Positions 1 to 64,000 of a stretch of 64,000 nucleotides of DNA are shown piece after piece; within the stretch, counting starts at the first letter, position 1; every line of letters begins with the position of its first letter. Both the position numbers and the translations under genes were made by a program. The notes beneath the pieces are model-generated. The model saw only the letters and a program-made list of their open reading frames with translations. It searched no databases and was not told the DNA's origin. This stretch comes from Candidatus Saccharimonadales bacterium (lineage in GTDB: Bacteria > Patescibacteriota > Saccharimonadia > Saccharimonadales > Saccharimonadaceae). Location of the stretch: positions 279,232 through 343,231 of the forward strand of contig DASSDB010000002.1 in NCBI GenBank assembly GCA_035697325.1, given 5' to 3'.

Positions 1-12
1 AAAACAATACAA

Positions 13-39
13 TTGGCACTCTAGACACGTAAGTGCTAA
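13..39. promoter_or_regulatory. CIRCE operator (HrcA site) upstream of dnaJ
   Basis: The arms TTGGCACTC and AAGTGCTAA are separated by exactly nine bases, against the CIRCE consensus TTAGCACTC-N9-GAGTGCTAA, so two positions differ. It lies directly upstream of the -10-like TACAAT at 45-50, where a bound HrcA repressor would block RNA polymerase. HrcA/CIRCE control of chaperone genes is established in many bacteria. A second copy precedes hsp20 at 59487-59513. Confidence 0.85.
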
Positions 40-59
40 TTCGTTACAATGAATAACAG

Positions 60-1160
60 ATGAGCAAACGTGATTATTACGAAATATTAGGGGTGTCTAA
101 ATCTGCTAGCGCCGATGAAATCAAAAAAGCTTTTCGTAAGCTGGCCGTTAAATATCACCCAGATAAAGATGGTGGTAATGAAGCTAAGTTCAAGGAAGTC
201 AATGAAGCCTACGAAGTATTGAAAGACCAACAGAAGCGTCAGCGTTATGATCAATTTGGTCATGCTGGTGTGGGCAGCGATAGTGGCGGCACCAGCGGTG
301 GTAATCCGTTTGAAGGGTTTGGGGGATTTGGAGGTCAAAACGTTCACTTCGATTTTGGTGACGGCGGCCTTGGAGATATCTTTGGCCAGTTCTTTGGCGG
401 TGGGCAGAATAAGCGTGGGCCACGAAAAGGCAGGGATGTCGAAACAACGATCACGCTTAGCTTCGAGCAGGCTGTTTTTGGAGTTGAAGAACAAATTGAA
501 CTCACTATGGAAGATGAATGCTCGCATTGTCATGGCACGACGGTGGAGCCTGGTCATAGTATGAAAACTTGTCCTACGTGTAAGGGTGCGGGTCAGCAAA
601 CTCGTGTCATGAACACGATCTTTGGTCAGATCCAGCAAGCCGTGCCCTGTGAAATGTGTCGCGGCACAGGTAAGGTTCCTGAAAAAGTATGCACTGTATG
701 TCGGGGCAAGGGAACAGAACGCCGTAAACAGACGATCGTTCTAAAGGTGCCCGCTGGTATTGATGACGGAGCAACGATTCGCCTAAGAGAACGAGGAGAA
801 GCCGTGGGCGGCGGTGCAAAAGGTGACCTATATGTTCATGTTCGTGTAAAACCGCACAAAAAATTCACCCGTGAAGGCGATATTATCCTGAGCGAAGAGC
901 ACGTTTCTATGGTGGATGCAGCCCTTGGCACCGAAATTGACGTAGAAACGGTGGACGGCATCATCCGCATGAAAGTCCCGGCGGGAACACAAAGCGGTAC
1001 CGATTTTAAGCTAGGCAGCCATGGTGTAGCTCATCTTCGAGGCAATACGCGAGGCGCGCACATAGTAAGTATTATCGTTGACATCCCTACTAAACTTTCG
1101 AAAAAACAACGGGAATTACTTGAGCAATTCGAAGGCGCTAAAAAGAAAAGCCTCTTCTGA
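60..1160 (+). CDS. dnaJ: Chaperone protein DnaJ
   Basis: Hsp40 co-chaperone that stimulates DnaK ATPase and delivers unfolded substrates in the cytoplasm. The 366-residue protein has the full type I layout: J domain with HPD at residues 33-35, a Gly/Phe-rich linker around 75-115, four CxxCxGxG zinc-finger repeats (CSHCHG, CPTCKG, CEMCRG, CTVCRG) around 153-220, and the C-terminal substrate-binding region. The ATG at 60 is only nine bases after a TACAAT box, so the mRNA is probably leaderless. A CIRCE element at 13-39 predicts heat-shock control. dnaK/grpE are not visible because the window starts here. Confidence 0.97.
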
Positions 1161-1183
1161 CTTAACACTCCTGAATGAAGGCG

Positions 1184-1214
1184 CAGGGGCAGTCTAACTA
1201 TTGCACTACCCCTG
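1184..1214 (+). terminator. Hairpin after dnaJ
   Basis: CAGGGGCAGT (1184-1193) and ACTACCCCTG (1205-1214) form a ten-base stem with one mismatch and an 11-base loop just after the dnaJ stop. There is no strong T run, so termination is inferred from position and stem strength only. Confidence 0.5.
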
Positions 1215-1221
1215 TTAATTA

Positions 1222-1250
1222 TTGACTTTTATACTCTAAAGTGTTATAGT
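1222..1250 (+). promoter_or_regulatory. Sigma-70 type promoter for the 1309 protease/rimK pair
   Basis: TTGACT at 1222-1227 is followed after 17 bases by TATAGT at 1245-1250. A start near 1257 would leave a leader of about 50 bases before the ATG at 1309. This differs from the very short -10 to ATG spacing of most native genes here. Confidence 0.7.
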
Positions 1251-1308
1251 TTTTAAGTTACTAATCAACAATATATAAAACGAGTGAGAATTCTGGTTAA
1301 ATAATGCT

Positions 1309-1836
1309 ATGGCCCCGAAAGACAAAATAATCGTCGGTCGAAATGAGCCTGTTGACTTTGCGAGATACGCTCGCAAAGTTCCTGCTAAAATTGATACAGG
1401 AGCTGATTCGTCCTCCGTATGGGTAAGCAATGTGCGAGTGGATAAAAACGGCGTCCTACGGTTTAGCTTATTTGGAGAGGGATCTCCCTTCTACTCGGGA
1501 AAAACCCTTAAGCGTGAGCATTACAAAGTAGCCATGGTACGTAGTGCCAGTGGCCATCAGCAAATACGATACAGAACACAACTCAGTCTTCGTCTTGGGG
1601 GTAAACGTATTCGAGCGATGTTTAATCTCTCCGATAGATCGCAAAATAAATTCCCCGTCCTTATCGGAAGGCGGACGCTAAGCGGAAAATTCATCGTTGA
1701 TGTGACCAAATCTCATTATACCGACCCAGATACAACGATAACGAAAGAATTAAACGGACAACTTAGCGAAGATCCGTACATGTTTTACAAAAAATATTAC
1801 AAAAAAAGTGGCGTAGCCTTGAGGAAAAAACTATGA
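1309..1836 (+). CDS. RimK-associated retropepsin-like (putative ATP-dependent zinc protease) domain protein
   Basis: The protein (175 aa) belongs by pattern to the family annotated as putative ATP-dependent zinc protease (PF05618), a retropepsin-like fold. The active-site-type motif DTGADSSS begins at residue 29, preceded by AKI as in the family. The next gene, an ATP-grasp ligase, starts four bases before this stop codon, so the two are translationally coupled. Members of this family are commonly found beside RimK-type ligases, suggesting one adds and the other trims amino acids on a shared peptide or protein substrate. The substrate cannot be read from sequence. Confidence 0.8.
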   Translation: MAPKDKIIVGRNEPVDFARYARKVPAKIDTGADSSSVWVSNVRVDKNGVLRFSLFGEGSPFYSGKTLKREHYKVAMVRSASGHQQIRYRTQLSLRLGGKRIRAMFNLSDRSQNKFPVLIGRRTLSGKFIVDVTKSHYTDPDTTITKELNGQLSEDPYMFYKKYYKKSGVALRKKL

Positions 1837-2744
1837 ATATCGCAATCCTTTCAAACGGACCAGGCAACTACTCAACGAAGCGCCTCAAAGAGGAGGCTAT
1901 AAAGCGCGGACATACAGTCAGTATTATTAAGTATCGTGATTGTTATGTATCTATCGAGCAAAATAACCCAACCGTAAGCTACAAAGGGCAGGATTTGGCA
2001 CGGTTTGATGCGATTATTCCCCGCATTGCTTCGTACATGACCCGATATGGCACCGCGGTAGTGCGCCAGCTGGAAGCTCAGGGTATTTATACACTTTCAA
2101 GCTCGATCGCTATCAACCGATCACGCGATAAACTTCGCAGCATGCAACTTTTGGCCCGCGCAGGAGTGGGTATTCCAAAAACCGTTTTTTCACGGAACTC
2201 AACAGATATTGATGATCTCATTGAAAAAATCGGCGGAACACCCGTCATTATTAAGCTGGCGCGTGGTACGCACGGAAATGGCGTGGTTTTGGCCGAAACG
2301 AAAAAAGCGGCAAAATCTGTACTTCAGGCATTTTATCTTTCAAATGACGATGGTACCAACGTCCTATTGCAAGAATTCGTCGAAGAGTCTGCCGGAGTTG
2401 ATATCCGTACGTTTGTTGTAGGAAGTCGTGTCGTGGCGAGCATGAAGCGCCAGAGTCTCGATGATGACTTTCGCTCAAATCTTCACAAAGGCGGACAGGG
2501 AACACCGATCAAACTAACCGATGAAGAGCGCAAAATTGCCGTCAAAGCCGCAAAAGCTATGGGTTTGAATGTTGCCGGAGTCGATATGATGCGCAGCAGT
2601 CGCGGTCCGCTTGTACTTGAAGTAAACGCGAGCCCGGGGTTTGGCATTGAACAAGTAACGGGTCGCGATATCGCAGGTCCGATTATCGAATATGTCGAAA
2701 TGAATGCCAAGCGACGAGCCAAAAAAGACAAAGTCGGCGCGTAA
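1833..2744 (+). CDS. RimK family ATP-grasp ligase
   Basis: A 303-residue ATP-grasp enzyme of the RimK type, which forms amide bonds through acyl-phosphate intermediates, for example adding glutamates to a peptide or protein C terminus. Visible features are the N-terminal pre-ATP-grasp domain, SRDKLRSMQLLARAGVGIPKT before the ATP-binding core, a glycine-rich loop ARGTHGNGVV, and the metal-binding ending LEVNASPGFG. It overlaps the upstream protease gene by four bases (ATGA). The acceptor is unknown; E. coli RimK modifies ribosomal protein S6, but this family is broad, so no symbol is assigned. Confidence 0.88.
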   Translation: MNIAILSNGPGNYSTKRLKEEAIKRGHTVSIIKYRDCYVSIEQNNPTVSYKGQDLARFDAIIPRIASYMTRYGTAVVRQLEAQGIYTLSSSIAINRSRDKLRSMQLLARAGVGIPKTVFSRNSTDIDDLIEKIGGTPVIIKLARGTHGNGVVLAETKKAAKSVLQAFYLSNDDGTNVLLQEFVEESAGVDIRTFVVGSRVVASMKRQSLDDDFRSNLHKGGQGTPIKLTDEERKIAVKAAKAMGLNVAGVDMMRSSRGPLVLEVNASPGFGIEQVTGRDIAGPIIEYVEMNAKRRAKKDKVGA

Positions 2745-2758
2745 TCCTCTTAAACTGA

Positions 2759-2792
2759 TATAATAGTACCCATGAAACAGAGAGTGGGTACT
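2759..2792 (+). promoter_or_regulatory. -10 box with adjacent dyad before the DUF192 gene
   Basis: TATAAT at 2759-2764 is immediately followed by an inverted repeat AGTACCC (2765-2771) / GGGTACT (2786-2792). The left arm lies between the -10 box and the likely start site, so it may be a DNA operator rather than an mRNA hairpin. Confidence 0.5.
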
Positions 2793-2801
2793 CAAGTATG
2801 A
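2772..2801 (+). CDS. Possible leaderless 9-codon upstream ORF coupled to the DUF192 gene
   Basis: The reading frame MKQRVGTQV starts seven bases after the -10 box TATAAT (2759-2764), the same spacing used by leaderless native genes. Its TGA stop (2799-2801) overlaps the ATG of the next gene (2798) as ATGA. This suggests translation of the short frame followed by reinitiation. It is a spacing argument only; nothing shows the peptide itself matters. Confidence 0.4.
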   Translation: MKQRVGTQV

Positions 2802-3283
2802 GCGTTCGTAAGAATGTGCTTTCCTGGGGGCTGGTAGTTCTTGTCTTGGGGCTTATCGCGGCAGCGGCGTATTATGTTATGGCTCCCCAATTGCGACCCC
2901 ATGTCACTATTCGTTTAGGTGACGGTGTATTTTTGGCCCAAGTTGCTAAAACGCAGGAGACACGCGAGAAAGGCTTGTCAAACACACCAGGTTTACGGCC
3001 AGAAGAGGCAATGCTTTTTGTATATGGCTCGGATGATAAATGGCCAATTTGGATGAAAGACATGAATTATCCGATTGATATTATTTGGCTTGATAAAGAT
3101 AAAAAAGTCGTTTATATCGTAAAGAACGCACCGCCGGAGAGCTATCCCTATGAAAACTTCACGCCCAAGCAGGAGGCTCGCTACGTTGTAGAGGTGGCTG
3201 CCGGTACGGTAGGAAGCAAATCGATTTCGATAGGTACAATCGCGTCATTTGATGAAAATAACATCGAAGGGTGGAACTTATGA
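2798..3283 (+). CDS. DUF192 family exported/membrane-anchored protein
   Basis: The protein (161 aa) has an N-terminal membrane segment or signal anchor (residues about 7-28) followed by a DUF192 domain. Family hallmarks visible are KTQETREKGLSNTPGL, MLFVYGSDDKWPIWMKDMNYPIDIIWLDKDKKVV and the closing VVEVAAGTV. DUF192 proteins are small beta-rich extracytoplasmic proteins of uncertain function. Its stop overlaps the next start (ATGA at 3280), so the two are co-translated. Expression may pass through the upstream 9-codon frame at 2772. Confidence 0.85.
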   Translation: MSVRKNVLSWGLVVLVLGLIAAAAYYVMAPQLRPHVTIRLGDGVFLAQVAKTQETREKGLSNTPGLRPEEAMLFVYGSDDKWPIWMKDMNYPIDIIWLDKDKKVVYIVKNAPPESYPYENFTPKQEARYVVEVAAGTVGSKSISIGTIASFDENNIEGWNL

Positions 3284-3765
3284 GTTTTCTTATTGTCGTA
3301 GGAGTTCTTTTTGCGGCATTGTTTTTAGCTGCATATGTGACCAAGCGACGGGTTGGCGTGTTAGGACTTGCACTTGCGGCCGGGTTTATCGTAGCTTCCT
3401 TTTGGACGAGTGAGTTGACGCCTATAGTTGCAAAAGCCGGCATAGAAATTATACGTCCGCCTCTTGGAAGTATCGTCGCGACACTTCTCACACTCCTTCC
3501 TGCATTCCTTATTTTCTTTAGCGGAGCGAGAGTAAAAGGAATGATACCGCGCCTTATGCATTCTGGTGTTTTTGCGATTCTGGCCATCGCGTTCTTGGTA
3601 GAGCCGCTTGGTTCGGCGTTGGTTGTTGATGGAACAGCCAAACCTATCTATGATTTCTTAGAAAGATATCACATGATTCTTATAACTGCCGGATTGGCAT
3701 TTTCTACCCTCGACCTTCTTATTGGCGCGAAAAAGCCTCACCGCGAAAAAGAGTCCAAACATTGA
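3280..3765 (+). CDS. Small membrane protein, unknown function
   Basis: A hydrophobic protein with about four or five predicted membrane segments (MSFLIVVGVLFAALFLAAYV, LGLALAAGFIVASF, a long segment around SIVATLLTLLPAFLIFFSGA, then two more) and a short basic tail. I do not recognise the family. The ATG at 3280 is preferred over a GTG at 3271 because it forms the ATGA overlap with the DUF192 gene. The pair probably forms one transcription unit ending before the tRNA-Lys promoter. Confidence 0.75.
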   Translation: MSFLIVVGVLFAALFLAAYVTKRRVGVLGLALAAGFIVASFWTSELTPIVAKAGIEIIRPPLGSIVATLLTLLPAFLIFFSGARVKGMIPRLMHSGVFAILAIAFLVEPLGSALVVDGTAKPIYDFLERYHMILITAGLAFSTLDLLIGAKKPHREKESKH

Positions 3766-3791
3766 CAAATACCTCTTAAAAATGCTATCTT
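3762..3791 (+). promoter_or_regulatory. Promoter of tRNA-Lys
   Basis: Consensus TTGACA at 3762-3767, then 17-18 bases, then CTATCT/TATCTT at 3785-3791. It is about 50 bases before the tRNA and overlaps the end of the preceding membrane-protein gene. Confidence 0.65.
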
Positions 3792-3839
3792 TACTGGAGC
3801 GTACGGCACGTAAAGTAAAATGACGTTAACAAATTATAT

Positions 3840-3916
3840 GGGTCCATAGCTCAGCTGGTTAGAGCACCTGCCTTTTAAGCAGGGTGTCGTGGGTTCAAGC
3901 CCCACTGGACCCTCCA
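3840..3916 (+). tRNA. tRNA-Lys (anticodon TTT)
   Basis: A full cloverleaf is visible: acceptor GGGTCCA pairs with TGGACCC, D arm AGCTCAGCTGGTTAGAGCA, anticodon stem CCTGC/GCAGG with loop CTTTTAA giving anticodon TTT, variable region, and T arm GTGGGTTCAAGCCCCAC. The discriminator is T at 3913 and CCA is encoded at 3914-3916. Confidence 0.97.
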
Positions 3917-3925
3917 TGAAATTAT

Positions 3926-3954
3926 AAAATAGTCGCTTTCTAGCGGCTATTTTT
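3926..3954 (+). terminator. Intrinsic terminator after tRNA-Lys
   Basis: AAAATAG (3926-3932) pairs with CTATTTT (3947-3953), with CGC/GCG above it, and the right arm runs into a short T stretch. Confidence 0.75.
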
Positions 3955-4043
3955 GATGCAAAAACATTATGTACTATCACTCATGTAAGAAAGTGTGTTA
4001 ACTTTCAGTTTGTGGCTTATGCTTATTGGTATAAAATAGGTCC

Positions 4044-4451
4044 ATGAGTAGGATGATTTTTGTAAACTTAGCAGTAAAAGACCTCAATGCATCAATGGAT
4101 TTCTTCAAAGCGATCGGTTTTGAATTCAACGAACAATTTACAAGTCCTGAAGGTACGGGTATGGTTGTGAACGACCGAGCATATGTAATGCTTTCTGTTG
4201 AACCTTTCTTCAAGACATTTATTAAAGGCAAAGAACTCGCCGATACATCCAAGACCGTAGAAGCAACGGTAGCATTCTCGGCTGAAAGTAAAGAAGACGT
4301 CGACACGGTGATTGAAAAAGCTATTGCGGCGGGCGGTATCTCGACAGGTGAAGCCATGGATCAGCCAGGTATGTACAGCCGCGGTTTTTATGACCTCGAC
4401 GGCCATCAGTGGGAGTTCGTTTGGATGGACATGAGCGGTTCAGTGTCGTAA
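4044..4451 (+). CDS. VOC (glyoxalase/bleomycin-resistance fold) family protein
   Basis: A 135-residue single-domain protein starting MSRMIFVNLAVKDLNASMDFFKAIGFEFN, the typical first beta-alpha-beta module of the vicinal oxygen chelate superfamily, and ending with FYDLDGHQWEFVWMD, which matches the second-module strand carrying a metal-binding Glu. Members include small dioxygenases, isomerases and resistance proteins; the substrate cannot be predicted. A TATAAA box at 4030-4035 lies eight bases before the ATG, implying a leaderless message. Confidence 0.88.
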   Translation: MSRMIFVNLAVKDLNASMDFFKAIGFEFNEQFTSPEGTGMVVNDRAYVMLSVEPFFKTFIKGKELADTSKTVEATVAFSAESKEDVDTVIEKAIAAGGISTGEAMDQPGMYSRGFYDLDGHQWEFVWMDMSGSVS

Positions 4452-4516
4452 TTTTTCAAAGATCAACAGGAATTGATATAGTAGAAGAGCCAGCAACTTC
4501 TGCGAAGGGATGAAAC

Positions 4517-4825
4517 GTGTCGAGTATTACTCGTACGGAAGGCGACCTACGCTTGGAGGTCGTTTTTCCTGCCGGTGTCTACCCAAGAGAGCGGAATGCC
4601 GGGCTGGGACGGTGGGGCTATCAGGAATCTGAGGTAATGCCTGGTTCCGCCATCATCATCGACCTGCAACTCCGCACAGTGTTGGAAGAGGCGGATGCAT
4701 CGTTTGAATACACCATATTTCAAGGTGATACCAAGCTTCTTCACGTGTATACGGAGGAAGGGCGGCGCAACTATGAGGGCGGTGAGATCGTGCAAGACGC
4801 CCAACCGAAGATAATTCGGTTCTAA
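4517..4825 (+). CDS. GC-rich single-gene unit A: hypothetical protein (102 aa)
   Basis: I do not recognise this small, mostly beta-strand-like soluble protein. Codon use is strongly G/C at third positions, unlike both neighbours. The GTG start at 4517 is preceded by AAGGGA, and a -10 TATAGT lies at 4477-4482, giving a leader of about 28 bases. A perfect 11-bp hairpin follows at 4860-4894. The unit sits between two native plus-strand genes with their own promoters. Composition, leader and hairpin mark it as one of nine probable acquired single-gene units in the window. Confidence 0.75.
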   Translation: MSSITRTEGDLRLEVVFPAGVYPRERNAGLGRWGYQESEVMPGSAIIIDLQLRTVLEEADASFEYTIFQGDTKLLHVYTEEGRRNYEGGEIVQDAQPKIIRF

Positions 4826-4859
4826 GGTCCTGATGTACAGCTTTGGAACTGTGTAACGC

Positions 4860-4894
4860 GTGCCTGGCTTTTGTTGGTAACTTAAGCCAGGCAC
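4860..4894 (+). terminator. Perfect 11-bp hairpin after unit A
   Basis: GTGCCTGGCTT (4860-4870) and AAGCCAGGCAC (4884-4894) with a 13-base loop. No T run follows. The arm resembles that of unit B (shared GTGCYTGGCTT). Confidence 0.65.
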
Positions 4895-4979
4895 CATTAA
4901 AATGCTGCTCTAAATTACCATCTGGTTTGGATGCCGCCTTGAAAAAGCTTTTTGTTTGTTATATAATTTGACGCTGTTT

Positions 4980-5669
4980 ATGGCGTCAAGATTTAAAGAA
5001 CAATTTCATATTATTGATTCAACTCCCGCGGGCGATGACCTACTTGATAAGAATGAAGCCCTTCAGACTGCGATGGAGACATATATCGGGGCTGAAGATG
5101 CCCATCTTGAGCGCGTGTCCGGATCACGGCTTCTAGGCGCAGGAAAGTACTCGTTTACTTTTGCGCTTAATAATGAGCTAGCGATAAAAGTTAGTGGTCC
5201 GCGTACGAGTCAAATGGCACATGAGAAAAAGAAATCGTTTTGGCCGGAAGACCTTGGCGAACAATTTGCCGTACTTTCAGCACTTCGAAAACATGGTAGG
5301 TTAGCACGCGAAAATATTTCGGTGCCGAAGCAGTTTTTTGTTGCACATTCTCCTCATGACAATTTTATTTTAGCCCAAGAATATATGAAGGGCTGGGAAC
5401 CAATAGTCGCCAGAACTTTGAGAGAATATGGTGACCGAGTTGATGACCCTGCGGCGCATGAAGAAGTAGGAAAGTGGACAGCAATTTTTCGTCGGAGGCT
5501 TCAGGCCGGTGTGGAGGATTTTGAACACGTAGATCGATTAAATGATCTTGGGTTGCAGCACGAAGCAGGTATTCATGCGGGCAATGTTCTTATTCCGGTG
5601 GGGGCTGAGTTAGGTGAAGAAACGCCGCTTTGTATTATTGACCAGCCAAAGATTAAAATGAATATATAA
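4980..5669 (+). CDS. Protein-kinase-fold (APH-like) protein
   Basis: A 229-residue protein with remnants of a kinase fold: GAGKYSFTFALNNELAIKVSG resembles a glycine loop plus the ATP-anchoring Lys in AIKVSG, LAQEYMKGW a hinge, and HAGNVLI followed by CIIDQPK matches the catalytic HxxN and DFG-position Asp of aminoglycoside-phosphotransferase-like kinases. The usual catalytic Asp before HxGN is not evident (GIHAGN), so activity is uncertain. ATG 4980 lies 12 bases after TATAAT (4962-4967). No partner gene suggests a substrate. Confidence 0.6.
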   Translation: MASRFKEQFHIIDSTPAGDDLLDKNEALQTAMETYIGAEDAHLERVSGSRLLGAGKYSFTFALNNELAIKVSGPRTSQMAHEKKKSFWPEDLGEQFAVLSALRKHGRLARENISVPKQFFVAHSPHDNFILAQEYMKGWEPIVARTLREYGDRVDDPAAHEEVGKWTAIFRRRLQAGVEDFEHVDRLNDLGLQHEAGIHAGNVLIPVGAELGEETPLCIIDQPKIKMNI

Positions 5670-5676
5670 ATCAGTA

Positions 5677-5705
5677 TTGACCAAATAGCAAGAATCGTTT
5701 AACAT
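5677..5705 (+). promoter_or_regulatory. Promoter of GC-rich unit B
   Basis: TTGACC at 5677-5682, 17 bases, TAACAT at 5700-5705. It gives a leader of about 33 bases before the GTG at 5745. Confidence 0.6.
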
Positions 5706-5744
5706 AGCTCAAGTGCTCAATTGTCTACTCAAAGGAGGAGCACG

Positions 5745-6038
5745 GTGCACGGAATGGAAGAGCAGCGGTTCTGTTCGGCTTGTCGGAACCCCATGGAGAA
5801 GGTCAACAACCGCGGGGTGACGGTCGACCAGTGCCGGCGCTGCGGGGGTGTTTTCCTCGACCACGGTGAGCTGGAGATCATCATTTCCACCCTCGCCAGC
5901 CAGTCGGGTTTCCGGCCGCAGCCGGTCGAGGTGCTGCGTGCGCGTCCGGCGTACGGTCACACTGGCCACCACGGTGGTCACCGCCACCACCACACCAGCA
6001 GTCCGCGCTTGTTCGACGGGATCTTCTCGAGCAGCTGA
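5745..6038 (+). CDS. GC-rich unit B: TFIIB-type zinc-ribbon protein
   Basis: A 97-residue protein with a zinc ribbon FCSACRNPMEKV...VDQCRRCGGVFLDHGEL (CxxC...CxxC), matching the zf-TFIIB family (PF13453), then a His-rich tail (HTGHHGGHRHHHT) that may bind further metal. The GTG start at 5745 is chosen because a full AAAGGAGG site (5731-5738) ends six bases before it. Third positions are almost all G/C. It is flanked by a canonical promoter and a 38-base palindromic hairpin, and lies between a native gene and that gene's probable terminator at 6131. Confidence 0.82.
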   Translation: MHGMEEQRFCSACRNPMEKVNNRGVTVDQCRRCGGVFLDHGELEIIISTLASQSGFRPQPVEVLRARPAYGHTGHHGGHRHHHTSSPRLFDGIFSSS

Positions 6039-6078
6039 TACTGGCCGAGTGCTCGTCGCGTGAGTTCTGAGTAACATC

Positions 6079-6116
6079 AGTGCTTGGCTTGAGGGGTACC
6101 CTTCAAGCCAAGCACT
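6079..6116 (+). terminator. 38-base near-perfect palindrome after unit B
   Basis: AGTGCTTGGCTTGA (6079-6092) pairs with TCAAGCCAAGCACT (6103-6116) and the inner GGGG/CCCT extends the stem almost to the centre. No T run follows directly. Confidence 0.7.
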
Positions 6117-6130
6117 GCTTAAAACGATTA

Positions 6131-6160
6131 AAAAAAGAGTCTTCGTGACTCTTTTTCTTT
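6131..6160 (+). terminator. Intrinsic terminator with TTCG loop
   Basis: AAAAAGAGTC pairs with GACTCTTTTT around a TTCGT loop, followed by more T residues. It is a classic terminator, probably the original one for the kinase-fold gene before unit B was inserted. Confidence 0.8.
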
Positions 6161-6182
6161 TGGTTCGTTATATACTGTGGCC

Positions 6183-7640
6183 ATGAATTGGTGGATATTG
6201 CGGCGCCGCGTGCACATCTCGTGGCTGATTGCTTCGTTGTGTTTTGGCATTGCACTGGGAGTAGTATTTTCCAAGGAAAGTGCCGTTTTATTTTTTGGCT
6301 CCTGGATTTGGCTTTGTGTTGCCCTGAGCTTAATCGCACTGTCATTATGGCGAAGCAAGCTCTATGTTATTCCAATTATTATCATCGCGGGGGGTGTCGT
6401 GGGATTGTGGCGAGGCGCGATCGTACAGGTCGCATTACAGCCGTATGCAAATTGCATAGGTAAGCAAGTAATACTGCGAGGAGTCGTTGATGAAGACCCT
6501 GAAGTCGATGCCAAACAGGCGATGACGCTCCATGTTGCCGTAACCACGATTAACGGTCATTCACTTCCCGGAAAGATATGGATTACTCTACCAGAAAGTC
6601 GCGAAATAAAACGAGGTGACGTACCGACACTTAAGGGTATACTCCAGCCTGGTTTCGGGGCTTTTGTGGGAAGTATGTATCGGGCGGATGTACAGTCTGT
6701 CATGCGCTCGCACCCCCCGGACTTTGCGATGACCATACGCCAATGGTTTGGAGAGCAAATTCACAAGGTACTTCCTAGCGACCAAGCAGCTCTGGGTATT
6801 GGTTTTTTGACCGGACAAAAGCAAGCGATTCCTCCCGAACTTGACGAGGCAATGCGAACAGTCGGCTTGACACACATCGTGGTAGCAAGCGGATACAATC
6901 TCACCATTTTAGTGAGGCTGGCAAGAAGAGTATTTAGCCGCATATCAAAATATCTTGCAGGTTTGTTTGGAGCCGGTATGATCGCCGGATTCATGGCAAT
7001 TACGGGGCTAAGCCCAAGCATGTCACGTGCTGGGCTGGTCTCCGGGTTAAGTTTAGCTGCTTGGTATTATGGTCGTAAGTTCCATCCGCTTGTATTGTTG
7101 CCGCTAACGGCTGCCGTGACACTTCTTATTAACCCTGCTTATGGGTGGGGCGATTTGGGCTGGCAGCTGAGTTTTGCAGCCTTTGCTGGTGTGATGATTG
7201 TTGCTCCGCTTTTGCAGGCTTATTTTTTTGGGAAGAAGAAGCCAGGAGTGCTTCGCCAGGTTGTTGGTGAAACGATTGCAGCCGAGATGGTAACACTCCC
7301 CATTTTGATTGCTGCATTTGGTCAGTTTTCGAACGTGGCACTTCTTGCCAATGTTTTGGTAGTTCCGCTCGTACCGGTGGCTATGGCACTCACGTTTTTG
7401 GCAGGAATAACAGTACCGATTTTTGGGTGGCTTGCGGCTGTGGTAGGGTGGACCGCCCATGCCGTATTGACGTATATGATTGCTGTCGTTGATTTTTTGG
7501 CAGTGCTGCCTTTTGCGACGACAGAATTAACATTGCCATGGTGGAGTGTGGCGCTGGCATACGGTGCTTTAATTTTAGGATGTTTTTGGATGTGGCGTGT
7601 CACGAGGTACGATTTACGAACGGCAAACCTGGTGGAATAA
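6183..7640 (+). CDS. comEC: ComEC/Rec2-type DNA uptake channel, without metallo-beta-lactamase domain
   Basis: Polytopic membrane protein (485 aa) forming the inner-membrane channel for single-stranded DNA during natural transformation. An N-terminal DUF4131-like region with two or three membrane segments precedes a soluble OB-like part, then the Competence domain with HIVVASGYNLTIL (family motif) and about eight membrane segments. It ends after the last segments, so the C-terminal metallo-beta-lactamase-like domain of full ComEC (usually 700+ aa) is absent. ATG 6183 is used; TATACT at 6171-6176 is six bases upstream. The type IV pilus genes at 22.7-28.9 kb would supply the uptake fibre. Confidence 0.9.
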   Translation: MNWWILRRRVHISWLIASLCFGIALGVVFSKESAVLFFGSWIWLCVALSLIALSLWRSKLYVIPIIIIAGGVVGLWRGAIVQVALQPYANCIGKQVILRGVVDEDPEVDAKQAMTLHVAVTTINGHSLPGKIWITLPESREIKRGDVPTLKGILQPGFGAFVGSMYRADVQSVMRSHPPDFAMTIRQWFGEQIHKVLPSDQAALGIGFLTGQKQAIPPELDEAMRTVGLTHIVVASGYNLTILVRLARRVFSRISKYLAGLFGAGMIAGFMAITGLSPSMSRAGLVSGLSLAAWYYGRKFHPLVLLPLTAAVTLLINPAYGWGDLGWQLSFAAFAGVMIVAPLLQAYFFGKKKPGVLRQVVGETIAAEMVTLPILIAAFGQFSNVALLANVLVVPLVPVAMALTFLAGITVPIFGWLAAVVGWTAHAVLTYMIAVVDFLAVLPFATTELTLPWWSVALAYGALILGCFWMWRVTRYDLRTANLVE

Positions 7641-7700
7641 CAGATAGGGAAATGGTATAATAATAGTAACGAACAGAATTATGTAACCTGGAGAATATCT

Positions 7701-8426
7701 ATGTCAGGACACAGTAAGTGGTCAACGATCAAACGTGAAAAAGGGGCAAAAGATGCGAAACGCGGTGCTATTTTTACTAAAATTGGTAATCAGATTGCCA
7801 TTGCGGCGCGCGGTGGCACCGATCCATCAATGAACTCAGCGCTTGCGCTTGCAATCGAAAAAGCAAAACAGGCCAACATGCCAAATGCCAACATTCAACG
7901 TGCAATTGATCGTGTAGACGACAAAAATGCTGCCGTGCTTGAAGAGGCTACCTATGAGGGATATGGACCAGGTGGTATCGGCTTAATCGTTGAAGTGGCA
8001 ACGGATAATAAAAACCGCACATACCCTGAAGTAAGGACTGCTTTTACAAAAAATGGTGGGTCGATGGCCGAGCCGGGAAGCGTAGCGTTTCAGTTTACAC
8101 GTAAAGGTGTCATTCGGGTGGGAGCGACCGGTGAAGATGCGCTTCTGACCGTCCTTGACGCAGGAGCGGAGGACGCAGTTGAGGAAGGTGATGGAATTAC
8201 GGTGTATAGTGATCAAAAAGATCTGGCAAAAGTTAGAACCGCGTTAATTGAGGCGGGGCTTGAAGTAAGGGAAGCCGAACTTCAGTATGTGCCGAATGCT
8301 CCTGTTGAGATAAGCGATCCTGAGGTTGCTCGGAAGGCTTTCAAGCTGCTTGATGCGCTCGATGACCTTGACGATGTGGTGAATGTCCACACGAACGCTG
8401 ACATTACTGTTGAACCTGCGCAGTAA
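7701..8426 (+). CDS. yebC: YebC/PmpR-type regulator
   Basis: A 241-residue member of the TACO1/YebC family with the near-invariant start MSGHSKWSTIKREKGAKDAKRGAIFTKI and the motif GYGPGGIGLIVE. Family members act as transcriptional regulators and/or as factors helping ribosomes through proline-rich stretches. Unlike most native genes it has a leader: TATAAT at 7656-7661 and CTGGAG at 7688-7693 before ATG 7701. Adjacency to ruvC, as in many bacteria, is kept apart from one inserted surface-protein gene. Confidence 0.95.
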   Translation: MSGHSKWSTIKREKGAKDAKRGAIFTKIGNQIAIAARGGTDPSMNSALALAIEKAKQANMPNANIQRAIDRVDDKNAAVLEEATYEGYGPGGIGLIVEVATDNKNRTYPEVRTAFTKNGGSMAEPGSVAFQFTRKGVIRVGATGEDALLTVLDAGAEDAVEEGDGITVYSDQKDLAKVRTALIEAGLEVREAELQYVPNAPVEISDPEVARKAFKLLDALDDLDDVVNVHTNADITVEPAQ

Positions 8427-8474
8427 CATTTACTTAATAATTTGTTAATATCTGTTGCGTATATTGCTAAGCGT

Positions 8475-9926
8475 ATGCGTTATTTGAAGTTAGCGTGGCT
8501 TGTCGCGAGTATTACGATTTGTCTTTTGATCGCTCCCAACGTTCATGCAATAATGGTCGGTGAGCCCGTGGTAGATACGCGGACTGATTCACCGGTTATT
8601 GTAACAGGGTATGGTATTGATGGTGCACAGGTATCGTACGTGCAATTATTTAATAGCTCGAACGATGTTGTTGATGTAACAAACTGGACCCTCCAGGCGG
8701 TGCATTCAACAGGAGCCATGGTGACACTTGCGAGCCTTCATGGGCTCGTGAAACCTGGTGGATACCTTGTGATCGCGGACACAGGCGTCATTTCTACGCC
8801 AGATATTGGGTACTCGCGACCGAATCTAAGTGATGCTGCTACGGTTACTTCTTTGCAACTTACAGCTCCAGCGCGCTATCTTGCGCACCAACTAGCAACA
8901 AAAGCGGATGTGAGCCATCCATATTGGCGCCGAAATATATCCTCGTCGACGGGCAATTATCTTTCGACATTCAGCTCGTTTACTCCCGATGCCCAGTTCG
9001 TACTATATGGAAATGGATTTTACGAGTACTCTGAGACTATGTCTTTGCAAGTAGCGGAAATTATGGCAAATCCACGGAATTGCTCGCCGCTGGATACAGC
9101 CGGGGACTGCACAGACTACATAAAGTTCCATAATCCGTCGATGCAAACCGTTGACCTTTCACAAACGCGACTGAGGATCGGTTATTTGGGTCAAACTCCC
9201 TCTTCAAGCAATACTTTTCAGCTCCAGGGAACTGTGGGTCCAGGCCAGTATATCGTAATTTCAAGTAGCGCGGATAACCGGCCAATAACTCTTACAAACA
9301 GTGGCGGGTTTGTTTGGCTGGAAGATATGTATGGCATCAAAAGGTATGATACTACCGTACTTGAGTACCCCGACGCCAGCGCAGATACGAAGAAAGGGCA
9401 GGCGTGGGCGTACGACTTAAGTGATGGCCTCTGGAAATGGACAACGCAGCCGACACCTCGCGATGCGCCGAGCGTGTTTCCGCCCCCTGCCCCTCCAAAA
9501 AAGGCAATTCAAACGGCTTCCCTGGCACCTTGCAAAGAAGGACAGTATCGCAGTGAAGAAACGAATCGCTGTCGTTCTGCGGGAAGCGTGACGGCATTGG
9601 CTCCCTGTGATGACGATGAAGAGCGTAATCCCGCTACCAACCGTTGTCGAAAAATAGCCACAGCCGCAAGCCAAGGACTGACACCATGCAAGGAGGGGCA
9701 GGAGAGAAATCCGGCTACAAACAGATGCCGTAACATTGCAAATAGTGTGCCAGGTGACGCTGCCTTCGCTATCGAGACAGCTCAGGATGCGGGAAAGGCG
9801 TTTATAGGATGGTGGGCGCTTGGCGGGGTAGGAGCGGTTGCACTCGGGTATGGAGTATGGGAGTGGCGTGAAGAAGCCCGCATGGCTATTCGAAAAGTCT
9901 CGTCGTTTTTTACCTCTCTTAAATAA
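8475..9926 (+). CDS. Secreted lamin-tail-domain protein with Cys repeats and C-terminal membrane anchor
   Basis: A signal peptide (MRYLKLAWLVASITICLLIAPNVHA) is followed by two lamin-tail (LTD) Ig-like domains (YVQLFNSSNDVVDVTNWTL...; YIKFHNPSMQTVDLSQTRLRIG...). Near residues 350-430 come three tandem cysteine repeats of the form PCKEGQxRNPxTNRCRxI, then one membrane segment (WWALGGVGAVALGYGVWEW) and a basic tail. The layout suggests a surface protein anchored in the membrane. ATG 8475 gives a proper signal peptide and lies nine bases after TATATT. The function is unknown; LTD domains may bind surfaces or nucleic acid. Confidence 0.8.
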   Translation: MRYLKLAWLVASITICLLIAPNVHAIMVGEPVVDTRTDSPVIVTGYGIDGAQVSYVQLFNSSNDVVDVTNWTLQAVHSTGAMVTLASLHGLVKPGGYLVIADTGVISTPDIGYSRPNLSDAATVTSLQLTAPARYLAHQLATKADVSHPYWRRNISSSTGNYLSTFSSFTPDAQFVLYGNGFYEYSETMSLQVAEIMANPRNCSPLDTAGDCTDYIKFHNPSMQTVDLSQTRLRIGYLGQTPSSSNTFQLQGTVGPGQYIVISSSADNRPITLTNSGGFVWLEDMYGIKRYDTTVLEYPDASADTKKGQAWAYDLSDGLWKWTTQPTPRDAPSVFPPPAPPKKAIQTASLAPCKEGQYRSEETNRCRSAGSVTALAPCDDDEERNPATNRCRKIATAASQGLTPCKEGQERNPATNRCRNIANSVPGDAAFAIETAQDAGKAFIGWWALGGVGAVALGYGVWEWREEARMAIRKVSSFFTSLK

Positions 9927-9941
9927 CGTATACTAGAAGAT

Positions 9942-9974
9942 ATGTTCAAGGCCTTTTTAATATGCGAATTATAG
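9942..9974 (+). CDS. Possible leaderless 10-codon upstream ORF overlapping ruvC
   Basis: ATG at 9942 lies seven bases after TATACT (9929-9934), the spacing typical of leaderless starts here. The frame (MFKAFLICEL) ends with TAG at 9972-9974, past the ruvC ATG at 9962 in another frame, so its translation could modulate ruvC initiation. Inference from spacing only. Confidence 0.35.
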   Translation: MFKAFLICEL

Positions 9975-10435
9975 GAATCGACCCAGGCACGGGGATTTTA
10001 GGGTTTGGTGTGATAGACGCGGCGAAAGGGAAGACGGTACTTGTTGAAGCTGGAGTTATAACTACCCCACCGCACACTCCCCTGCCCGACCGTCTTGAAG
10101 AAATTTACACGAGCCTGACAGAAATTATTGCGACGACCAAGCCTGAAATCATGGCGATTGAAAAGCTGTTTTTTGCTCAAAATGTTACTACAGCTATGAG
10201 CGTTTCACACGCTCGCGGTGTTGCGATGCTGACGGGCAAACAGGCCAAACTGCCAATAGAGGAGTACACACCGCTTCAAATCAAGCAAACGATTACTGGC
10301 TATGGCAAGGCGAGTAAAAAACAGGTGCAAGAGATGGTGCGGATTCAGTTGGGATTAAAAGATGTCCCGAAGCCGGATGACTGTGCGGATGCGCTCGCTG
10401 CTGCTATTATGTGCGCATTTATGACCAGGGTGTAA
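9962..10435 (+). CDS. ruvC: Holliday junction endonuclease RuvC
   Basis: RuvC (157 aa) cleaves Holliday junctions moved by RuvAB. The start MRIIGIDPGTGILGFG carries the first catalytic Asp, IEKLFFAQN the catalytic Glu, and DDCADALAAAI the C-terminal acidic pair. Length matches the family. ruvA and ruvB are also in the window but separated by acquired units, PBP and other genes, so the classic ruvCAB order is stretched over about 9 kb. Confidence 0.96.
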   Translation: MRIIGIDPGTGILGFGVIDAAKGKTVLVEAGVITTPPHTPLPDRLEEIYTSLTEIIATTKPEIMAIEKLFFAQNVTTAMSVSHARGVAMLTGKQAKLPIEEYTPLQIKQTITGYGKASKKQVQEMVRIQLGLKDVPKPDDCADALAAAIMCAFMTRV

Positions 10436-10486
10436 AAAAGAAAGCCTCTTGCTTATATCTCTTTGATATAAATCAGGGGCTCACTT

Positions 10487-10525
10487 GCGAGCGGGAAGCG
10501 TACGTTGTGTACGCCTCCCGCTCGC
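10487..10525 (-). terminator. 17-bp hairpin after unit C
   Basis: Two 17-base arms (10487-10503 and 10509-10525) pair completely except for one position, which is a G-U wobble in the minus-strand transcript. The orientation preference fits termination or 3' protection of the minus-strand gene at 10534. No T run follows. Confidence 0.65.
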
Positions 10526-10533
10526 GGGTGTTG

Positions 10534-11535
10534 CTAGACGAGACCGAGGTGCCGGGCGATCTGCTCCCACGTCATGTTGGTGACGTTGACGGAGTTGCTG
10601 TAGCTGCTGTCGTCCACATCCTTGCCCGGGGGCATGATGATGTCGACGACGTTGCTGTAGCTGGTCACCCGGCAGCTGTCAAGCACCACAGTGTTGCGCA
10701 CGATGGTGTTGTAGCTGTGGATGTTGAGCTGCGAGCAGATCTTGCCCTTCACCTCACGGTTGTAGCTCGTGATGGTGATGTCGGACCTGTACAGTGCGGC
10801 GTGCTCGCGGACGAGCGCCTCGTAGTCGACCGCGGACGATCGACCGGCGGAACCGCCGCTCATGGTGACGCCACCGCCGCCGAACTGGCCCAGCATCTGC
10901 GTGGCCTGCTCTTCGGACATGCGGCAGACGACACCCTGAGCGACCAGGTCACCCTTGGTGACGGCCCGCTTGTGGTCGTCGATGATCCGGCGGACGCGCG
11001 CGGGCAGCCTGTCGTTGAACAGCTGCTCGAAGAACTCCTCCTGGGCGAACTTGTCCAGGTCTCGGGGCATGGCCTCGTGACCGGTGATCAGTGCCCAGTT
11101 GAGCGCCTTCAGGATCCCCTCGTCCAGTTCGCTGAGAACCAGGCCGAGGCCGTACTTGTCGGGGTCGCCGACGTAGACGAACTCCAGCGCGACGGGGTCG
11201 ATCATCACCATGCGGGTGAGATTGAACGCCTCGTCGATGGTGATGGGGTACTGCCCGGCGACCTTGCGGATCGTGCGGCCGAACTTGGAGGCGAGGTTGG
11301 TGATGTACTTCACCGTCTCGTCCACGTTCACGCTGCCGTCGGCGTTCGGAACGATGATCTCGTTCGTGCCCTCGGTCTTGTACTGGGCCGCCCTCACGTC
11401 TTCGTGGGCCTTGAGGAAGTTGAGCACCTTGGAGGTGTCACCCTTTCCCTCGATCGCCAGCTGGAGCAGTTCCTTGACCGACATCTCGCTGAGCGGGGTC
11501 GGCGCCTTCAGGACGAACTCCTGGGGCTCGCTCAC
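10534..11535 (-). CDS. GC-rich unit C: hypothetical protein (333 aa)
   Basis: A soluble protein I do not recognise. An alpha-helical first two-thirds includes KELLQLAIEGKGDTSKVLNFLKAHEDVRAAQ and GLGLVLSELDEGILKALNWALITGHEAMP; after a Gly-rich hinge (FGGGGVTMSGGSAGRSS) comes a beta-rich tail with repeated short strands (SDITITSYNREVKGKICSQLNIHSYNTIVRNTVVLDSCRVTSYSN). The GTG at 11535 is chosen because GAGGAG lies eight bases upstream; the longer frame has no ribosome site. Third positions are strongly G/C. Promoter, leader and hairpin make it an autonomous unit. Confidence 0.75.
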   Translation of the reverse strand: MSEPQEFVLKAPTPLSEMSVKELLQLAIEGKGDTSKVLNFLKAHEDVRAAQYKTEGTNEIIVPNADGSVNVDETVKYITNLASKFGRTIRKVAGQYPITIDEAFNLTRMVMIDPVALEFVYVGDPDKYGLGLVLSELDEGILKALNWALITGHEAMPRDLDKFAQEEFFEQLFNDRLPARVRRIIDDHKRAVTKGDLVAQGVVCRMSEEQATQMLGQFGGGGVTMSGGSAGRSSAVDYEALVREHAALYRSDITITSYNREVKGKICSQLNIHSYNTIVRNTVVLDSCRVTSYSNVVDIIMPPGKDVDDSSYSNSVNVTNMTWEQIARHLGLV

Positions 11536-11610
11536 TTTAGTCTCCTCGTTGTCGATGATCGTGCTTTTGTTGGAAAACGACTGTCTTCGGTAAAGCAATG
11601 CAACTAAATT

Positions 11611-11639
11611 ATTATACTATAATTTAAACATAAAGTCAA
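11611..11639 (-). promoter_or_regulatory. Promoter of GC-rich unit C
   Basis: On the minus strand TTGACT (11639-11634) is followed after 17 bases by TATAAT (11616-11611). The leader to the GTG start is about 70 bases. Confidence 0.8.
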
Positions 11640-11643
11640 TATA

Positions 11644-12488
11644 TTATGCTGCGAGGTAATCAACTGCAAACGCTAAGTCTTTAGCACCACGACGAGTGGC
11701 GAGGCTACGGTGTGAGGCTTCTTCGATCATGATAAGATCAAGCGCTGATGCGCCAGCTTTTTCTCTGGCGGCAAGGAGCTCATCTGGTTTCATCATCCTA
11801 TCCTTGCCACCGATTAGTAGCGCGGTCTTTTTTCCCTCTTCGCTTCGCGCCTCGGCTTGTTTTGTAAGGAGAGGGATCATGTCTTCGCTGAGGCCGATGC
11901 CGAGTTGAGTAAGGGTATGACAGCTGAGGCGTTTAAGAAGACGGTTTGCGACGTAAGCATTCCAGCGATCGTGAAAGATACTTTGGTCACTTTGAAAAAG
12001 GGTGGCGGCTGCGCGGCCAAGCAAGTTCTTTGCACGATTTCGCGGACTATTTCCGATCTGCTCTACATTCAAGCCGAGAGGGCGGAGCAATACGAGTCCG
12101 TTTATATCTTCCGGGCGATCAGCTTCGGCATAGATGGCACCGATAGCAGCTTGCGATTCTGCCACAATGTCAGGTATTAGGTAGGTGTCGTCGTGCATTT
12201 CTCGCCAGGCCTCAATAATCGCAGGTGGATAGGCTGGGCAAGAGCACGAATAGAGGGCCCTTCGGCGGGTACCTCCCAGTAGGGAAGCGCGCTTGCCACG
12301 TCAACTCCTTCTGTTAGTGTGGCTATCCTATGAGGAATGCGCCCGTCCTGGCCAATACCCGGAAGGACGAGCACACCAGGTTGGTTCGGTTCACGTATAA
12401 CAAGCGGTACACGAATCTCGTGAGGGATATCGAAGCCATCTTTGCGGATAATGACGTCGGTGGAGGTGAAGGGGAGTTTTTCTGTCAT
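11644..12488 (-). pseudogene. Alpha/beta-hydrolase-like gene broken by a frameshift
   Basis: Two minus-strand frames read as one protein: the N part from 12488 (MTEKLPFTSTDVIIRKDGFDIPHEIRVPLV...LVLPGIGQDGRIP) to about residue 84, then the C part continuing as PAIIEAWREMHDDTYLIPDIV to 11644. The frame changes near 12221-12230, and no stop-free path spans it. The C part ends with GGKDRMMKPDELLAAREKAG and EEASHRS, resembling the Asp/His end of alpha/beta hydrolases, but I see no GxSxG nucleophile. Codon use is native. It is trapped between GC-rich units C and D. Decay or a sequencing indel would both explain it. Confidence 0.6.
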
Positions 12489-12557
12489 GTGCGACTTTTA
12501 TTTATAAGGTTAGATTGAATGGAGGTCAATTAAGATGATGTGGATAATTTTTTAGTT

Positions 12558-12579
12558 GGGGAGCTGTTGAAGCCTCCCC
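12558..12579 (-). terminator. Short hairpin after unit D
   Basis: GGGGAG (12558-12563) pairs with CTCCCC (12574-12579), just after the deformylase stop on the minus strand. It is weaker than the hairpins of the other GC-rich units. Confidence 0.45.
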
Positions 12580-12589
12580 CATTGCCCTC

Positions 12590-13330
12590 CTACTGGATGT
12601 AGCGGGCGTAGCTACGGAGATCGAAATCACCGCTTGTCATTGCCAGCCACTGCTCAACGGGGAACAGTGGCCACTCCGAACGGTCGCCTGCCTCTGCGAG
12701 GGCGCGTCGATGCTCCCTCTCGGGCGCGTAAAAGAACCGCCGCCCCTGCTGTAAGGCGAGTTGAGCGCAGGTCATTCCGTCCAGATGGTCGGACTCGTGC
12801 TGCATGATCCATCCGTCCGTGCCGTCCATCCGAAAAGCCGCCTGTCCGGGCAGCGTGACCATAATCGCCTTCCAGCGTTTCACAGCCACAGCAATACCGG
12901 GGATCGAAAAACACGACTCTATCCGTTCGATGGTTCCCTCGCTCTTGATGGGCTCCACAACCGGATCAAAGAACGTGCGGATCGTCTTCTGTAAGTTCTC
13001 GCTCTTCAGATCGGGCATGCCGACGTTCATGGCAAGAATTCGCAGACTCCCCAGTGCTGCCTGCTGGAGTTGAGGGTATGCCATCCCGGCAGCCTTCAGG
13101 GCACCGTCCGGGTCGACGTACGACTCGAGCAGTTTGATCCCCCGGCGAACATTCTGGTTGTTGTAAGCCGCCTCTTCCGAGATTGCTTTGGCTTTCTTGC
13201 GGAGCTGGGGTGCGGACGGCTCGGCGAGACCCGCGCGACGTTTTTGCAAGTACTCTCGTACGAGTCCCGCTGTCGGTCGTTGCCATCCTGACGGGAGCGA
13301 CGGACCGATTTGTTCGATTTTCGGTATCAC
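12590..13330 (-). CDS. GC-rich unit D: divergent peptide deformylase with N-terminal extension
   Basis: Peptide deformylase removes the N-formyl group from new proteins. All three motifs are recognisable: AAGMAYPQL (family GxGxAAxQ), ESCFS (EGCLS, zinc Cys) and QHESDHLDG (HExxH, zinc ligands and catalytic Glu). The 246-residue protein carries about 80 extra residues at its N terminus compared with standard enzymes (about 150-190 aa). GTG 13330 follows an AGAAGG site, with -10 TATAGT at 13374-13369. It is G/C-biased and monocistronic. It might be the cell's only deformylase or a resistance-type paralogue; a housekeeping def is not in this window. Confidence 0.83.
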   Translation of the reverse strand: MIPKIEQIGPSLPSGWQRPTAGLVREYLQKRRAGLAEPSAPQLRKKAKAISEEAAYNNQNVRRGIKLLESYVDPDGALKAAGMAYPQLQQAALGSLRILAMNVGMPDLKSENLQKTIRTFFDPVVEPIKSEGTIERIESCFSIPGIAVAVKRWKAIMVTLPGQAAFRMDGTDGWIMQHESDHLDGMTCAQLALQQGRRFFYAPEREHRRALAEAGDRSEWPLFPVEQWLAMTSGDFDLRSYARYIQ

Positions 13331-13456
13331 GGTAGGAAACCCTTCTCTGTAGAGAGTTGACCTTCGCTACTATATGATATCTTTTGGATTCTGTCTAATC
13401 AGACTGCTCAATAATTTTAAGGTACTTATAAGTTGTTTTGGTATAATGTATACACG

Positions 13457-15736
13457 ATGATTCGCCAGGGTAAATATACCAAAAAGGTGACTACCGTTCG
13501 TCAGGCGCGCCGCTCGGGTAAAAGAGGATGGCGATGGTTTCGAAAACTATCCAAACCCAAAAAGGTGCTCGTTATTGCCGGGCCAATATTGGCGTTCCTT
13601 ATCCTAACTCCGCTGCTTACATACCTTTACTACGCAAACGACATTTCCGATCAAGAACGTTTGATGAACCGAAACAACACCGGAGTCGTACTGACCGATA
13701 AAAATGGTGAGACATTCTACACCGTGGGTAAGGCAGCACACCGACAGATGGTTCCGCTGACGGATATTTCAGATAACCTGAAGCATGCGGTAATTGCTTC
13801 GGAAGACAAGGACTTTTACCAGCATGAGGGCTTTTCTATTACGGGTATTGCGCGTGCTTTCTTTGGCAACATTACGGCCGGTAGTGTGACGGGTGGTGGT
13901 TCTACTCTGACACAGCAATTGGCAAAAAACACGTTATTAAGCGAAAATCAGACGTTTCTGCGGAAATATCAGGAGTTATTTATCGCTATTGCGATCGAGC
14001 AGCAATACACTAAAGACCAGATTCTCGATATGTACCTTAACTCCGTATTCTTTGGCGAAAATGCATTCGGTATCGAAGATGCGGCCAAAGTGTACTTTGG
14101 AAAGGCGCCAAAAGATCTTAATCTGGCTGAAAGCGCTATGCTGATAGGAGTACTGCCAGCGCCAAGTGCATACTCGCCTATTAGTGGTAACCCCGAATAC
14201 GCCAAAGAGCGTCAAACGACAGTGCTCAGCCGCATGGTGACAAACGGTTATATCACAGAAGCCGAGAAGCAGGCAGCGCTTGCCGAGCAGCTTGCTTATG
14301 CACCGCAAACAAATACGAATAACAGCGAAGCACCGCACTTCGCTGAAATGGTAATGCAACAGCTGTATGACAAATATGGCGAAGAAGTGGTAACACGTTC
14401 TGGATATCAGGTGAAGACGTCGCTCGATCTTAACTTGCAGCGTCAGCTAAAAACCGACATAGCGAATCAAATGCCATACATTCAGCGAAATGGAGGTTCA
14501 AATGCTGGTGCGGTGGCGATAGATCCTACCAATGGCGAAGTACGCGCGCTTGTTGGTAGTGCCGATTGGTCAAACCCGGACTGGGGCAAAGTTAATATGG
14601 CGACGACAGCCAGGCAACCAGGCTCAAGTTTTAAGTCGATTTATTACTCCGGTGCGCTTGCCGACGGTGTCATTACTCCGGCTACGGTATTGCACGATAA
14701 GCTGACGGATTTCGGTGGTGGCTATAAGCCGCTAAATGCCGATAAGAAGTTCCGCGGAGATGTAACGGTACGCAGCGCCATTAGCCAATCGCTTAACATT
14801 CCAAGTGTTGAGGTGTTACAAAAATATGGTGTTTCGAATGCGGTGAAAATGGCAAAACAATTAGGCATTACGACACTCGATGAGAATAAAAACTACGGTC
14901 TTTCGCTCGCGCTTGGTTCGGCTGAAGTCCCACTGCTTCAGATGACAAATGCGTACGCCGCTTTTGCCAACCAAGGCCAGCAATATAATACGACGATTAT
15001 TAATTCTATTAAGAACAAATTTGACGCAACGATATTCAAAGCGGATGAGAAGCCACGCACGGCAATCAGCGCAAGTGGTGCCTTTCTGATCTCAAGTATC
15101 CTTTCGGATAACAATGCTCGCGCACCAATCTTTGGGTCTTCTCTTACGATTCCTGGCCGGACCGCAGCAGTAAAAACGGGTACCACCGACGATTCACGTG
15201 ATGCTTGGACAATAGGCTATACTCCGCAAATGGTAGTTGGTGTTTGGGTGGGTAACAACAATAATGCCGTCATGAAGAACGGTGGCTCCGGGATGGCAGG
15301 ACCCATCTGGATAAACGCTATGAAGCAGGCATTAAAAGGTGTACCGAACACGCAATTTACCGTACCATCCGGAGTCATTCAGAAGCCGGTGTGTTATGGA
15401 AGTTACGGCCTGGCAAGCACGAGCGGCACAAATACATATAATGAGTACTTCCTTTCAAGTGCACTACCAACCACGACATGTAATTCTCAGCAAAAACAGG
15501 AAGAGCCGGTGAAAAAAGAAGAAGAACCGACCACAGAGACAGATAATTCAAGTACGGGCGGAACAGGAAGCGGTACTTCAAATGGCAACGGAGGTTCCAC
15601 TGGTACAGGAAACGGCAGCGGCACCGGCAATGGAAGCGGTGGAACCGGGACAGGAAATGGCTCAGGGACAGGGAGCGGTAGCGGCTCCGGCACTGGCAAT
15701 GGGGGTGTCGTTACTCCACCGGTCATCAATCCATAA
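13457..15736 (+). CDS. Class A penicillin-binding protein (transglycosylase/transpeptidase)
   Basis: Bifunctional peptidoglycan synthase. A basic cytoplasmic tail and one membrane segment (VLVIAGPILAFLILTPLLTYLYY) are followed by a GT51 domain (ASEDKDFYQHEGFSITGIARA, GGSTLTQQLAKN) and a transpeptidase domain with the catalytic SSFK in PGSSFKSIYY, SQSLN and KTGT. The last 65 residues are a Gly/Ser/Thr/Asn low-complexity tail with acidic start (KKEEEPTTETD). ATG 13457 lies nine bases after TATAAT (13442-13447), so the message is probably leaderless. It would build the cell wall together with lipid II modified by MurT/GatD. Confidence 0.95.
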   Translation: MIRQGKYTKKVTTVRQARRSGKRGWRWFRKLSKPKKVLVIAGPILAFLILTPLLTYLYYANDISDQERLMNRNNTGVVLTDKNGETFYTVGKAAHRQMVPLTDISDNLKHAVIASEDKDFYQHEGFSITGIARAFFGNITAGSVTGGGSTLTQQLAKNTLLSENQTFLRKYQELFIAIAIEQQYTKDQILDMYLNSVFFGENAFGIEDAAKVYFGKAPKDLNLAESAMLIGVLPAPSAYSPISGNPEYAKERQTTVLSRMVTNGYITEAEKQAALAEQLAYAPQTNTNNSEAPHFAEMVMQQLYDKYGEEVVTRSGYQVKTSLDLNLQRQLKTDIANQMPYIQRNGGSNAGAVAIDPTNGEVRALVGSADWSNPDWGKVNMATTARQPGSSFKSIYYSGALADGVITPATVLHDKLTDFGGGYKPLNADKKFRGDVTVRSAISQSLNIPSVEVLQKYGVSNAVKMAKQLGITTLDENKNYGLSLALGSAEVPLLQMTNAYAAFANQGQQYNTTIINSIKNKFDATIFKADEKPRTAISASGAFLISSILSDNNARAPIFGSSLTIPGRTAAVKTGTTDDSRDAWTIGYTPQMVVGVWVGNNNNAVMKNGGSGMAGPIWINAMKQALKGVPNTQFTVPSGVIQKPVCYGSYGLASTSGTNTYNEYFLSSALPTTTCNSQQKQEEPVKKEEEPTTETDNSSTGGTGSGTSNGNGGSTGTGNGSGTGNGSGGTGTGNGSGTGSGSGSGTGNGGVVTPPVINP

Positions 15737-15763
15737 GCCAGTAAGTATGTCATAATAGCAACT

Positions 15764-16339
15764 ATGATTGCACATATTTCTGGTATTGTTTCTGAAAAAT
15801 TTAACTCATCTGTTATCGTGGATGTTCATGGAGTGGGGTATGAAGTGGCGGTTGCCGCAGGTGATTTTGAACACGCACTTTTAAACGAGTCGGTGAAGTT
15901 TTACACGTATCATCACATTCGCGAGCAATCACAGGAACTCTTTGGTTTCAGTAGTTTGGCGGCCAAAAAGCTATTTGAGATGCTCATTACCGTACAAGGT
16001 GTCGGGCCAAAGGCAGCACTTTCTATCTTAAGCCTAGGCGATAGCGAAGTGGTGCGTAACGCACTTGCCAACGGAGACGTTGCCTATATTACAAAGGCAT
16101 CCGGTGTCGGTAAACGTATCGCCGAGCGAGTTGTTGTTGATCTTCAAGATAAAGTTGGCTTGCCCCTAAGGATGAATCCTGGCCAAACCGGCATTTCCCA
16201 GCCCATTACGCATGCCGACGAGGCCTTAGAGGCGCTTATGGCGCTTGGTTACAACCTCGCCGATGCAACACGAGCGCTTGAGGGTATCTCTACCGACCTT
16301 TCAACGGCCGATAGGGTGACGCAGGCGCTAAAAGGATAG
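15764..16339 (+). CDS. ruvA: Holliday junction DNA helicase subunit RuvA
   Basis: RuvA tetramers bind Holliday junctions and load RuvB. The 191-residue protein has the N-terminal OB fold (MIAHISGIVSEKFNSSVIVDVHGVGYEV), HhH motifs (LITVQGVGPKAALSIL, ITKASGVGKRIAERVVVDL) and the C-terminal RuvB-binding domain (ADEALEALMALGYNLADATRAL). ATG 15764 follows CATAAT (15751-15756) by seven bases. It converges on the LysRS-like gene with no gap. Confidence 0.95.
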   Translation: MIAHISGIVSEKFNSSVIVDVHGVGYEVAVAAGDFEHALLNESVKFYTYHHIREQSQELFGFSSLAAKKLFEMLITVQGVGPKAALSILSLGDSEVVRNALANGDVAYITKASGVGKRIAERVVVDLQDKVGLPLRMNPGQTGISQPITHADEALEALMALGYNLADATRALEGISTDLSTADRVTQALKG

Positions 16340-17296
16340 CTATTCCGTTATCTGTAAACTTGGTGAGAAGTTTGTTCGTGCGTGAGGCAGAATATCCTCA
16401 AAAGGAAGATAGAAATCATTCTTTCTAGATTTGCTCATCTTGTCACCGTCTGGAGCTAATAATAGAGGTGCAAAGGCCATTTTTACTGTAGGCATTGGTT
16501 TGTTGTATATATACTCGAAAAGAGCTTTGCGCACCTCGAAATCGCCCTGAAGGTAGTGATCGGCGCCACTTATGGTGATCTCAAAATCAAGAATTGCCAA
16601 TCGTGGCGGAAAGAGTTGTTTGTGATAGAGCCAAAAGTCACAGTCGTCGTATGATCGTACTTCATGCTTACCACAATTTTCACAATTTGTCTCAAGTGAT
16701 CCGTCAGTTAGCAATTGAGTGTTCGTGTTTGCGTCAAGGCATCGTGAGCATAGCGCATTAGCAAAATGCATCGTTTCTCCGAGTGTGGGTTTTCCCGTAG
16801 TCTTTAGTAAAAGCTCTTTATGCTCTTTGAAGTGCTCAATAGTATGGAGCAAGACATGTTTCATCAGCGGATGTGGTTTCAAAGATGAATTACGAACAAA
16901 CGTAATGATAACGTGAGGAAAATCTTTTTTAATTTTACTTACCTCAGTTTCGATATGTGGCTGCCACTTATCTACCATGTTGTTACCGTCTGAATCTACG
17001 GCGTGGGCAATAGTTGTATGGAGCGGTTTTGCGTCGAATATATATTTATGGATATCGGGCCCAATAAGTTGATCTTGCTCCCAGTCGTTGATGGAAACAA
17101 TAAACTCAAAACGGGGTTCAATTCCATGTTTTTTTACGTTTTCGCAGAGAAGATAGGGATACGCCACAATACTTAGCACATTTCCTGCATGAAGAGCGTA
17201 TGGCCGGATGGCTGTATAAATCTTCTCATCGCCTCGAACCTCTTGGGCGAGTTGTTGAATTCCCTCTAAATACAAATATGCTTTCTCTTTACTCAC
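16340..17296 (-). CDS. Class I lysyl-tRNA synthetase-like protein lacking the anticodon-binding domain
   Basis: A 318-residue class I aminoacyl-tRNA-synthetase-like protein. The HIGH-type motif is HAGN (about residue 36) and the second signature is a clear KMSKSRKND (about residue 290). Between them lies a CxxC...CxxC zinc ribbon (CSRCLDANTNTQLLTDGSLETNCENC). The order resembles class I LysRS (LysK), but full enzymes are about 500 aa and carry a C-terminal anticodon-binding domain that is missing here. It may charge a non-standard acceptor or a small molecule, or be a truncated synthetase. GTG 17296 follows GAAGGA. It diverges from the deoxyribosyltransferase-like gene. Confidence 0.65.
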   Translation of the reverse strand: MSKEKAYLYLEGIQQLAQEVRGDEKIYTAIRPYALHAGNVLSIVAYPYLLCENVKKHGIEPRFEFIVSINDWEQDQLIGPDIHKYIFDAKPLHTTIAHAVDSDGNNMVDKWQPHIETEVSKIKKDFPHVIITFVRNSSLKPHPLMKHVLLHTIEHFKEHKELLLKTTGKPTLGETMHFANALCSRCLDANTNTQLLTDGSLETNCENCGKHEVRSYDDCDFWLYHKQLFPPRLAILDFEITISGADHYLQGDFEVRKALFEYIYNKPMPTVKMAFAPLLLAPDGDKMSKSRKNDFYLPFEDILPHARTNFSPSLQITE

Positions 17297-17398
17297 GGCT
17301 TACATTCCTTCTGTATTTTTTGCAAATACCTAACACGAGCTTAACAAATTTAAGCTCGATTTGACATAATATGCCATTCTATCATTTAATGTATATAT

Positions 17399-17983
17399 AT
17401 GATAGTCCATCTTATTACCTCCAAAAAGAATCTGGATCAAACAATCCCTTATCTTCGCCGTATTACCGCGGCTATTCATGATAAGGAGAGTACGCTTGCT
17501 CGTGATTGGATCGAGCCAGCCTATGTGCGTTATTCCAAAGAATCGCAAGGCGTAAAGAGGCCCCCTGTAGATTGGAAAGCTGTCCAGAAAGACAACCTTG
17601 AGGCAATCGCGAAAGCAGATGTAGTAATTGCAGAAGCAACAGAGACAGGATTTGGTATTGGATACCAGGTTGCCTACGCGGTACAGCTCAAGAAGCCAGT
17701 TCTTATCCTTAGAAACGAAAAGGCAAATACAGACAGCTTTGCGAGTGGAGTTGATAATATCAATGTTCGTTACAAAGAGTACGATGATAAGACTCTTGAA
17801 AAACATGTCAATGACTTTCTCGATGAGAATGACATTTCAACCAAAGATATGCGCTTCAACTTCTTTATTGATCGGCCTATCTATAATTATCTTCGCTGGT
17901 CTTCTTTAAAGACAGGTAAGACGAAAGCTGAAGTACTTCGAGAACTTGTACAAAGAGAAATCGACAATACCACACAACATTAA
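17399..17983 (+). CDS. Nucleoside 2-deoxyribosyltransferase-like protein with C-terminal RHH-like segment
   Basis: The first about 140 residues resemble a nucleoside 2-deoxyribosyltransferase/TIR-like Rossmann fold: MIVHLITSKKN, and the typical ADVVIAEATETGFGIGYQVAYAVQLKKPVLIL with the active-site-region Glu. The last about 45 residues (RFNFFIDRPIYNYLRWSSLKTGKTKAEVLRELVQREID) look like a ribbon-helix-helix DNA-binding module. A TTGACA at 17361-17366 and TTTAAT at 17385-17390 drive it, with ATG eight bases later inside a TATATATATG run. A nucleoside-cleaving or sensing regulator is possible; the fusion is inference. Confidence 0.6.
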   Translation: MIVHLITSKKNLDQTIPYLRRITAAIHDKESTLARDWIEPAYVRYSKESQGVKRPPVDWKAVQKDNLEAIAKADVVIAEATETGFGIGYQVAYAVQLKKPVLILRNEKANTDSFASGVDNINVRYKEYDDKTLEKHVNDFLDENDISTKDMRFNFFIDRPIYNYLRWSSLKTGKTKAEVLRELVQREIDNTTQH

Positions 17984-18054
17984 GTTGTGGAATTGTCATA
18001 TCCATGAGCGCGATACCCCCAATTCGTCCTTAAGTGGTATACTAGGGTAGTTAT

Positions 18055-19080
18055 ATGGCAGTCGAGCGAATTGTTGATACTAGTGTGCATGAAGACGCGG
18101 AGGAAGAGCAGATCGAGGTGAGTCTGCGGCCGCGTTTTTTTGCGGAGTATGTGGGACAAGAGCGGCTCAAGAAGAATTTGAAGCTGGCGATTGAAGCGGC
18201 TAAAAAGCGTGGTGAGCCAATTGACCACGTGCTCCTTTATGGACCTCCGGGGCTCGGCAAGACCACTATGGCTTCAGTGATTGCTAACGAGATGGGGACG
18301 AATATTCGTGTGACCGCAGGGCCGGCTATTGAACGAGCAGGCGACTTGGCAAGTATTTTAACCAATTTGGCTGATGGTGACGTATTGTTTATCGACGAGA
18401 TTCACCGGCTTTCTCGCGCGGTTGAAGAAGTGCTGTATAGCGCGATGGAAGATTTTAAACTCGACATCGTCATTGGAAAAGGGCCGGCGGCAAGAAGTGT
18501 GCGGCTTGATTTGCCAAAGTTTACGGTGATTGGCGCTACCACACGCACAGGTGCACTGGCGGCGCCACTACGCGATAGGTTTGGGCATATGCATCGGCTG
18601 GAGTTTTACACGCCTGATGAAATCGCTGCGGTGATTACCAGGGCGGCCGGGATTTTGGAAAGCAAAATCGATAAACCGGCAGCGCACCTCCTTTCGACAC
18701 GGGCTCGGTTAACTCCTCGTATAGCCAATCGGCTATTAAAACGTGTGCGCGATTATGCTGATGTGAACGGCGATGGCATTATTGATGCTACGATCACTAC
18801 ACAGGCGCTTGCTATGTTAGAGGTGGATGAGCTTGGTCTTGATCCGGCCGATCGGCGAATGCTCGAGAGTATCATTGAGAATTACGGTGCTAATCCGGTA
18901 GGCTTAAATACAATTGCGGCACTGACGGGTGATGAGCCAACGACGATTGAGGATTTTTATGAGCCATATCTCTTACAGATCGGATTTATTGAACGGACGC
19001 CGCGTGGCCGCCGCGTGACACCTAAGGCATACCGGCATTTAGGTAAAGAAGCGGGTGAACTGCTCGATAAATTGGTATAA
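18055..19080 (+). CDS. ruvB: Holliday junction DNA helicase RuvB
   Basis: AAA+ motor (341 aa) that drives branch migration with RuvA. Visible are [19 protein letters not shown], Walker [10 protein letters not shown], Walker [10 protein letters not shown], sensor-1 [18 protein letters not shown] and the winged-helix end ([17 protein letters not shown]). ATG 18055 lies 11 bases after TATACT (18038-18043). Its stop codon overlaps the -10 box of the next gene. Confidence 0.97.
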
Positions 19081-19087
19081 TAACAGT

Positions 19088-19855
19088 ATGAATCCGAACT
19101 CTAGCCAAGACCAGGCAAACAATCAGGAACCTATTGCATACGATAAGGATGGTCGACCTATTGCCGTATCACCTGCCGCATCCATTGAGCCGACAGATCA
19201 ATCGCAGCCTGTGCCGCAAGTCGTGTACGTAAGTCGTGCGGTTGAGCCAGTTACTCCGCAGATCCCGCCAGAAATAAAAGCCAAGCATGAAGAATCAGTT
19301 AAGCGATATCCCTCACTAAATCTAAGTGGGTCAGAGTATGTGATTAGTGCCGTACGCCGCCACCCTATCGGGTTGATTCTACCACTTGGTGTGACGATTT
19401 TTCTTGTGGCCTTTGTTGCATCGCTCATGATTAACTACACCATTATTGTGAATGCAATCGGTATAATTGATCCACCACCTCTAAGTTCAGCGTTATTTAT
19501 TGGCATGCTTCTTATTATCCTTTTTCTTATTGGGGGATATATTTCGTACTGGGTATATACGAGCAACAGATTCTTTTTAACGAACGAAAGTGTTATTCAA
19601 GAGATCCAGACGAGCTTATTTACACGGCATGAGCAAACGGTGAGTCTGACCAATATCGAGGATGCGAGCTTTTTGCAACAAGGCTTTCTTCAGTCGTTGC
19701 TTGATTATGGTTCGATTCGATTGAGCACGGAAGGTGACGAAACGACGTATCGGTTTAACTACGTTGCTCATCCAAAACGTGAGATTGCTATTTTGAATAA
19801 TGCGGTTGAATCCTTTAAAAATGGTCGGCCAGTCGTGGACGACAGCGACAATTAG
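19088..19855 (+). CDS. Bacterial PH domain membrane protein
   Basis: A 255-residue protein with a Pro/Gln-rich cytoplasmic N-terminal region (about 90 residues), two membrane segments (PIGLILPLGVTIFLVAFVASLMINY and ALFIGMLLIILFLIGGYISYWVY), then a bacterial PH-type domain (bPH2: SNRFFLTNESVIQEIQTSLFTRHEQTVSLTNIEDASFLQQGF). Such proteins are membrane-associated and of unclear role. ATG 19088 is chosen because TATAAT (19076-19081) ends six bases earlier; that box overlaps the ruvB stop codon. Confidence 0.8.
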   Translation: MNPNSSQDQANNQEPIAYDKDGRPIAVSPAASIEPTDQSQPVPQVVYVSRAVEPVTPQIPPEIKAKHEESVKRYPSLNLSGSEYVISAVRRHPIGLILPLGVTIFLVAFVASLMINYTIIVNAIGIIDPPPLSSALFIGMLLIILFLIGGYISYWVYTSNRFFLTNESVIQEIQTSLFTRHEQTVSLTNIEDASFLQQGFLQSLLDYGSIRLSTEGDETTYRFNYVAHPKREIAILNNAVESFKNGRPVVDDSDN

Positions 19856-19871
19856 ATAAAGGCTGAATACA

Positions 19872-19974
19872 GTCTGATACTCATGAGTCAAACGGCTTCA
19901 CGCCAGGTCTGATAAGGGTCCCGACGCCTTTTCAGACGTGGGTTGCAGATGTTTTCTTCGCGAGAGTATCAGAC
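19872..19974. ncRNA. Nested inverted repeat, possible structured RNA or bidirectional terminator
   Basis: In the gap between convergent genes an outer perfect 11-bp pair GTCTGATACTC (19872-19882) / GAGTATCAGAC (19964-19974) encloses an inner pair GTCTGATAAGG (19907-19917) / CCTTTTCAGAC (19927-19937). Both left arms begin GTCTGATA. No T run follows either arm, so a simple intrinsic terminator is unlikely. I cannot match it to 6S, SRP, tmRNA or RNase P. The strand is undetermined. Confidence 0.35.
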
Positions 19975-19999
19975 AACCGCGTACTGAGAGATTTGATAG

Positions 20000-20392
20000 C
20001 TACTTGTTGCGGCTCGTTTTAACGTACTCGGCCTCTTTTTCCATACTGCTGGTGAGCTTATATGATTTGCAAGTGTCGTTATTGCAATTAAGGCCTTCGT
20101 AGCGGTAGTTTGCGCCCTCATCACCCATTTTTATGCCACGAGGGTCAGTAAATAACTGTGGATCCATGGCGCGAAGAGTTTTGCTATCGATTTCGGAGGG
20201 GTAAAAGCCGTTTTTTTCGTAAAAGACTTCTTCAAGGTTGTAGTACATCGCGTTAATCGCGACTTTACGATCTTCGTCGCGGCGTGCTGCCTCGAGATTA
20301 CCTTTTTGTAAGAGTAAAAGTAGCGCGGCTGCTCCGACAAAAACGATGGCAACTGCGATTTCGATAACTGTAAATCCCCGCTGGTGTTTCAT
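20000..20392 (-). CDS. Type IV prepilin-like protein
   Basis: A 130-residue pilin with the prepilin peptidase site: short basic leader MKHQRG, then [23 protein letters not shown] with Glu at +5, giving the hydrophobic assembly helix. The remainder is a short globular domain with one Cys pair candidate (CNNDTC). It is the probable fibre subunit for the pilus operon at 22.7-28.9 kb and may serve DNA uptake with ComEC. Its ATG is eight bases from a -10 TATAAT (20406-20401), divergent from recA. Confidence 0.85.
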
Positions 20393-20460
20393 TGTTCTCT
20401 ATTATAGCAAATCTTGCCCGCCAGATGTATAATAGAAGTATAGATAAGAGAGGGGATTTT

Positions 20461-21501
20461 ATGGCGAAAAAGGCTGACACATCTGACGCGGCTACAAAAC
20501 CTGCTGCTAATGAAGGAAAATTAAAGGCATTAGGCCTTGCGATGGATCAGATTACCAAGCAATTTGGTGATGGTTCAATTATGAAACTTGGTGAGGCGCA
20601 CAAAGTAGATGTGGAACTTATTCCATCCGGTGCTTTAAGCTTAGATATCGCGCTTGGCGGTGGCTATCCAAAGGGTCGTATCATTGAAATTTATGGCCCT
20701 GAGAGTTCGGGTAAAACGACACTGACACTTCATGCAATTGCCGAAATTCAAAAGCAGGGCGGTACGGCAGCATTCATTGATGCCGAGCATGCGCTTGATC
20801 CAAGCTACGCGAAGCGGCTCGGCGTTGATACCGACAATCTGCTTGTAAGCCAGCCGGACAATGGTGAGCAGGCACTTGAGATTGCTGAAACGCTAGTACG
20901 CTCCAATGCGGTTGATCTCATTGTCGTCGACTCTGTTGCGGCGCTTGTGCCACAAGCTGAAATTGATGGTGATATGGGCGACAGCCATATGGGTCTTCAG
21001 GCTCGCCTTATGAGCCAGGCGCTTCGTAAGCTGACGGGTATCATCAATAAATCGAAAGCAACGGTTATCTTCATTAACCAAATTCGTATGAAGATCGGCG
21101 TTATGTTTGGTAACCCAGAAACGACGACTGGTGGTAATGCGTTGAAATTCTATGCCTCGGTTCGTATTGACATTCGTCGTACTGGTCAGATCAAGGATGG
21201 TGAAAATATTATTGGTAACCGTACCAAAGTGAAGATTGTTAAAAACAAGATTGCGCCGCCGTTTCGTATTGCTGAATTCGATATCATGTACAACGAAGGA
21301 ATTTCTAAGACCGGTGATGTGCTTGATCTTGCCGTTAACCATGGCGTCGTAGGTAAATCTGGCGCATGGTTTGACTACAACGATGGTAAGATTGGTCAAG
21401 GCCGCGAAGCTACCAAGAAGTACCTGAAGGAAAACCCTGAGGTATTGGCGGAAATTGACACCAAGGTCCGCGAAAAAGTCTCTACAGAAGAGGATGACTA
21501 A
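20461..21501 (+). CDS. recA: Recombinase A
   Basis: RecA (346 aa) forms filaments on single-stranded DNA for strand exchange. Walker [10 protein letters not shown], Walker [22 protein letters not shown], the L1/L2 loop region [34 protein letters not shown] and an acidic C terminus (STEEDD) are present. ATG 20461 has AGAGAGGGG upstream and a leader after TATAAT near 20430, so recA is not leaderless. The next gene overlaps its end. I saw no convincing LexA box. Confidence 0.97.
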
Positions 21502-22066
21502 CACTGAGAACATCGTCTTGAAGCAGCTGAGCCGCGAATACGCAGAAGAAAATGCCGAGCGTTTGGCTGTAATAGCGAGTGAAATTCCCGGCACGAGCTG
21601 GACATCCGAAATGGTGATGGCCGAGGAAGTACCGGGCGAATCAAAACAGGTGCCGCTACTGGGTAAGTGGCGACACTCTCTTGTAATGGAGGAATCGGAA
21701 GTTCCTATCGCGCTCGCAATTGGGTATGAAGTTCGAAATAAAGACGAAATAAGCCAAGCGCTTCACTTAGGCGCATTAGCTTGTGACAGGGCATATAAAG
21801 GAAGGAAATTGGGCGAACACTTGCTGGCGCGTTTTTTAAAAAATGCGATCGAACGAGGCTATGTTGCGCTAAGCGACACGACAATGACCTTTAGTTTACA
21901 GACGGGTGCTGATCCTGAGAATGTTTCTGTGCGGCACCTTTATGAGAAGTATGGGTTTGTTGCTGACCATGAAATAGTGAAGCCTGACGGTGTTAAGAAC
22001 GTTGTTATGATTGCGCGCCAAGATGATGTCGAACGAGCCGTGACGAGCAATAAAGATCTTGTCTAA
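21494..22066 (+). CDS. GNAT-family N-acetyltransferase
   Basis: A 190-residue protein with a GNAT acetyl-CoA loop region ([32 protein letters not shown]) and the late motif [15 protein letters not shown]. The donor would be acetyl-CoA; the acceptor is unknown. ATG 21494 overlaps the recA stop by eight bases, so the two are likely co-transcribed and coupled. Confidence 0.8.
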
Positions 22067-22113
22067 CGCGTTTCCTAAGGTTTTTAGGCAATACACTAGA
22101 TATAATAGAAAAT

Positions 22114-22746
22114 ATGAAGATAACGGCTATATCGGCCCAGGTGAAAGATAAGAACAGGGTAAACATCATGGTTGATGGTGTGTATCGTTTTAGTCTCGAT
22201 ATTTTTCAGGTTGGTGAGCTTGGTATCCGGGTAGGAAAAGAATACACCGATGAGGAGCTTAGCGCGCTTGAAACAGAAAGTATTTTTGGCAAACTGTATT
22301 CCAGGACGCTGCAATTTTGTATGATGCGGCTTCATTCGGCAAAAGAAATACAAGATTACCTTTGGAAAAAAACGCGAGATACACGGACGAAAACTGGTGA
22401 AGTCCGAAAAGGAGTCTCGGCAGAAGTAACCTCACGGGTATTTGCAAGGCTTACCGAGAAAGGGTATGTCAATGACGAGTTATTTGCGCGGCATTGGGTA
22501 GAAAATCGGCATATGTCAAAAGGTGCGAGTGCCAGAAAACTCATCGCGGAATTACGATCAAAAGGTATCGAGCAGTCGATTATTGAAAAAGTGATGCGGG
22601 AGACAACGCGCGACGACAGTGATGAGCTTATGAAGATGATAGCTAAAAAACGTCAAAAATATACCGATGAGCAGAAGCTTATCCAGTATCTTGCTCGTCA
22701 AGGATTTGCATTTGATGATATTAAAGCAGCACTTGCCGATATCTAA
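22114..22746 (+). CDS. recX: RecX-family regulatory protein
   Basis: RecX (210 aa) binds RecA filaments and modulates them. Three-helix repeats are visible (AKEIQDYLWKKT, RVFARLTEKGYVNDELFARHWVENR, LIAELRSKGIEQSIIEKVM, LIQYLARQGFAFDDIKAAL). It is downstream of recA, the usual context, with one acetyltransferase between. ATG 22114 lies seven bases after TATAAT (22101-22106). It converges with the PRC-barrel gene with a four-base overlap. Confidence 0.9.
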   Translation: MKITAISAQVKDKNRVNIMVDGVYRFSLDIFQVGELGIRVGKEYTDEELSALETESIFGKLYSRTLQFCMMRLHSAKEIQDYLWKKTRDTRTKTGEVRKGVSAEVTSRVFARLTEKGYVNDELFARHWVENRHMSKGASARKLIAELRSKGIEQSIIEKVMRETTRDDSDELMKMIAKKRQKYTDEQKLIQYLARQGFAFDDIKAALADI

Positions 22747-23318
22747 TTTTTATCGGTGTGCTCCGCTTGCGGGTTTTTGCGAAAAGGGTTAACATACGTT
22801 CGCTGAAGGTTTTCTAAAACAGGTTCTGGGATCTCAGCATGGGACTTAACAATGATTTCTTTGTCATTGATTTCAGTGATTTGAGAGCGGTGGATAAGCA
22901 AATGTGTATCACCAAGACTTTTGAGAAGCGGCCGTTTAACATTAAGCTGCTGGATAATGAAATTGCCTGTTTCAATAGTATAACCATCTACTTTACCAAG
23001 CTTGTGATGTTTCTCGTCTCGTACGGGCATGCCGCTAAGGAAGAAGTGGAGATTGTAGATCTCGTTTAATTTCAGAATATCTTCCGGAGAAACAAATTCG
23101 TCGCTTGAATCAACGATGACACCGATATCACTGAATTCACGGACATCTGCAATTCGAAGTAAAGAAGGTTTGCGGTCTAAAAGGGGGCCCTCGAGCTCGT
23201 ACGCAATAATGGCAAGGTTGTTCGGGTTAATAACAGGAGCGCCGATTCGTGCGAGTTCTGTGCCGGTCTGAAGCCCCATGACGGGAGCGTTGTTGAGTCG
23301 GGAGCCAGAGATTAGCAT
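22743..23318 (-). CDS. PRC-barrel domain protein
   Basis: A 191-residue protein with two PRC-barrel-like halves (GLQTGTELARIGAPVINPNNLAIIAYEL and KLGKVDGYTIETGNFIIQQLNVK). PRC-barrels mediate protein or RNA contacts, as in RimM and reaction-centre H subunit. Its own -10 (TATACT at 23330-23325) lies six bases before the ATG, so it is likely expressed separately from the pilus operon that ends just upstream of it. A role in pilus function is possible only by position. Confidence 0.75.
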   Translation of the reverse strand: MLISGSRLNNAPVMGLQTGTELARIGAPVINPNNLAIIAYELEGPLLDRKPSLLRIADVREFSDIGVIVDSSDEFVSPEDILKLNEIYNLHFFLSGMPVRDEKHHKLGKVDGYTIETGNFIIQQLNVKRPLLKSLGDTHLLIHRSQITEINDKEIIVKSHAEIPEPVLENLQRTYVNPFRKNPQAEHTDKN

Positions 23319-23345
23319 AACCTTAGTATAGCTGCTTTTGAGATG

Positions 23346-23645
23346 CTACTCAACAAACGGATTCGTCCTTCCTTTGGAGAGATCGAGCCCACCACCCGCT
23401 TGATCTCGGGTTTTTAGTTCCTCGATACGCTTAATAGTAGCTTGATCGAATTCACCACTGGTTTGTCCAGAGGTAGAGTCACTCGTATCGCTTGAGCGAA
23501 TCACAATTGTATTAAGAACGAAGACGCTTACGGCAAGCCCGCCTAGTACCACTACAACAAACAAGATGACATGGTAGCGGTGCATGAACACGAAGAATGA
23601 TTTTTTTATTGCTTCTGGTGAAATTGAAAGGTCAATGTTTTTCAT
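23346..23645 (-). CDS. Small bitopic membrane protein at the end of the pilus operon
   Basis: A 99-residue protein with one membrane segment (YHVILFVVVVLGGLAVSVFVLNTIV) and a polar C-terminal part ending GGGLDLSKGRTNPFVE. That ending, with its NPF near the terminus, resembles the end of PilP-like or linker proteins, but length is too short for PilP. It follows the PilO gene by three bases and is surely in its operon. Possible alignment-complex component by context. Confidence 0.65.
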   Translation of the reverse strand: MKNIDLSISPEAIKKSFFVFMHRYHVILFVVVVLGGLAVSVFVLNTIVIRSSDTSDSTSGQTSGEFDQATIKRIEELKTRDQAGGGLDLSKGRTNPFVE

Positions 23646-23648
23646 AAG

Positions 23649-24242
23649 CTACCGTACAAATACCTCTATTGTTAATGCGTCACTGGTAATTGCCCCTGAT
23701 GCATCTTTTGACAAGCCAACTTTAGAGATCTGCATCTTAGTAAGGTTTTGCTCAATAGAATTGATAAATTTCAGGATGGCTATGTAATCAACGGGATTTT
23801 TGAGTGTGACCGATACGGAGGTCGAATTAACGCCGCTGGGAATAGCTGCCTGAGGAGCAGCCGGAGTGGTAGCGCCCGCACTCGCCTTGGTCGTTGAAAA
23901 ATCAAGATTCGTGATCGTTATGCCTGACCGGTTGGCGTAATCGGTAAGATCTTTGATGATCTGATCTTGATATTGATAACTTTTGCTTTCTGCCACGATA
24001 CTGCTGGCGCGCTCAACAACATCGTGCTTAGCTTTGAGCTCAGTTTGAAGATGCTGAAGATTTTGGACATTATTTTGGCTGTTGTTGGCTTCGGCGAGTG
24101 TTTTGCTTGTGTCGACTGCCGTGTTACGAAGTCCATCGACTACCAGTGAAAATCCTACCGCAGACAACACGGCGATACCGAAGAGGGAGCCGACAAGGAC
24201 CACCCGGAGCGTCGTTGCTGAGAATGGCTTTCCTTTTATCAT
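23649..24242 (-). CDS. pilO: PilO-like type IV pilus inner-membrane alignment protein
   Basis: A 197-residue protein with a short cytoplasmic start, one membrane helix (VVLVGSLFGIAVLSAVGFSLVV), a coiled-coil region (LAEANNSQNNVQNLQHLQTELKAKHDVVERA) and a ferredoxin-like C-terminal domain (VSVTLKNPVDYIAILKFINSIEQNL). This matches PilO, which pairs with PilN to form the inner-membrane ring. Its ATG overlaps the PilN stop by four bases. Confidence 0.85.
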   Translation of the reverse strand: MIKGKPFSATTLRVVLVGSLFGIAVLSAVGFSLVVDGLRNTAVDTSKTLAEANNSQNNVQNLQHLQTELKAKHDVVERASSIVAESKSYQYQDQIIKDLTDYANRSGITITNLDFSTTKASAGATTPAAPQAAIPSGVNSTSVSVTLKNPVDYIAILKFINSIEQNLTKMQISKVGLSKDASGAITSDALTIEVFVR

Positions 24243-24799
24243 TTTGCGGCATCCTTTTTAATTGTTACGTCAAGATTAACGGTATAGGGATAGGCGCCCG
24301 ACTGGGTACCGACATTTGAAGTAATGCTTTGGAAGTGAACATCAGAAAAGAGTGAAGACTTTTGAAAGGCATCCTTCAGGGCGAGGGCATTTTCATAGCT
24401 CTTTGCCTGAGCTGAAAGAGTAGTTGGCGTACCAAAAGTAGATGAATCTAGCGAGAGTTTGTCGAGAGTAGTGCCCGGAGGAAGGAGGTTTGCAATAGCT
24501 AAAATTACCTTGCTGTACGTCACCTCATTTTCAAGGATTTGCTTAGCGATGGCGAGGTTGCTACGAAAAATATTTGCCTCAGACTCGACCGCCGCATAGC
24601 CGCTAGCTTTTGCTTTATTATCACTAATGATTTGCTCGGAGTTCGCTTTTGCTGTTCCAAGGTACACATAGACGACCCCAAGGGCAATACTAAGAAATAC
24701 TCCCGCGCACAGTAAGGCGATATTATAGCGGATCAAGAGAGTATTGGTGCGTGCTGCGCGCAACTGTCTTTTTTCTTCAGCAGGAAGAAGATTGATCAT
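24239..24799 (-). CDS. pilN: PilN-like type IV pilus assembly protein
   Basis: A 186-residue protein starting MINLLPAEEKRQLRAAR, the conserved cytoplasmic PilN motif that docks into PilM, followed by one membrane helix and a coiled-coil/ferredoxin-like periplasmic-type domain. It overlaps both pilM (upstream) and pilO (downstream) by four bases. Confidence 0.9.
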   Translation of the reverse strand: MINLLPAEEKRQLRAARTNTLLIRYNIALLCAGVFLSIALGVVYVYLGTAKANSEQIISDNKAKASGYAAVESEANIFRSNLAIAKQILENEVTYSKVILAIANLLPPGTTLDKLSLDSSTFGTPTTLSAQAKSYENALALKDAFQKSSLFSDVHFQSITSNVGTQSGAYPYTVNLDVTIKKDAAK

Positions 24800-25851
24800 C
24801 GCCAGATCTCCTTCTGGTTGATACTTGCAAGTCCGGCAACGGTGATATAGCGGGGGCGAAATTGCTTGTTAGGCTGAGGAAGTTTGCCAAAATCAAGTTT
24901 TTGCCATGGGCTGGCTACACGGGCGGGCATGACGAGTTCGTTCGTGAAATAATCACCGATGCCCGGAACGCTACTTCCTCCGCCGACAATCAGAACTTGT
25001 TCGATCTTGTAGTTTTCGTTGAGCCGCTCGGTATAATAACGAAGCACTTTACGGATTTCGCTGGCGATCCGTTGCAAACTAGGTTCAAGTGCGCTGACGA
25101 TCTTTGCTTGACGAGGACCGGCGCTAAGGCCGTTAAGAACCTTCAGTTGATGGGCATTTTCAAGGGCAACATTAAGTTTTTTGGCTATCTCAAGCGTAAA
25201 CGTATTGCCTCCGACACCAACACCACCGCTGACACGGATAACACCTCCGTCGAATACTGCAATGTCGGTGCTTGCCGGACCGATATCGACGATGAGGGTA
25301 GGCAGATGCCCTTCTTCGGCGGTTTCGATAATCCTTGCTACGGCATTAATGCCTGGCTCGACGACGATAGGGAGTAATCCCGCACTTTTAGCAGCGCTCA
25401 TGCAACTATCGACGAGTACCTTTGGTACCGCCGACATAATCACTGTAAGCTGATCCTTACCTCGTTCGATAATCTCGTAGTCGACATAAAGGGAGCTCAT
25501 AGGCACGGGGATATATTGGTCGACTTCAATTTCAACGGCGTCAGCTAGTGTTTTTTCGGCATTGAGCGGTATGGTGAACGTGCGTGAAAAGCTCTTGGCA
25601 GTAGGAACGCCTACGATAGCATGATGACTTGGCAGCTCGCCGACTATCTTTCCTCGTAGTAATGAAGCAATGTTCTCGCTTAAGTAGTGATCATTAGATT
25701 CAAGAGATTTCTGCACCTTGGCGGGATCGAGGTCTATTGATCCATAGCCAAGAACCAGCCATTTTTTAGGGTCGATTGCCATTACCTTCACCCCTGTTTG
25801 ACTGATATCAAGACCGATTACTGGCTTGTCTTTATAAAATAATGTCGCCAT
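24796..25851 (-). CDS. pilM: PilM actin-like ATPase of the type IV pilus
   Basis: PilM (351 aa) is a cytoplasmic actin-like protein that binds PilN and links the motor ATPases to the inner-membrane complex. Visible are the phosphate-1 segment VIGLDISQTGVKVMAID, LIVDIGPASTDIAVFDGG (phosphate 2) and VLIVGGGSSVPGIGDYF (adenosine motif). The ATG at 25851 is preferred to a GTG at 25857; AGAAGAG lies upstream and TATACT at 25877-25872, giving a short leader. Confidence 0.92.
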   Translation of the reverse strand: MATLFYKDKPVIGLDISQTGVKVMAIDPKKWLVLGYGSIDLDPAKVQKSLESNDHYLSENIASLLRGKIVGELPSHHAIVGVPTAKSFSRTFTIPLNAEKTLADAVEIEVDQYIPVPMSSLYVDYEIIERGKDQLTVIMSAVPKVLVDSCMSAAKSAGLLPIVVEPGINAVARIIETAEEGHLPTLIVDIGPASTDIAVFDGGVIRVSGGVGVGGNTFTLEIAKKLNVALENAHQLKVLNGLSAGPRQAKIVSALEPSLQRIASEIRKVLRYYTERLNENYKIEQVLIVGGGSSVPGIGDYFTNELVMPARVASPWQKLDFGKLPQPNKQFRPRYITVAGLASINQKEIWR

Positions 25852-25907
25852 GCCCACTCTTCTTTAGTCCTAGTATAGCATGAGCGAAATGGTTTGTCGT
25901 CTGCTAC

Positions 25908-27137
25908 CTAGCCTTTAATGCTTTGCGCAAGTCCGGCGATAGGACCCATGACACTCGCTGCAATCAAGCCGACCATACTTCCCATAATAACGATCATAAC
26001 CGGCTCAATGATCGAGCTGAGGCCATCGATGGCGACATCGACCTCTTCTTCGTAGAAGTCAGCCACCTTTACGAGTACCGTATCCGTTTGCCCTGTTTCC
26101 TCACCTACTGCGAGCATTTGGGGAACGATAGCAGGAAAAAGTGTACTTTTTTCAATGACAGAAGAAAGAGTGGCTCCGTTTTTTACTTTTTCGGCGGCAT
26201 CTTTCAGTTCTTTTTCGTACACGACATTGCCGACAGCTCGGGAGGTGACGTCGAGTGCCTCAAGCACAGCAACTCCCGCACCCATTAACGCCGAGAATGT
26301 CCTTGCAAACCGGGCGACACACACCTTGGTCACAATTCCTTTGATGCCTGGAACTTTAAGCACGAGGTGGTGAAGCTGTGACTTACCTTTGGGTGTTTTT
26401 AAGTAGCGAAGCAAAAAGATAACTCCACCAATAGCCGCAGGAAGCAGGATAAACCAATAGTTTGTCATGAACGCGCTGATGCCAAGCATGACCTGGGTAA
26501 GGGCGGGCAATTCCGCATCTGGTCCGCCGAGGTCTTTAAGGAGTTTGCCAATTTGTGGAATAACAAAGAGCATGAGTCCGAAGAACGCAATAATGGTAAT
26601 AACTATTAACACCATCGGGTACGTCATAGCACTTTTTACCTTTTTACGAATAGTAGAAGATTTTTCTTGTTGGAGGGCAAGACGTTTAAGAATTTCATCG
26701 AGAATGCCGGCCGCTTCACCAGCGCGGACCATGTTGACGTAGACGTCGCTGAAAGTATTGGGGTATTTTGCTAGGGCATCGCCAAGTTGTGCTCCGCCCT
26801 GAACATCTACGATGATTGTTGCGAGCACTTTTTTCAGCGCGGCGCTTTCTGTGTGCTGCTCCAGCGAATTAAGTGCCCGAAGCAGAGGAACACCTGCGCC
26901 GACCATAGCGCTCAACTGACGGGTAAACATGACGAGATCATCATTTTTTACTTTGTTTTGGCCGAGAAAATCTCCGAAGCTGAAGCCGCCGATAGTTTTC
27001 TTTATTTCTTTGACGCTAACCGGCTTAAGCCCGTCTTTAGTAAGGCCATTAATAACCGCCGCCCTGTCAGTAGCTTCAAACGTACCGGTGACGGTTTTGT
27101 TCTGCTTGTTTGTAGCGATATAAGAAAAATCAGGCAT
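25908..27137 (-). CDS. pilC: PilC type IV pilus platform protein
   Basis: A 409-residue GspF/PilC family integral membrane protein. Duplicated T2SSF domains are visible (FTRQLSAMVGAGVPLLRALNSLEQHT and FARTFSALMGAGVAVLEALDVTSRA), with membrane segments at about 170-190, 215-240 and 375-400. It anchors pilin polymerisation at the inner membrane. It starts two bases after the PilB stop. Confidence 0.94.
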   Translation of the reverse strand: MPDFSYIATNKQNKTVTGTFEATDRAAVINGLTKDGLKPVSVKEIKKTIGGFSFGDFLGQNKVKNDDLVMFTRQLSAMVGAGVPLLRALNSLEQHTESAALKKVLATIIVDVQGGAQLGDALAKYPNTFSDVYVNMVRAGEAAGILDEILKRLALQQEKSSTIRKKVKSAMTYPMVLIVITIIAFFGLMLFVIPQIGKLLKDLGGPDAELPALTQVMLGISAFMTNYWFILLPAAIGGVIFLLRYLKTPKGKSQLHHLVLKVPGIKGIVTKVCVARFARTFSALMGAGVAVLEALDVTSRAVGNVVYEKELKDAAEKVKNGATLSSVIEKSTLFPAIVPQMLAVGEETGQTDTVLVKVADFYEEEVDVAIDGLSSIIEPVMIVIMGSMVGLIAASVMGPIAGLAQSIKG

Positions 27138-27139
27138 GG

Positions 27140-28918
27140 CTATTCTTTTGTTACTCTTAAGACTTCTTCGATCGCTGTTTCACCTCGGATGGCTTTTATG
27201 AGGCCATCAGTTTGCATCGTTGACATCCCTTCGCTTATGGCCTGAACTTGAATATCGGCGCTTGTCGCGTTGCTCATGATTAATTTCTGAACAGGGTTGC
27301 TGACGCCCAGTACCTCGTAAATACCGATACGGCCGCGATAGCCCGTATGGTTACATTCTTCGCAGCCATCAGGCGACGCTCTCCAAAGAGTTGTAATTGT
27401 AGTTGTGCTGGTGCCTGCCGGTAAACCTTCACCAATACGCTGCTTGATAGCTTCGGCTTCAAGATTGTGGATATAGCTAAAGTCTTGGTCTTTTCGCAGG
27501 TTAAAGAGGTGAATAATAGCCGCGGCTTCCTCGGTATTGGGGTTATATGATTTTCGACAATTTGTGCAAAGTTTGCGCACAAGGCGCTGACCAACCACAG
27601 CTTTCACGGTGCTCGCAATTAAGAATGGCTCGATGCCCATATCGAGAAGGCGAGGGAGCGAGGTGGCGGCGTTATTTGTGTGCAATGTACTGAACACCAA
27701 GTGTCCGGTGAGGGCTGCCTGAATACCAAGATCGGCGGTTTCTCGGTCTCGAATCTCACCTACCATGATGATGTTGGGGTCTTGACGGAGCAAGGCGCGA
27801 AGCCCGCCGGCAAATGTCATGCCAGCCTTTACATTAGTTTGCGTTTGGTTGACGCCCGGAATTCGATACTCCACAGGATCCTCAATGGTGGAAATGTTAA
27901 CGTTTGGCGTGTTAAGCATGGTAAGGATGCTGAAAAGGCTGGTTGATTTACCTGAACCAGTCGGTCCGGTAATAAGGATCATGCCATTGGGTTCGGTAAT
28001 AGCCGACATAATCACCTCAAGCGAATGGCCCCAATAGCCAAGATCTTGTAAGCTGACAGCTTGGTTGGACTCGTCTAAAATACGCATGACCACTTTTTCT
28101 CCGTCGACTACCGGAAGCGTGCTGACACGAAGCGCATATTGTTTACCGGCTACACGTATCTTAAAACGACCATCTTGAGGAACGCGGCGTTCGTCAATCT
28201 TTAGATTCGAGAGAATCTTTACACGGCTGATGAGTGCGTTCATCACATTGCGTGGCAAGCGGTTGACTTCTTTTAAAACACCGTCGATACGGTAACGGAC
28301 TTGCACATAATCTTCGCGTGGTTCGATGTGAACGTCGCTGGCATTGGAGCGGATGGCGTATTCAAGGAGTAGATTGACAGTCTGAGCGATTGGCGAATCT
28401 TCAGAGACGTCGCTTTCGGAAACAACTTGAGCCTCACCATTATCTTCGCGCTGCACATCGATAACCTGGTTGAGTTCTTTTGTGACGTCGCCGCGATAAT
28501 TTTCAAGGCAAGCAAGGATGTTGCTACGCGTGGCAATGTAGAGTTTTATACTTTCGCCGATTTGCTTTTGGATAAAGTTGAAGGCCTGAACGTCGTCTGG
28601 GTCGTCCATGGCGAGGTGCATAAGGCCCTCTGGGTCGACTTTGAAGAGAACGGCATTGTATTGACGGGCGATACGCTCAGGGATTTTATTGAGGGCCTCG
28701 GGGTCAATGCTTGAAGGATCGATCTCGATGAATGGGATGCCGGCATAATTGGCATATGTTTTAGTGAGAGTTACCTCGTCCATCAACTTGTTTTGAACGA
28801 CAAGCGATTGTAACGAGCGTCTTGAACGGATACCCTCTTCTCTCAGAGAATTAATCTGATCTATGGCAACGCCATAATCGGCAAGCAGTTTTTCTACTAT
28901 AGCATCAGAAATACGCAT
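27140..28918 (-). CDS. pilB: PilB type IV pilus extension ATPase
   Basis: GspE/PilB family hexameric ATPase (592 aa) powering pilus assembly. An MshEN-like N-terminal domain is followed by the motor domain with Walker A GPTGSGKSTS, Asp box IEDPVEYRIPG, Walker B NIIMVGEIRDRETADLGIQAALTGH, His box STLHTN, and a tetracysteine zinc site (KLCTNC...CEEC). It heads the operon pilB-C-M-N-O. No retraction ATPase pilT is seen in this window. Confidence 0.95.
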   Translation of the reverse strand: MRISDAIVEKLLADYGVAIDQINSLREEGIRSRRSLQSLVVQNKLMDEVTLTKTYANYAGIPFIEIDPSSIDPEALNKIPERIARQYNAVLFKVDPEGLMHLAMDDPDDVQAFNFIQKQIGESIKLYIATRSNILACLENYRGDVTKELNQVIDVQREDNGEAQVVSESDVSEDSPIAQTVNLLLEYAIRSNASDVHIEPREDYVQVRYRIDGVLKEVNRLPRNVMNALISRVKILSNLKIDERRVPQDGRFKIRVAGKQYALRVSTLPVVDGEKVVMRILDESNQAVSLQDLGYWGHSLEVIMSAITEPNGMILITGPTGSGKSTSLFSILTMLNTPNVNISTIEDPVEYRIPGVNQTQTNVKAGMTFAGGLRALLRQDPNIIMVGEIRDRETADLGIQAALTGHLVFSTLHTNNAATSLPRLLDMGIEPFLIASTVKAVVGQRLVRKLCTNCRKSYNPNTEEAAAIIHLFNLRKDQDFSYIHNLEAEAIKQRIGEGLPAGTSTTTITTLWRASPDGCEECNHTGYRGRIGIYEVLGVSNPVQKLIMSNATSADIQVQAISEGMSTMQTDGLIKAIRGETAIEEVLRVTKE

Positions 28919-28997
28919 ATCGCTTATGTCTATTGTAAGTCAAAATGTCCAAGAATTACAGCCGTCTGGCAGACGATAAGAAAACAAGAGGGATATA

Positions 28998-29026
28998 TTG
29001 TAAACTAGTACATTTTATGGTATAAT
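28998..29026 (+). promoter_or_regulatory. Promoter of GC-rich unit E
   Basis: TTGTAA at 28998-29003, 17 bases, TATAAT at 29021-29026. It gives a leader of about 53 bases to the ATG at 29086. Confidence 0.75.
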
Positions 29027-29085
29027 TTAGTTAACTTCGATTTTGGTATTGTTGTCGATCTTACTAGAGACAAAGGATAAATCAC

Positions 29086-29676
29086 ATGCGTATGATGCGA
29101 GTTTTGTGCGGCCTACTAGTGCTGGTGGCTGCGGTTGCTTGTGGGATCCCGGACATGACCTCGGCCAAGTCGGTTGTACCATCAACCCCCTCTATTTCGG
29201 CACCGGCCGAATCGGGGGGTCCGGTGACCTACTTCTATGGGCTGGGGTTGCACCTTGGCTCATCGTGGATTCAGGTCAAGGAAGAGATGGACCTGTCGCG
29301 TGCCGTGGTGGTAGATGCGAAATGCACCCAGCAGCCGCAACCTTCCTGCCTCGGTTTCGTGGTCGCTCCCATCGAGAGTGACCCGTCGGTTCGCTCGGAC
29401 CTCCGCCTGGAAAATGGATGTTGGTCCAACGCCGTCATCGACGATCGCTACTACGGATTTCCCGAGCGTGTCGGGACCCTGATGGTGGGTGGCCAGCCGG
29501 TAGAATACTACAAGTACCACCTGTGCAGCCGCGAAACGGGCCAGCAGGGCAGCGAAATCATGCACATGTGGAAAGCCGTTGCCAAAGGAGTGGTTGTGTA
29601 CGACCTCAACCTGGACGGTAAGCAGCCCACCCCTGGCCTGGAGTCGCTTCTGGCCGGAGTGACATGGCGGTCCTAA
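29086..29676 (+). CDS. GC-rich unit E: putative lipoprotein
   Basis: A 196-residue protein with a lipoprotein signal (MRMMRVLCGLLVLVAAVAC, lipobox LVAAVAC then Gly) followed by a Ser/Pro-rich linker and a beta-rich domain with four further Cys (CTQQPQPSC, GCW, LC), suggesting disulphides outside the membrane. I do not recognise the family. Codon use is strongly G/C and unlike the neighbours. AAAGGA lies eight bases before the ATG. The 3' hairpin at 29689-29739 abuts the tsaE -10 box. Confidence 0.75.
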   Translation: MRMMRVLCGLLVLVAAVACGIPDMTSAKSVVPSTPSISAPAESGGPVTYFYGLGLHLGSSWIQVKEEMDLSRAVVVDAKCTQQPQPSCLGFVVAPIESDPSVRSDLRLENGCWSNAVIDDRYYGFPERVGTLMVGGQPVEYYKYHLCSRETGQQGSEIMHMWKAVAKGVVVYDLNLDGKQPTPGLESLLAGVTWRS

Positions 29677-29688
29677 CAATGTCAACCG

Positions 29689-29742
29689 AAGTACGCTCCG
29701 GACACCTCCTCTTATAGGGATGGTGGCCGGAGCTTACTTTTT
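29689..29742 (+). terminator. Terminator of unit E, abutting the tsaE promoter
   Basis: Two 18-base arms (29689-29706 and 29722-29739) pair at 16 positions and are followed by five T residues (29738-29742). The tsaE -10 box starts two bases later. Confidence 0.8.
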
Positions 29743-29757
29743 GTATAATGTATCGTA

Positions 29758-30213
29758 ATGACCATAGAGGTAGTGAACGAAGTAGCTATGAAAGCACTCG
29801 GCAAAAAGCTTGGCGCCCTTTTAAAGGGCGGCGAAATTATTGAGCTTGTTGGTGACGTAGGGGCGGGAAAGACGACGCTTGTAAAGGGTGTTGCCACAGG
29901 ACTTCTGATTGATGAAGATATTCAAAGCCCTAGCTTCACAATTAGTCGGGTATACAATGCACGTGATGGCCTTACTCTGGCCCATTACGATTTCTATCGC
30001 TTGCATGATGCCGGTATTATGGCGGATGAACTTCACGAAACGGTGCACGATGTAAAAACTATCACCATTATTGAGTGGGCGGATGTTGTGGATGGTGTGC
30101 TGCCAGAAAATCGTATTACTATTCATATCACCTCACCATCAGAAGAATTACGTTCACTTGAAATGCATGCAAAAGATAAAGAGAATCAAGCGCTTCTGGA
30201 GAAACTTGCATGA
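29758..30213 (+). CDS. tsaE: tRNA threonylcarbamoyladenosine biosynthesis ATPase TsaE
   Basis: P-loop ATPase (151 aa) that works with TsaB/TsaD to make t6A37 in ANN-decoding tRNAs. Walker A GDVGAGKTTLVKG, switch-like SPSFTISRVYN, and HYDFYRLHDAG are family signatures; EWAD follows. ATG 29758 lies eight bases after TATAAT (29744-29749). Its end overlaps tsaB by four bases. Confidence 0.95.
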   Translation: MTIEVVNEVAMKALGKKLGALLKGGEIIELVGDVGAGKTTLVKGVATGLLIDEDIQSPSFTISRVYNARDGLTLAHYDFYRLHDAGIMADELHETVHDVKTITIIEWADVVDGVLPENRITIHITSPSEELRSLEMHAKDKENQALLEKLA

Positions 30214-30596
30214 TTCTTTTACTTGATACATCAACGCCTGTATGTAAACTGACATTGGTCGATGGAACATGGCGTTATTACGACGAATGGCAGGCGGATA
30301 GGGAACTTGCAAGAAAGCTACTCGCGTATCTTCGAGATCAGCTTGAAAAAAATGGCAAGTCTTGGGGAGACATTTCGGGTATCGGTGCTTCTAGGGGTCC
30401 AGGTAGTTTTACGGGTCTGCGCATAGGACTCACTGTTCTAAATACGATTGCCGATGCAGAGAAAATTCCGATCGTTGGAGCCGAAGGTGAGGATTGGAAG
30501 GTAGCCGCTTTAGAAAAATTAAAATCCGGAAAAGGTGATACGATCGTACTCCCACTCTACGGCAGCGAAGCTCATATCACAAAACCGCGCAAATAA
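30210..30596 (+). CDS. tsaB: Short TsaB-like t6A scaffold protein
   Basis: TsaB (128 aa) keeps only the first ASKHA half: MILLLDTSTPVCKLTLVD and the signature GIGASRGPGSFTGLRIGLTVLNTIA. E. coli TsaB is about 230 aa, so the C-terminal lobe is largely missing. The reduced form retains the TsaD-dimerisation face. It is coupled to tsaE by an ATGA overlap. tsaD is not in the window. Confidence 0.88.
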   Translation: MILLLDTSTPVCKLTLVDGTWRYYDEWQADRELARKLLAYLRDQLEKNGKSWGDISGIGASRGPGSFTGLRIGLTVLNTIADAEKIPIVGAEGEDWKVAALEKLKSGKGDTIVLPLYGSEAHITKPRK

Positions 30597-30764
30597 TCTT
30601 GCGAATATATAGTAAAAAGAGCTACAATGAACGTAGTCTACTATTTGATAGACCCTGATGAAACTTTTTTGAAACTTCCGGTTTGCCCTACAACCTAGTT
30701 ATTGATTACTTAAACAAAAATACATAGCGAGACTTAAAGGGTTACCCGTGAGAAAGGAATAACC

Positions 30765-32255
30765 ATGATAGAGGGAATAATTGCCGCAGTACTTGGGGTG
30801 GTTTTTGGCGTTGGAGGAACGGTCGTATACGAGAGGCGCCGTGTTGCCAACGGCAAGGCTACTATTGAGAAGGAATTGGCTAAGGCTAAAGCAAAGGCAG
30901 GCGACATCGTCTTAAAAGCAAAAGACGAGGCTGTGACGCTTGAAAATGAGCGCCGAAAAGAATGGAAAAAAACTGAAAATCGTTTAGCCGAGCGCGAAAC
31001 GAACTTAGACAAGAAGCTCGATGAACTCGACAAGCGTGCTGAAAAGCTTCGTAAAGGTGAAGATGAAGTTGAAGAATTAAAGTCTGAAATTCGTCAGATC
31101 CGCGCCAAACAGCAAGAAAAACTTGAAAAAATTGCTGGTTTAAAAAAGTCAGAAGCAGCCGATAAATTGATGCATATGACCGAACGCGATATCAAACACG
31201 ACCTCGTGGGTTTGGTAAGCAAATTACAGCACGATGCCATGGAAGATGCCGAAGAACGTGCACAGACTATCTTAGTAAGTGCCATGGAGCGTATGTCGAG
31301 TGAGGTGACGGCTGAGCGCACCGTAACAGCGATCAAGCTCACCGATGATGAGATGAAAGGCCGCATTATTGGTAAAGAAGGCCGCAATATTCAGGCCCTA
31401 CAACGTGCAACGGGTGTTGATATTCTTGTTGATGATACTCCAGGTATGATCGTGCTTTCGAGCTTTGACCCAGTGCGTCGTCAGGTTGCACGCTTAGCTG
31501 TTGAGATGCTCATGAAGGATGGTCGCATTCACCCCGGCCGTATTGAAGAAGTCGTTGAAAAAGCTGAGAAGCAGATTGAAAAAGAGATTGTTCGCGCCGG
31601 AGAAGATGCTGCGCGTGAAGTCGGTGTGGCAGGTATTCCAAAAGAAATGCTTCGTTTGCTCGGTGAACTGAAATTCCGTACGAGTTATGGACAAAACGTC
31701 TTGCTCCATAGTACTGAAATGGCGCATATGGCAGGTATGATCGCCGAAGAAATCGGCGCCGACGTTCGTATTACTAAGATTGCTACCTTGCTTCACGATG
31801 TCGGTAAAGCGATAACGCACAAGATTGAAGGCAAGCACCACCATATTGGTGCCGAGCTGGCACGCAAAGCTGGTATGGATGAGCGAATTGTTCATGCTAT
31901 TGAAGCTCATCACGACGATATTGAGGCGACGACGCCAGAGGCACTTGTCGTGCGGGTGTGTGATGCGCTTTCAGCTGCTCGCCCAGGTGCACGTAATATT
32001 AGCGCTGAAAACTTCGTCGAGCGTATGCGTGATCTTGAAAACGTAGCAACCAGTTTCTCTGGTATCGACAAGGCGTATGCAATTAGTGCTGGCCGTGAAA
32101 TTCGTGTTATTGTGAGTCCTAAGGATGTTGATGATCTTTCCGCAATCAAGCTGGCTCGCGACATCGCCACGAAGATTGAAAGCACTATGCAATATCCAGG
32201 CACAATAAAAGTAAATGTCATACGGGAGACACGCGCTATCGAGTTCGCTAAGTAG
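30765..32255 (+). CDS. rny: Ribonuclease Y
   Basis: Membrane-anchored endoribonuclease (496 aa) initiating mRNA decay. An N-terminal membrane helix (IIAAVLGVVFGVGGTVVY) is followed by a long charged coiled coil, a KH domain (MKGRIIGKEGRNIQALQRATGVDILVDD), and an HD domain (LLHDVGKAITHKIEGKHHHIGAELARK). The leader from the TACAAT near 30625 is about 130 bases, long for this genome, and could carry autoregulatory sites. Confidence 0.96.
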   Translation: MIEGIIAAVLGVVFGVGGTVVYERRRVANGKATIEKELAKAKAKAGDIVLKAKDEAVTLENERRKEWKKTENRLAERETNLDKKLDELDKRAEKLRKGEDEVEELKSEIRQIRAKQQEKLEKIAGLKKSEAADKLMHMTERDIKHDLVGLVSKLQHDAMEDAEERAQTILVSAMERMSSEVTAERTVTAIKLTDDEMKGRIIGKEGRNIQALQRATGVDILVDDTPGMIVLSSFDPVRRQVARLAVEMLMKDGRIHPGRIEEVVEKAEKQIEKEIVRAGEDAAREVGVAGIPKEMLRLLGELKFRTSYGQNVLLHSTEMAHMAGMIAEEIGADVRITKIATLLHDVGKAITHKIEGKHHHIGAELARKAGMDERIVHAIEAHHDDIEATTPEALVVRVCDALSAARPGARNISAENFVERMRDLENVATSFSGIDKAYAISAGREIRVIVSPKDVDDLSAIKLARDIATKIESTMQYPGTIKVNVIRETRAIEFAK

Positions 32256-32260
32256 GTGGG

Positions 32261-32758
32261 ATGCGGCTATTCAAAAAGAAAAAGACATACGAATCATTTA
32301 TAGCATGGTCTAAAACCCTTGACCGGCGCGTTTCGAGTGCGGCGATGATCTTGGAAAATAGTGCGGGGCAGGTGCTGATTGTAAAAGCGGGCTATAAATC
32401 GTACTGGACATTCCCGGGAGGCATTATCGACGCCGGCGAAACACCCAAAGAAGCGGCGATCCGTGAAGTATTTGAAGAAGTAGGGATTACGGTGGATCCC
32501 TCAACTGTCGACTTTGTTGCGGTTGTAAATCGCAAAAGTAATCTTGCTCAAACCTACCAATTTATATTCAAGACAACTCTGACAAAAACTATGCTTGAGC
32601 ATCTTGTGTTGCAAGCCTCCGAGCTCGAAGACTATGCGCTCATAACTAAAGCGGATGTAACGCGAGAGAACCGGCCATACGGTAAAGTGATCCACACCTG
32701 GGCGACAGGAGCTATTGGGTATGTTGAGCAGTTGTTTGATCGTCGGACGGACGGCTAG
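32261..32758 (+). CDS. NUDIX hydrolase
   Basis: A 165-residue pyrophosphohydrolase with a complete Nudix box GGIIDAGETPKEAAIREVFEEVGI (about residues 50-72). Substrate unknown; families cleave X-linked nucleoside diphosphates. It begins five bases after the rny stop with AGGTGGG directly upstream, so it is in the rny operon. Its last 47 bases overlap the convergent MFS gene. Confidence 0.9.
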   Translation: MRLFKKKKTYESFIAWSKTLDRRVSSAAMILENSAGQVLIVKAGYKSYWTFPGGIIDAGETPKEAAIREVFEEVGITVDPSTVDFVAVVNRKSNLAQTYQFIFKTTLTKTMLEHLVLQASELEDYALITKADVTRENRPYGKVIHTWATGAIGYVEQLFDRRTDG

Positions 32759-34112
32759 CAACGAGGGAGTTTTTGATTCCAAAGAAAGAGATGATACCGC
32801 CAGTAAAAAGAAGTGCAGCGGTAAAAATAAGCCCGGCATGAAACCCTTGTACATTCAGTGATGTGCCGACGATAACACCAATAGTAGCAATTGCAACTAG
32901 CCCGGCAATCCTCGAAACAGCATTGTTAATCGCCGAGCCAATCCCCGACTGACGACTGCTAATCGAGCCCAAAATTGCAGAAGTAAGTGGGGCAACGGTA
33001 ATCGAGAGCCCTAGCCCGAAGCCAAGAATACCGGGAAGAAGATCGGTCCAGTAATTAACGGTGTTATCTGCCATCAACATGAGGAGGAAGCCGATACCGG
33101 CGACTATTGGCCCCACCGACATAAAAAATCGCGGCCCATACTTCCCTGCCAGGCCGCCAAAGTACGATGAAAGCGTAAACATAAGAACCGTCACAGGGAG
33201 AAATGTCAGCCCTGCGGCCAGCGCAGAGTATCCTGCTATCTGCTGGATAAATATCGTCACAATAAAAGTGGATAATGACAGTCCGCCATAAATAAATACT
33301 GTTGCAATGTTGCCGGCGGCAAAGTTGCGATTATTAAATAGTGATAAGGGAAGCATAGGATGGGGAGTTCGTTTTTCATACCAGAGGAAGCTCACGAAAG
33401 AAATGATGCCGATGATCAATGAGCTATCAATGAGTGGATGAAACCAGCCTAGGTTTGGCTGCTCGATAAGCGCATAGGTAATTCCGCCCAGTCCTATCGC
33501 ACAAAGTAAGGCGCCGATTCCATCAACCCTCGTATTTTCATTTGCCTCACCCACAGGCTTTAGCGACCGTATGAGCCAGAGTGTTACAAGGATAGGAAGA
33601 ATATTTATAGCAAAAATAAGCCGCCAAGAGGCAATATCAATTAAGAAGCCGCCAAGGAGTGGGCCCATTACTGAGGCAACAACCGTCCAGGAAGTCCAGA
33701 TACCGATTGCTTTTCCTTGCTTTGATCCGCTAAACGACGACACAATAAGGGCAAGCGAACTCGGAACAAGTAATGCGCCAGCCGCTCCTTGGATGCCGCG
33801 ACCGATGATAAGAAATAGCTCGTTAGGTGCGACTGCACACAATACGGAAGCCGCGCCAAAGCCAATAAGGCCAAAAACCAGGATCCGTACGCGGCCAAAG
33901 ATATCTGAAAGTGATCCCGCTATCAACATTAACGATCCGAGGGTAAGTAGGTAAGCATTTACGATCCACTGCTGAGCCACCAGTCCCCCACCTAATTCGC
34001 GGACGATGGCCGGCAAGGCAACATTCACGACGAACCCATCTAGGAATGAAATAAAAGACGCAAGAATACTCACAATAAGGACGAGCCGTTGCTGCGGAGA
34101 GAAGCTTTTCAT
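32712..34112 (-). CDS. MFS drug exporter (DHA2-like)
   Basis: A 466-residue major facilitator with about 12-14 membrane helices. Family motifs include SFLDGFVVNVALPAI (motif D1-like) and GRVRILVFGLIGFGAASVLCA (motif A region), with the antiporter-type GPLLGGFLIDIASWRLIFAINI (motif C). Such proteins export drugs or metabolites with proton motive force. ATG 34112 lies six bases from TATACT (34124-34119), the leaderless pattern. Confidence 0.9.
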   Translation of the reverse strand: MKSFSPQQRLVLIVSILASFISFLDGFVVNVALPAIVRELGGGLVAQQWIVNAYLLTLGSLMLIAGSLSDIFGRVRILVFGLIGFGAASVLCAVAPNELFLIIGRGIQGAAGALLVPSSLALIVSSFSGSKQGKAIGIWTSWTVVASVMGPLLGGFLIDIASWRLIFAINILPILVTLWLIRSLKPVGEANENTRVDGIGALLCAIGLGGITYALIEQPNLGWFHPLIDSSLIIGIISFVSFLWYEKRTPHPMLPLSLFNNRNFAAGNIATVFIYGGLSLSTFIVTIFIQQIAGYSALAAGLTFLPVTVLMFTLSSYFGGLAGKYGPRFFMSVGPIVAGIGFLLMLMADNTVNYWTDLLPGILGFGLGLSITVAPLTSAILGSISSRQSGIGSAINNAVSRIAGLVAIATIGVIVGTSLNVQGFHAGLIFTAALLFTGGIISFFGIKNSLVASRPSDDQTTAQHTQ

Positions 34113-34145
34113 ATACGTAGTATAGCATTATGAGAATATGAAAAG

Positions 34146-34179
34146 GCCCTAGGTGTCTCTGTGGATAGACGCCTAGGGC
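34146..34179 (-). terminator. 13-bp hairpin after unit F
   Basis: GCCCTAGGTGTCT (34146-34158) pairs with AGACGCCTAGGGC (34167-34179) except at one position; on the minus strand it is followed by four T residues. Confidence 0.65.
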
Positions 34180-34184
34180 TGCCG

Positions 34185-34568
34185 TTATTCGTCCAGCTTG
34201 GCGATCTCACCGATGGCCAGCAGTTCCTTCGTCTGTCCCTGACCGTCACGAGTGGCTGCCAAAACGATGCTCCGAACTTCATCGGAGATCACGGCTTGCC
34301 ATTTGTGGTTGAATCCCATCTCGAAGCCGCACTCGACGATGTGAGCGGCCGCCCGCTTTGTGAAGCGGTATTCGGGATCACGGCAGGCGTCGACGATCGC
34401 ATAGAAGGCGAGAGTGTACTCGTTGTTGTCACGGTCGAGCAGAGCGTGTAACGCTTCCAGGACATCGATGAAAACTGCGCCTGACACCTCGGTGTTGCCC
34501 TCATCGAGCAACTGAATCCGCTTGCGAAACCTCGTGCGCATGAAGTCCCAGTCCACCAAGTCACTCAT
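34185..34568 (-). CDS. GC-rich unit F: hypothetical protein (127 aa)
   Basis: A predicted all-alpha soluble protein (VFIDVLEALHALLDRDNNEYTLAFYAIVDACRD..., DEVRSIVLAATRDGQGQTKELLAIGEIAKL). I do not recognise it. The internal ATG at 34568 (MSDLVDWDF) is used because GGAG precedes it by eight bases; TATAAT lies at 34612-34607. Third positions are G/C-rich. It lies in tandem with unit G, the only place where two such units are adjacent without a native gene between. Confidence 0.7.
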   Translation of the reverse strand: MSDLVDWDFMRTRFRKRIQLLDEGNTEVSGAVFIDVLEALHALLDRDNNEYTLAFYAIVDACRDPEYRFTKRAAAHIVECGFEMGFNHKWQAVISDEVRSIVLAATRDGQGQTKELLAIGEIAKLDE

Positions 34569-34695
34569 GGCTTTACTCCATTTCAGCTTGGACAATAGCA
34601 AAAAATATTATACCATATGTTTTGTTTTTTTAGTTTCTGACCGGAATCGTCTTATTGGTATATCAGAAAGTTAATATATTTTTTTGCGTTTTAAA

Positions 34696-34744
34696 ATACA
34701 AGCACCCCGCCTCATGCTCGGCGCACCAGGTGAGGTGCTTGTAT
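34696..34744 (-). terminator. Long imperfect hairpin after unit G
   Basis: ATACAAGCACC (34696-34706) pairs perfectly with GGTGCTTGTAT (34734-34744); inner bases continue imperfectly (CCT/AGG). On the minus strand it runs into a short T stretch. Confidence 0.65.
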
Positions 34745-34765
34745 CTGCCGAGTAGGCAGGGTGAG

Positions 34766-35023
34766 TTAGTGTCCACCGCTGACGGTTAAGCCGGAAATTC
34801 TCTGTATGTCCGCAGCAACAGACCGGAGACTGAACGTCGCATGCCAGTTTCCGTTGCTTCCCACAAACAGGAAGCCGTGAGGCGCATCGTACTGGGCACC
34901 GTCTTGCCAGTCACTAGTTTTTTCCGGGAGTTTGGAGGGTAGCGTACTGCCAAGCACTTCGAAATACGCTTGAAGCGCTCGCATGCCTTTTCCTCGTGTG
35001 ACGAGATTATCCATATTCTCCAC
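34766..35023 (-). CDS. GC-rich unit G: small hypothetical protein (85 aa)
   Basis: A small soluble protein without recognised motifs (QAYFEVLGSTLPSKLPEKTSDWQDGAQYDAPHGFLFVGSNGNWHATFSLRSVAADIQRISG). Start is either GTG 35023 (GAGG four bases upstream) or ATG 35014 (GGAG three bases upstream, too close). Base composition is less extreme than in the other units, but the layout (own leader, own hairpin) is the same. Confidence 0.6.
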   Translation of the reverse strand: MENMDNLVTRGKGMRALQAYFEVLGSTLPSKLPEKTSDWQDGAQYDAPHGFLFVGSNGNWHATFSLRSVAADIQRISGLTVSGGH

Positions 35024-35133
35024 TGGACCTCATTTACTAGAGAGCGGTAACGTTAAGATTTTACCATGGTCAAGCTATGGGTGGATAGTTTTATTGTTTG
35101 CTAATCTACTAGAGAAGTAGCTATAGTAGAGAT

Positions 35134-35604
35134 ATGAATAAAAAGCTTTTATTTGCGATAATCGGCATCCTCCTTGTTATCGGGGCAGCTGTCATGTATG
35201 TTATATCTCAAAAAGAAACAAAGACCGAGTCTCATACAACTACTAAAAATACCGAGGTACAGACCGATACTCAGCCTAGTTCTCCCAATGCCGTAAGAGG
35301 CAAGTATATTGATTACACAGAAGCTGACTTTGCATCTACTCGTGGTGTAAAGATGCTATTTTTTCATGCTCCCTGGTGTCCACAGTGTCGTGCTTTGGAC
35401 GAAAGTATAAAAGCAAGCGAGCTGCCAGAAGGTCTTACTATTTTTAAGGTAGACTATGATTCAAACCAAGCACTCCGGACTAAGTATGGCGTGACTCTCC
35501 AAACCACGGTCGTTAAGACTGATGAAAAAGGGGATAAGATCAGCAGCTACGTGGCCTATGATGAGCCGACGTTCCAGAGTGTAAAACAGGCACTTTTGCC
35601 ATGA
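35134..35604 (+). CDS. Membrane-anchored thioredoxin-fold protein
   Basis: A 156-residue protein with an N-terminal membrane anchor (LLFAIIGILLVIGAAVMYVI), a Ser/Thr-rich linker and a thioredoxin domain with active site WCPQC in FFHAPWCPQCRALDESI. It should face outside the cytoplasm and exchange disulphides. It overlaps the CcdA-like gene by four bases; CcdA would supply electrons through the membrane. ATG 35134 lies six bases after TATAGT (35122-35127). Confidence 0.88.
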   Translation: MNKKLLFAIIGILLVIGAAVMYVISQKETKTESHTTTKNTEVQTDTQPSSPNAVRGKYIDYTEADFASTRGVKMLFFHAPWCPQCRALDESIKASELPEGLTIFKVDYDSNQALRTKYGVTLQTTVVKTDEKGDKISSYVAYDEPTFQSVKQALLP

Positions 35605-36344
35605 TTGAACTCACCATTGTTGCATTTGTCGCTGGAGTATTGACCGTTGCCGCACCCTGTATATTACCGCTTTTGCCGGTAATTGTTGGTGGAAGCGTAT
35701 TGCACGGTGCGACGCAGAATGAGCGCGCCTCGTTCAAGCACCCTCTCGTTATTGTGTTGAGTCTAGGAATTTCTGTCTTTGTTTTCTCCCTACTTCTTAA
35801 AGCTACGACTATTTTTCTTGGCGTGCCAACAAGTATCTGGAGCTTTGTTTCCGGCAGTATAGTGATTCTTTTCGGCATTACACTCTTATTTCCAACACTA
35901 TGGGAGAAGCTGATGATTGCAACGGGGTGGCAGGCTGGGGCAAACCGACTAATGGCAAGGTCTCAGAAAAGCAACGGTATTGCAAAAGATATTCTTCTGG
36001 GCGCGGCCTTGGGTCCAGTATTCAACAGTTGCAGTCCAACATATGCATTGATTGTTGCTGCCGTACTTCCAGCGTCGTTTGCCGCGGGAGCCATATATCT
36101 CCTTGCTTATTCTTTTGGCCTTGCATCCGTGCTCCTTCTCATTGGTCTGTTCGGACGAGTATTTGTTAATAAACTAAAGTGGCTTAGCAACCCTGATGGA
36201 TTGTTTAAAAAGATAGTAGGCGCAGTTTTTATTATCGTTGGATTGACCGTACTGCTTGGGGTAGATAAAAAGGTACAAACATACGTTTTAGAAAACGGCT
36301 GGTACGACCCCATAATGAAAATCGAAGAATCATTTAAAAAATAG
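35601..36344 (+). CDS. CcdA/DsbD-type transmembrane thiol transporter
   Basis: A 247-residue, six-helix LysE-superfamily protein that passes reducing equivalents across the membrane. Redox cysteines are in AAPCILPLLPVIVGG (helix 1) and FNSCSPTYALIVAAVLP (helix 4), the expected positions. The ATGA overlap with the thioredoxin-like gene makes a two-gene thiol relay. Confidence 0.9.
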   Translation: MIELTIVAFVAGVLTVAAPCILPLLPVIVGGSVLHGATQNERASFKHPLVIVLSLGISVFVFSLLLKATTIFLGVPTSIWSFVSGSIVILFGITLLFPTLWEKLMIATGWQAGANRLMARSQKSNGIAKDILLGAALGPVFNSCSPTYALIVAAVLPASFAAGAIYLLAYSFGLASVLLLIGLFGRVFVNKLKWLSNPDGLFKKIVGAVFIIVGLTVLLGVDKKVQTYVLENGWYDPIMKIEESFKK

Positions 36345-36346
36345 AA

Positions 36347-36372
36347 AATAGTATGCGGGAAAGCATACTATT
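36347..36372 (+). terminator. Terminator between ccdA-like gene and tRNA-Pro
   Basis: AATAGTATGC (36347-36356) and GCATACTATT (36363-36372) form a perfect 10-bp stem. It could serve the plus-strand ccdA-like gene and the minus-strand tRNA. Confidence 0.65.
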
Positions 36373-36386
36373 ACATAATGAATTCA

Positions 36387-36463
36387 TGGTCGGGGTGAAA
36401 GGACTCGAACCTTCGACCTCACGGTCCCAAACCGCGCGCGCTAGCCAACTGCGCCACACCCCG
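36387..36463 (-). tRNA. tRNA-Pro (anticodon TGG)
   Basis: On the minus strand the acceptor CGGGGTG pairs with CACCCCG, the anticodon stem CGCGG/CCGTG encloses loop TTTGGGA giving anticodon TGG, the T arm contains GGTTCGAGTCC, and discriminator A plus encoded CCA end at 36387. Confidence 0.96.
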
Positions 36464-36541
36464 ATAGGTGTTTTCTTTAAGTGATTATACTGTACTTCGT
36501 TGGTTTTTTCCAGAGGTATTTTAGCGTGGTATGATGGAGAT

Positions 36542-38044
36542 ATGATAAAGCGTCTTTTAGGGTTATTTCACAAAACGCCACCGTGGTACGAACAATATTT
36601 TATGTGGCTTGTTATAGGAGCTGCTGTTATAGCGATGGTGATAAGTCTCGGTATCGGCTTGATGCAGAGCGTATGGTTTGATGAAGCATATTCGATTCTG
36701 CTTGCCAAGCAGTCCGTGGCGGATTTGATCCATCTTACAAGTATTGATACTCATCCACCTTTATACTATCTTCTGCTGAAGGTATGGGGTAGTGTTTTTG
36801 GCTGGGGTGAGTTTGCGCTCCGCTCGCTGAGTGTTCTTTTTATGGGCGGTGCATTGATCATAGGGGCGTTATTGGTGAAGCGCTTGTTTGGCGTAAAAGC
36901 CGCACTCATGACGGTGCTGTTTCTTGTTTTAGCACCCTTCCTTTTGCGATACGGATTTGAAATCCGCATGTATTCACTAGCGTCATTTATTGGCATTTTG
37001 GCCACATATGTTTTGGTTGTAGCGGTTGATAAAAACACGAAGAAGTCATGGCTGTTGTATCTTACCTATGCTGTTCTTGTTGCGCTCGGGATGCTGACAC
37101 TTTACTACACCGTGCTCTTGTGGATCACTCACCTCGTATGGCTTATTTGGCTTTCGGTGAACAGAAGGGAATCTATTTTTAAACAGAGGTGGTGGTTTGC
37201 GTATGTGGGCGCGGTAGTGTTTTTCCTGCCTTGGCTCCCGACATTTTTAAAGCAGATGACCAACGGGGCACTCGCGCCTATATCGCAGCAATTGACCGCT
37301 GATAACATGGTAGGAATCGTTTCGTTTTGGTTTTTATATCAACCATCGTGGCAGTTAAATGGCCTATTGTCTCTTCTGCTTCTGGCCGTCTTTGTTGTGA
37401 TTACGTATATTCTAGTAAAAGCATGGAAAGTAACTAGCAACAAACAAAAACCTGGCTTTATGTTGCTGATTTTTTATGCAGCTGTACCTGTCATGATGAT
37501 TGCTTTAATCTCGCTTGCCCGGCCTATGTATGTTGAGCGATACCTTGCTCACGTGCTCATAGGATTCGGCCTTTTATTAGGAGTGGCGATCTGGCTATTT
37601 GCTTTAAAACAAGCAAGTAAAGCACGCCTACTTGGATTTGGCTTACTTGCCGTGTTGTTTTTAGGACTTTCACAGCTCGTTGGCTCTGGTAATTATAATT
37701 TTCAACGATTGCAACACCCTCAGGTAAAACAAGCAGCAGGTATTATTGATTGCTCCAAGGGTTCTTTGCTTGCTGCTGATCCGTACGTTGCAACAGAGCT
37801 GAGCTACTATATGCCAAACTGCGATATTCATTTTTATAGTGATACTGCCGATCTTCGTGGAGGATACGCACCGTTTGCAAATAGTAATTTGAGAACATCA
37901 GATCCTGAGAAAGATTTTGCTTCTGCGAAGCGCCTTACTTACGTGTATTACGATAAGGCAGAACTGACTCTTCCACACTCACTGTATTTGAAGGAGGATA
38001 TTTCGTTTGGTCCACTTCATGTAAGTGAATTCAGCGTGGAATAA
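36542..38044 (+). CDS. Membrane glycosyltransferase (PMT/ArnT-like, GT-C)
   Basis: A polytopic GT-C enzyme (500 aa) using polyprenyl-linked sugars on the outer face. Family markers: FDEAYSILLA with the catalytic-type Asp-Glu, DTHPPLYYLLLKVW, and EFALRSLSVLF, then about ten more membrane helices and a short soluble C-terminal region. ATG 36542 is preferred because TATGAT (36530-36535) lies six bases upstream. It probably decorates surface glycans or proteins. Its 3' end overlaps the convergent acyltransferase gene. Confidence 0.88.
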   Translation: MIKRLLGLFHKTPPWYEQYFMWLVIGAAVIAMVISLGIGLMQSVWFDEAYSILLAKQSVADLIHLTSIDTHPPLYYLLLKVWGSVFGWGEFALRSLSVLFMGGALIIGALLVKRLFGVKAALMTVLFLVLAPFLLRYGFEIRMYSLASFIGILATYVLVVAVDKNTKKSWLLYLTYAVLVALGMLTLYYTVLLWITHLVWLIWLSVNRRESIFKQRWWFAYVGAVVFFLPWLPTFLKQMTNGALAPISQQLTADNMVGIVSFWFLYQPSWQLNGLLSLLLLAVFVVITYILVKAWKVTSNKQKPGFMLLIFYAAVPVMMIALISLARPMYVERYLAHVLIGFGLLLGVAIWLFALKQASKARLLGFGLLAVLFLGLSQLVGSGNYNFQRLQHPQVKQAAGIIDCSKGSLLAADPYVATELSYYMPNCDIHFYSDTADLRGGYAPFANSNLRTSDPEKDFASAKRLTYVYYDKAELTLPHSLYLKEDISFGPLHVSEFSVE

Positions 38045-39137
38045 TTTTCATTAAGAAACGCTTTTTTACGGCCAGCCATACCATCATGACTCCTGCGATA
38101 GCAAGGAAAAAATTAAGCCAAACCGACGATGTCGCGCCCGGAACAATGAGGTGAAGGAAGAAGACGAGAAACGCTTGGATGGTATAGACGTATAATGAAT
38201 TTGTGCCAAAAGACATAAAAAGCCAGCCTGCCCAGCGTACGATATATTTTTCAAAGCGCCAGAAAAACCAAAAGGCCGCACCGAACCACAAAACAAATAG
38301 TAGCAGACGAGGAAGATAGAGCGGCTCTTTTGCGAATGTAGGGTAGAGATCATCAAAAATTTGCTTGAAAAGCGGGCTCAGCCCGAATAAATCGGTGCCA
38401 TACGCCAGCAAAAAGCAAACTATCATAGTTGTTGCCGCAAGAGAGACGGTGGCTGTGACGATAATTTTTCGAAAAGGTAGGCTGATTCTTGTCCACCATT
38501 GCCGGATTTGTGGCCAATAATAGCCCACAGTGAGGCCACCGAAGAATACCAGCTGCCAACTATATATTTGAGATAATTCCATGGTTTCAAGGTGACTATT
38601 TGGAAATTGCATCCATATAAGTACATTAATACCGAGAAGGACATACCAAAGATTCTTCCGAAGTAACCATAAAGCGATGGGGCTGGCAAGGATATATACC
38701 GCATAGAGCCGCAAATAGTCTGCCCAGCCATAAATATATTGGAAGGTGAGGCCGCCCCATATTATTTCAAATATATTTTCACTCGGCAGACGAATCCCGG
38801 GCTTAAGGCCTGGATTAGTGAGAAAGAGCCAGCCGACGAATGTAAAGAACAGCATGAGGACAACCGCAGTGATGTATAGCTGAAGTCCGCGTTTTAGAAG
38901 GAGCTTTGCGGGGACGCTAAAGGGTTCATGAATAAGCTTGCCGCCGCGGACAATGCCCAAAACAATGCCCGAAATAAAAAAGAACCCCTCTGCTGAAGAA
39001 ACAAAAAGGTTACCACGGCCACTCCACCAATCAAGTAAGTTCGGGTAGTATGCAAGATGGTCAAGAATAATCGCGACTAAAAAATAGCCACGAAGTAAGT
39101 CGAAAGTAAGAATACGGGATGATTTAATTTCAGACAC
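38031..39137 (-). CDS. OpgC-like membrane acyltransferase
   Basis: A protein with about ten membrane helices starting RILTFDLLRGYFLVAIILDHLAYYP, the pattern of OpgC/heparan-glucosaminide-type acyltransferases, with FVSSAEGFFFISGIVLG following. Such enzymes acylate extracellular glycans. GTG 39137 (VSEIKSS) is chosen because TATACT (39154-39149) lies 11 bases upstream; the longer frame would cross the divergent Bcp promoter. Partnering with the adjacent glycosyltransferase is plausible. Confidence 0.75.
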   Translation of the reverse strand: MSEIKSSRILTFDLLRGYFLVAIILDHLAYYPNLLDWWSGRGNLFVSSAEGFFFISGIVLGIVRGGKLIHEPFSVPAKLLLKRGLQLYITAVVLMLFFTFVGWLFLTNPGLKPGIRLPSENIFEIIWGGLTFQYIYGWADYLRLYAVYILASPIALWLLRKNLWYVLLGINVLIWMQFPNSHLETMELSQIYSWQLVFFGGLTVGYYWPQIRQWWTRISLPFRKIIVTATVSLAATTMIVCFLLAYGTDLFGLSPLFKQIFDDLYPTFAKEPLYLPRLLLFVLWFGAAFWFFWRFEKYIVRWAGWLFMSFGTNSLYVYTIQAFLVFFLHLIVPGATSSVWLNFFLAIAGVMMVWLAVKKRFLMKIIPR

Positions 39138-39181
39138 TTGCTGTATATAGTATAGCGCGATTCTTAGGGTATACTGAAATA

Positions 39182-39640
39182 ATGAAGCAACCACCATATG
39201 AAGCTCCCAACTTTATCTTGCCAAGCGATGACGGCCCTCGTAGCCTTGGTGATTACAAAGGTAAATGGCTCGTCCTTTACTTTTATCCCAAAGACGATAC
39301 ACCAGGTTGTACGATTGAGGCCTGTAGTCTGCGGGATGCGCGTGATGAAATTGTGGCATTAGGAGCAGAAATTGTCGGCATTTCACGCGATGACGCACCG
39401 AGTCATGAAAAGTTCAAGGCAAAGCATTTGCTTAACTTTACGCTCCTCACGGACGCTGACCACACGGTGATGGATGCGTACGGAGCCTGGGGCAAAAAAA
39501 TGTTCGGCAAAGAAGGGGTTTTAAGAAAGACCTTCATTATTAATCCGGATGGAATCGTTGTGAAGGTGTACGGAAGGGTCACTCCCCAAGGTCATGGTGA
39601 GCAAGTAGCTGCCGAGTTGAAGTCGCTCCAGGCGAAGTAG
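39182..39640 (+). CDS. bcp: Bcp-type peroxiredoxin
   Basis: A 152-residue thiol peroxidase of the Bcp/PrxQ class. The peroxidatic Cys is in PKDDTPGCTIEACSLRD, with the resolving Cys five residues later (CTIEAC), the PrxQ arrangement. It reduces hydrogen and organic peroxides, using thioredoxin. ATG 39182 lies six bases after TATACT (39170-39175). Confidence 0.94.
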   Translation: MKQPPYEAPNFILPSDDGPRSLGDYKGKWLVLYFYPKDDTPGCTIEACSLRDARDEIVALGAEIVGISRDDAPSHEKFKAKHLLNFTLLTDADHTVMDAYGAWGKKMFGKEGVLRKTFIINPDGIVVKVYGRVTPQGHGEQVAAELKSLQAK

Positions 39641-39732
39641 CTGTTGCATTTAAGTCTACAATCGTGAGACAATGAATTTCGTCACTCAATCTGAGTGAGT
39701 TGGTGTTTTCGATAGCTCCACAAGAAGGGACT

Positions 39733-40101
39733 ATGAATTTTCTCAGTGTGGAACGAGCAGGGGAGATCGCTTCCATCTGTCACAGAAAGATGGTGGAAGT
39801 GAAGTCTGATGCGGAATGGTCTGTCGCAACGACCGGAGTTGACAAACGGATCGTCGATTTCTCAACGACCTGGGCGTTACTCATGCAGGTAAACGGGAAG
39901 TCTCCGCATGAGGGAGCGGCCGACGAAACGGTCGGTGAGTCGTTGCAGTACTGGGCCATCCGATACAAGAATCCTGCGGATACCCTGGAGTTCCTGAATA
40001 AATCTGTCGCTCTTCTCGCAAAAGGGTGGGGCCATGGCATTCTGTTGAAAAAGTGGTGGAATGCGAGCCCGCCGACTAAGCGACGTCTGATGAGCAAGTG
40101 A
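39733..40101 (+). CDS. GC-rich unit H: hypothetical protein (122 aa)
   Basis: An alpha-helical soluble protein (MNFLSVERAGEIASICHRKMVEVKSDAEWSV..., LEFLNKSVALLAKGWGHGILLKKWW) ending in a basic tail. No family recognised. ATG 39733 follows AGAAGGGA. The leader contains a perfect 7-bp hairpin TCACTCA/TGAGTGA at 39682-39698. Third positions are G/C-rich and the unit is closed by a 20-bp hairpin. It sits between convergent native genes. Confidence 0.7.
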   Translation: MNFLSVERAGEIASICHRKMVEVKSDAEWSVATTGVDKRIVDFSTTWALLMQVNGKSPHEGAADETVGESLQYWAIRYKNPADTLEFLNKSVALLAKGWGHGILLKKWWNASPPTKRRLMSK

Positions 40102-40104
40102 CCA

Positions 40105-40160
40105 AAGGCGATGCTAGCAAGGAGGCGCGTTTTTCTTGCGCTCCTTGTTAGCATCGCCTT
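40105..40160 (+). terminator. 20-bp hairpin after unit H
   Basis: Arms at 40105-40124 and 40141-40160 pair along 20 bases with one G-U wobble in the plus-strand transcript, loop 16 bases. No T run follows; the loop itself holds five T residues. Confidence 0.7.
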
Positions 40161-40165
40161 ACAAA

Positions 40166-40888
40166 TTACCTTGGACGTTTGAGGGCGACGATACGAGCTT
40201 GCTCGGCAAAATGATCATCGATAACGGTGGGTGTGAATTCTCCAAATTTACGAACAACTGCTTTTTCAACCAGGAAATCTGCGATACGAGGATTTTTTGG
40301 CAAAAGTGACCCATGAAGGTAGCTTCCAATGACATTTTTATACCGTGCGCCTTCCGTTCCATCTTGGCCATTATTGCCTGCCCCTTTTATGATATGCCCA
40401 AGCGGAGCAACGTCCTTAGCGAGATATGTTTGTCCGCTGTGATTTTCGTAGCCGATAATCTCACCAAATTCGCCGCTTTTTACAATGGTATTTCCGATGA
40501 GCCGTTCGCTCCCTGCGTGCGTTTCAATGTTAAATAAACCGATTCCCTCAATAATGTGGCCATCCTGTGTTTTAAAGAATTTTCCAAAAAGCTGATAAAG
40601 ACCACAAATAACAAGCATAGGAACGCCTCTATCGGCGAGCTGTCGTACTACCGGGCCAATTTTGAGCAGATCATCCTGTACGATATCTTGCCCAGAATCT
40701 TGGCCACCACCGCCTAAGATAATGTCGGCTTCTTTCGGAAAGGTATCACCCTGGTTGTACTCAATAAGTTCTGGCTCATAGCCATGCCACTCAAGCCGCC
40801 TTTTAATGGTGAGAACATTGCCCCAGTCTCCGTAGATGTTCATGTCCTTGGGATAAATCTGAACTATAGTAATTTTTTTATCGCTCAT
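40166..40888 (-). CDS. gatD: GatD-type lipid II glutamine amidotransferase subunit
   Basis: A class I glutamine amidotransferase domain (240 aa) releasing ammonia for MurT. The nucleophile is in LVICGLYQLFGKFF and the catalytic His in GSYLHGSLLPKNP; a characteristic oxyanion-type loop is GGGGQDSGQD. Together with MurT it converts D-iso-glutamate to D-iso-glutamine in lipid II. Its ATG overlaps the murT stop. Confidence 0.92.
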   Translation of the reverse strand: MSDKKITIVQIYPKDMNIYGDWGNVLTIKRRLEWHGYEPELIEYNQGDTFPKEADIILGGGGQDSGQDIVQDDLLKIGPVVRQLADRGVPMLVICGLYQLFGKFFKTQDGHIIEGIGLFNIETHAGSERLIGNTIVKSGEFGEIIGYENHSGQTYLAKDVAPLGHIIKGAGNNGQDGTEGARYKNVIGSYLHGSLLPKNPRIADFLVEKAVVRKFGEFTPTVIDDHFAEQARIVALKRPR

Positions 40889-42153
40889 GAAATGCGCTCC
40901 ACATCGGTGATTTTGCTTAATTCGCGCCGCAAAGCGAGCATGGCAGTATATGTACAGAAAATTCGTTTAGGCGAGTCGCTCGTGAGAAACTCGCGGAGGC
41001 CTTCATTGATGTCCGGTTCAACCTTGGTAATAGGAACTTCTTCATATTGAAGTCGAAGAGCCATCTCGTATGCCCTGATTCCTGAAACGACGGCGACGCC
41101 CGATTCGCGGAGGGAATCAAAGTCGACATCCCAAAGCCACGACATATCACGGCCATCGGCGTATCGGTCGTTTACGGCGATCATCGTGCTGTAACCATTC
41201 GGTTTGAAAGATTGCAAACTGAGCCGGAAGCCGCTCGGATTTTTTACAAGGACTAGCTCAAGAGGCTGGCCGCCGATATGGAGTGTTTCGCCTCTTCCGA
41301 ACGCGGGTTCTATGGTCTCGAGCCGCGTAGTAATTGTTGTCGTATCAAGGTCTTTGCCTACGATTGCACCAACAAGTGCAAGCGCAGCCGCGGCATTGTA
41401 GATATTATAAATGCCATGAAGCTTAAGCGACGCTTCAATCGTTTTTTCGCCAACAGTAAAGGTGGCTGTATGATCGCCTATGGTCTTTAGTGTGACGCTT
41501 GCCTCTGGGAGAGCGTTTAATTTGTTGCTTTTTTGAGCACGCATATCATCGTCGCTAGGAAAAAGGGAAGTAAGTGAAGAAGCTAGGCCAAAGTAGCGCA
41601 CATTTTGTGTGTTGAGGAGTTTTGCGATATTGCTTATTCGCGGATCTTCTCGGTTTAGAACGACAGTACCGGTTGTTTTTTTGGCGATTTGCGCAAGTAA
41701 TTTGGCGGTGGCGTCAATTTCGCCGAAACGGTCGAGTTGGTCGCGCATAACATTAAGGAGCAAACTGTATTTGGGTGAAATCGTGCTGACAAAATGGACA
41801 GCATGGGCCTCGTCGAGCTCAAGTACGGCAATATCAGCATCGAGCCTGCCGTAATTATCTACTTCGCCCAATAACGCTGCGGCGACACCTCTGGTAAAGT
41901 TACTCCCCGTTCGATTGGTAAAAACTTTCAGACCCTGGCTTTCAAGCAGCTCAACCACGATCTTGGTTGTGGTGGTTTTGCCGTTGGTACCACTGATAAC
42001 GACAACACCTCTAGGGAGTTGACTTAATGTGCGCTTAATGAAATTGGGATCTATTTTTTCAACAAACAGACCAGGTAGAGCGGATCCACCGCCTCGCAAG
42101 CGGGCAACATAACGGACAGCTTTTCCTAAAAGCGTAACATATGGCTTTGACAT
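40885..42153 (-). CDS. murT: MurT-type lipid II isoglutaminyl synthase subunit
   Basis: A Mur-ligase-family protein (422 aa) activating the D-Glu carboxylate of lipid II. Central ATP motif VVISGTNGKTTTTK, ELDEAHAVHFV and DRYADGRDMSWLWDVDF, plus a C-terminal DUF1727 region, are visible. The Cys4 zinc ribbon found in the middle of Staphylococcus and Streptococcus MurT is absent: only one Cys occurs in the whole protein. ATG 42153 is seven bases from TATAAT (42166-42161). Confidence 0.92.
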   Translation of the reverse strand: MSKPYVTLLGKAVRYVARLRGGGSALPGLFVEKIDPNFIKRTLSQLPRGVVVISGTNGKTTTTKIVVELLESQGLKVFTNRTGSNFTRGVAAALLGEVDNYGRLDADIAVLELDEAHAVHFVSTISPKYSLLLNVMRDQLDRFGEIDATAKLLAQIAKKTTGTVVLNREDPRISNIAKLLNTQNVRYFGLASSLTSLFPSDDDMRAQKSNKLNALPEASVTLKTIGDHTATFTVGEKTIEASLKLHGIYNIYNAAAALALVGAIVGKDLDTTTITTRLETIEPAFGRGETLHIGGQPLELVLVKNPSGFRLSLQSFKPNGYSTMIAVNDRYADGRDMSWLWDVDFDSLRESGVAVVSGIRAYEMALRLQYEEVPITKVEPDINEGLREFLTSDSPKRIFCTYTAMLALRRELSKITDVERIS

Positions 42154-42199
42154 ATATCTTATTATAGCGTAAGCAGGCGGCGTACGTTACAATAAGGAT

Positions 42200-42583
42200 A
42201 TGTTTATCGTGGGTATCTTGAGCTGGTGGTATGGAGCCGGCTGGAAACAGCGCTTCACGGTGCTAAGCGAACGAATCTCTAGTACGGCCGACTATTTCTC
42301 GATCGATCTTTTGCTTAAGACGCTTTTCTCTCCTTATAGGCAGATCTCTGCGGGCAAAGTGCAAGGGTCGATCAATGTGCAGATGCGCGCCTTTTTTGAT
42401 CAGCTTCTCTCACGAATTATCGGTGCGATCGTACGAACCATGATGATTATTATTGGGATTGTGGGGATACTTTTTTATAGCATGGTTGGTTTGTTTTTGG
42501 TTGTCCTTTGGGGAATCGTGCCACTAATACCCATACTAGGAATCGTGTTGTTTATCATGGGGTGGATGCCGTGGAAAGTGTAG
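42200..42583 (+). CDS. Small membrane protein preceding the ClpC-like ATPase
   Basis: A 127-residue protein: a short soluble start (WWYGAGWKQRFTVLSERISSTADYFSIDLLLKTLFSPYRQIS) and two membrane segments near the C terminus (MMIIIGIVGILFYSMVGLFLVVLWGIVPLIPILGIVLFIMGWM). I do not recognise it. It overlaps the ATPase gene and is likely co-translated with it. TACAAT (42188-42193) lies six bases before ATG 42200. Confidence 0.75.
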   Translation: MFIVGILSWWYGAGWKQRFTVLSERISSTADYFSIDLLLKTLFSPYRQISAGKVQGSINVQMRAFFDQLLSRIIGAIVRTMMIIIGIVGILFYSMVGLFLVVLWGIVPLIPILGIVLFIMGWMPWKV

Positions 42584-45027
42584 TTTTTCGGTACGATAGC
42601 CAGCGTGCAAAGTATGCGCGGCTGGCAAAAACGCTCGGTGGGCCATGGCAGGTGCTGCTTATTCTCTTTGCCGTATTGTTTTTGCTTGGTGGCGGTGCGC
42701 TTCTTTCTATTGACATGCCAATAGGGTGGCTGATCATAGGTGTCGCAGCCCTTCCGTATATGACATATGAATGGTATGCGCACTACCTGAAAAAAATACC
42801 CGTAGCATCATCTCCTAAGACGATTGACGATCAATTATCGTCGGATGTGCTTGGTCTTTTGCCAAAAAATCCCACACCCCGAGATATCGCGACTGCCGTT
42901 GGCAGTGTGACGGGGGGTCAGTTTTTTGGTGCACGATTTGGAGTAACTTCACGATTGCTACAAGAATTGGCGAGCGATGATCCTTCGCTTACATCTTCCA
43001 TATGGGAAGAAGCCCTGCGCGTGAAGGAGATGACGAACTCAGGCGAAGTGACTGCGAGCATGTTGCTCCTTGCAGTCGTTAAGGCGTTTCCTCAACACGA
43101 AGGTATACTTGCACACCTTAAAATAGATTACGATGACCTTTTGAATGGTGTCCGTTGGCAGGAGCATATATATACCTTAATCTCGGAGCATAGCAAGCCT
43201 AAAAGAACAGGGGGTATTGCAAGGGACTGGTCGTTTGGATATATTCCGCTACTAATGCGTTTTGGTATTAATATAAGTGAGCAGATTTCGCGCAGCGGGT
43301 TGCTTTCCACTAAACTTGAAGCGCACTCTCAGGCGCTCGATCAACTTATCACTACTTTTTCCGCAGCTGGTCGACAAAACGCTGTATTAGTGGGAGGTCA
43401 AGGTGTAGGAAAGACGACCATTGTATATGCATTTGCGGAAAAGCTGCTTGATGCATCGTCGAAGTTGCCGGCCAGTCTGAAATTTCGTCAAGTATTTATC
43501 CTTGATTCGGCCGCGCTAATTGCCGCTGCTCCTGGTCGCGGTGAGGTTGAAAATCTCATTATGAAGGTTCTAGGCGAAGCGTATAATGCTAAAAATATCA
43601 TCATATGTCTTGATAACGCTCAACTTTTCTTTGAAGAAGGTGTCGGTTCGGTTGATCTGACGAACGTGCTTTTACCAATTCTTGAAGCGGGTAATTTGCG
43701 TATGATTCTCACGATGGACGAGCAGCGCTTTTTACAAATCGGCCAGCGTAATGCAGCACTTATTAACGCACTGAATCGTATCACGATTGGACCTGCCACA
43801 AAGGATGAAACGATTGCCGCAATGCAAGACCAGCTTATAACCACCGAGTTTCAGCGTAAAGTGACTTACATGTATCAAGCTCTTGAAGAATCGTATCGTT
43901 TGAGTGAACGGTATGTGCACGATTTAGCAATGCCCGGAAGAGCCATCAAGCTCATGGAAACAGCAGCTAATTATTCTGAAGATGGTCTCGTGACAATGAA
44001 TTCCGTTCAGCAAGCAATTGAGAAAACACTGGACATAAAGGTGGGTGTGGCGAGCGGTGAAGATGAACGCGAAAAATTGCTCAACCTCGAGCAACATATC
44101 CATGAGCGGATGATCAATCAAGTGCGTGCGGTCAATGTGGTAAGTGATGCCTTGCGGCGCGCTCGAGCAGGTGTGCGTAATCAAAACAGACCGATCGGAA
44201 CGTTCTTATTTCTAGGCCCTACCGGTGTTGGTAAAACTGAACTTGCTAAGGCGCTGGCCGACGTATATTTTGGTGGTGAAGGACGCATGATTCGCCTCGA
44301 TCTCAACGAATATGTTCGAAGCGAGGACGTCTCTCGCCTTATTGCAGACGGTGCGGATGATCCTGCTAGCCTGACAGCCCAGGCTATGAAGCAGCCTTTT
44401 AGCGTCGTGCTGCTTGATGAGATTGAAAAAGCACATCCGAATGTCCTCACGACATTGCTTCAATTGCTTGATGAGGGTATTCTGCGCGATATTAAAAACC
44501 GCGAAGTAAGTTTTCGTGACACTATTGTTATTGCCACGAGCAATGCTGGAGCAGATAGGATCCGCGAGTACATTGAGCGTGGCTATCAGCTCGAGCAATT
44601 TGAGCAACGATTCATTGATGAGCTCATAAACACCAATCAATTCAGGCCAGAGTTTCTTAACCGCTTTGATGAAATCGTCGTTTTCCGGCCACTCAATAAA
44701 CAAGAGCTAGTACAGGTTGTTGATCTCATCCTGGCGGGAATCAACAAAACCTTGGCGCTTCAAAAGATAAGCGTTCATGTAGCTGATGATGCGAAGCTCT
44801 TTCTTGTCGATAAAGGGTATGACCCTCGTTTAGGCGCGCGTCCGATGCGACGCGTGGTCCAGCGCGCTGTTGAAAATACCGTGGCAAAGCAAATGCTTGC
44901 CGGTACCGTTGCACCAGGTAGTACAATAGAGATCACTTTGGCGCAAGTTCAGCAGATCCTCATGACCGAGCAAGAAGCAAACCAGATTGCGAGGGGTGTG
45001 CCGCCATCTGGTCAAGGAATGGCGTAA
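42562..45027 (+). CDS. Membrane-anchored ClpC-like double AAA+ ATPase
   Basis: About 820 residues. Two N-terminal membrane segments (VLLILFAVLFLLGGGALLSI and IGWLIIGVAALPYMTY) precede Clp-N-like repeats, AAA1 (Walker A GGQGVGKTT) and AAA2 (Walker A GPTGVGKTELAK, Walker B VVLLDEIEKAHP, ATSNAGAD, RPEFLNRFDEIVVF) plus the C-terminal D2 small domain. Soluble ClpC has no membrane anchor, so this is a membrane unfoldase. I see no clear IGF/LGF ClpP loop, so ClpP partnership is unproven. The start is GTG 42562 or 42571, both overlapping the preceding gene. Confidence 0.82.
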   Translation: MDAVESVVFRYDSQRAKYARLAKTLGGPWQVLLILFAVLFLLGGGALLSIDMPIGWLIIGVAALPYMTYEWYAHYLKKIPVASSPKTIDDQLSSDVLGLLPKNPTPRDIATAVGSVTGGQFFGARFGVTSRLLQELASDDPSLTSSIWEEALRVKEMTNSGEVTASMLLLAVVKAFPQHEGILAHLKIDYDDLLNGVRWQEHIYTLISEHSKPKRTGGIARDWSFGYIPLLMRFGINISEQISRSGLLSTKLEAHSQALDQLITTFSAAGRQNAVLVGGQGVGKTTIVYAFAEKLLDASSKLPASLKFRQVFILDSAALIAAAPGRGEVENLIMKVLGEAYNAKNIIICLDNAQLFFEEGVGSVDLTNVLLPILEAGNLRMILTMDEQRFLQIGQRNAALINALNRITIGPATKDETIAAMQDQLITTEFQRKVTYMYQALEESYRLSERYVHDLAMPGRAIKLMETAANYSEDGLVTMNSVQQAIEKTLDIKVGVASGEDEREKLLNLEQHIHERMINQVRAVNVVSDALRRARAGVRNQNRPIGTFLFLGPTGVGKTELAKALADVYFGGEGRMIRLDLNEYVRSEDVSRLIADGADDPASLTAQAMKQPFSVVLLDEIEKAHPNVLTTLLQLLDEGILRDIKNREVSFRDTIVIATSNAGADRIREYIERGYQLEQFEQRFIDELINTNQFRPEFLNRFDEIVVFRPLNKQELVQVVDLILAGINKTLALQKISVHVADDAKLFLVDKGYDPRLGARPMRRVVQRAVENTVAKQMLAGTVAPGSTIEITLAQVQQILMTEQEANQIARGVPPSGQGMA

Positions 45028-46526
45028 TGCTCGCCATAAAACAAAAATTTGATACATTTCTTGCAGGTCTTTCAATGTATCTTTTGGTTACCTTGGCGCT
45101 GTTTTTGCTTTTTGGCGTTGCGCTCACGTATTCCTTTCTAGGTGTTACCACATTCCATCCCATTGATATCATCCCTAGCCTGACTCTTTTCATGGGAATA
45201 AGTTTTGGGGCAAGCTATGTGTTTGCCTATTTGTTCAGTGTCTCGGCACACCATAAATCAGCTCTCATCACCGGGGGTATTTTATTTTGTATCTTCTCCC
45301 CTACTTTATCTGTATCTAATCTATTGATATATGCGCTGGTCGCCGTGTTTGCGGTCGCTTCAAAGTATCTGCTTGTATGGCGGAGCAGGCATATTTTTAA
45401 CCCGGCAGCGGTTGCGGCAGTTATTATTTCACTAACTGGATTGCAAGGAGCGAGCTGGTGGATGGCAGATGCATCATTTGCAGTTCCGGTGACTATCCTG
45501 GCGCTCATTATCTTATACAAAACCGAAAGATTGGAAATGGGTGGCATTTTTTTCGCCTCTTACATAGTGACGCTAAGTATTGCCGCCATCTTCCATCATC
45601 AGTCGGTGGGGGATCTTCTGGTGGTATCGCTTGCCGTATGGTGGCCGCTCTTCTTTGTTGGGTTCATGGTAAGTGAACCGCTGACATTACCGTCACGTCG
45701 CTATCAGGTAGCCATAGTTGCGATAGTCGTAGCTGTTTTAGCTGGCTTACATCCATCATTCGGCCCTATATATGTGACGCCCGAAATCGCACTCATAGTG
45801 GGGAATATAGTGAGCTTTGGTATGACACGACGGGTTGGCGTGAAGCTAAAGCTTGTTCGCAGAGAGCGCTTTGCGGGCGGCCAAGAGTTATTTGAATTTG
45901 AGCCGATGAGAAAGTTCGTATTTAAAGCTGGTCAGCATCTGGAACTTAGCCTCCCTCATGCTAAGGCGGATTTGCGTGGTGAGCGTCGTCAATTTACAAT
46001 CGCTTCGGCGCCGGAGTCGAAAACAATTAAACTCACCACTCGCTACGCTCAAAAAACAAGTACGTTTAAAGCACATCTGAAAACTTTGAAGATCGGGCAA
46101 ACGATAACAGCTGCTGGAGTAAAGGGAGATTTCTTGCTTCCCAAAGATTCAAATAAGAAACTACTTTTTGTTGCGGGAGGTATAGGTATTACACCTTTTC
46201 GTGCATTCGTTGAATCACTGCGATTAAGGGAGCAATCGCGTGATATCGTGTTGATATATGCAGTGCGTGCAGAAAAGGAAGTGCTATTTAAGGATATTTT
46301 CAATGTGAAGTCAGGCGTAAAACAGATCGTCGTGGCGCCGGATGCCGGTCAAAATCATATCCGGGCCACAGGCATTACCAAAGAGCTATTGAAGGACGCC
46401 GTGACAGACATAGATTCACGCCATGTATATATTTCAGGACCGCCACCAATGGTTGCGGCAGTCGCTTCAGAGGTGACGGCACTCGGTGCCGCGAGCGTGA
46501 CAAAGGATTCATTTACAGGCTATTAG
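45027..46526 (+). CDS. Membrane flavodoxin/ferredoxin-reductase-like oxidoreductase (RnfD/NqrB-like + FNR domain)
   Basis: A 499-residue fusion. The first about 270 residues hold some eight membrane helices with RHIFNPAAVAAVIISL, similar to the RnfD/NqrB family. The C-terminal half is an FNR module: FAD-binding RRQFTIASAPES, and NAD(P)-binding VAGGIGITPFRAFVESL. It may move electrons from NAD(P)H across or within the membrane. The start codon overlaps the ATPase stop by one base, implying co-expression. Confidence 0.8.
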   Translation: MLAIKQKFDTFLAGLSMYLLVTLALFLLFGVALTYSFLGVTTFHPIDIIPSLTLFMGISFGASYVFAYLFSVSAHHKSALITGGILFCIFSPTLSVSNLLIYALVAVFAVASKYLLVWRSRHIFNPAAVAAVIISLTGLQGASWWMADASFAVPVTILALIILYKTERLEMGGIFFASYIVTLSIAAIFHHQSVGDLLVVSLAVWWPLFFVGFMVSEPLTLPSRRYQVAIVAIVVAVLAGLHPSFGPIYVTPEIALIVGNIVSFGMTRRVGVKLKLVRRERFAGGQELFEFEPMRKFVFKAGQHLELSLPHAKADLRGERRQFTIASAPESKTIKLTTRYAQKTSTFKAHLKTLKIGQTITAAGVKGDFLLPKDSNKKLLFVAGGIGITPFRAFVESLRLREQSRDIVLIYAVRAEKEVLFKDIFNVKSGVKQIVVAPDAGQNHIRATGITKELLKDAVTDIDSRHVYISGPPPMVAAVASEVTALGAASVTKDSFTGY

Positions 46527-47002
46527 AGAAGTTCGATCTTGCTGACATTGATCAGCTCATCGATATCGTAAATAGTATCAGTCGACTTCTCGACTTTTCC
46601 TGTGACACGTACTTTTTTGTCGGTACCTGTCATACCGGAAAGCTTACTCTCCGTGTCGCCCGAGATACCATAAAAGATACCGTCGGTTGTTTTAATACCT
46701 ACTGCGCACTCCATTGTTTGAGGGCCATTCGAATCTTTATGTGGCAAACACACAGCAGTTCCTTCAAATGTGGCAATGGAGTCAGGATTTGTAAAACGCT
46801 TGCCTTCAGGCGTTGTACATTGTTCAGGCGACGTCGTCATGATCTGGTTGCCCATTGCGACGCATTCGGCGTAGCTGCTCACGGACTTGTTTCGCTGGGT
46901 GTACCAGTAGTATCCACCGGCGCCCAGGGCAAGAACAATGACGATAATAAGTAACGTGATAAAAAATGTTCGTTTGGAGTGAGACTTCTCGCTAATAACC
47001 AT
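46523..47002 (-). CDS. Single-pass membrane protein, unknown extracytoplasmic domain
   Basis: A 159-residue protein with one N-terminal membrane helix (TFFITLLIIVIVLALGAGGYYWY), then a Cys-containing segment AECVAMGNQIMTTSPEQCTTPEGKRFTNP of a type common in short CPR surface proteins, and a second part resembling a small OB/beta domain (KVRVTGKVEKSTDTIYDIDELINVSKIELL). Function unknown. TATACT lies six bases upstream of its ATG (47014-47009). Confidence 0.7.
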   Translation of the reverse strand: MVISEKSHSKRTFFITLLIIVIVLALGAGGYYWYTQRNKSVSSYAECVAMGNQIMTTSPEQCTTPEGKRFTNPDSIATFEGTAVCLPHKDSNGPQTMECAVGIKTTDGIFYGISGDTESKLSGMTGTDKKVRVTGKVEKSTDTIYDIDELINVSKIELL

Positions 47003-47106
47003 GGGTCCAGTATAGCATAAGGACTTTGGCGTGGTTTATCATCTTATGCGTTGCTTGAAATCGCGTATGCACGCTCCGTGGCTTCTGGTAAAAATGCCCG
47101 TAATGC

Positions 47107-47592
47107 TTATTGGTGGAGGTTCACTTTTGTAAGCACTCTACGCTGATACGGATCATCGTTCGGAAACATATCGATGAGGCAGAGTGAGCTGATTGTTACT
47201 CGCTCATCCTTATTCAGCCGAGCATGAGCCTGGACGGTTGAATGAGGGCGGAAGCCACCTTCGTTATATTCAGGGTTGTTAAATGTCGCGCCCTCCTGCT
47301 TTAACAAATGGACTATAGTATAATGAAGTGCTCTCAACTCTTCATTGGGAATAAGCAATGCGACGCGTGTTTGTTTTTCCGGCCCAAAGAATTCGTCATC
47401 TCCTACGGTGACGGTGACTACTTTCTGATTAGCAAGCAGTGTTTGAAGCTTACTATCAAAATCAGTTTCTTGCCGCTTGATCGCGAACGTGTCAGCAAGC
47501 GTAATATGAAGCGGCCAGCCGGACGATGGAAACTCGGTCCCTACTTCAAGAGCTTCTAAGGGGGCGATGATGGCGTACTTTTGACTAAACAT
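47107..47592 (-). CDS. 2'-5' RNA ligase-like 2H phosphoesterase
   Basis: A 161-residue protein with the two HxT/Sx signatures of the 2H superfamily: LHITL (about residue 28) and HSTV (about residue 113), spaced as expected. Enzymes of this family open or form 2',5' or cyclic phosphodiester bonds. The start overlaps the end of the upstream P-loop kinase gene by eight bases, so the pair is co-expressed; nucleic-acid end processing is possible by context only. Confidence 0.82.
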   Translation of the reverse strand: MFSQKYAIIAPLEALEVGTEFPSSGWPLHITLADTFAIKRQETDFDSKLQTLLANQKVVTVTVGDDEFFGPEKQTRVALLIPNEELRALHYTIVHLLKQEGATFNNPEYNEGGFRPHSTVQAHARLNKDERVTISSLCLIDMFPNDDPYQRRVLTKVNLHQ

Positions 47593-48154
47593 CAGTCTTG
47601 CTTACGCTATTGATTGCGTCCACGACTTTTTGATAAGTTCCGTCGATATCTCCTTTCGCGGAAGTAATTCGAAAAAGATTAACACGTGTATCTGCGGCTA
47701 AGTAAACGTTATCATATAGCTCTTCAAACTCGTCTCGATCATCAGGTGTTAATGGCGGTGCTCCAGGTTCACCTCGGGTACCTCGTTCAAATACACGATC
47801 AAGCGCATCATTTTTGTCTGTAGAAAGAAGGATCTCTATAAATGGTGCATTCATATCCTGGGCAACTTTTTCTAGCGCTTCAGCCTCATCAAGGTCGGTG
47901 AGAAGATGGGGTACGATGACATCGTGGCCATTTTTGAGATGTGTGGCAATCATACTTAAGGCTATATCAAATGCAAGGTGACGGGCAGGATCGTAATTTT
48001 TAGTAGAGGACCAATCTCCTATGGTCGTAATAATTTCGTCTGTTCGGATACATAACGCAAGGGGATGGGTATCGGTATACCTCTTAGCGATCGTATCTTT
48101 GCCGATACCTGCCGGTCCATTGAGGTGAATGAGTTTGGGGTTGAAGGATGCCAT
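47585..48154 (-). CDS. P-loop nucleoside/shikimate-kinase-like protein
   Basis: A 189-residue AAA_33-type kinase: Walker A LNGPAGIGKDTIAKRY at the N terminus, and an LID-like arginine region RVFERGTRGEPG. ATG 48154 (MASFNPKLIHLNGPAG) is used; the longer frame overlaps the divergent hydrolase promoter. The TAC-rich substrate pocket gives no clue to the substrate. Confidence 0.78.
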   Translation of the reverse strand: MASFNPKLIHLNGPAGIGKDTIAKRYTDTHPLALCIRTDEIITTIGDWSSTKNYDPARHLAFDIALSMIATHLKNGHDVIVPHLLTDLDEAEALEKVAQDMNAPFIEILLSTDKNDALDRVFERGTRGEPGAPPLTPDDRDEFEELYDNVYLAADTRVNLFRITSAKGDIDGTYQKVVDAINSVSKTDV

Positions 48155-48214
48155 ATCTTTACAATACCACTGGTCCTTTGTTAGTGGCAATGCCATGTAG
48201 GCTATAATGCGAAT

Positions 48215-48904
48215 ATGCCACTTACTAAAAAGAATCTTTCTATCGATAATGAAACTATTGCGTGTGAGTATGAACTTAAGACAAAGAATGTCGTCATTTT
48301 GCATGGTGCGGGCATGGCTAGCCGTGTACGCTACTACGCAATGGCCAAGCAATTGTTGAACAAAGGAATAGGAGTCGTCTTACTGGACTTTTCAGGTCAT
48401 GGTGATAGCACCGGAAATATAAAAGAACTCTCACTCAAACGTCGACAAATTCAAGCAAGCGCCGCTATTGATCAAATTCTTCCAAAGAAGAGTGAGCTCT
48501 ACTTAGCAGGCTTTAGTATGAGTGGTCAGACAGTGTGTGATCTTTTGCCCGTATATAGAGATCGTATCAAAGCAATTCTGCTGGGCTGTCCTGGGGTTTA
48601 CACGACAAATGTATATGATTTGCCATTTGGAACGGAAGCTTTTACCGAATCCATTCGTCAGTTTGAAAGTTGGCGCCAAAGTGACGCATTTGTAAAGTTA
48701 CGAAACTTTGAAGGAAAGACATTATTGGCAATAGGGAGCGAAGATACTGTAATTCTCGCCGGTGTGATAGCCAAACTTAAAGAAAGTGCACGCCATGTGA
48801 GCTATCATGAGTATGCTGGGGTTGATCATGGCCTTGCCGTTTGGTTGAGCGATCACCCCGAAGAGATGAAGCAACTCATAAATGAGCTCACTCAAGAAGG
48901 CTAG
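48215..48904 (+). CDS. Alpha/beta hydrolase
   Basis: A 229-residue hydrolase with oxyanion HGAGMASR, nucleophile elbow GFSMSG (Ser at about residue 101), Asp in GSEDTVI and His in GVDHGLAVW near the C terminus: a complete triad. Substrate unknown; the size fits a serine esterase or peptidase. ATG 48215 lies six bases after TATAAT (48203-48208). Confidence 0.85.
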   Translation: MPLTKKNLSIDNETIACEYELKTKNVVILHGAGMASRVRYYAMAKQLLNKGIGVVLLDFSGHGDSTGNIKELSLKRRQIQASAAIDQILPKKSELYLAGFSMSGQTVCDLLPVYRDRIKAILLGCPGVYTTNVYDLPFGTEAFTESIRQFESWRQSDAFVKLRNFEGKTLLAIGSEDTVILAGVIAKLKESARHVSYHEYAGVDHGLAVWLSDHPEEMKQLINELTQEG

Positions 48905-48916
48905 TAGAGTAAAACA

Positions 48917-49474
48917 ATGAATACCTTCTTAATACTTCTCCGTGGTGTCAATGTCGGTGGCAAAAACAAAGTGCCAATGGCGAAATTGCGAGCATGCCTG
49001 GAAGATGCGGGGTTTTCGAATGTATCTACATATATTGCAAGTGGTAATGTTATTGTAGATTCCAATAAGCCTGCTGGTGAAGTAAAAACACAGATTGAGG
49101 AGTTGCTGCCGCGCTGCTTTAAGCTTGATAATAAATTAGTAAAAGCTCTCGTACTTACTCACGGTCAATTGCGCACTATAATTAATGCAAAACCTGAAAG
49201 TTTTGGTGAATATCCACATAAATACTATAGTGATGTGATCTTTTTGATAGATATCAATGCCGTCCAAGCGATGGCTATCTTTGATCCGCGCGAAGGTGTC
49301 GATAAGATTTGGCCAGGAGAAGGCGTAATATATTCACAGCGCCTTGGTGTCGAGCGCACAAAAAGTCGGCTAAACAGAATCGTAGGTACGCCACTGTACG
49401 CTTCGATGACAATTCGTAGTTGGAGCACGACGACCAAGCTATTAGATATTTTAAATGCTCGGAAATCTGTATAG
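48917..49474 (+). CDS. DUF1697 family protein
   Basis: A 185-residue cytoplasmic protein with the family-defining start MNTFLILLRGVNVGGKNKVPMAKLRACLEDAGFSNVSTYIASGNVIV and late SRLNRIVGTPLYASMTIRSWSTTTKLLDIL. Biochemical role is undescribed. It follows the hydrolase by 12 bases. Its stop codon lies inside the -10 box of the next gene. Confidence 0.88.
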   Translation: MNTFLILLRGVNVGGKNKVPMAKLRACLEDAGFSNVSTYIASGNVIVDSNKPAGEVKTQIEELLPRCFKLDNKLVKALVLTHGQLRTIINAKPESFGEYPHKYYSDVIFLIDINAVQAMAIFDPREGVDKIWPGEGVIYSQRLGVERTKSRLNRIVGTPLYASMTIRSWSTTTKLLDILNARKSV

Positions 49475-49482
49475 TAAGACAA

Positions 49483-49812
49483 ATGGCGGATGTAGAATTC
49501 TTGAGATTAGGCGAATTCGAGTCGGAAGGAAGAGAGTTCGATGCCGTAAGTTTCGGTAGGTTCCTATGGCAGGGCTTATTAAAGTTCGAAGAGTGGCCGG
49601 GAGAACCCCGAATCGCGGTCTATTCGGACAGGCGAAACGTACTGGATAGTGAATATGCGACTAGACCGGGTAAGAGAGAAGAGGTACTGCGCGCCGAGTT
49701 AGCAAGAGCGGCAATTATGAAAGCCATACTCTCCTGTTTCGACCATACTATTACGACAGAAGCACTTTCTGATGGTCGCGGCGGCTGGATACCGTTCGAA
49801 ACGGATACCTAA
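49483..49812 (+). CDS. Hypothetical protein (109 aa)
   Basis: A small acidic soluble protein (MADVEFLRLGEFESEGREFDAVSFGRFLWQGLLKFEEWPGEPRIAVYSD...). I do not recognise it. ATG 49483 is selected because TATAGT (49470-49475) ends seven bases earlier, overlapping the DUF1697 stop. Codon use is mixed, closer to native genes than to the GC-rich units. Confidence 0.6.
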   Translation: MADVEFLRLGEFESEGREFDAVSFGRFLWQGLLKFEEWPGEPRIAVYSDRRNVLDSEYATRPGKREEVLRAELARAAIMKAILSCFDHTITTEALSDGRGGWIPFETDT

Positions 49813-49863
49813 AGTTCTAAGCATGCCTTATGTCAAAGATTATACATACTGCGGGCATTAATG

Positions 49864-51273
49864 TTACTGCGATGGGATTATCTCAGTAACACAGTAAGGA
49901 TCCTTTATTCGCGGATAATTCTGCGCCGACCACTCGACAGTGCCACCCTTCATGTTGTAGGCATTGATATCCATTTGTTTTGCAAGGTATGTTGCTTTGG
50001 CGCTTCGATTTCCACTTCGACAAATGAAGATTACTCGGCTAGGGTCGTGGTCGTTTCTTGTTTTAATCCAGCTTGGGAGTTCCGAAAGAGGAATGTTTAT
50101 TGAACCGGGAAGATGGTGGTCGGCAAATTCGTTCGGCTCTCGTACATCAATCAAGACAGTATCCTTAGCGGTTGATGTATCAGAATCGTATAATCCTCGC
50201 ACAGCCTTCACGTCAAGTTCGGGCACAAGAGTGATAGAAGTTTGTTCGCTTATGGCGGCTTTATCCCGGAGCTGACTATTTTCGATGACGGGAAAATGCG
50301 CTGATCCTAGAACCTTCTTATATTCGGCCACGTAGGGAAAAGGCGTGTCAGGACAGACAAAAACAACGTGCTTACCTCTTAAGGATTCAATCTCATTGTT
50401 TTTTTCTAAGCGTTTTAAGTGGCGCATAACCCCAGCAAAAACAAAGCCCGAACTTGGGCCAACAAGCAGGCCCGTACGGATGAGAGATAAGCTGGTTTTA
50501 TAGGCTTCCTTTTCATCAATTTCCATGAGAGGTTCGGTGAGAACTTTACTCCATGGGAATGCCACCTCATTCAAGCCGCGTGTTGTCCGCACACCCGGCA
50601 CAGGATTGTTCGGCATGCGGACGACGCCCGCTACTTTTAAGTTTGGGATTTTTTTGTGAAGATAACGCGAGGTGCCCAGGAGGGTGCCTGTCGTTCCTAG
50701 ACCCGCGCAAAACATGCCAATATCTTTACCTAATTGGCTAAATAGCTGTGGGCCAGTAATCTTTTCGTGTGCAGCCGGGTTTGAATCATTGTCGTACTGG
50801 CCAAGATTAACAAACCCTGGTTTTGACCCTTCTTGATATGCGGTTGCGATCGCGCCTTCTGGATCATCCGGATTGGGGCAAATGGGGCCTTCAACAAGTT
50901 TTACATTTACACCTGCGAGTTGGAGCAAATCTAGTTTTCCGTCACTTACTTCCGGTGAAGCAATGGCTCGCACTGATTTGACTCCAAAATATTGCGCGAG
51001 TAAACCTAGGCTGAATACAGTATTTCCCGACGATGCTTCGACCAAAGAAAGCCCAGATAGCTCACCTCCATCTTGGAGCATTTGCCACGCAGGAAGTGAC
51101 TTGACGTTGCCTAGGGGAAGGGTATTCATGAGCTTAGCATCGATGTGGATATTGTACTTTTTAAGATATGGATTTAGTGATTCGGGTAGCTCGACAAGCG
51201 GTATATATTTATCTGGATCAGGGCGCAAATAATGGGTGACCGCCTCAGGGCCACTATAGTATTCGTTGTTCAT
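49864..51273 (-). CDS. Cysteine-synthase-like PLP enzyme fused to a rhodanese domain
   Basis: A 469-residue fusion. The N-terminal about 330 residues are a fold type II PLP enzyme: SSGNTVFSLG (phosphate/substrate loop), GTTGTLLGTSRYL (PLP phosphate loop) and NVKSLPAWQML carrying the likely PLP Lys. The last about 110 residues are a rhodanese domain: VLIDVREPNEFADHHLPGSINIPLSELP with active Cys in FICRSGNRSAKA. It likely makes or splits cysteine-type substrates and moves sulfane sulfur. It starts three bases after the CooC-like gene in a two-gene operon. Confidence 0.85.
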   Translation of the reverse strand: MNNEYYSGPEAVTHYLRPDPDKYIPLVELPESLNPYLKKYNIHIDAKLMNTLPLGNVKSLPAWQMLQDGGELSGLSLVEASSGNTVFSLGLLAQYFGVKSVRAIASPEVSDGKLDLLQLAGVNVKLVEGPICPNPDDPEGAIATAYQEGSKPGFVNLGQYDNDSNPAAHEKITGPQLFSQLGKDIGMFCAGLGTTGTLLGTSRYLHKKIPNLKVAGVVRMPNNPVPGVRTTRGLNEVAFPWSKVLTEPLMEIDEKEAYKTSLSLIRTGLLVGPSSGFVFAGVMRHLKRLEKNNEIESLRGKHVVFVCPDTPFPYVAEYKKVLGSAHFPVIENSQLRDKAAISEQTSITLVPELDVKAVRGLYDSDTSTAKDTVLIDVREPNEFADHHLPGSINIPLSELPSWIKTRNDHDPSRVIFICRSGNRSAKATYLAKQMDINAYNMKGGTVEWSAQNYPRIKDPYCVTEIIPSQ

Positions 51274-51276
51274 ATT

Positions 51277-52233
51277 CTATTCTTTCGGGTATTTAAAGTC
51301 GGAATCGATTTGCAGGGTGAGATCGCCGAAACGGTCTTTTACGAAGGCTTGGCTTACATACATTTTATGAAGCTCCCAGAGCTTTGGCAGACGCTGTTGC
51401 ATGGGAGTGGCCTTCTTTTTGAGTAGTGTTTGCAGCGTGGCAAATATCTCCTGGTCTTTTTTATCCAGGGCACGAACATTTAACGTTTCTTGCCCCTTGT
51501 CGACACGAAGCAAATGGGATGAGCGCGCAATATGGCCAATGAGATTCTTTCTGTCTAATTTAGATTCAAGAAAATCATAATCCTCTTTATTTTCAACTTT
51601 GTTCGCAACAATAAAAAGTTTATCATCGACTCCACTATGCTTTGCCAAGCGTTGGTATTGCTCTAACACCGCCACACTACGCGCAGTTGGCTCAACGACA
51701 AAGACAAGCATATCGAATTGTGAAAATAGAGTGCTGGCAAATGCATCGGTGCCAGCGACCATATCCGCGACGACAATACCGCGATCTGTCGTATGAGATA
51801 AAATATTTTCGAGAACCGACAAGTTATTATGGTAACAACTTGAAGCAATACCTTCTTCCGAGTATGATCCTACGGTTATAAGCCCAAGATTCGTTGTTAT
51901 TTGGTGACTATACGTTTTCATAAGCCAGTCGTCTTTATTGGTAATATCAACAAGGTTTGATCCAGACCCTGGAGGGGTAGACTTTTTGAAATGAGCATTT
52001 GTTTCGATGCGATTATTACTACCACGCAGGTAGTCGCGAATTTTATTACTTGGTTCTTTCTCGGATATAAGATGATCCTTTGTTGGTGATTCATTTGTGA
52101 GTAGCTCGGCCATATGCATATTTATGTCTGCGTCTATGGCGAGCGTTGATTCTTTCTCAGACTGATATTGGGCAAATAGAGATGATACAGTTGTTTTGCC
52201 ACTACCACCTTTTCCTACGAATGCAATTTTCAT
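51277..52233 (-). CDS. CooC/MinD-type P-loop ATPase
   Basis: A 318-residue SIMIBI-class ATPase with deviant Walker A MKIAFVGKGGSGKTTVSSLF, LAIDADINMHMAELL and VVADMVAGTDAFAS. CooC proteins mature nickel carbon monoxide dehydrogenase, but no CODH is seen here, so cofactor or Fe-S related work is inference. ATG 52233 lies seven bases from TATAGT (52246-52241), divergent from the Fur-family gene, whose dyad lies in the shared gap. Confidence 0.8.
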   Translation of the reverse strand: MKIAFVGKGGSGKTTVSSLFAQYQSEKESTLAIDADINMHMAELLTNESPTKDHLISEKEPSNKIRDYLRGSNNRIETNAHFKKSTPPGSGSNLVDITNKDDWLMKTYSHQITTNLGLITVGSYSEEGIASSCYHNNLSVLENILSHTTDRGIVVADMVAGTDAFASTLFSQFDMLVFVVEPTARSVAVLEQYQRLAKHSGVDDKLFIVANKVENKEDYDFLESKLDRKNLIGHIARSSHLLRVDKGQETLNVRALDKKDQEIFATLQTLLKKKATPMQQRLPKLWELHKMYVSQAFVKDRFGDLTLQIDSDFKYPKE

Positions 52234-52273
52234 ATTTGTCACTATAACGCTTGCATGATAGTTATTGCAAATA

Positions 52274-52301
52274 AGTTTCAATAACATGATATACTGAAAC
52301 T
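52274..52301. promoter_or_regulatory. Dyad operator candidate at the fur promoter
   Basis: AGTTTCA (52274-52280) and TGAAACT (52295-52301) form a perfect 7-bp inverted repeat around the -10 box TATACT (52290-52295). The right arm ends at the base before the ATG at 52302. Position suggests autoregulation, possibly including the divergent CooC operon. Confidence 0.5.
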
Positions 52302-52715
52302 ATGGACACCGATATAAAAGCATTATTTGCACGCAATCACCTACGCACAACGACATCGCGCATGGCCATCTTGCAAATATTTAAAGAAGCAAAAGCACCA
52401 CTTTCTCCAGTTGAAATTACCAAGATAAATCCCGCTATTGATAAAGTGAGTGTGTATAGGACAATTGAAGTATTTACAAAAATTGGCCTTACGACAAGAG
52501 TGGCTCATGGCTGGAAAGAGCGCTACGAACTTGCCTCTCCTTTTCGTCCGCATCACCACCACCTTTTATGCAATAACTGTGGCGCTATTGAAGAAATCCA
52601 GTCTGATAATCTAGAAAAAATGATCGACATCATTGCGCATGGGCAAGGGTTTGAAGTAACAGGACACACCTTTGAAATAAATGGACTCTGTCGCAAATGT
52701 AAGACGCAAGCCTAG
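52302..52715 (+). CDS. Fur-family metalloregulator
   Basis: A 137-residue winged-helix regulator with HPHHHHLLCNNCGAIEEI (metal site 1 and first zinc CxxC) and a C-terminal CRKC (second zinc CxxC). The family includes Fur, Zur and PerR; the metal cannot be told from sequence. Leaderless arrangement with TATACT six bases upstream. A dyad overlapping the promoter suggests self-control. Confidence 0.9.
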   Translation: MDTDIKALFARNHLRTTTSRMAILQIFKEAKAPLSPVEITKINPAIDKVSVYRTIEVFTKIGLTTRVAHGWKERYELASPFRPHHHHLLCNNCGAIEEIQSDNLEKMIDIIAHGQGFEVTGHTFEINGLCRKCKTQA

Positions 52716-52727
52716 GCGATAGATAAG

Positions 52728-53198
52728 CTAATTTAACAAAGCAATCGCTGTTGTTAAGTAGGTCGCAAAACAAACCCAGGCGAGGTAAGGTGATAGGAGC
52801 CATGCCGCGGCTTTTTTAATCTTGTTAAACTCAAGGATTGTCATTACTATGCTAATAATAAGCGCGATAATTACCGCTATACCCAGCCAAGGCGAGTGAA
52901 GACCAAAAAATACCAGCGACCATACGGTGTTAAGTACAAGCTGAAGCCCAAACCAAAAATAAGCTGTTTGCTTTGGTCGCTTGACTGCTTGGAGAATTAT
53001 CAATGCTAGTGCAATTCCCATTAGCACGTACAATACCGACCAAACAGGTCCAAAGATCCAATTTGGAGGATTAAACGCGGGCTTTTCGAGGTTGGCATAC
53101 CACGAAGGAATATTCGGAATGGTGGCAAGTGAGCCGATGGCACCAGCCGCAAAGGACAGGCCAATAGATAGGATAAATACCGTAACCTTTTTAAGCAT
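52728..53198 (-). CDS. tspO: TspO/MBR family membrane protein
   Basis: A five-helix tryptophan-rich sensory protein homologue (156 aa). The conserved PSWYANLEKPAFNPPNWIFGPVWSVLYVLMGIAL and the WSLVFFG, and LSPYLAWVCFATYL segments are visible. TspO proteins bind porphyrins or sterols and respond to oxidative stress. TATACT (53210-53205) lies six bases from its ATG. Confidence 0.93.
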   Translation of the reverse strand: MLKKVTVFILSIGLSFAAGAIGSLATIPNIPSWYANLEKPAFNPPNWIFGPVWSVLYVLMGIALALIILQAVKRPKQTAYFWFGLQLVLNTVWSLVFFGLHSPWLGIAVIIALIISIVMTILEFNKIKKAAAWLLSPYLAWVCFATYLTTAIALLN

Positions 53199-53234
53199 AT
53201 ATCTAGTATACCTAGAAAAAGCTTACATAAAAAT

Positions 53235-53393
53235 ATGAATCCCAAGAACATCACTATTTGCTCTCTCCTGACTATCGCCCTCATCACATTGAGCGCCTCT
53301 TTCGAACCATCGGGAGCAGAAGTATTTCAAATTATTGATATCATACAATCACTTGCTTATTTTATAAAAGTTAACGCAAAAAATGGCAGTTGA
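53235..53393 (+). CDS. Possible small exported or membrane peptide (52 aa)
   Basis: The frame MNPKNITICSLLTIALITLSASFEPSGAEVFQIIDIIQSLAYFIKVNAKNGS has a signal-like hydrophobic start and a second hydrophobic stretch. Its 3' end overlaps the convergent gene at 53357 by 37 bases. I see no clear -10 box or ribosome site, so it may be chance. Confidence 0.25.
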   Translation: MNPKNITICSLLTIALITLSASFEPSGAEVFQIIDIIQSLAYFIKVNAKNGS

Positions 53394-53812
53394 ATAGCAT
53401 TATCTTCCATCTTATGGTCAAAATAGATACTTCCAAGCTTATAGGACTTATTTTCTTCGCATGTATCCAACACTCCTTGTAGTAAAGAGGCGTAGTCGTA
53501 TGCTCCTCCGTCATTCGATAGTTGTATGTGGACTAACTGTAGCCTATCACCTTGAACAACAGCCTTTTTTATGGTTGCCTTTTCAATCTTCTTATCAACA
53601 AGATCATCGTGTCTAAACGTAAAAAAGACACTTTCCTGTAAGTGCAAATTGCCAGTCCATGTAAACAGACCCTGAATCGTAAAATCAAAGATTGTAATAG
53701 GCCCAAGTGCCTTAATTTCTTCTATTGTGAGTTCAAGAAGTTTCTTAAGGCCTTGGTCTCGTTTATTCCGAGGCAAAATAATTTGTCTGTAGTCTATAAG
53801 TCCGGCTTCCAT
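53357..53812 (-). CDS. Hypothetical protein (151 aa)
   Basis: A soluble protein (LLELTIEEIKALGPITIFDFTIQGLFTWTGNLHLQESVFFTFRHDDLVDKKIEKATI..., NKSYKLGSIYFDHKMEDNAIQLPFFALTFIK) I do not recognise. TATGAT (53824-53819) is six bases from its ATG. An AATGTAG-type inverted motif at 53831-53847 is directly upstream of this -10 box and is repeated at the divergent ABC-F promoter. Confidence 0.65.
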   Translation of the reverse strand: MEAGLIDYRQIILPRNKRDQGLKKLLELTIEEIKALGPITIFDFTIQGLFTWTGNLHLQESVFFTFRHDDLVDKKIEKATIKKAVVQGDRLQLVHIQLSNDGGAYDYASLLQGVLDTCEENKSYKLGSIYFDHKMEDNAIQLPFFALTFIK

Positions 53813-53830
53813 GATTACATCATACCAAAT

Positions 53831-53942
53831 AATGTAGATTCTACATTAGATTAGCGCGAATGACATCGTGGCATAAAAGTCATAGAAATGATAAAGGCCT
53901 GACTGTAAAATTATAAATAATCTTGTTATCATCTAATGTAGA
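53831..53942. promoter_or_regulatory. Shared AATGTAGA operator motifs between divergent genes
   Basis: AATGTAG-ATT-CTACATT (53831-53847) is a perfect inverted repeat, and ATCTAATGTAGA (53931-53942) repeats the half site, inverted relative to TCTACATTAGAT at 53840-53851. The first abuts the -10 of the minus-strand 53812 gene; the second overlaps the GATAAT likely serving the ABC-F unit. A common regulator is inferred. Confidence 0.5.
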
Positions 53943-53966
53943 TAATAGAAAGGAAAGCGATCTCTC

Positions 53967-53993
53967 ATGAAATTTACTTCTATATTTTGCTAA
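53967..53993 (+). CDS. Candidate ABC-F leader peptide (MKFTSIFC)
   Basis: Eight codons plus TAA, preceded by AAAGGAAAG, start 90 bases before the ABC-F gene. Between its stop and the ABC-F start lies a hairpin TGAACT (54019-54024) / AGTTCA (54033-54038) near the GAGGTGA ribosome site. This is the layout of ribosome-mediated attenuation known for antibiotic-resistance ABC-F genes. Confidence 0.45.
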   Translation: MKFTSIFC

Positions 53994-54056
53994 GCATAAA
54001 GGCATTTTATTAGTAAGTTGAACTGCGAATGGAGTTCAGTATAGAGGTGAATATAC

Positions 54057-55520
54057 ATGGTTACAGGCAATTCTATTTCAAAGTCTTTTGGTTCCCGGGT
54101 GTTACTGGAGGACGTATCTTTTACGCTTGCGGATAACGATAAAGTTGTCCTTATGGGCAAGAATGGTAGTGGCAAAACTACACTTCTTAAGCTGCTCCAG
54201 GGCAGCATTAAACCCGATAACGGTCTTATTCGTCGAGATAGTGAGGTTATCGGATATGTTTTGCAAGATATTGACGAACATAATAGACCTAGCTTAGATC
54301 TGTTCGATGAATGGCGACTATTCTACGCTATGGAGCGAGTAAATCTCGAGCATGATATACTAACCAAACCACTTCGAGATCTCAGTGGTGGTCAGCGTAC
54401 ACGCTTAGCAATTGCCTATGTCCTGGCACAAAACCCCCAGCCCACCGTACTGTTGCTTGATGAGCCAACGAATAATCTTGATAAAGAAGGTGTCGATTGG
54501 CTTAAGTCCTTCATACGTTCTTTTCAAGGGAAGATTGTGGTTGTCACTCATGATCGAGCATTTATTAATGCTATTGCCGAGAAGCTATGGATACTCGACG
54601 ACGGCAAGCTCCAAGAATTCAAAGGTAACTATGACGACTATAGCTTATTTCAAGAAGAGGAGCGGAAGCGGGCGACTAGAGAATACGAAAATCATCAGCA
54701 AGAACAGCAGAAGGTTAAAAAGCTTATTCGCGATGCCGCTGATCGCTCCAAAGGCGGTTCACGCGACCGAAAAGCTCGAGACAACGATAAATTTGTAAAG
54801 CACTTTAAAAACGAGTATGTCCAGAACTCTCTCGGAAGGAGAACGAAGGCGTTACGTGCCCGTCTGGAAAGATTAGATCCAGTCGAAATTCCGGATAGAG
54901 AAAAGAAATATAAAGTTGCATTGTCGGGAGAAGCAAACGCAACAAAGATACTTCTTAAGCTCGATCATGTTACAAAGAGATATCATGGTTTTGCCGTGCT
55001 TGAAGACCTGAATATGACTATTTTTGGCTCGGATCGTATATGGGTGAAGGGCCGAAATGGGAGCGGGAAATCAACATTACTAAAAATTTGTGCAAAAAAA
55101 ATAAAGCCGGAGAGCGGCATAATAAAATATGGGGATGGGGTGCGTGCTGGCTATTTTTCTCAGGATGTATATGATTTAGACATATTTAAATCCGGTTATG
55201 AGGCGCTTTCCCGCCTTTATGCGGAAGATGAAAAGATTTATAAAGCCGCGAAAAATATAGGATTATTACCTGACTTACTTCATCAAAAGATTAGTAATTT
55301 ATCACGGGGACAACAGGCAAAAATTGGCTTTCTGAAACTTCTTCTTGCGGAGTACGACTTATTGATTTTGGATGAGCCAACAAATCACCTGGATATCGCA
55401 ACAAAAGAGTCCATCGAACAAGCTCTCAGCGATTATAACGGCGCCTTAATAATTGCGTCACACGATGAATATTTTATTGATCAACTTAGTATCAACAGAG
55501 AAATTGTTTTGAACAAGTAG
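54057..55520 (+). CDS. ABC-F ATPase (ribosome protection / translation factor type)
   Basis: A 487-residue soluble protein with two ABC modules and no membrane domain: GKNGSGKTTLLK, LSGGQRTRLAIAYVL, LLLDEPTNNLD; then a charged linker (EEERKRATREYENHQQEQQKVKKLIRDAADRSKGG) and GRNGSGKSTLLK, LSRGQQAKIGFLKLLL, LILDEPTNHLD. ABC-F proteins act at the ribosomal E site, either as general factors (EttA-like) or as antibiotic-resistance proteins. The upstream leader ORF favours drug-induced expression. The linker is of ARE-like length but the class cannot be settled by eye. Confidence 0.88.
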   Translation: MVTGNSISKSFGSRVLLEDVSFTLADNDKVVLMGKNGSGKTTLLKLLQGSIKPDNGLIRRDSEVIGYVLQDIDEHNRPSLDLFDEWRLFYAMERVNLEHDILTKPLRDLSGGQRTRLAIAYVLAQNPQPTVLLLDEPTNNLDKEGVDWLKSFIRSFQGKIVVVTHDRAFINAIAEKLWILDDGKLQEFKGNYDDYSLFQEEERKRATREYENHQQEQQKVKKLIRDAADRSKGGSRDRKARDNDKFVKHFKNEYVQNSLGRRTKALRARLERLDPVEIPDREKKYKVALSGEANATKILLKLDHVTKRYHGFAVLEDLNMTIFGSDRIWVKGRNGSGKSTLLKICAKKIKPESGIIKYGDGVRAGYFSQDVYDLDIFKSGYEALSRLYAEDEKIYKAAKNIGLLPDLLHQKISNLSRGQQAKIGFLKLLLAEYDLLILDEPTNHLDIATKESIEQALSDYNGALIIASHDEYFIDQLSINREIVLNK

Positions 55521-55531
55521 TGTTTATGCTA

Positions 55532-56071
55532 CTATCTTACCTTCAGATCGGTCATTGGATGGGCGGAATTGAGATCATATAATTTCTTCGCCTCTCCTAG
55601 CGAGCTGAAAGCGACTGGCCCGATGTCGCCTAGCTTATGTAAATACATTGCCTTATTTCGAGTGTGCGCGGGATATGCTGAATGCTCGTAACCATTTCCT
55701 CGGGTGAGGTTAAGGGGCATAAGATTAGGCATATCGTCATCTTGTATCTCATTTGTTAATGTTGTGTCTTCAAAATGGAACTTTCCGTGTAGACCGGGCT
55801 TTGGTAGTTCCATGCTACACATAAGTGCGACAAACGCCAAACAATCTATTACAGCGCCATTGCTTTCCAGTCTTTTTGTCTCGACTAACGCTCGATGAAG
55901 CCTATCTATAAGTTCGGTATCCCCAAAAAGCACAGGTTCACCTTTATCAATACGTAGACCCCTTACGTTTAAAAAGCGTGTTGGCAGTTCTTCATCATGA
56001 ACAGGTATTCCTTGAGAAAAAGAAAAGTGCCGATTTTCAGGAGAGCTTGTAAACTCAATATATCTCGACAT
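55532..56071 (-). CDS. Hypothetical protein (179 aa)
   Basis: A soluble protein starting MSRYIEFTSSPENRHFSFSQGIPVHDEELPTRFLNVRGLRIDKGEPVLFGD, with a single domain and no recognised motif. Its start codon lies in the centre of a palindrome with 10-bp arms (56057-56084). It and the following broken gene are native in composition and may be lineage-specific. Confidence 0.6.
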   Translation of the reverse strand: MSRYIEFTSSPENRHFSFSQGIPVHDEELPTRFLNVRGLRIDKGEPVLFGDTELIDRLHRALVETKRLESNGAVIDCLAFVALMCSMELPKPGLHGKFHFEDTTLTNEIQDDDMPNLMPLNLTRGNGYEHSAYPAHTRNKAMYLHKLGDIGPVAFSSLGEAKKLYDLNSAHPMTDLKVR

Positions 56072-56084
56072 GTTGAGATATATT
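56057..56084. promoter_or_regulatory. Palindrome with 10-bp arms centred on a start codon
   Basis: AATATATCTC (56057-56066) and GAGATATATT (56075-56084) are perfect complements separated by eight bases that include the minus-strand ATG (56071-56069). It could be a DNA operator over the promoter or an mRNA hairpin exposing the AUG in its loop. Confidence 0.55.
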
Positions 56085-56144
56085 AAACCTCATTCTTGAA
56101 AACAATGAAAGTGCAACACCTTAGTGTGGTGTGTAAAGCTAGAA

Positions 56145-56658
56145 CTAGGGTGTTGCACGGACAGATATTGCATCGGGCGGCAAATCTTTTACGATCATTA
56201 CTTCAGGGCGTGCAATAGTGCCAGGTTGAAAGACAGCGAGATTTGTAATTGAACGCCAATATATCTGAGCATAGGTAAAAGCACGTTCCTTATTGTTATT
56301 TAGAAGACTCGATTTCACAGCATCATATTTATCCAAGTCTGAAACATAGCAGTATTTGCTATCGATAGTAAGTTCCAAAAGTACAGAGTCACGATCTGTC
56401 ATATATTCCCGTAGTGCCATAGTGGCTCCATCCGTAATATCGATTATCGTGTCCTTGCTTCCGATGAAAGCGTATATATATATTATTACTCCTGGAAAGG
56501 TCGAGTTTCTTAAGGGCAGTGGGTCTAACGCTGTCCAAGTATCTGTCTGTCTTAATAATAGATTCATCATCACCCTTCTCACCTCGACTAGTGCGTTTTA
56601 GACCCTTGCGTAGAGTACCCTTAAGGGAATCGCTGCTTATCTCATGATAAAGTCTCAT
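56145..56658 (-). pseudogene. Hypothetical gene frameshifted at a TA repeat
   Basis: The start frame MRLYHEISSDSLKGTLRKGLKRTSRGEKGDDESIIKTDRYLDSVRP...LDLSRSNNIYI runs from 56658, and the downstream frame continues as YAFIGSKDTIIDITDGATMALREY...VSDLDKYDAV...RPEVMIVKDLPPDAI to 56145. The frame is lost exactly at a (TA)5 run (56473-56482); one more TA unit restores a 171-residue protein. The -10 TATACT is six bases before the ATG. The family is unknown to me. It could be phase-variable, decayed, or a consensus error. Confidence 0.65.
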
Positions 56659-56697
56659 ACCTTAAGTATAAGGAATAATTATGGGATAATGATAGGA

Positions 56698-57457
56698 ATG
56701 GCTTATATGAGTTTATTATCTTCAAAAGCACGGGTGAAAGTAGGCAGTTATTTTATAGATGTACGACGTTCTTCGCCAGGAGAAGGTCGCCTGGTCATAG
56801 TTTTGCTGCATGGAATTGGTGTATAGGGCACTTATTTTCTGCCTTTTGCCGAAGTACTGGCCCGACATTTCGATGTTCGGGTTTTGGATATGCCCGGTTA
56901 TGGAAGAACTCCTCGACCCGATCATGCACTTTCGCCCGCCGAATTGGCAGATGTAGTGGCAGAATATTTTGCTGAAACCCATGTACCACAGGCAGTGATT
57001 GTAGGTCAATCTATGGGATGTCAAGTAGCAGCTCAGCTCGTCGTGCGACACCCCTTGCTTTGTAAAAGGCTTGTACTAATAGGCCCGACGGTAAATAAAT
57101 GGGAGCGAAATTTGTGGATGCAAGGGTTGCGTCTTTTACAAGACACCTTTCGTGAGCCCGCAAAAGCAAATTTTATTATCTTCAGTGATTATTTACTCAT
57201 GGGCCTTTCTAGATACCTTAAAACTGCGAAATATATGATAGAAGACCGTTTAGATGAGCGTGTGCGGCATATTGCAACACCAACCCTTATTGTTCGTGGA
57301 TCTAAAGATAAAAATCGCTCCGCATGGTTGGGTTATGCACGTTAAGAATAGCATGAAAAGTGCGAAAGTTGCAGAAGTGGCCAATGCACCACATGTTGTA
57401 CAGTTTACTAATCCTCGGGAGCTCTTTGCCGTATGCAAAGATTTTCTAGCCGAATAA
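56698..57457 (+). pseudogene. Alpha/beta hydrolase with amber codon and frameshift
   Basis: Three pieces read as one hydrolase: MAYMSLLSSKARVKVGSYFIDVRRSSPGEGRLVIVLLHGIGV, then TAG at 56824-56826 (codon 43), GTYFLPFAEVLARHFDVRVLDMPGYG..., nucleophile VGQSMGCQVA, and after an extra A in the A5 run at 57310-57314 the end IAPHGWVMHVKNSMKSAKVAEVANAPHVVQF with the triad His. Two independent lesions make it a likely pseudogene. GATAAT is seven bases before ATG 56698. The intact lipase-like gene follows with overlap. Confidence 0.75.
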
Positions 57458-58155
57458 AACGTTTTTTAATCCGGTGGTATTATTGGATACTCGATTATAT
57501 TTACGTGGGTTTTTGGCAAGCATTGGGGTTTATACGGCATGGTGATGCAAAGATATATTTAAAGCCTGCGAAAGTTCTACACAAAACGCCGGTTATTCTT
57601 ATACCTGGTATATACGAGCGGTGGGAGTTTATGAAACCTATTGCCAACATACTTTTTAACGCGGGATATGTTGTTCACGTCGTTGAAGGCATAGGATATA
57701 ATCGCGGAACAGTGGAGGAGGCGGCGCAAAAGGTACGTCATTATATTGCAGAAAATCACCTGACTAATTGTATAATCGTGGCTCATAGCAAAGGGGGACT
57801 AATAGGGAAATATTTGCTGCTCCATCATAACAAAAGAAATGTTTTTAACGGTATGGTGGCCATTAACACTCCGTTTTCCGGCTCTAAATACGCCTACTTG
57901 TTGCCTCTGCCATCGCTTCGTATTTTTACGCCAAATTCTTCCTTGCTTCAACAGCTGGCAGTAAACGAAGTGATAAATAATAGAATCGTGTCTATTTTTG
58001 GGCTGTTTGATCCGCATATTCCAAAAGGAAGCTTTTTAAAAGGGGCTACCAACGTTCGTCTTCACACCTATGGTCACTTTAGAACTATCAATGACAAAAG
58101 AGTTCATAAAGCAATACTCGATGGGCTTAAAGAGTTAAGTAAAAGCAAAATTTAG
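57433..58155 (+). CDS. Lipase-like alpha/beta hydrolase
   Basis: A 240-residue hydrolase with a short hydrophobic start (possible signal anchor YWILDYIYVGFWQALGFI), oxyanion region VILIPGIYERWEFMKPI and nucleophile elbow AHSKGGLIG (Ser within HSKG), the pattern of triglyceride or peptidoglycan-adjacent lipases; His may be in HTYGHFRT. It starts inside the final frame of the preceding broken hydrolase, so the pair formed an operon. Confidence 0.78.
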   Translation: MQRFSSRIKRFLIRWYYWILDYIYVGFWQALGFIRHGDAKIYLKPAKVLHKTPVILIPGIYERWEFMKPIANILFNAGYVVHVVEGIGYNRGTVEEAAQKVRHYIAENHLTNCIIVAHSKGGLIGKYLLLHHNKRNVFNGMVAINTPFSGSKYAYLLPLPSLRIFTPNSSLLQQLAVNEVINNRIVSIFGLFDPHIPKGSFLKGATNVRLHTYGHFRTINDKRVHKAILDGLKELSKSKI

Positions 58156-58217
58156 TTTATTCTTCTTATGCATAGGTATACAATAGAAGAGTAGCAAATT
58201 TAAATGAGGAGAATTCT

Positions 58218-58595
58218 ATGCGATTTCTTTCATCAAAGGCTCACACAATTATTGGTTTACTGGTTGGAGTAGTGCTATTGCTAGCTCCATATATTTTTGG
58301 ATTTAGCGATAATCCGGCGGCATCGGCTGTGCCCCTGTATGTAGGTATTTTCATTATTTTAAGTGAACTGGTAACTACCAGTAGCGCAAGCCCCTTAAAA
58401 CTTATTCCTATGCGGATTCATCTGGTGCTCGATTACCTGACAGGTATTTTCCTTGCTTTGTCGCCATGGTTGTTTGGCTTTGCCAGTGCGCCTGCGAATG
58501 CTTGGGTGCCTCATGTTATTGTAGGTATTTTGGTAGTAGGATATGCCTTGGTTACAAATCCTGCGGTTGATTCAACTGAACCTGCCTTAAAGTAG
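58218..58595 (+). CDS. SPW-repeat membrane protein
   Basis: A 125-residue protein with four membrane helices in two repeats: HTIIGLLVGVVLLLAPYIFGFSDNPAASAVPLYVGI and HLVLDYLTGIFLALSPWLFGFASAPANAWVPHVIVGI. The second contains the SPW motif that names the family. ATG 58218 has GAGGAG ten bases upstream, so it has a leader. Role unknown; often near stress genes, as here. Confidence 0.88.
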   Translation: MRFLSSKAHTIIGLLVGVVLLLAPYIFGFSDNPAASAVPLYVGIFIILSELVTTSSASPLKLIPMRIHLVLDYLTGIFLALSPWLFGFASAPANAWVPHVIVGILVVGYALVTNPAVDSTEPALK

Positions 58596-58596
58596 C

Positions 58597-58956
58597 ATGG
58601 CTCAAAAAGCACGAAGCACAACCGAAGTATTCTAGGATCATCTTACAAAGCGTTTAGAGGGTGATTTGCAAGGTGACTTGGAAGCAAATTACGCCAAAGA
58701 CGTTATCTTCCTTACGGGAACCGGCGGTTTCAAGGGTTGGGAGGATGTGAAGGCTTCTGCCTCAGAGTTGGAAAAGTTTGTCGGGCCTGATGCTGTGTTT
58801 GAATATAGACATACCCTTATAGAAGAAGATTATGCTTTTTTGGAATGGACGGCAAACCTAAGCAAGGGCGAGGTTTGCGACGGGGCTGATAGCTTTGTAA
58901 TAAAAGGAGGAAAGATCGTTTTCCAGTCGATTCATTATACGGTTAGTAGAAACTAG
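58597..58956 (+). pseudogene. SnoaL-like (NTF2-fold) gene with an in-frame amber codon
   Basis: The frame reads MAQKARSTTEVF, TAG at 58633-58635 (codon 13), then DHLTKRLEGDLQGDLEANYAKDVIFLTGTGGFKGWEDVKASASEL...FLEWTAN...CDGADSFVIKGGKIVFQSIHYTV. The part before and just after the TAG is typical of this NTF2-like family, so the break is inside the conserved domain. A shorter product from TTG 58666 is possible but would lose the first helix. It sits two bases after the SPW gene. Confidence 0.7.
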
Positions 58957-58960
58957 TGAG

Positions 58961-59003
58961 CTTAATCTAAAAAGCGCCTTCGAACGGCGCTTTTTAGATT
59001 AAG
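58961..59003. terminator. Bidirectional 18-bp terminator
   Basis: CTTAATCTAAAAAGCGCC (58961-58978) pairs perfectly with the right arm (58986-59003) around TTCGAAC, with A and T runs on the two sides. It serves the convergent SnoaL-like gene and hsp20; the hsp20 stop codon lies in the right arm. Confidence 0.9.
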
Positions 59004-59421
59004 CCTCGATTGCTATTTGCTTTGGTTTTGGTAATTGCTTAAACTTTATTGCAATCTTTAAAACTCCATCCTTCATTGTAGCCTTAATAGAGTTTTCGTC
59101 GGCGGCTTCGGGTAAGTGAACATTGCGGTAAAAACTTGTGCTGCTTTCACGGACAATGTATTTTTTATCTTTATCTTTTTCTTGCTCGTGACGTTCGGCT
59201 CGAATCACCAAGGAGCCTTTATCGATATGAATATCGATGTCTTTCTGGTCGAAGTTGGGTAGGTGTGCTTCTATGTGGAGTTCCTTGTCGTCCTTTGAGG
59301 TATAAACGTCCATTGTGGGCATTTGCATGGATTTAATGGGTGAAAACCAGTCGTCCGTGAAAAGTTGTTTTTGTAAGGCCTGGATCTCCGCAAACGGATC
59401 AAATCTAACTAAGTTACTCAC
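58999..59421 (-). CDS. Hsp20 small heat-shock protein
   Basis: An alpha-crystallin-domain chaperone (140 aa) holding unfolding proteins without ATP. Visible: PTMDVYTSKDDKELHIEAHLPNFDQKDIDIHIDKGSLVIRAERHEQ and the family end NSIKATMKDGVLKIAIKF with a basic tail. GTG 59421 follows a full AAAGGAGG site, so this gene, unlike most here, has a strong ribosome site and leader. CIRCE at 59487-59513 predicts HrcA control shared with dnaJ. Confidence 0.94.
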   Translation of the reverse strand: MSNLVRFDPFAEIQALQKQLFTDDWFSPIKSMQMPTMDVYTSKDDKELHIEAHLPNFDQKDIDIHIDKGSLVIRAERHEQEKDKDKKYIVRESSTSFYRNVHLPEAADENSIKATMKDGVLKIAIKFKQLPKPKQIAIEA

Positions 59422-59486
59422 AATAACCTCCTTTATTTGATTAATTCGCGAAAAGGATTACCTTTTCTCTATTAATTTTAAAAAAA

Positions 59487-59513
59487 TTGGCACTCATAAG
59501 TCAAGAGTGCCAG
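59487..59513. promoter_or_regulatory. CIRCE operator (HrcA site) upstream of hsp20
   Basis: TTGGCACTC-N9-GAGTGCCAG with a perfect inner 8-bp pairing. It lies 66 bases upstream of the hsp20 start on the minus strand. Confidence 0.85.
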
Positions 59514-59528
59514 CAACAGATTAATTAG

Positions 59529-60150
59529 CTATTTTAAGCTTCCAACGCTCTCGAATGTTTGATAGAGAGTATAGCGGGTCCGTTTGAAGCTAAGCTCGCC
59601 ACTTCGGCCTTCGGCATTGAAGTAAGTACCAGTTAGCTTTTTATCTGGAAGTTGCGTAAGGCGTATTACGCCTTTATGCGCTGATGCCCCACCTTCATAT
59701 TCGATTCGAGGTGCCGTCTCAAACATTATAAATAAGATGCATTCGTCTTCAATAGAGATGAAGGAGCTCAGTGAGTGTGTGGTATGCCAGTTTTTGTAGT
59801 AGGTATTTACCCTTATTGTTGAGAAAGTTTGCTCTATTTCCATGATTACTCTGGATTTGCGAAACTTTCCATTCGCATCTTTAAAGGATGAAGTTTGTTC
59901 TCCCAGCCACCGCCCTCGCACATCTGGTATTGAGACAATTCCTAAGAGGCGGAAAATAGGCCAGTGCCATATTTTTCTCTCAAATAAAGCTATATAGCAG
60001 GCCGTATGCGCCTAGCGGAGAAAGTGTTTCTACCCAAAAAGGAACATTCGGGAATAGTTGCGAAAAACCATATCCTGCGCCAAAACTTATTGCCGGTAAT
60101 GCAACAATAAAAAAGAGTATATGACTTGTTTTGTTGAGATTCACTCCCAT
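59529..60150 (-). pseudogene. Cap15-like (2TM plus beta-barrel) gene frameshifted at a TA repeat
   Basis: From 60150: MGVNLNKTSHILFFIVALPAISFGAGYGF...PFWVETLSPLGAYGLLY (two membrane segments), then in another frame IALFERKIWHWPIFRLLGIVSIPDVRGRWLGEQTSSF...EIEQTFSTIRVNTYY...GGASAHKGVIRLTQLPDKKLTGTYF. The layout of two helices, WPIFRxLGIVxxPDxxGxW and a lipocalin-like beta domain resembles Cap15/S-2TMbeta proteins known from CBASS. The frame is lost at the (TA)3 run 59991-59996; one more TA restores it. No CD-NTase is nearby. The start is seven bases after the NUDIX stop. Confidence 0.5.
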
Positions 60151-60157
60151 ACTTTAC

Positions 60158-60559
60158 TTACCAAACCTTCTTGTCTTCGAGTAGAGGAAATACCTCATCG
60201 AGTGCGATAGGGGTTAGCAGTTCTTTGTTTTGCAAGGCTTCATCTCGACTCATCCACCATAATTTTTCTATTTCATTTTTTGCAGTCGGTTCTTGAGATT
60301 GCGTAGCGGCGAATAAATGCATTTCTAAAGGCACACCACTTGGAGTAGCACCTGTACTCACGCCTATTTTCTGAATATTTTCAATTTCGATATCGAGATT
60401 ATCTTTTGCCTCGCGATGCAGGATAGACTCAAGGTTTTCATTCAATTCCTGAACGCCACCTGGAAAAATATAAAAATCTCTGTTATGGGTTTTAACAAAA
60501 AGGAGTTGTTTTTTTCCATTGAATTCACGAAAAAGAAGGAGGGCTGCTTTTGTAATCAT
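60158..60559 (-). CDS. NUDIX-like hydrolase
   Basis: A 133-residue NUDIX-fold protein (MITKAALLLFREFNGKKQLLFVKTHNRDFYIFPGGVQELNENLESILHREAKDNLDIEIENI). The Nudix box GGVQELNENLESILHREAKDNLDIEI departs from consensus at REUXEE (REAKDN), so hydrolase activity may be reduced or altered. TATCAT is six bases from its ATG. The Cap15-like frame follows directly downstream. Confidence 0.75.
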   Translation of the reverse strand: MITKAALLLFREFNGKKQLLFVKTHNRDFYIFPGGVQELNENLESILHREAKDNLDIEIENIQKIGVSTGATPSGVPLEMHLFAATQSQEPTAKNEIEKLWWMSRDEALQNKELLTPIALDEVFPLLEDKKVW

Positions 60560-60673
60560 AAAATAATGATAACAATTATACCTAGCAGCTTCAAATAGCT
60601 CTTCGATAAATCAGAGCGTGATTTCTATAGTTTATATCATCACTCTAAAATAGATGTATCAGTATAACTTTTA

Positions 60674-60702
60674 TTGACGCTACTTAAAGTAAGTGTGATA
60701 AT
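60674..60702 (+). promoter_or_regulatory. Promoter of GC-rich unit I
   Basis: TTGACG at 60674-60679, 17 bases, GATAAT at 60697-60702. The leader to the ATG at 60779 is about 70 bases. The rest of the gap 60560-60778 shows nothing else. Confidence 0.7.
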
Positions 60703-60778
60703 TAAAAAGTCGAGCAAAATGCGCGACAATGGTTGTGGCGGCTCAATCGTCACATTACCCTCGAAAGAGGTGCTACCC

Positions 60779-60961
60779 ATGGCCTACAAGGGCTCTGGTA
60801 AGAAGGCGAAGATCCAGGGGAGCGGCCAGAAGCGCAGCTCCTTCGTCAGTCGCGTCGAGAATCTCGGTGCTCCGAAACCCAAGCGCAAGTCGAAGGGTCA
60901 GGACTCGCGGAAGGTCCACGACGCCAAGGGCAAGAACAACCACGGCCGCACGAAGTGGTAA
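60779..60961 (+). CDS. GC-rich unit I: small basic protein (60 aa)
   Basis: A very basic, low-complexity protein (MAYKGSGKKAKIQGSGQKRSSFVSRVENLGAPKPKRKSKGQDSRKV...NNHGRTKW), probably disordered and nucleic-acid binding by charge. No family recognised. ATG 60779 follows AAAGAGG. The unit has its own canonical promoter and a hairpin with T run, and strong third-position G/C bias between AT-richer neighbours. Confidence 0.7.
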   Translation: MAYKGSGKKAKIQGSGQKRSSFVSRVENLGAPKPKRKSKGQDSRKVHDAKGKNNHGRTKW

Positions 60962-60994
60962 TGATTGCCCCTCTGGGCTGACATCAGCGCTAAG

Positions 60995-61045
60995 GCCTCA
61001 TCCGAGTGAGCATTCCGCTCCTCGGGTGGGGCTGCTCTACTTTTT
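60995..61045 (+). terminator. Terminator of unit I
   Basis: GCCTCATCCGAG (60995-61006) and CTCGGGTGGGGC (61021-61032) pair over 12 bases with two wobbles, with TGAGC/GCTC inside; five T residues at 61041-61045. Confidence 0.75.
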
Positions 61046-61075
61046 AGGTTAAATCAATTATACTAAGACTGTATT

Positions 61076-62023
61076 ATGAAACGACTTATCCTCATCAAGC
61101 AGTCATCCGCGATTCAGCTCGGTCATCTCTACGAGCATATTTTTTGTGCGCATATCGATACTTTTCTCTATGAGCATCATCTATTTTCTCATTTAGATTA
61201 TTCGCTCACTGGTAAAACATATTACGGTGGTATCGTTGCTATAGATATTGAACTCTATACTGATGCTGCGATTAAGCTATCAAATAGGCTTTCGAGTTTA
61301 GCGATTGAGTTAAATGAAGAAATAATCTCTATCGCAGCAACCCAGATACTTGCGGAGAAAGAGGAGCCTGTAGGCGGTACAGGTTACGATAATGTCAAGC
61401 AAGCGCTCGAAGAACTTCATAAGCAGCCGTGGCAGAATATAGATGAAGTGGAATGTATCGATACTAAAAGTATTCGTAAAAAAACAGGGCCATTCTATAT
61501 TGCTGAAGGTAAGCCACTTCCTGCACGTAAGCTTACTGCCAGTATTCTCCTTGATGATAAACTTGCTGCATCGCATCGCGAACTACTCCCATTATTTCGA
61601 CAGTTTGCATGGCTCATGACTTCGTCGTTTCAAGGAGTATTAGCCGATACCTACGGGTATTTCAGTCATGAGGATGTATATAAAGATCGGAGCCCTGTAG
61701 GGGTGATAAATACTTTTAAGGTTGCAAATGACAACGCCTCAGAAGTAGATTTGTCCGATATATTAGCGACTTGCCTTGAAGTTGTCCGTGATCTGCAACA
61801 ATATGGTGCTTTTACCCGCTATATGGACGAGCTATGTAAAGCATCTTACTATAATCACTCTGGCTTAGCACCTAACCTTGAGAAAAACTACGAAGATACC
61901 TTCATTTTTATCGGACCTAAGGGGTGGCGGAAAATTGCCACTGATGAAAACTACAGGCTCCTGCTAAAACACATGTCCATTGAAGTAAAATTTGGCCGCG
62001 ATAAAATATCGCAACCTTTGTGA
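61076..62023 (+). CDS. M16 (insulinase/pitrilysin) peptidase-like protein
   Basis: A 315-residue protein whose start GHLYEHIFCAHIDTF contains HxxEH, the inverted zinc motif of M16 metallopeptidases (H18, E21, H22), and a Glu-rich helix about 70-80 residues later (ELNEEIISIAATQILAEKEE) where the third ligand is expected. Length is about one M16 lobe pair half of pitrilysin. It could be a peptidase or an inactive subunit. TATACT (61059-61064) lies 11 bases before the ATG. A 37-bp repeat follows at 62063. Confidence 0.55.
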   Translation: MKRLILIKQSSAIQLGHLYEHIFCAHIDTFLYEHHLFSHLDYSLTGKTYYGGIVAIDIELYTDAAIKLSNRLSSLAIELNEEIISIAATQILAEKEEPVGGTGYDNVKQALEELHKQPWQNIDEVECIDTKSIRKKTGPFYIAEGKPLPARKLTASILLDDKLAASHRELLPLFRQFAWLMTSSFQGVLADTYGYFSHEDVYKDRSPVGVINTFKVANDNASEVDLSDILATCLEVVRDLQQYGAFTRYMDELCKASYYNHSGLAPNLEKNYEDTFIFIGPKGWRKIATDENYRLLLKHMSIEVKFGRDKISQPL

Positions 62024-62062
62024 AATTCAGTTTGTATAGTTTGAATATTTCTATGCACCACA

Positions 62063-62099
62063 GAAATGGTACGGCGTATTGTATGAAATTAGAACTGAG
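62063..62099 (+). repeat. 37-bp direct repeat, copy 1
   Basis: Begins GAAATGGTACGGCGTATT and ends GAAATTAGAACTGAG. It matches copies at 62747-62783 and 63771-63803 with a few substitutions. Confidence 0.85.
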
Positions 62100-62110
62100 T
62101 TGGCAACTAA

Positions 62111-62641
62111 CTAGGTGGGTGTTGCGATCTTTATAATGTCTTCCACGACTTGGTCGATCGGTTGAGTAGCGTTAACAAGGTATGCGCCAAGTTTTTCGTA
62201 TTCGACCTTGGCTGTTTTTTGTCGCTCAATTAAGATTTCTAGTTCGTGTTTGGATTTACCAACATCGTTGTTTGTGCGAGTTGCTAGACGATGTTTCAGG
62301 GTATCTTCATCAATTGTCAGCGCGATGACTTTATCGAATAGATCCCATAACTCGTCCTTATCATTACGTGTAACAGCACACAGAAAGACGGGTTTATCTT
62401 CGCTATTTTGCTTTATTTCTTCAATTGTTTTGCGTGGGATCTTCCATGTATGATGTTCGTTCCATTCAGCCGTGCGATTGCTTGACTCAACCCAGTTGAT
62501 TCTTTCGCCAGTCTCATTATTAAAAAATGCGGCTAATCCATCCTCGGCTCCGCCATATGCAGTAAAGCCCTTGCGTTGAAGTTCGTGTCTGACGGTAGAC
62601 TTTCCAGAACTAGGCATGCCTGTGATGTAGATTAATGACAT
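62111..62641 (-). CDS. P-loop kinase-like protein
   Basis: A 176-residue AAA_17/18-type kinase fold: Walker A ITGMPSSGKSTVRHEL at the N terminus, lid-like TRTNNDVGKSKHELEILIERQ and CAVTRNDKDELWDLFDKVIALTID (Walker B region). Resembles adenylate/gluconate kinases; substrate unknown. It is bracketed by copies 1 and 2 of the direct repeat. Confidence 0.75.
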   Translation of the reverse strand: MSLIYITGMPSSGKSTVRHELQRKGFTAYGGAEDGLAAFFNNETGERINWVESSNRTAEWNEHHTWKIPRKTIEEIKQNSEDKPVFLCAVTRNDKDELWDLFDKVIALTIDEDTLKHRLATRTNNDVGKSKHELEILIERQKTAKVEYEKLGAYLVNATQPIDQVVEDIIKIATPT

Positions 62642-62746
62642 GTGGCTATCATAACAAATAAAATATAACCTTCGAAATAGTTTCCAATTCCAACTTGGCC
62701 TATGTAATACTCGAATCAGAATTACAGATCAGAATAATAAATTCTC

Positions 62747-62783
62747 GAAATGGTACAGCGTGTTGTATGAAATTAGAACTGAG
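62747..62783 (+). repeat. 37-bp direct repeat, copy 2
   Basis: Begins GAAATGGTACAGCGTGTT and ends GAAATTAGAACTGAG. Confidence 0.85.
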
Positions 62784-62786
62784 CTA

Positions 62787-62878
62787 ACGGTTTAATAGCT
62801 ACAAAGAGATAATTTTAATCTGTGGATTCGGCACAACGATAGTAGAAGGGTTTTTTACCCTTATGCCTAAACCGTTCG
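62787..62878. other. Intergenic inverted repeat enclosing a small hairpin
   Basis: In the 357-base gap between 62641 and 62999, just after repeat copy 2, AACGGTTTA near 62787 and TAAACCGTT near 62870 are perfect 9-bp complements. Within lies AAGGGT-TTTTT-ACCCTT. No ORF is apparent; this may be a structured RNA, a remnant or chance. Confidence 0.35.
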
Positions 62879-62998
62879 ACTTATTTCCAGATTTCTTCAT
62901 ATATTCATTATACACTGCCTGGTGTTTTTCGAATAGTATAGTAATTTATATTTTGCTTATACTTGCATATACTATCTCGTAAAGTCACAATAAACAAT

Positions 62999-63712
62999 AT
63001 GTTTCAATCCTTAGAGAATTTTATTAACTCACAGTTCTTTAATGCATTCGTTACTTTGGTTGTGGGATCTTTTGCGTACGGTGTATACAGGAAGGGAAAA
63101 AGAGACGAGAAGCGTCGTGCTGCCAGCGTAGTATTATTAGAAATTGAAGAAGCAGAACAACATCTTTCTAAGGTAAGCGTGAGCACTCCATTTCCATCTG
63201 CTGAGGCAGATCAAGTGAAGCTCATGCCGGTATCGAGTTGGGGCATTTATAAGCATTTATTTATAAACGATTTTGATCGAAACGAAACCGATAAGATATC
63301 GGATTTTTATATGCGCTGTGAAGATTATGATCATGCGGCTACCCTAAAAACGAATATTACGTTTGAACAAACACAGCAAGAACTTCGAACAAATATGCAA
63401 CGTGTATTAGCAGATTATGCAAAAGACTATAATGATAATCTTGAGGCGGCTCAATCAGACGAACGAAAAAGTGAGCTTGAAAAAGCATATATTGAACGTA
63501 GAAAAAGGTTTGTAGATATTTATGGAAACACCTCCGAAACCCACATGTATACATATATACCAATCAAACCATACAATGATGCACAGAATGCGCTACAAGG
63601 CTTAGAACCCAGCCTCTCTCTTACAAGCGTAGGCACAAAGTTGAAATCTATCTCTCGCTCAAGAAGTCTGATAGGGATTATTATAGATAAGCTACGAGGA
63701 CGGAATACCTAA
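62999..63712 (+). CDS. Single-pass membrane protein with helical cytoplasmic domain, unknown
   Basis: A 237-residue protein with one N-terminal membrane helix (FFNAFVTLVVGSFAYGVY) followed by a basic KGKRDEKRRAA and a mostly alpha-helical cytoplasmic domain (EIEEAEQHL..., QTQQELRTNMQRVLADYAKDYNDNLEAAQSDERKSELEKAYIERRKRF). ATG 62999 is chosen so that the helix sits at the start; the GTG/ATG frame from 62963 is longer. It is bracketed by repeat copies 2 and 3. Confidence 0.6.
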   Translation: MFQSLENFINSQFFNAFVTLVVGSFAYGVYRKGKRDEKRRAASVVLLEIEEAEQHLSKVSVSTPFPSAEADQVKLMPVSSWGIYKHLFINDFDRNETDKISDFYMRCEDYDHAATLKTNITFEQTQQELRTNMQRVLADYAKDYNDNLEAAQSDERKSELEKAYIERRKRFVDIYGNTSETHMYTYIPIKPYNDAQNALQGLEPSLSLTSVGTKLKSISRSRSLIGIIIDKLRGRNT

Positions 63713-63770
63713 GGATTTCTTGGTCTATTTGAATTAAATTCTAAATCAACTCTTAAAAAACATAAGCGCT

Positions 63771-63803
63771 ATGGTACAGCGTGTTGTACGAAATTAGAAC
63801 TGA
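63771..63803 (+). repeat. Direct repeat, copy 3 (33 bp matched)
   Basis: Begins ATGGTACAGCGTGTTGTAC and ends TTAGAACTGA; here GTACA and TGTAC form a perfect internal dyad. Confidence 0.85.
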
Positions 63804-63851
63804 ATTGTTGGTATAAGCAGGGGTGTGCGGATGATTTGTTACAATGAGTAC

Positions 63852-64000
63852 ATGAGCAATATAAAAAGAATTCATTCAAACCTGTACTTCGTTAAAGACT
63901 TAGGTGCAACAGCAAATTTCTACAAAAATCTCGATTTTGAGGTGGCTGCGACGGATGATGCCGTGCGTGTTAAATTAAATGATTTTACTCTCGCATTTAT
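63852..64000 (+). CDS. VOC family protein, cut by window end
   Basis: The visible 49 codons (MSNIKRIHSNLYFVKDLGATANFYKNLDFEVAATDDAVRVKLNDFTLAF) match the first module of a vicinal-oxygen-chelate protein, related in pattern to the gene at 4044. TACAAT (63840-63845) lies six bases before the ATG. The gene continues beyond the window. Confidence 0.8.
   Translation, partial: MSNIKRIHSNLYFVKDLGATANFYKNLDFEVAATDDAVRVKLNDFTLAF

Follow-up and report, generated by a model that had tools for sequence, protein, structure and literature searches.

The SCC islands of Staphylococcus, which depend on the Ccr large serine recombinases, insert at the 3' end of a gene and can form tandem elements that are separated by att repeats. 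Integrons hold tandem, mostly single-gene accessory cassettes which lie in one orientation and turn over. CALINs are clusters of such cassettes without a local integrase (PMC8618304). ICE, IME and CIME stack at the 3' ends of tRNA genes by site-specific integration; the account of this stacking deals chiefly with tyrosine integrases and elements of several genes, and not with rows of a dozen single-gene units (PMC5704250). With respect to the sites on which serine integrases act, the motif bound by the zinc ribbon of the LI integrase (A118) lies 5 bp further out in attP (positions 16-24) than in attB (positions 11-19) (PMC3783163).

The window considered here, a stretch of 64,000 nucleotides from a Candidatus Saccharimonadales genome (1.03 Mb, 9 contigs), contains part of an array that shares features with each of these systems. 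Like integrons and CALINs, it consists of tandem accessory cassettes that are mostly single-gene (56 of the 64 short units examined in this genome and its relatives have a single ORF), with sites in one orientation, and that turn over. It differs from them in its platform, which is the 3' end of a tRNA gene and not an attI, in the serine-integrase anatomy of its sites, in the promoter-like box that many cassettes carry, and in that neither IntI nor a folded attC was seen: the only tyrosine recombinase of the genome is Xer-like and scores 128.7 bits, against an integron-integrase cut-off of 265. The array functions like an integron, yet it fails the integron definitions that we tested. With composite SCC islands it has in common the class of recombinase (a probable one, for the array), the 3' end of a gene as the place of insertion and tandem elements with att repeats, but here the units are one-gene stretches of about 700 bp without a recombinase, the target is a tRNA gene and not rlmH, and the large serine integrases (LSI) of the family score about 40-76 bits where the Ccr cut-offs are 700-900. 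What the array shares with ICE, IME and CIME is that site-specific integration stacks units at the 3' end of a tRNA gene. In the literature that we searched, which comprised open-access papers only and is therefore weak evidence of absence, we found no earlier description of such arrays.

We propose, with a probability of about 0.78, that a serine integrase which targets tRNA genes and would act in trans has built a cassette array akin to an integron.

The array and its surroundings

The initial annotation reported three copies of a repeat in the same orientation, and this is correct: the three sites, at 62067-62098, 62751-62782 and 63772-63803 (all +), fit the 32-nt consensus TGGTACRGCGTRTTGTAYGAAATTAGAACTGA with 0 mismatches, while 0 matches are expected from 100 shuffles. 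A fourth copy lies just beyond the edge of the window (C2:343530-343561, +). All four are on contig C2, on the + strand; no other copy was found in the genome with up to 3 mismatches, and a control pattern gave 0. The repeat is clustered instead of being uniformly spread over the genome. As had been predicted, the array continues past the window, for 1.3 kb: site 4 is followed by a peptidase S51 gene and then by tRNA-Arg(TCT) (C2:344252-344327, −), and the array terminates exactly at the 3' end of this tRNA. The cassette-array reading is supported, the array being far larger than the window had revealed. Two further findings go beyond that reading: the 3' end of a tRNA is where the array starts, and the repeat is organized like an attachment site of a serine integrase.

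In site 1, the hexamer TGGTAC (62067-62072) precedes GAAC (62092-62095), which stands at offset 25, as in the attR of LSI elements. The left half-site (62041-62066, +) is of class B, with a TTTC (62048-62051) placed symmetrically to GAAC around hexamer positions 5/6. TGGTAC and GAAATTAGAAC are conserved in the site, whose functional unit takes in the left half-site as well (for example TTTCTATGCACCACAGAAA before copy 1). The left flank of site 3, AAAACATAAGCGCTA / AAAACATAAGCGCTATGGTAC, is nearly identical to that of tRNA-Arg(TCT), AAAACATAAGCACTA / AAAACATAAGCACTATGGTAC. The conservation of TGGTAC had been noted from the start and holds; the GTACA/TGTAC dyad noted with it is local and not conserved, many relatives having GCACTATGTAT in its place.

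The genes previously described between the copies were recovered. Cassette 1 encodes a P-loop kinase of 176 aa (62111-62641, −; AAA_18, 2.5e-11), co-directional with the tRNA, whose ATG is immediately preceded by the promoter-like TTTGTTATGAT. Cassette 2 encodes a 249-aa protein (62963-63712, +) called from a TTG, with an ATG at 63000; it has a possible N-terminal membrane segment and no Pfam family above cut-off. The gene of cassette 3, a VOC/glyoxalase of 134 aa (+), begins at 63825 and exits the window at 64000 (L006:2057-2461). PADLOC found no defence family among the four cassette genes of this genome. On the distal side, a gene for a 315-aa protein without Pfam family (61076-62023, +) is possibly an older cassette that has lost its distal site, the sole hint being the class B half-site after the gene.

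Further out in the window, a short G+C-rich stretch (60746-61030, +; 60% versus 38% in the adjoining array) looks foreign and holds an ORF of 95 aa or shorter (MAYKGSGKKAKIQ...). At 59529-59921 (−), a 130-aa protein has a Cap15-type cyclic-dinucleotide receptor domain, a CBASS effector type (Pfam PF18153, 1.5e-9; PADLOC 2TM effector, 8e-17).

Distribution and tRNA anchoring in the family

Arrays of 1 to about 13 sites occur across the same Saccharibacteria family. The 32-nt site profile (R1) matches 41 of 394 genomes of the family, in 16 of 61 genera (E ≤0.01), the weakest of these matches being perhaps due to chance. It is important to note that many of the relatives' genomes (G labels) are fragmented assemblies, and that their ORFs were called mechanically. 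The largest arrays have 12-13 sites (G004 and G023). The orientation of the sites is uniform within every array, and in G023 the weakest sites are those farthest from the tRNA. Among 380 genomes sampled throughout the phylum, no site was found outside the family; a position-weight scan gave two sites in G401, of the same order. In a named contig collection, a looser pattern had two matches, both in Candidatus Saccharibacteria MAGs, and the exact pattern had 0; viral contigs gave no exact site match.

Most arrays sit behind tRNA-Arg(TCT) and a few behind tRNA-Trp, tRNA-Gly or tRNA-Arg(GCG). In about 16 genomes the array stops at tRNA-Arg(TCT), at the 3' end: the one studied here (G000), G004, G008, G023, G029, G043, G047, G071, G078, G090, G099, G117, G126, G131, G139 and G104. 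In the latter, the anchor is a tRNA-Arg(TCT)-like gene missed by ARAGORN with default settings (L074:11712), and degraded sites are seen at 8996 and 9574. No tRNA was detected for the arrays of G193 and G191, which lie on short contigs, and a second locus in G004 and one locus in G007 are unanchored.

The first six bases of the site match the 3' end of the anchoring tRNA: TGGCAG at the tRNA-Trp arrays (G079, G159), TGGTGC at the tRNA-Gly(TCC) arrays (G007, and the nearest site in G214), and TGGTAC at the tRNA-Arg(GCG) array (G097). The terminal TGG of the tRNA is directly abutted by left half-sites like those inside the arrays. As to these half-sites, class A (for example L006 2455-2530) is a conserved module of about 75 bp that recurs in unrelated cassettes and contains, upstream of the site, a second TTAGAAC motif.

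Attachment-site anatomy and the candidate integrase

GAAC stands at offset 25 in the array site, 5 bp beyond the GAAC of the tRNA T-loop (offset 20). In a survey of 42 LSI-tRNA loci, in most of which the T-loop of the tRNA has its GAAC at offset 20, we counted every element-side copy of the terminal hexamer of the tRNA (n=211). Of these copies, 21 have GAAC at offset 25, against a mean of 1.1 for other offsets (Poisson P about 5e-20); if the two that are array sites of G099 are left out, P is about 2e-17. This analysis replaced an earlier idea, a tyrosine-integrase overlap with inverted arms, which was dropped. The shift of the motif between attP and attB is the same 5 bp as for the LI integrase of A118; what differs is that the attB motif coincides here with the conserved T-loop of tRNA, which may explain why LSIs of this family use so many tRNAs as targets.

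In the left half-sites, TTTC peaks at the mirror position of GAAC about hexamer positions 5/6 (15 of 75 sites). The mirror motif is present in only about 15-21 of the 75, and the left half-sites form several classes. This symmetry places the motifs at half-site positions 21-24 and suggests that the crossover would occur at hexamer positions 5/6.

LSIs occur commonly in the family. Many of them are convergent with a tRNA gene, the C-terminus reading into its 3' end. In a tree of 66 LSIs, a clade of five (support 100/99) has att arms that resemble the array arm: it groups the tRNA-Arg(TCT) LSI of G099, found in two pieces which were joined for the tree alone, with LSIs at tRNA-Gly(TCC), Asn, Arg(GCG) and Leu(CAG). 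The arms are GAARTYNNAAC-like, and the link between clade and arm relies on five integrases of which two, the Arg(GCG) and Leu(CAG) members, have weakly similar arms. Resolvase, recombinase and zinc-ribbon domains are all present in the intact members. G099 and G029 have a broken LSI of this clade, as two ORFs and as a fragment respectively, which lies between the tRNA and the last site of the array; in G007, an intact one (L172:816-2513) stands at tRNA-Gly(TCC) with array-type sites behind it. The enzyme that would move the cassettes is likely to be an LSI of this clade.

A search for a nearby recombinase had been suggested; none adjoins the array in the genome studied here, and the cognate clade is absent from that genome, whose single LSI belongs to another clade, stands at tRNA-Gly(GCC) and has a different arm. 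The array of the window therefore seems either to be an orphan or to rely on an integrase that comes in from elsewhere. The element of that single LSI spans about 7 kb (L142, G000:C2:472780-479800), and AAAC is found at offset 25 of its far site, the T-loop of tRNA-Gly(GCC) reading TAAC and not GAAC. At two other loci of the survey (L177 and L187, at tRNA-Glu and tRNA-Ser), at least two att sites of other LSI types are stacked behind one tRNA, so tandem stacking extends beyond the clade of the array.

The mechanism that we favor starts from what was observed, namely the anatomy of the sites, their anchoring at tRNAs with a matching hexamer, the 5-bp offset, the LSI clade with similar arms and the turnover described below. 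The repeats would be the att sites of an LSI that inserts DNA at tRNA 3' ends. The attB would be the end of the tRNA itself, with the terminal hexamer (TGGTAC for tRNA-Arg) and, 20 nt inwards, the GAAC of the T-loop. Each circular cassette would consist of one gene and an attP made of a left half-site, the same hexamer and a right arm in which GAAC stands at offset 25. By recombining inside the hexamer, the cassette would preserve the end of the tRNA and give rise to a hybrid site at the distal end of the insertion, and repeated insertion beside the tRNA would stack the cassettes.

Cassette turnover and competing explanations

Among the 76 intervals between sites, 64 are at most 1.5 kb long and contain an ORF; their median length is 700 bp, of which the ORF covers a median of 81%. 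The main ORF is co-directional with the tRNA in 51 of them and opposed to it in 13 (binomial P 1.9e-6), and the stop codons of the co-directional genes are mostly in the arm or just past it. A TATRAT-like box, such as TTTATTTGTTATGATAGCCACATG in the kinase cassette of the window, is found near the start in 24 of 51 cases, compared to a background of 16%, and many cassettes therefore probably carry their own promoters. The products are varied and accessory: NUDIX, methyltransferase, VanZ, UbiA, HAD, GNAT, TauE, HIT and nucleoside deoxyribosyltransferase.

The gene turnover postulated in the initial annotation is borne out: the same locus shows turnover between genomes of one genus. The nearest conserved distal genes are 3.5 versus 20.5 kb from the tRNA in the pair G035/G099, 5.0 versus 1.6 kb in G007/G126, and 4.0 versus 8.5 kb in G017/G071. 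One cassette is common to G004 and G023, of two genera, from site to site and with different neighbours, its end in G004 being marked by a degraded site. The identity of its protein (86.6%) is like that of chromosomal genes, which indicates modular turnover, not recent transfer. Neither an excision circle nor a pair of strains differing by one cassette was seen, which weighs against the favored mechanism, as do the lack of a cognate LSI in the genome studied here, the broken state of the tRNA-Arg(TCT) LSI in G099 and G029, the mixed classes of left half-sites and the small number of integrases behind the link between clade and arm.

Another way to obtain such a locus is the accretion of decayed elements, each unit being the CIME-like remnant of a larger LSI element that shrank, lost its integrase and was never mobile alone. 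Such accretion is known for ICE and IME (PMC5704250), LSI elements of 7-11 kb have the same site architecture at the same positions, and the LSI that adjoins two arrays is broken. Against it, random decay would not yield units so uniform in length, with one whole ORF that stops within the arm or next to it and that in many cases has a promoter-like box, and the cassette shared by G004 and G023 is a site-to-site unit in differing contexts; we consider accretion unlikely, at odds of roughly one in seven. That the cassettes are moved by the single Xer recombinase of the host, as plasmid dif modules are, is much less probable. In its favor, the arms are A+T-rich, and G000, G004 and G071 have no tyrosine recombinase other than Xer; but no clear XerC/XerD arm pair is seen in the site, the GAAC offset rule is common to serine-integrase elements, and Xer is present in 13 of 13 genomes checked, several of which have no array match. 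The presence of extra tyrosine recombinases does not follow that of the arrays.

We give even less credit to the repeat being a shared regulatory or terminator element that does not recombine. Many left half-sites do contain terminator hairpins, and genes stop in or beside the arm; yet the genes can face either way with respect to the site, and a promoter or UTR element is contradicted by the clustering of the copies, in one place and one orientation up to the tRNA end, and by a hexamer that follows the identity of the tRNA. A true integron, in which attC sites fold as single strands and are recombined by IntI, is the reading that we believe least, close to negligible: its appeal lies in the same-orientation, single-gene cassettes with accessory functions, but beyond the missing IntI and attI, no shared folding was seen among 36 sites, on one strand or the other.

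We see an even chance that the array represents a separate platform, a "serine integron", in which single-gene circular cassettes would be captured at tRNA ends by LSIs that use the T-loop as half-target, and which would have evolved independently of the tyrosine-recombinase integrons and be active across a Saccharibacteria family. The rule that we offer (GAAC at offset 20 in attB and 25 in attP, plus a target-specific hexamer) would explain how LSIs find many tRNAs, and it could be used to predict their targets. If this is true, there is an analogue of the integron that rests on the other recombinase superfamily, and streamlined, ultra-small symbionts, which are thought mainly to lose genes, would have a dedicated means of collecting accessory genes one at a time.
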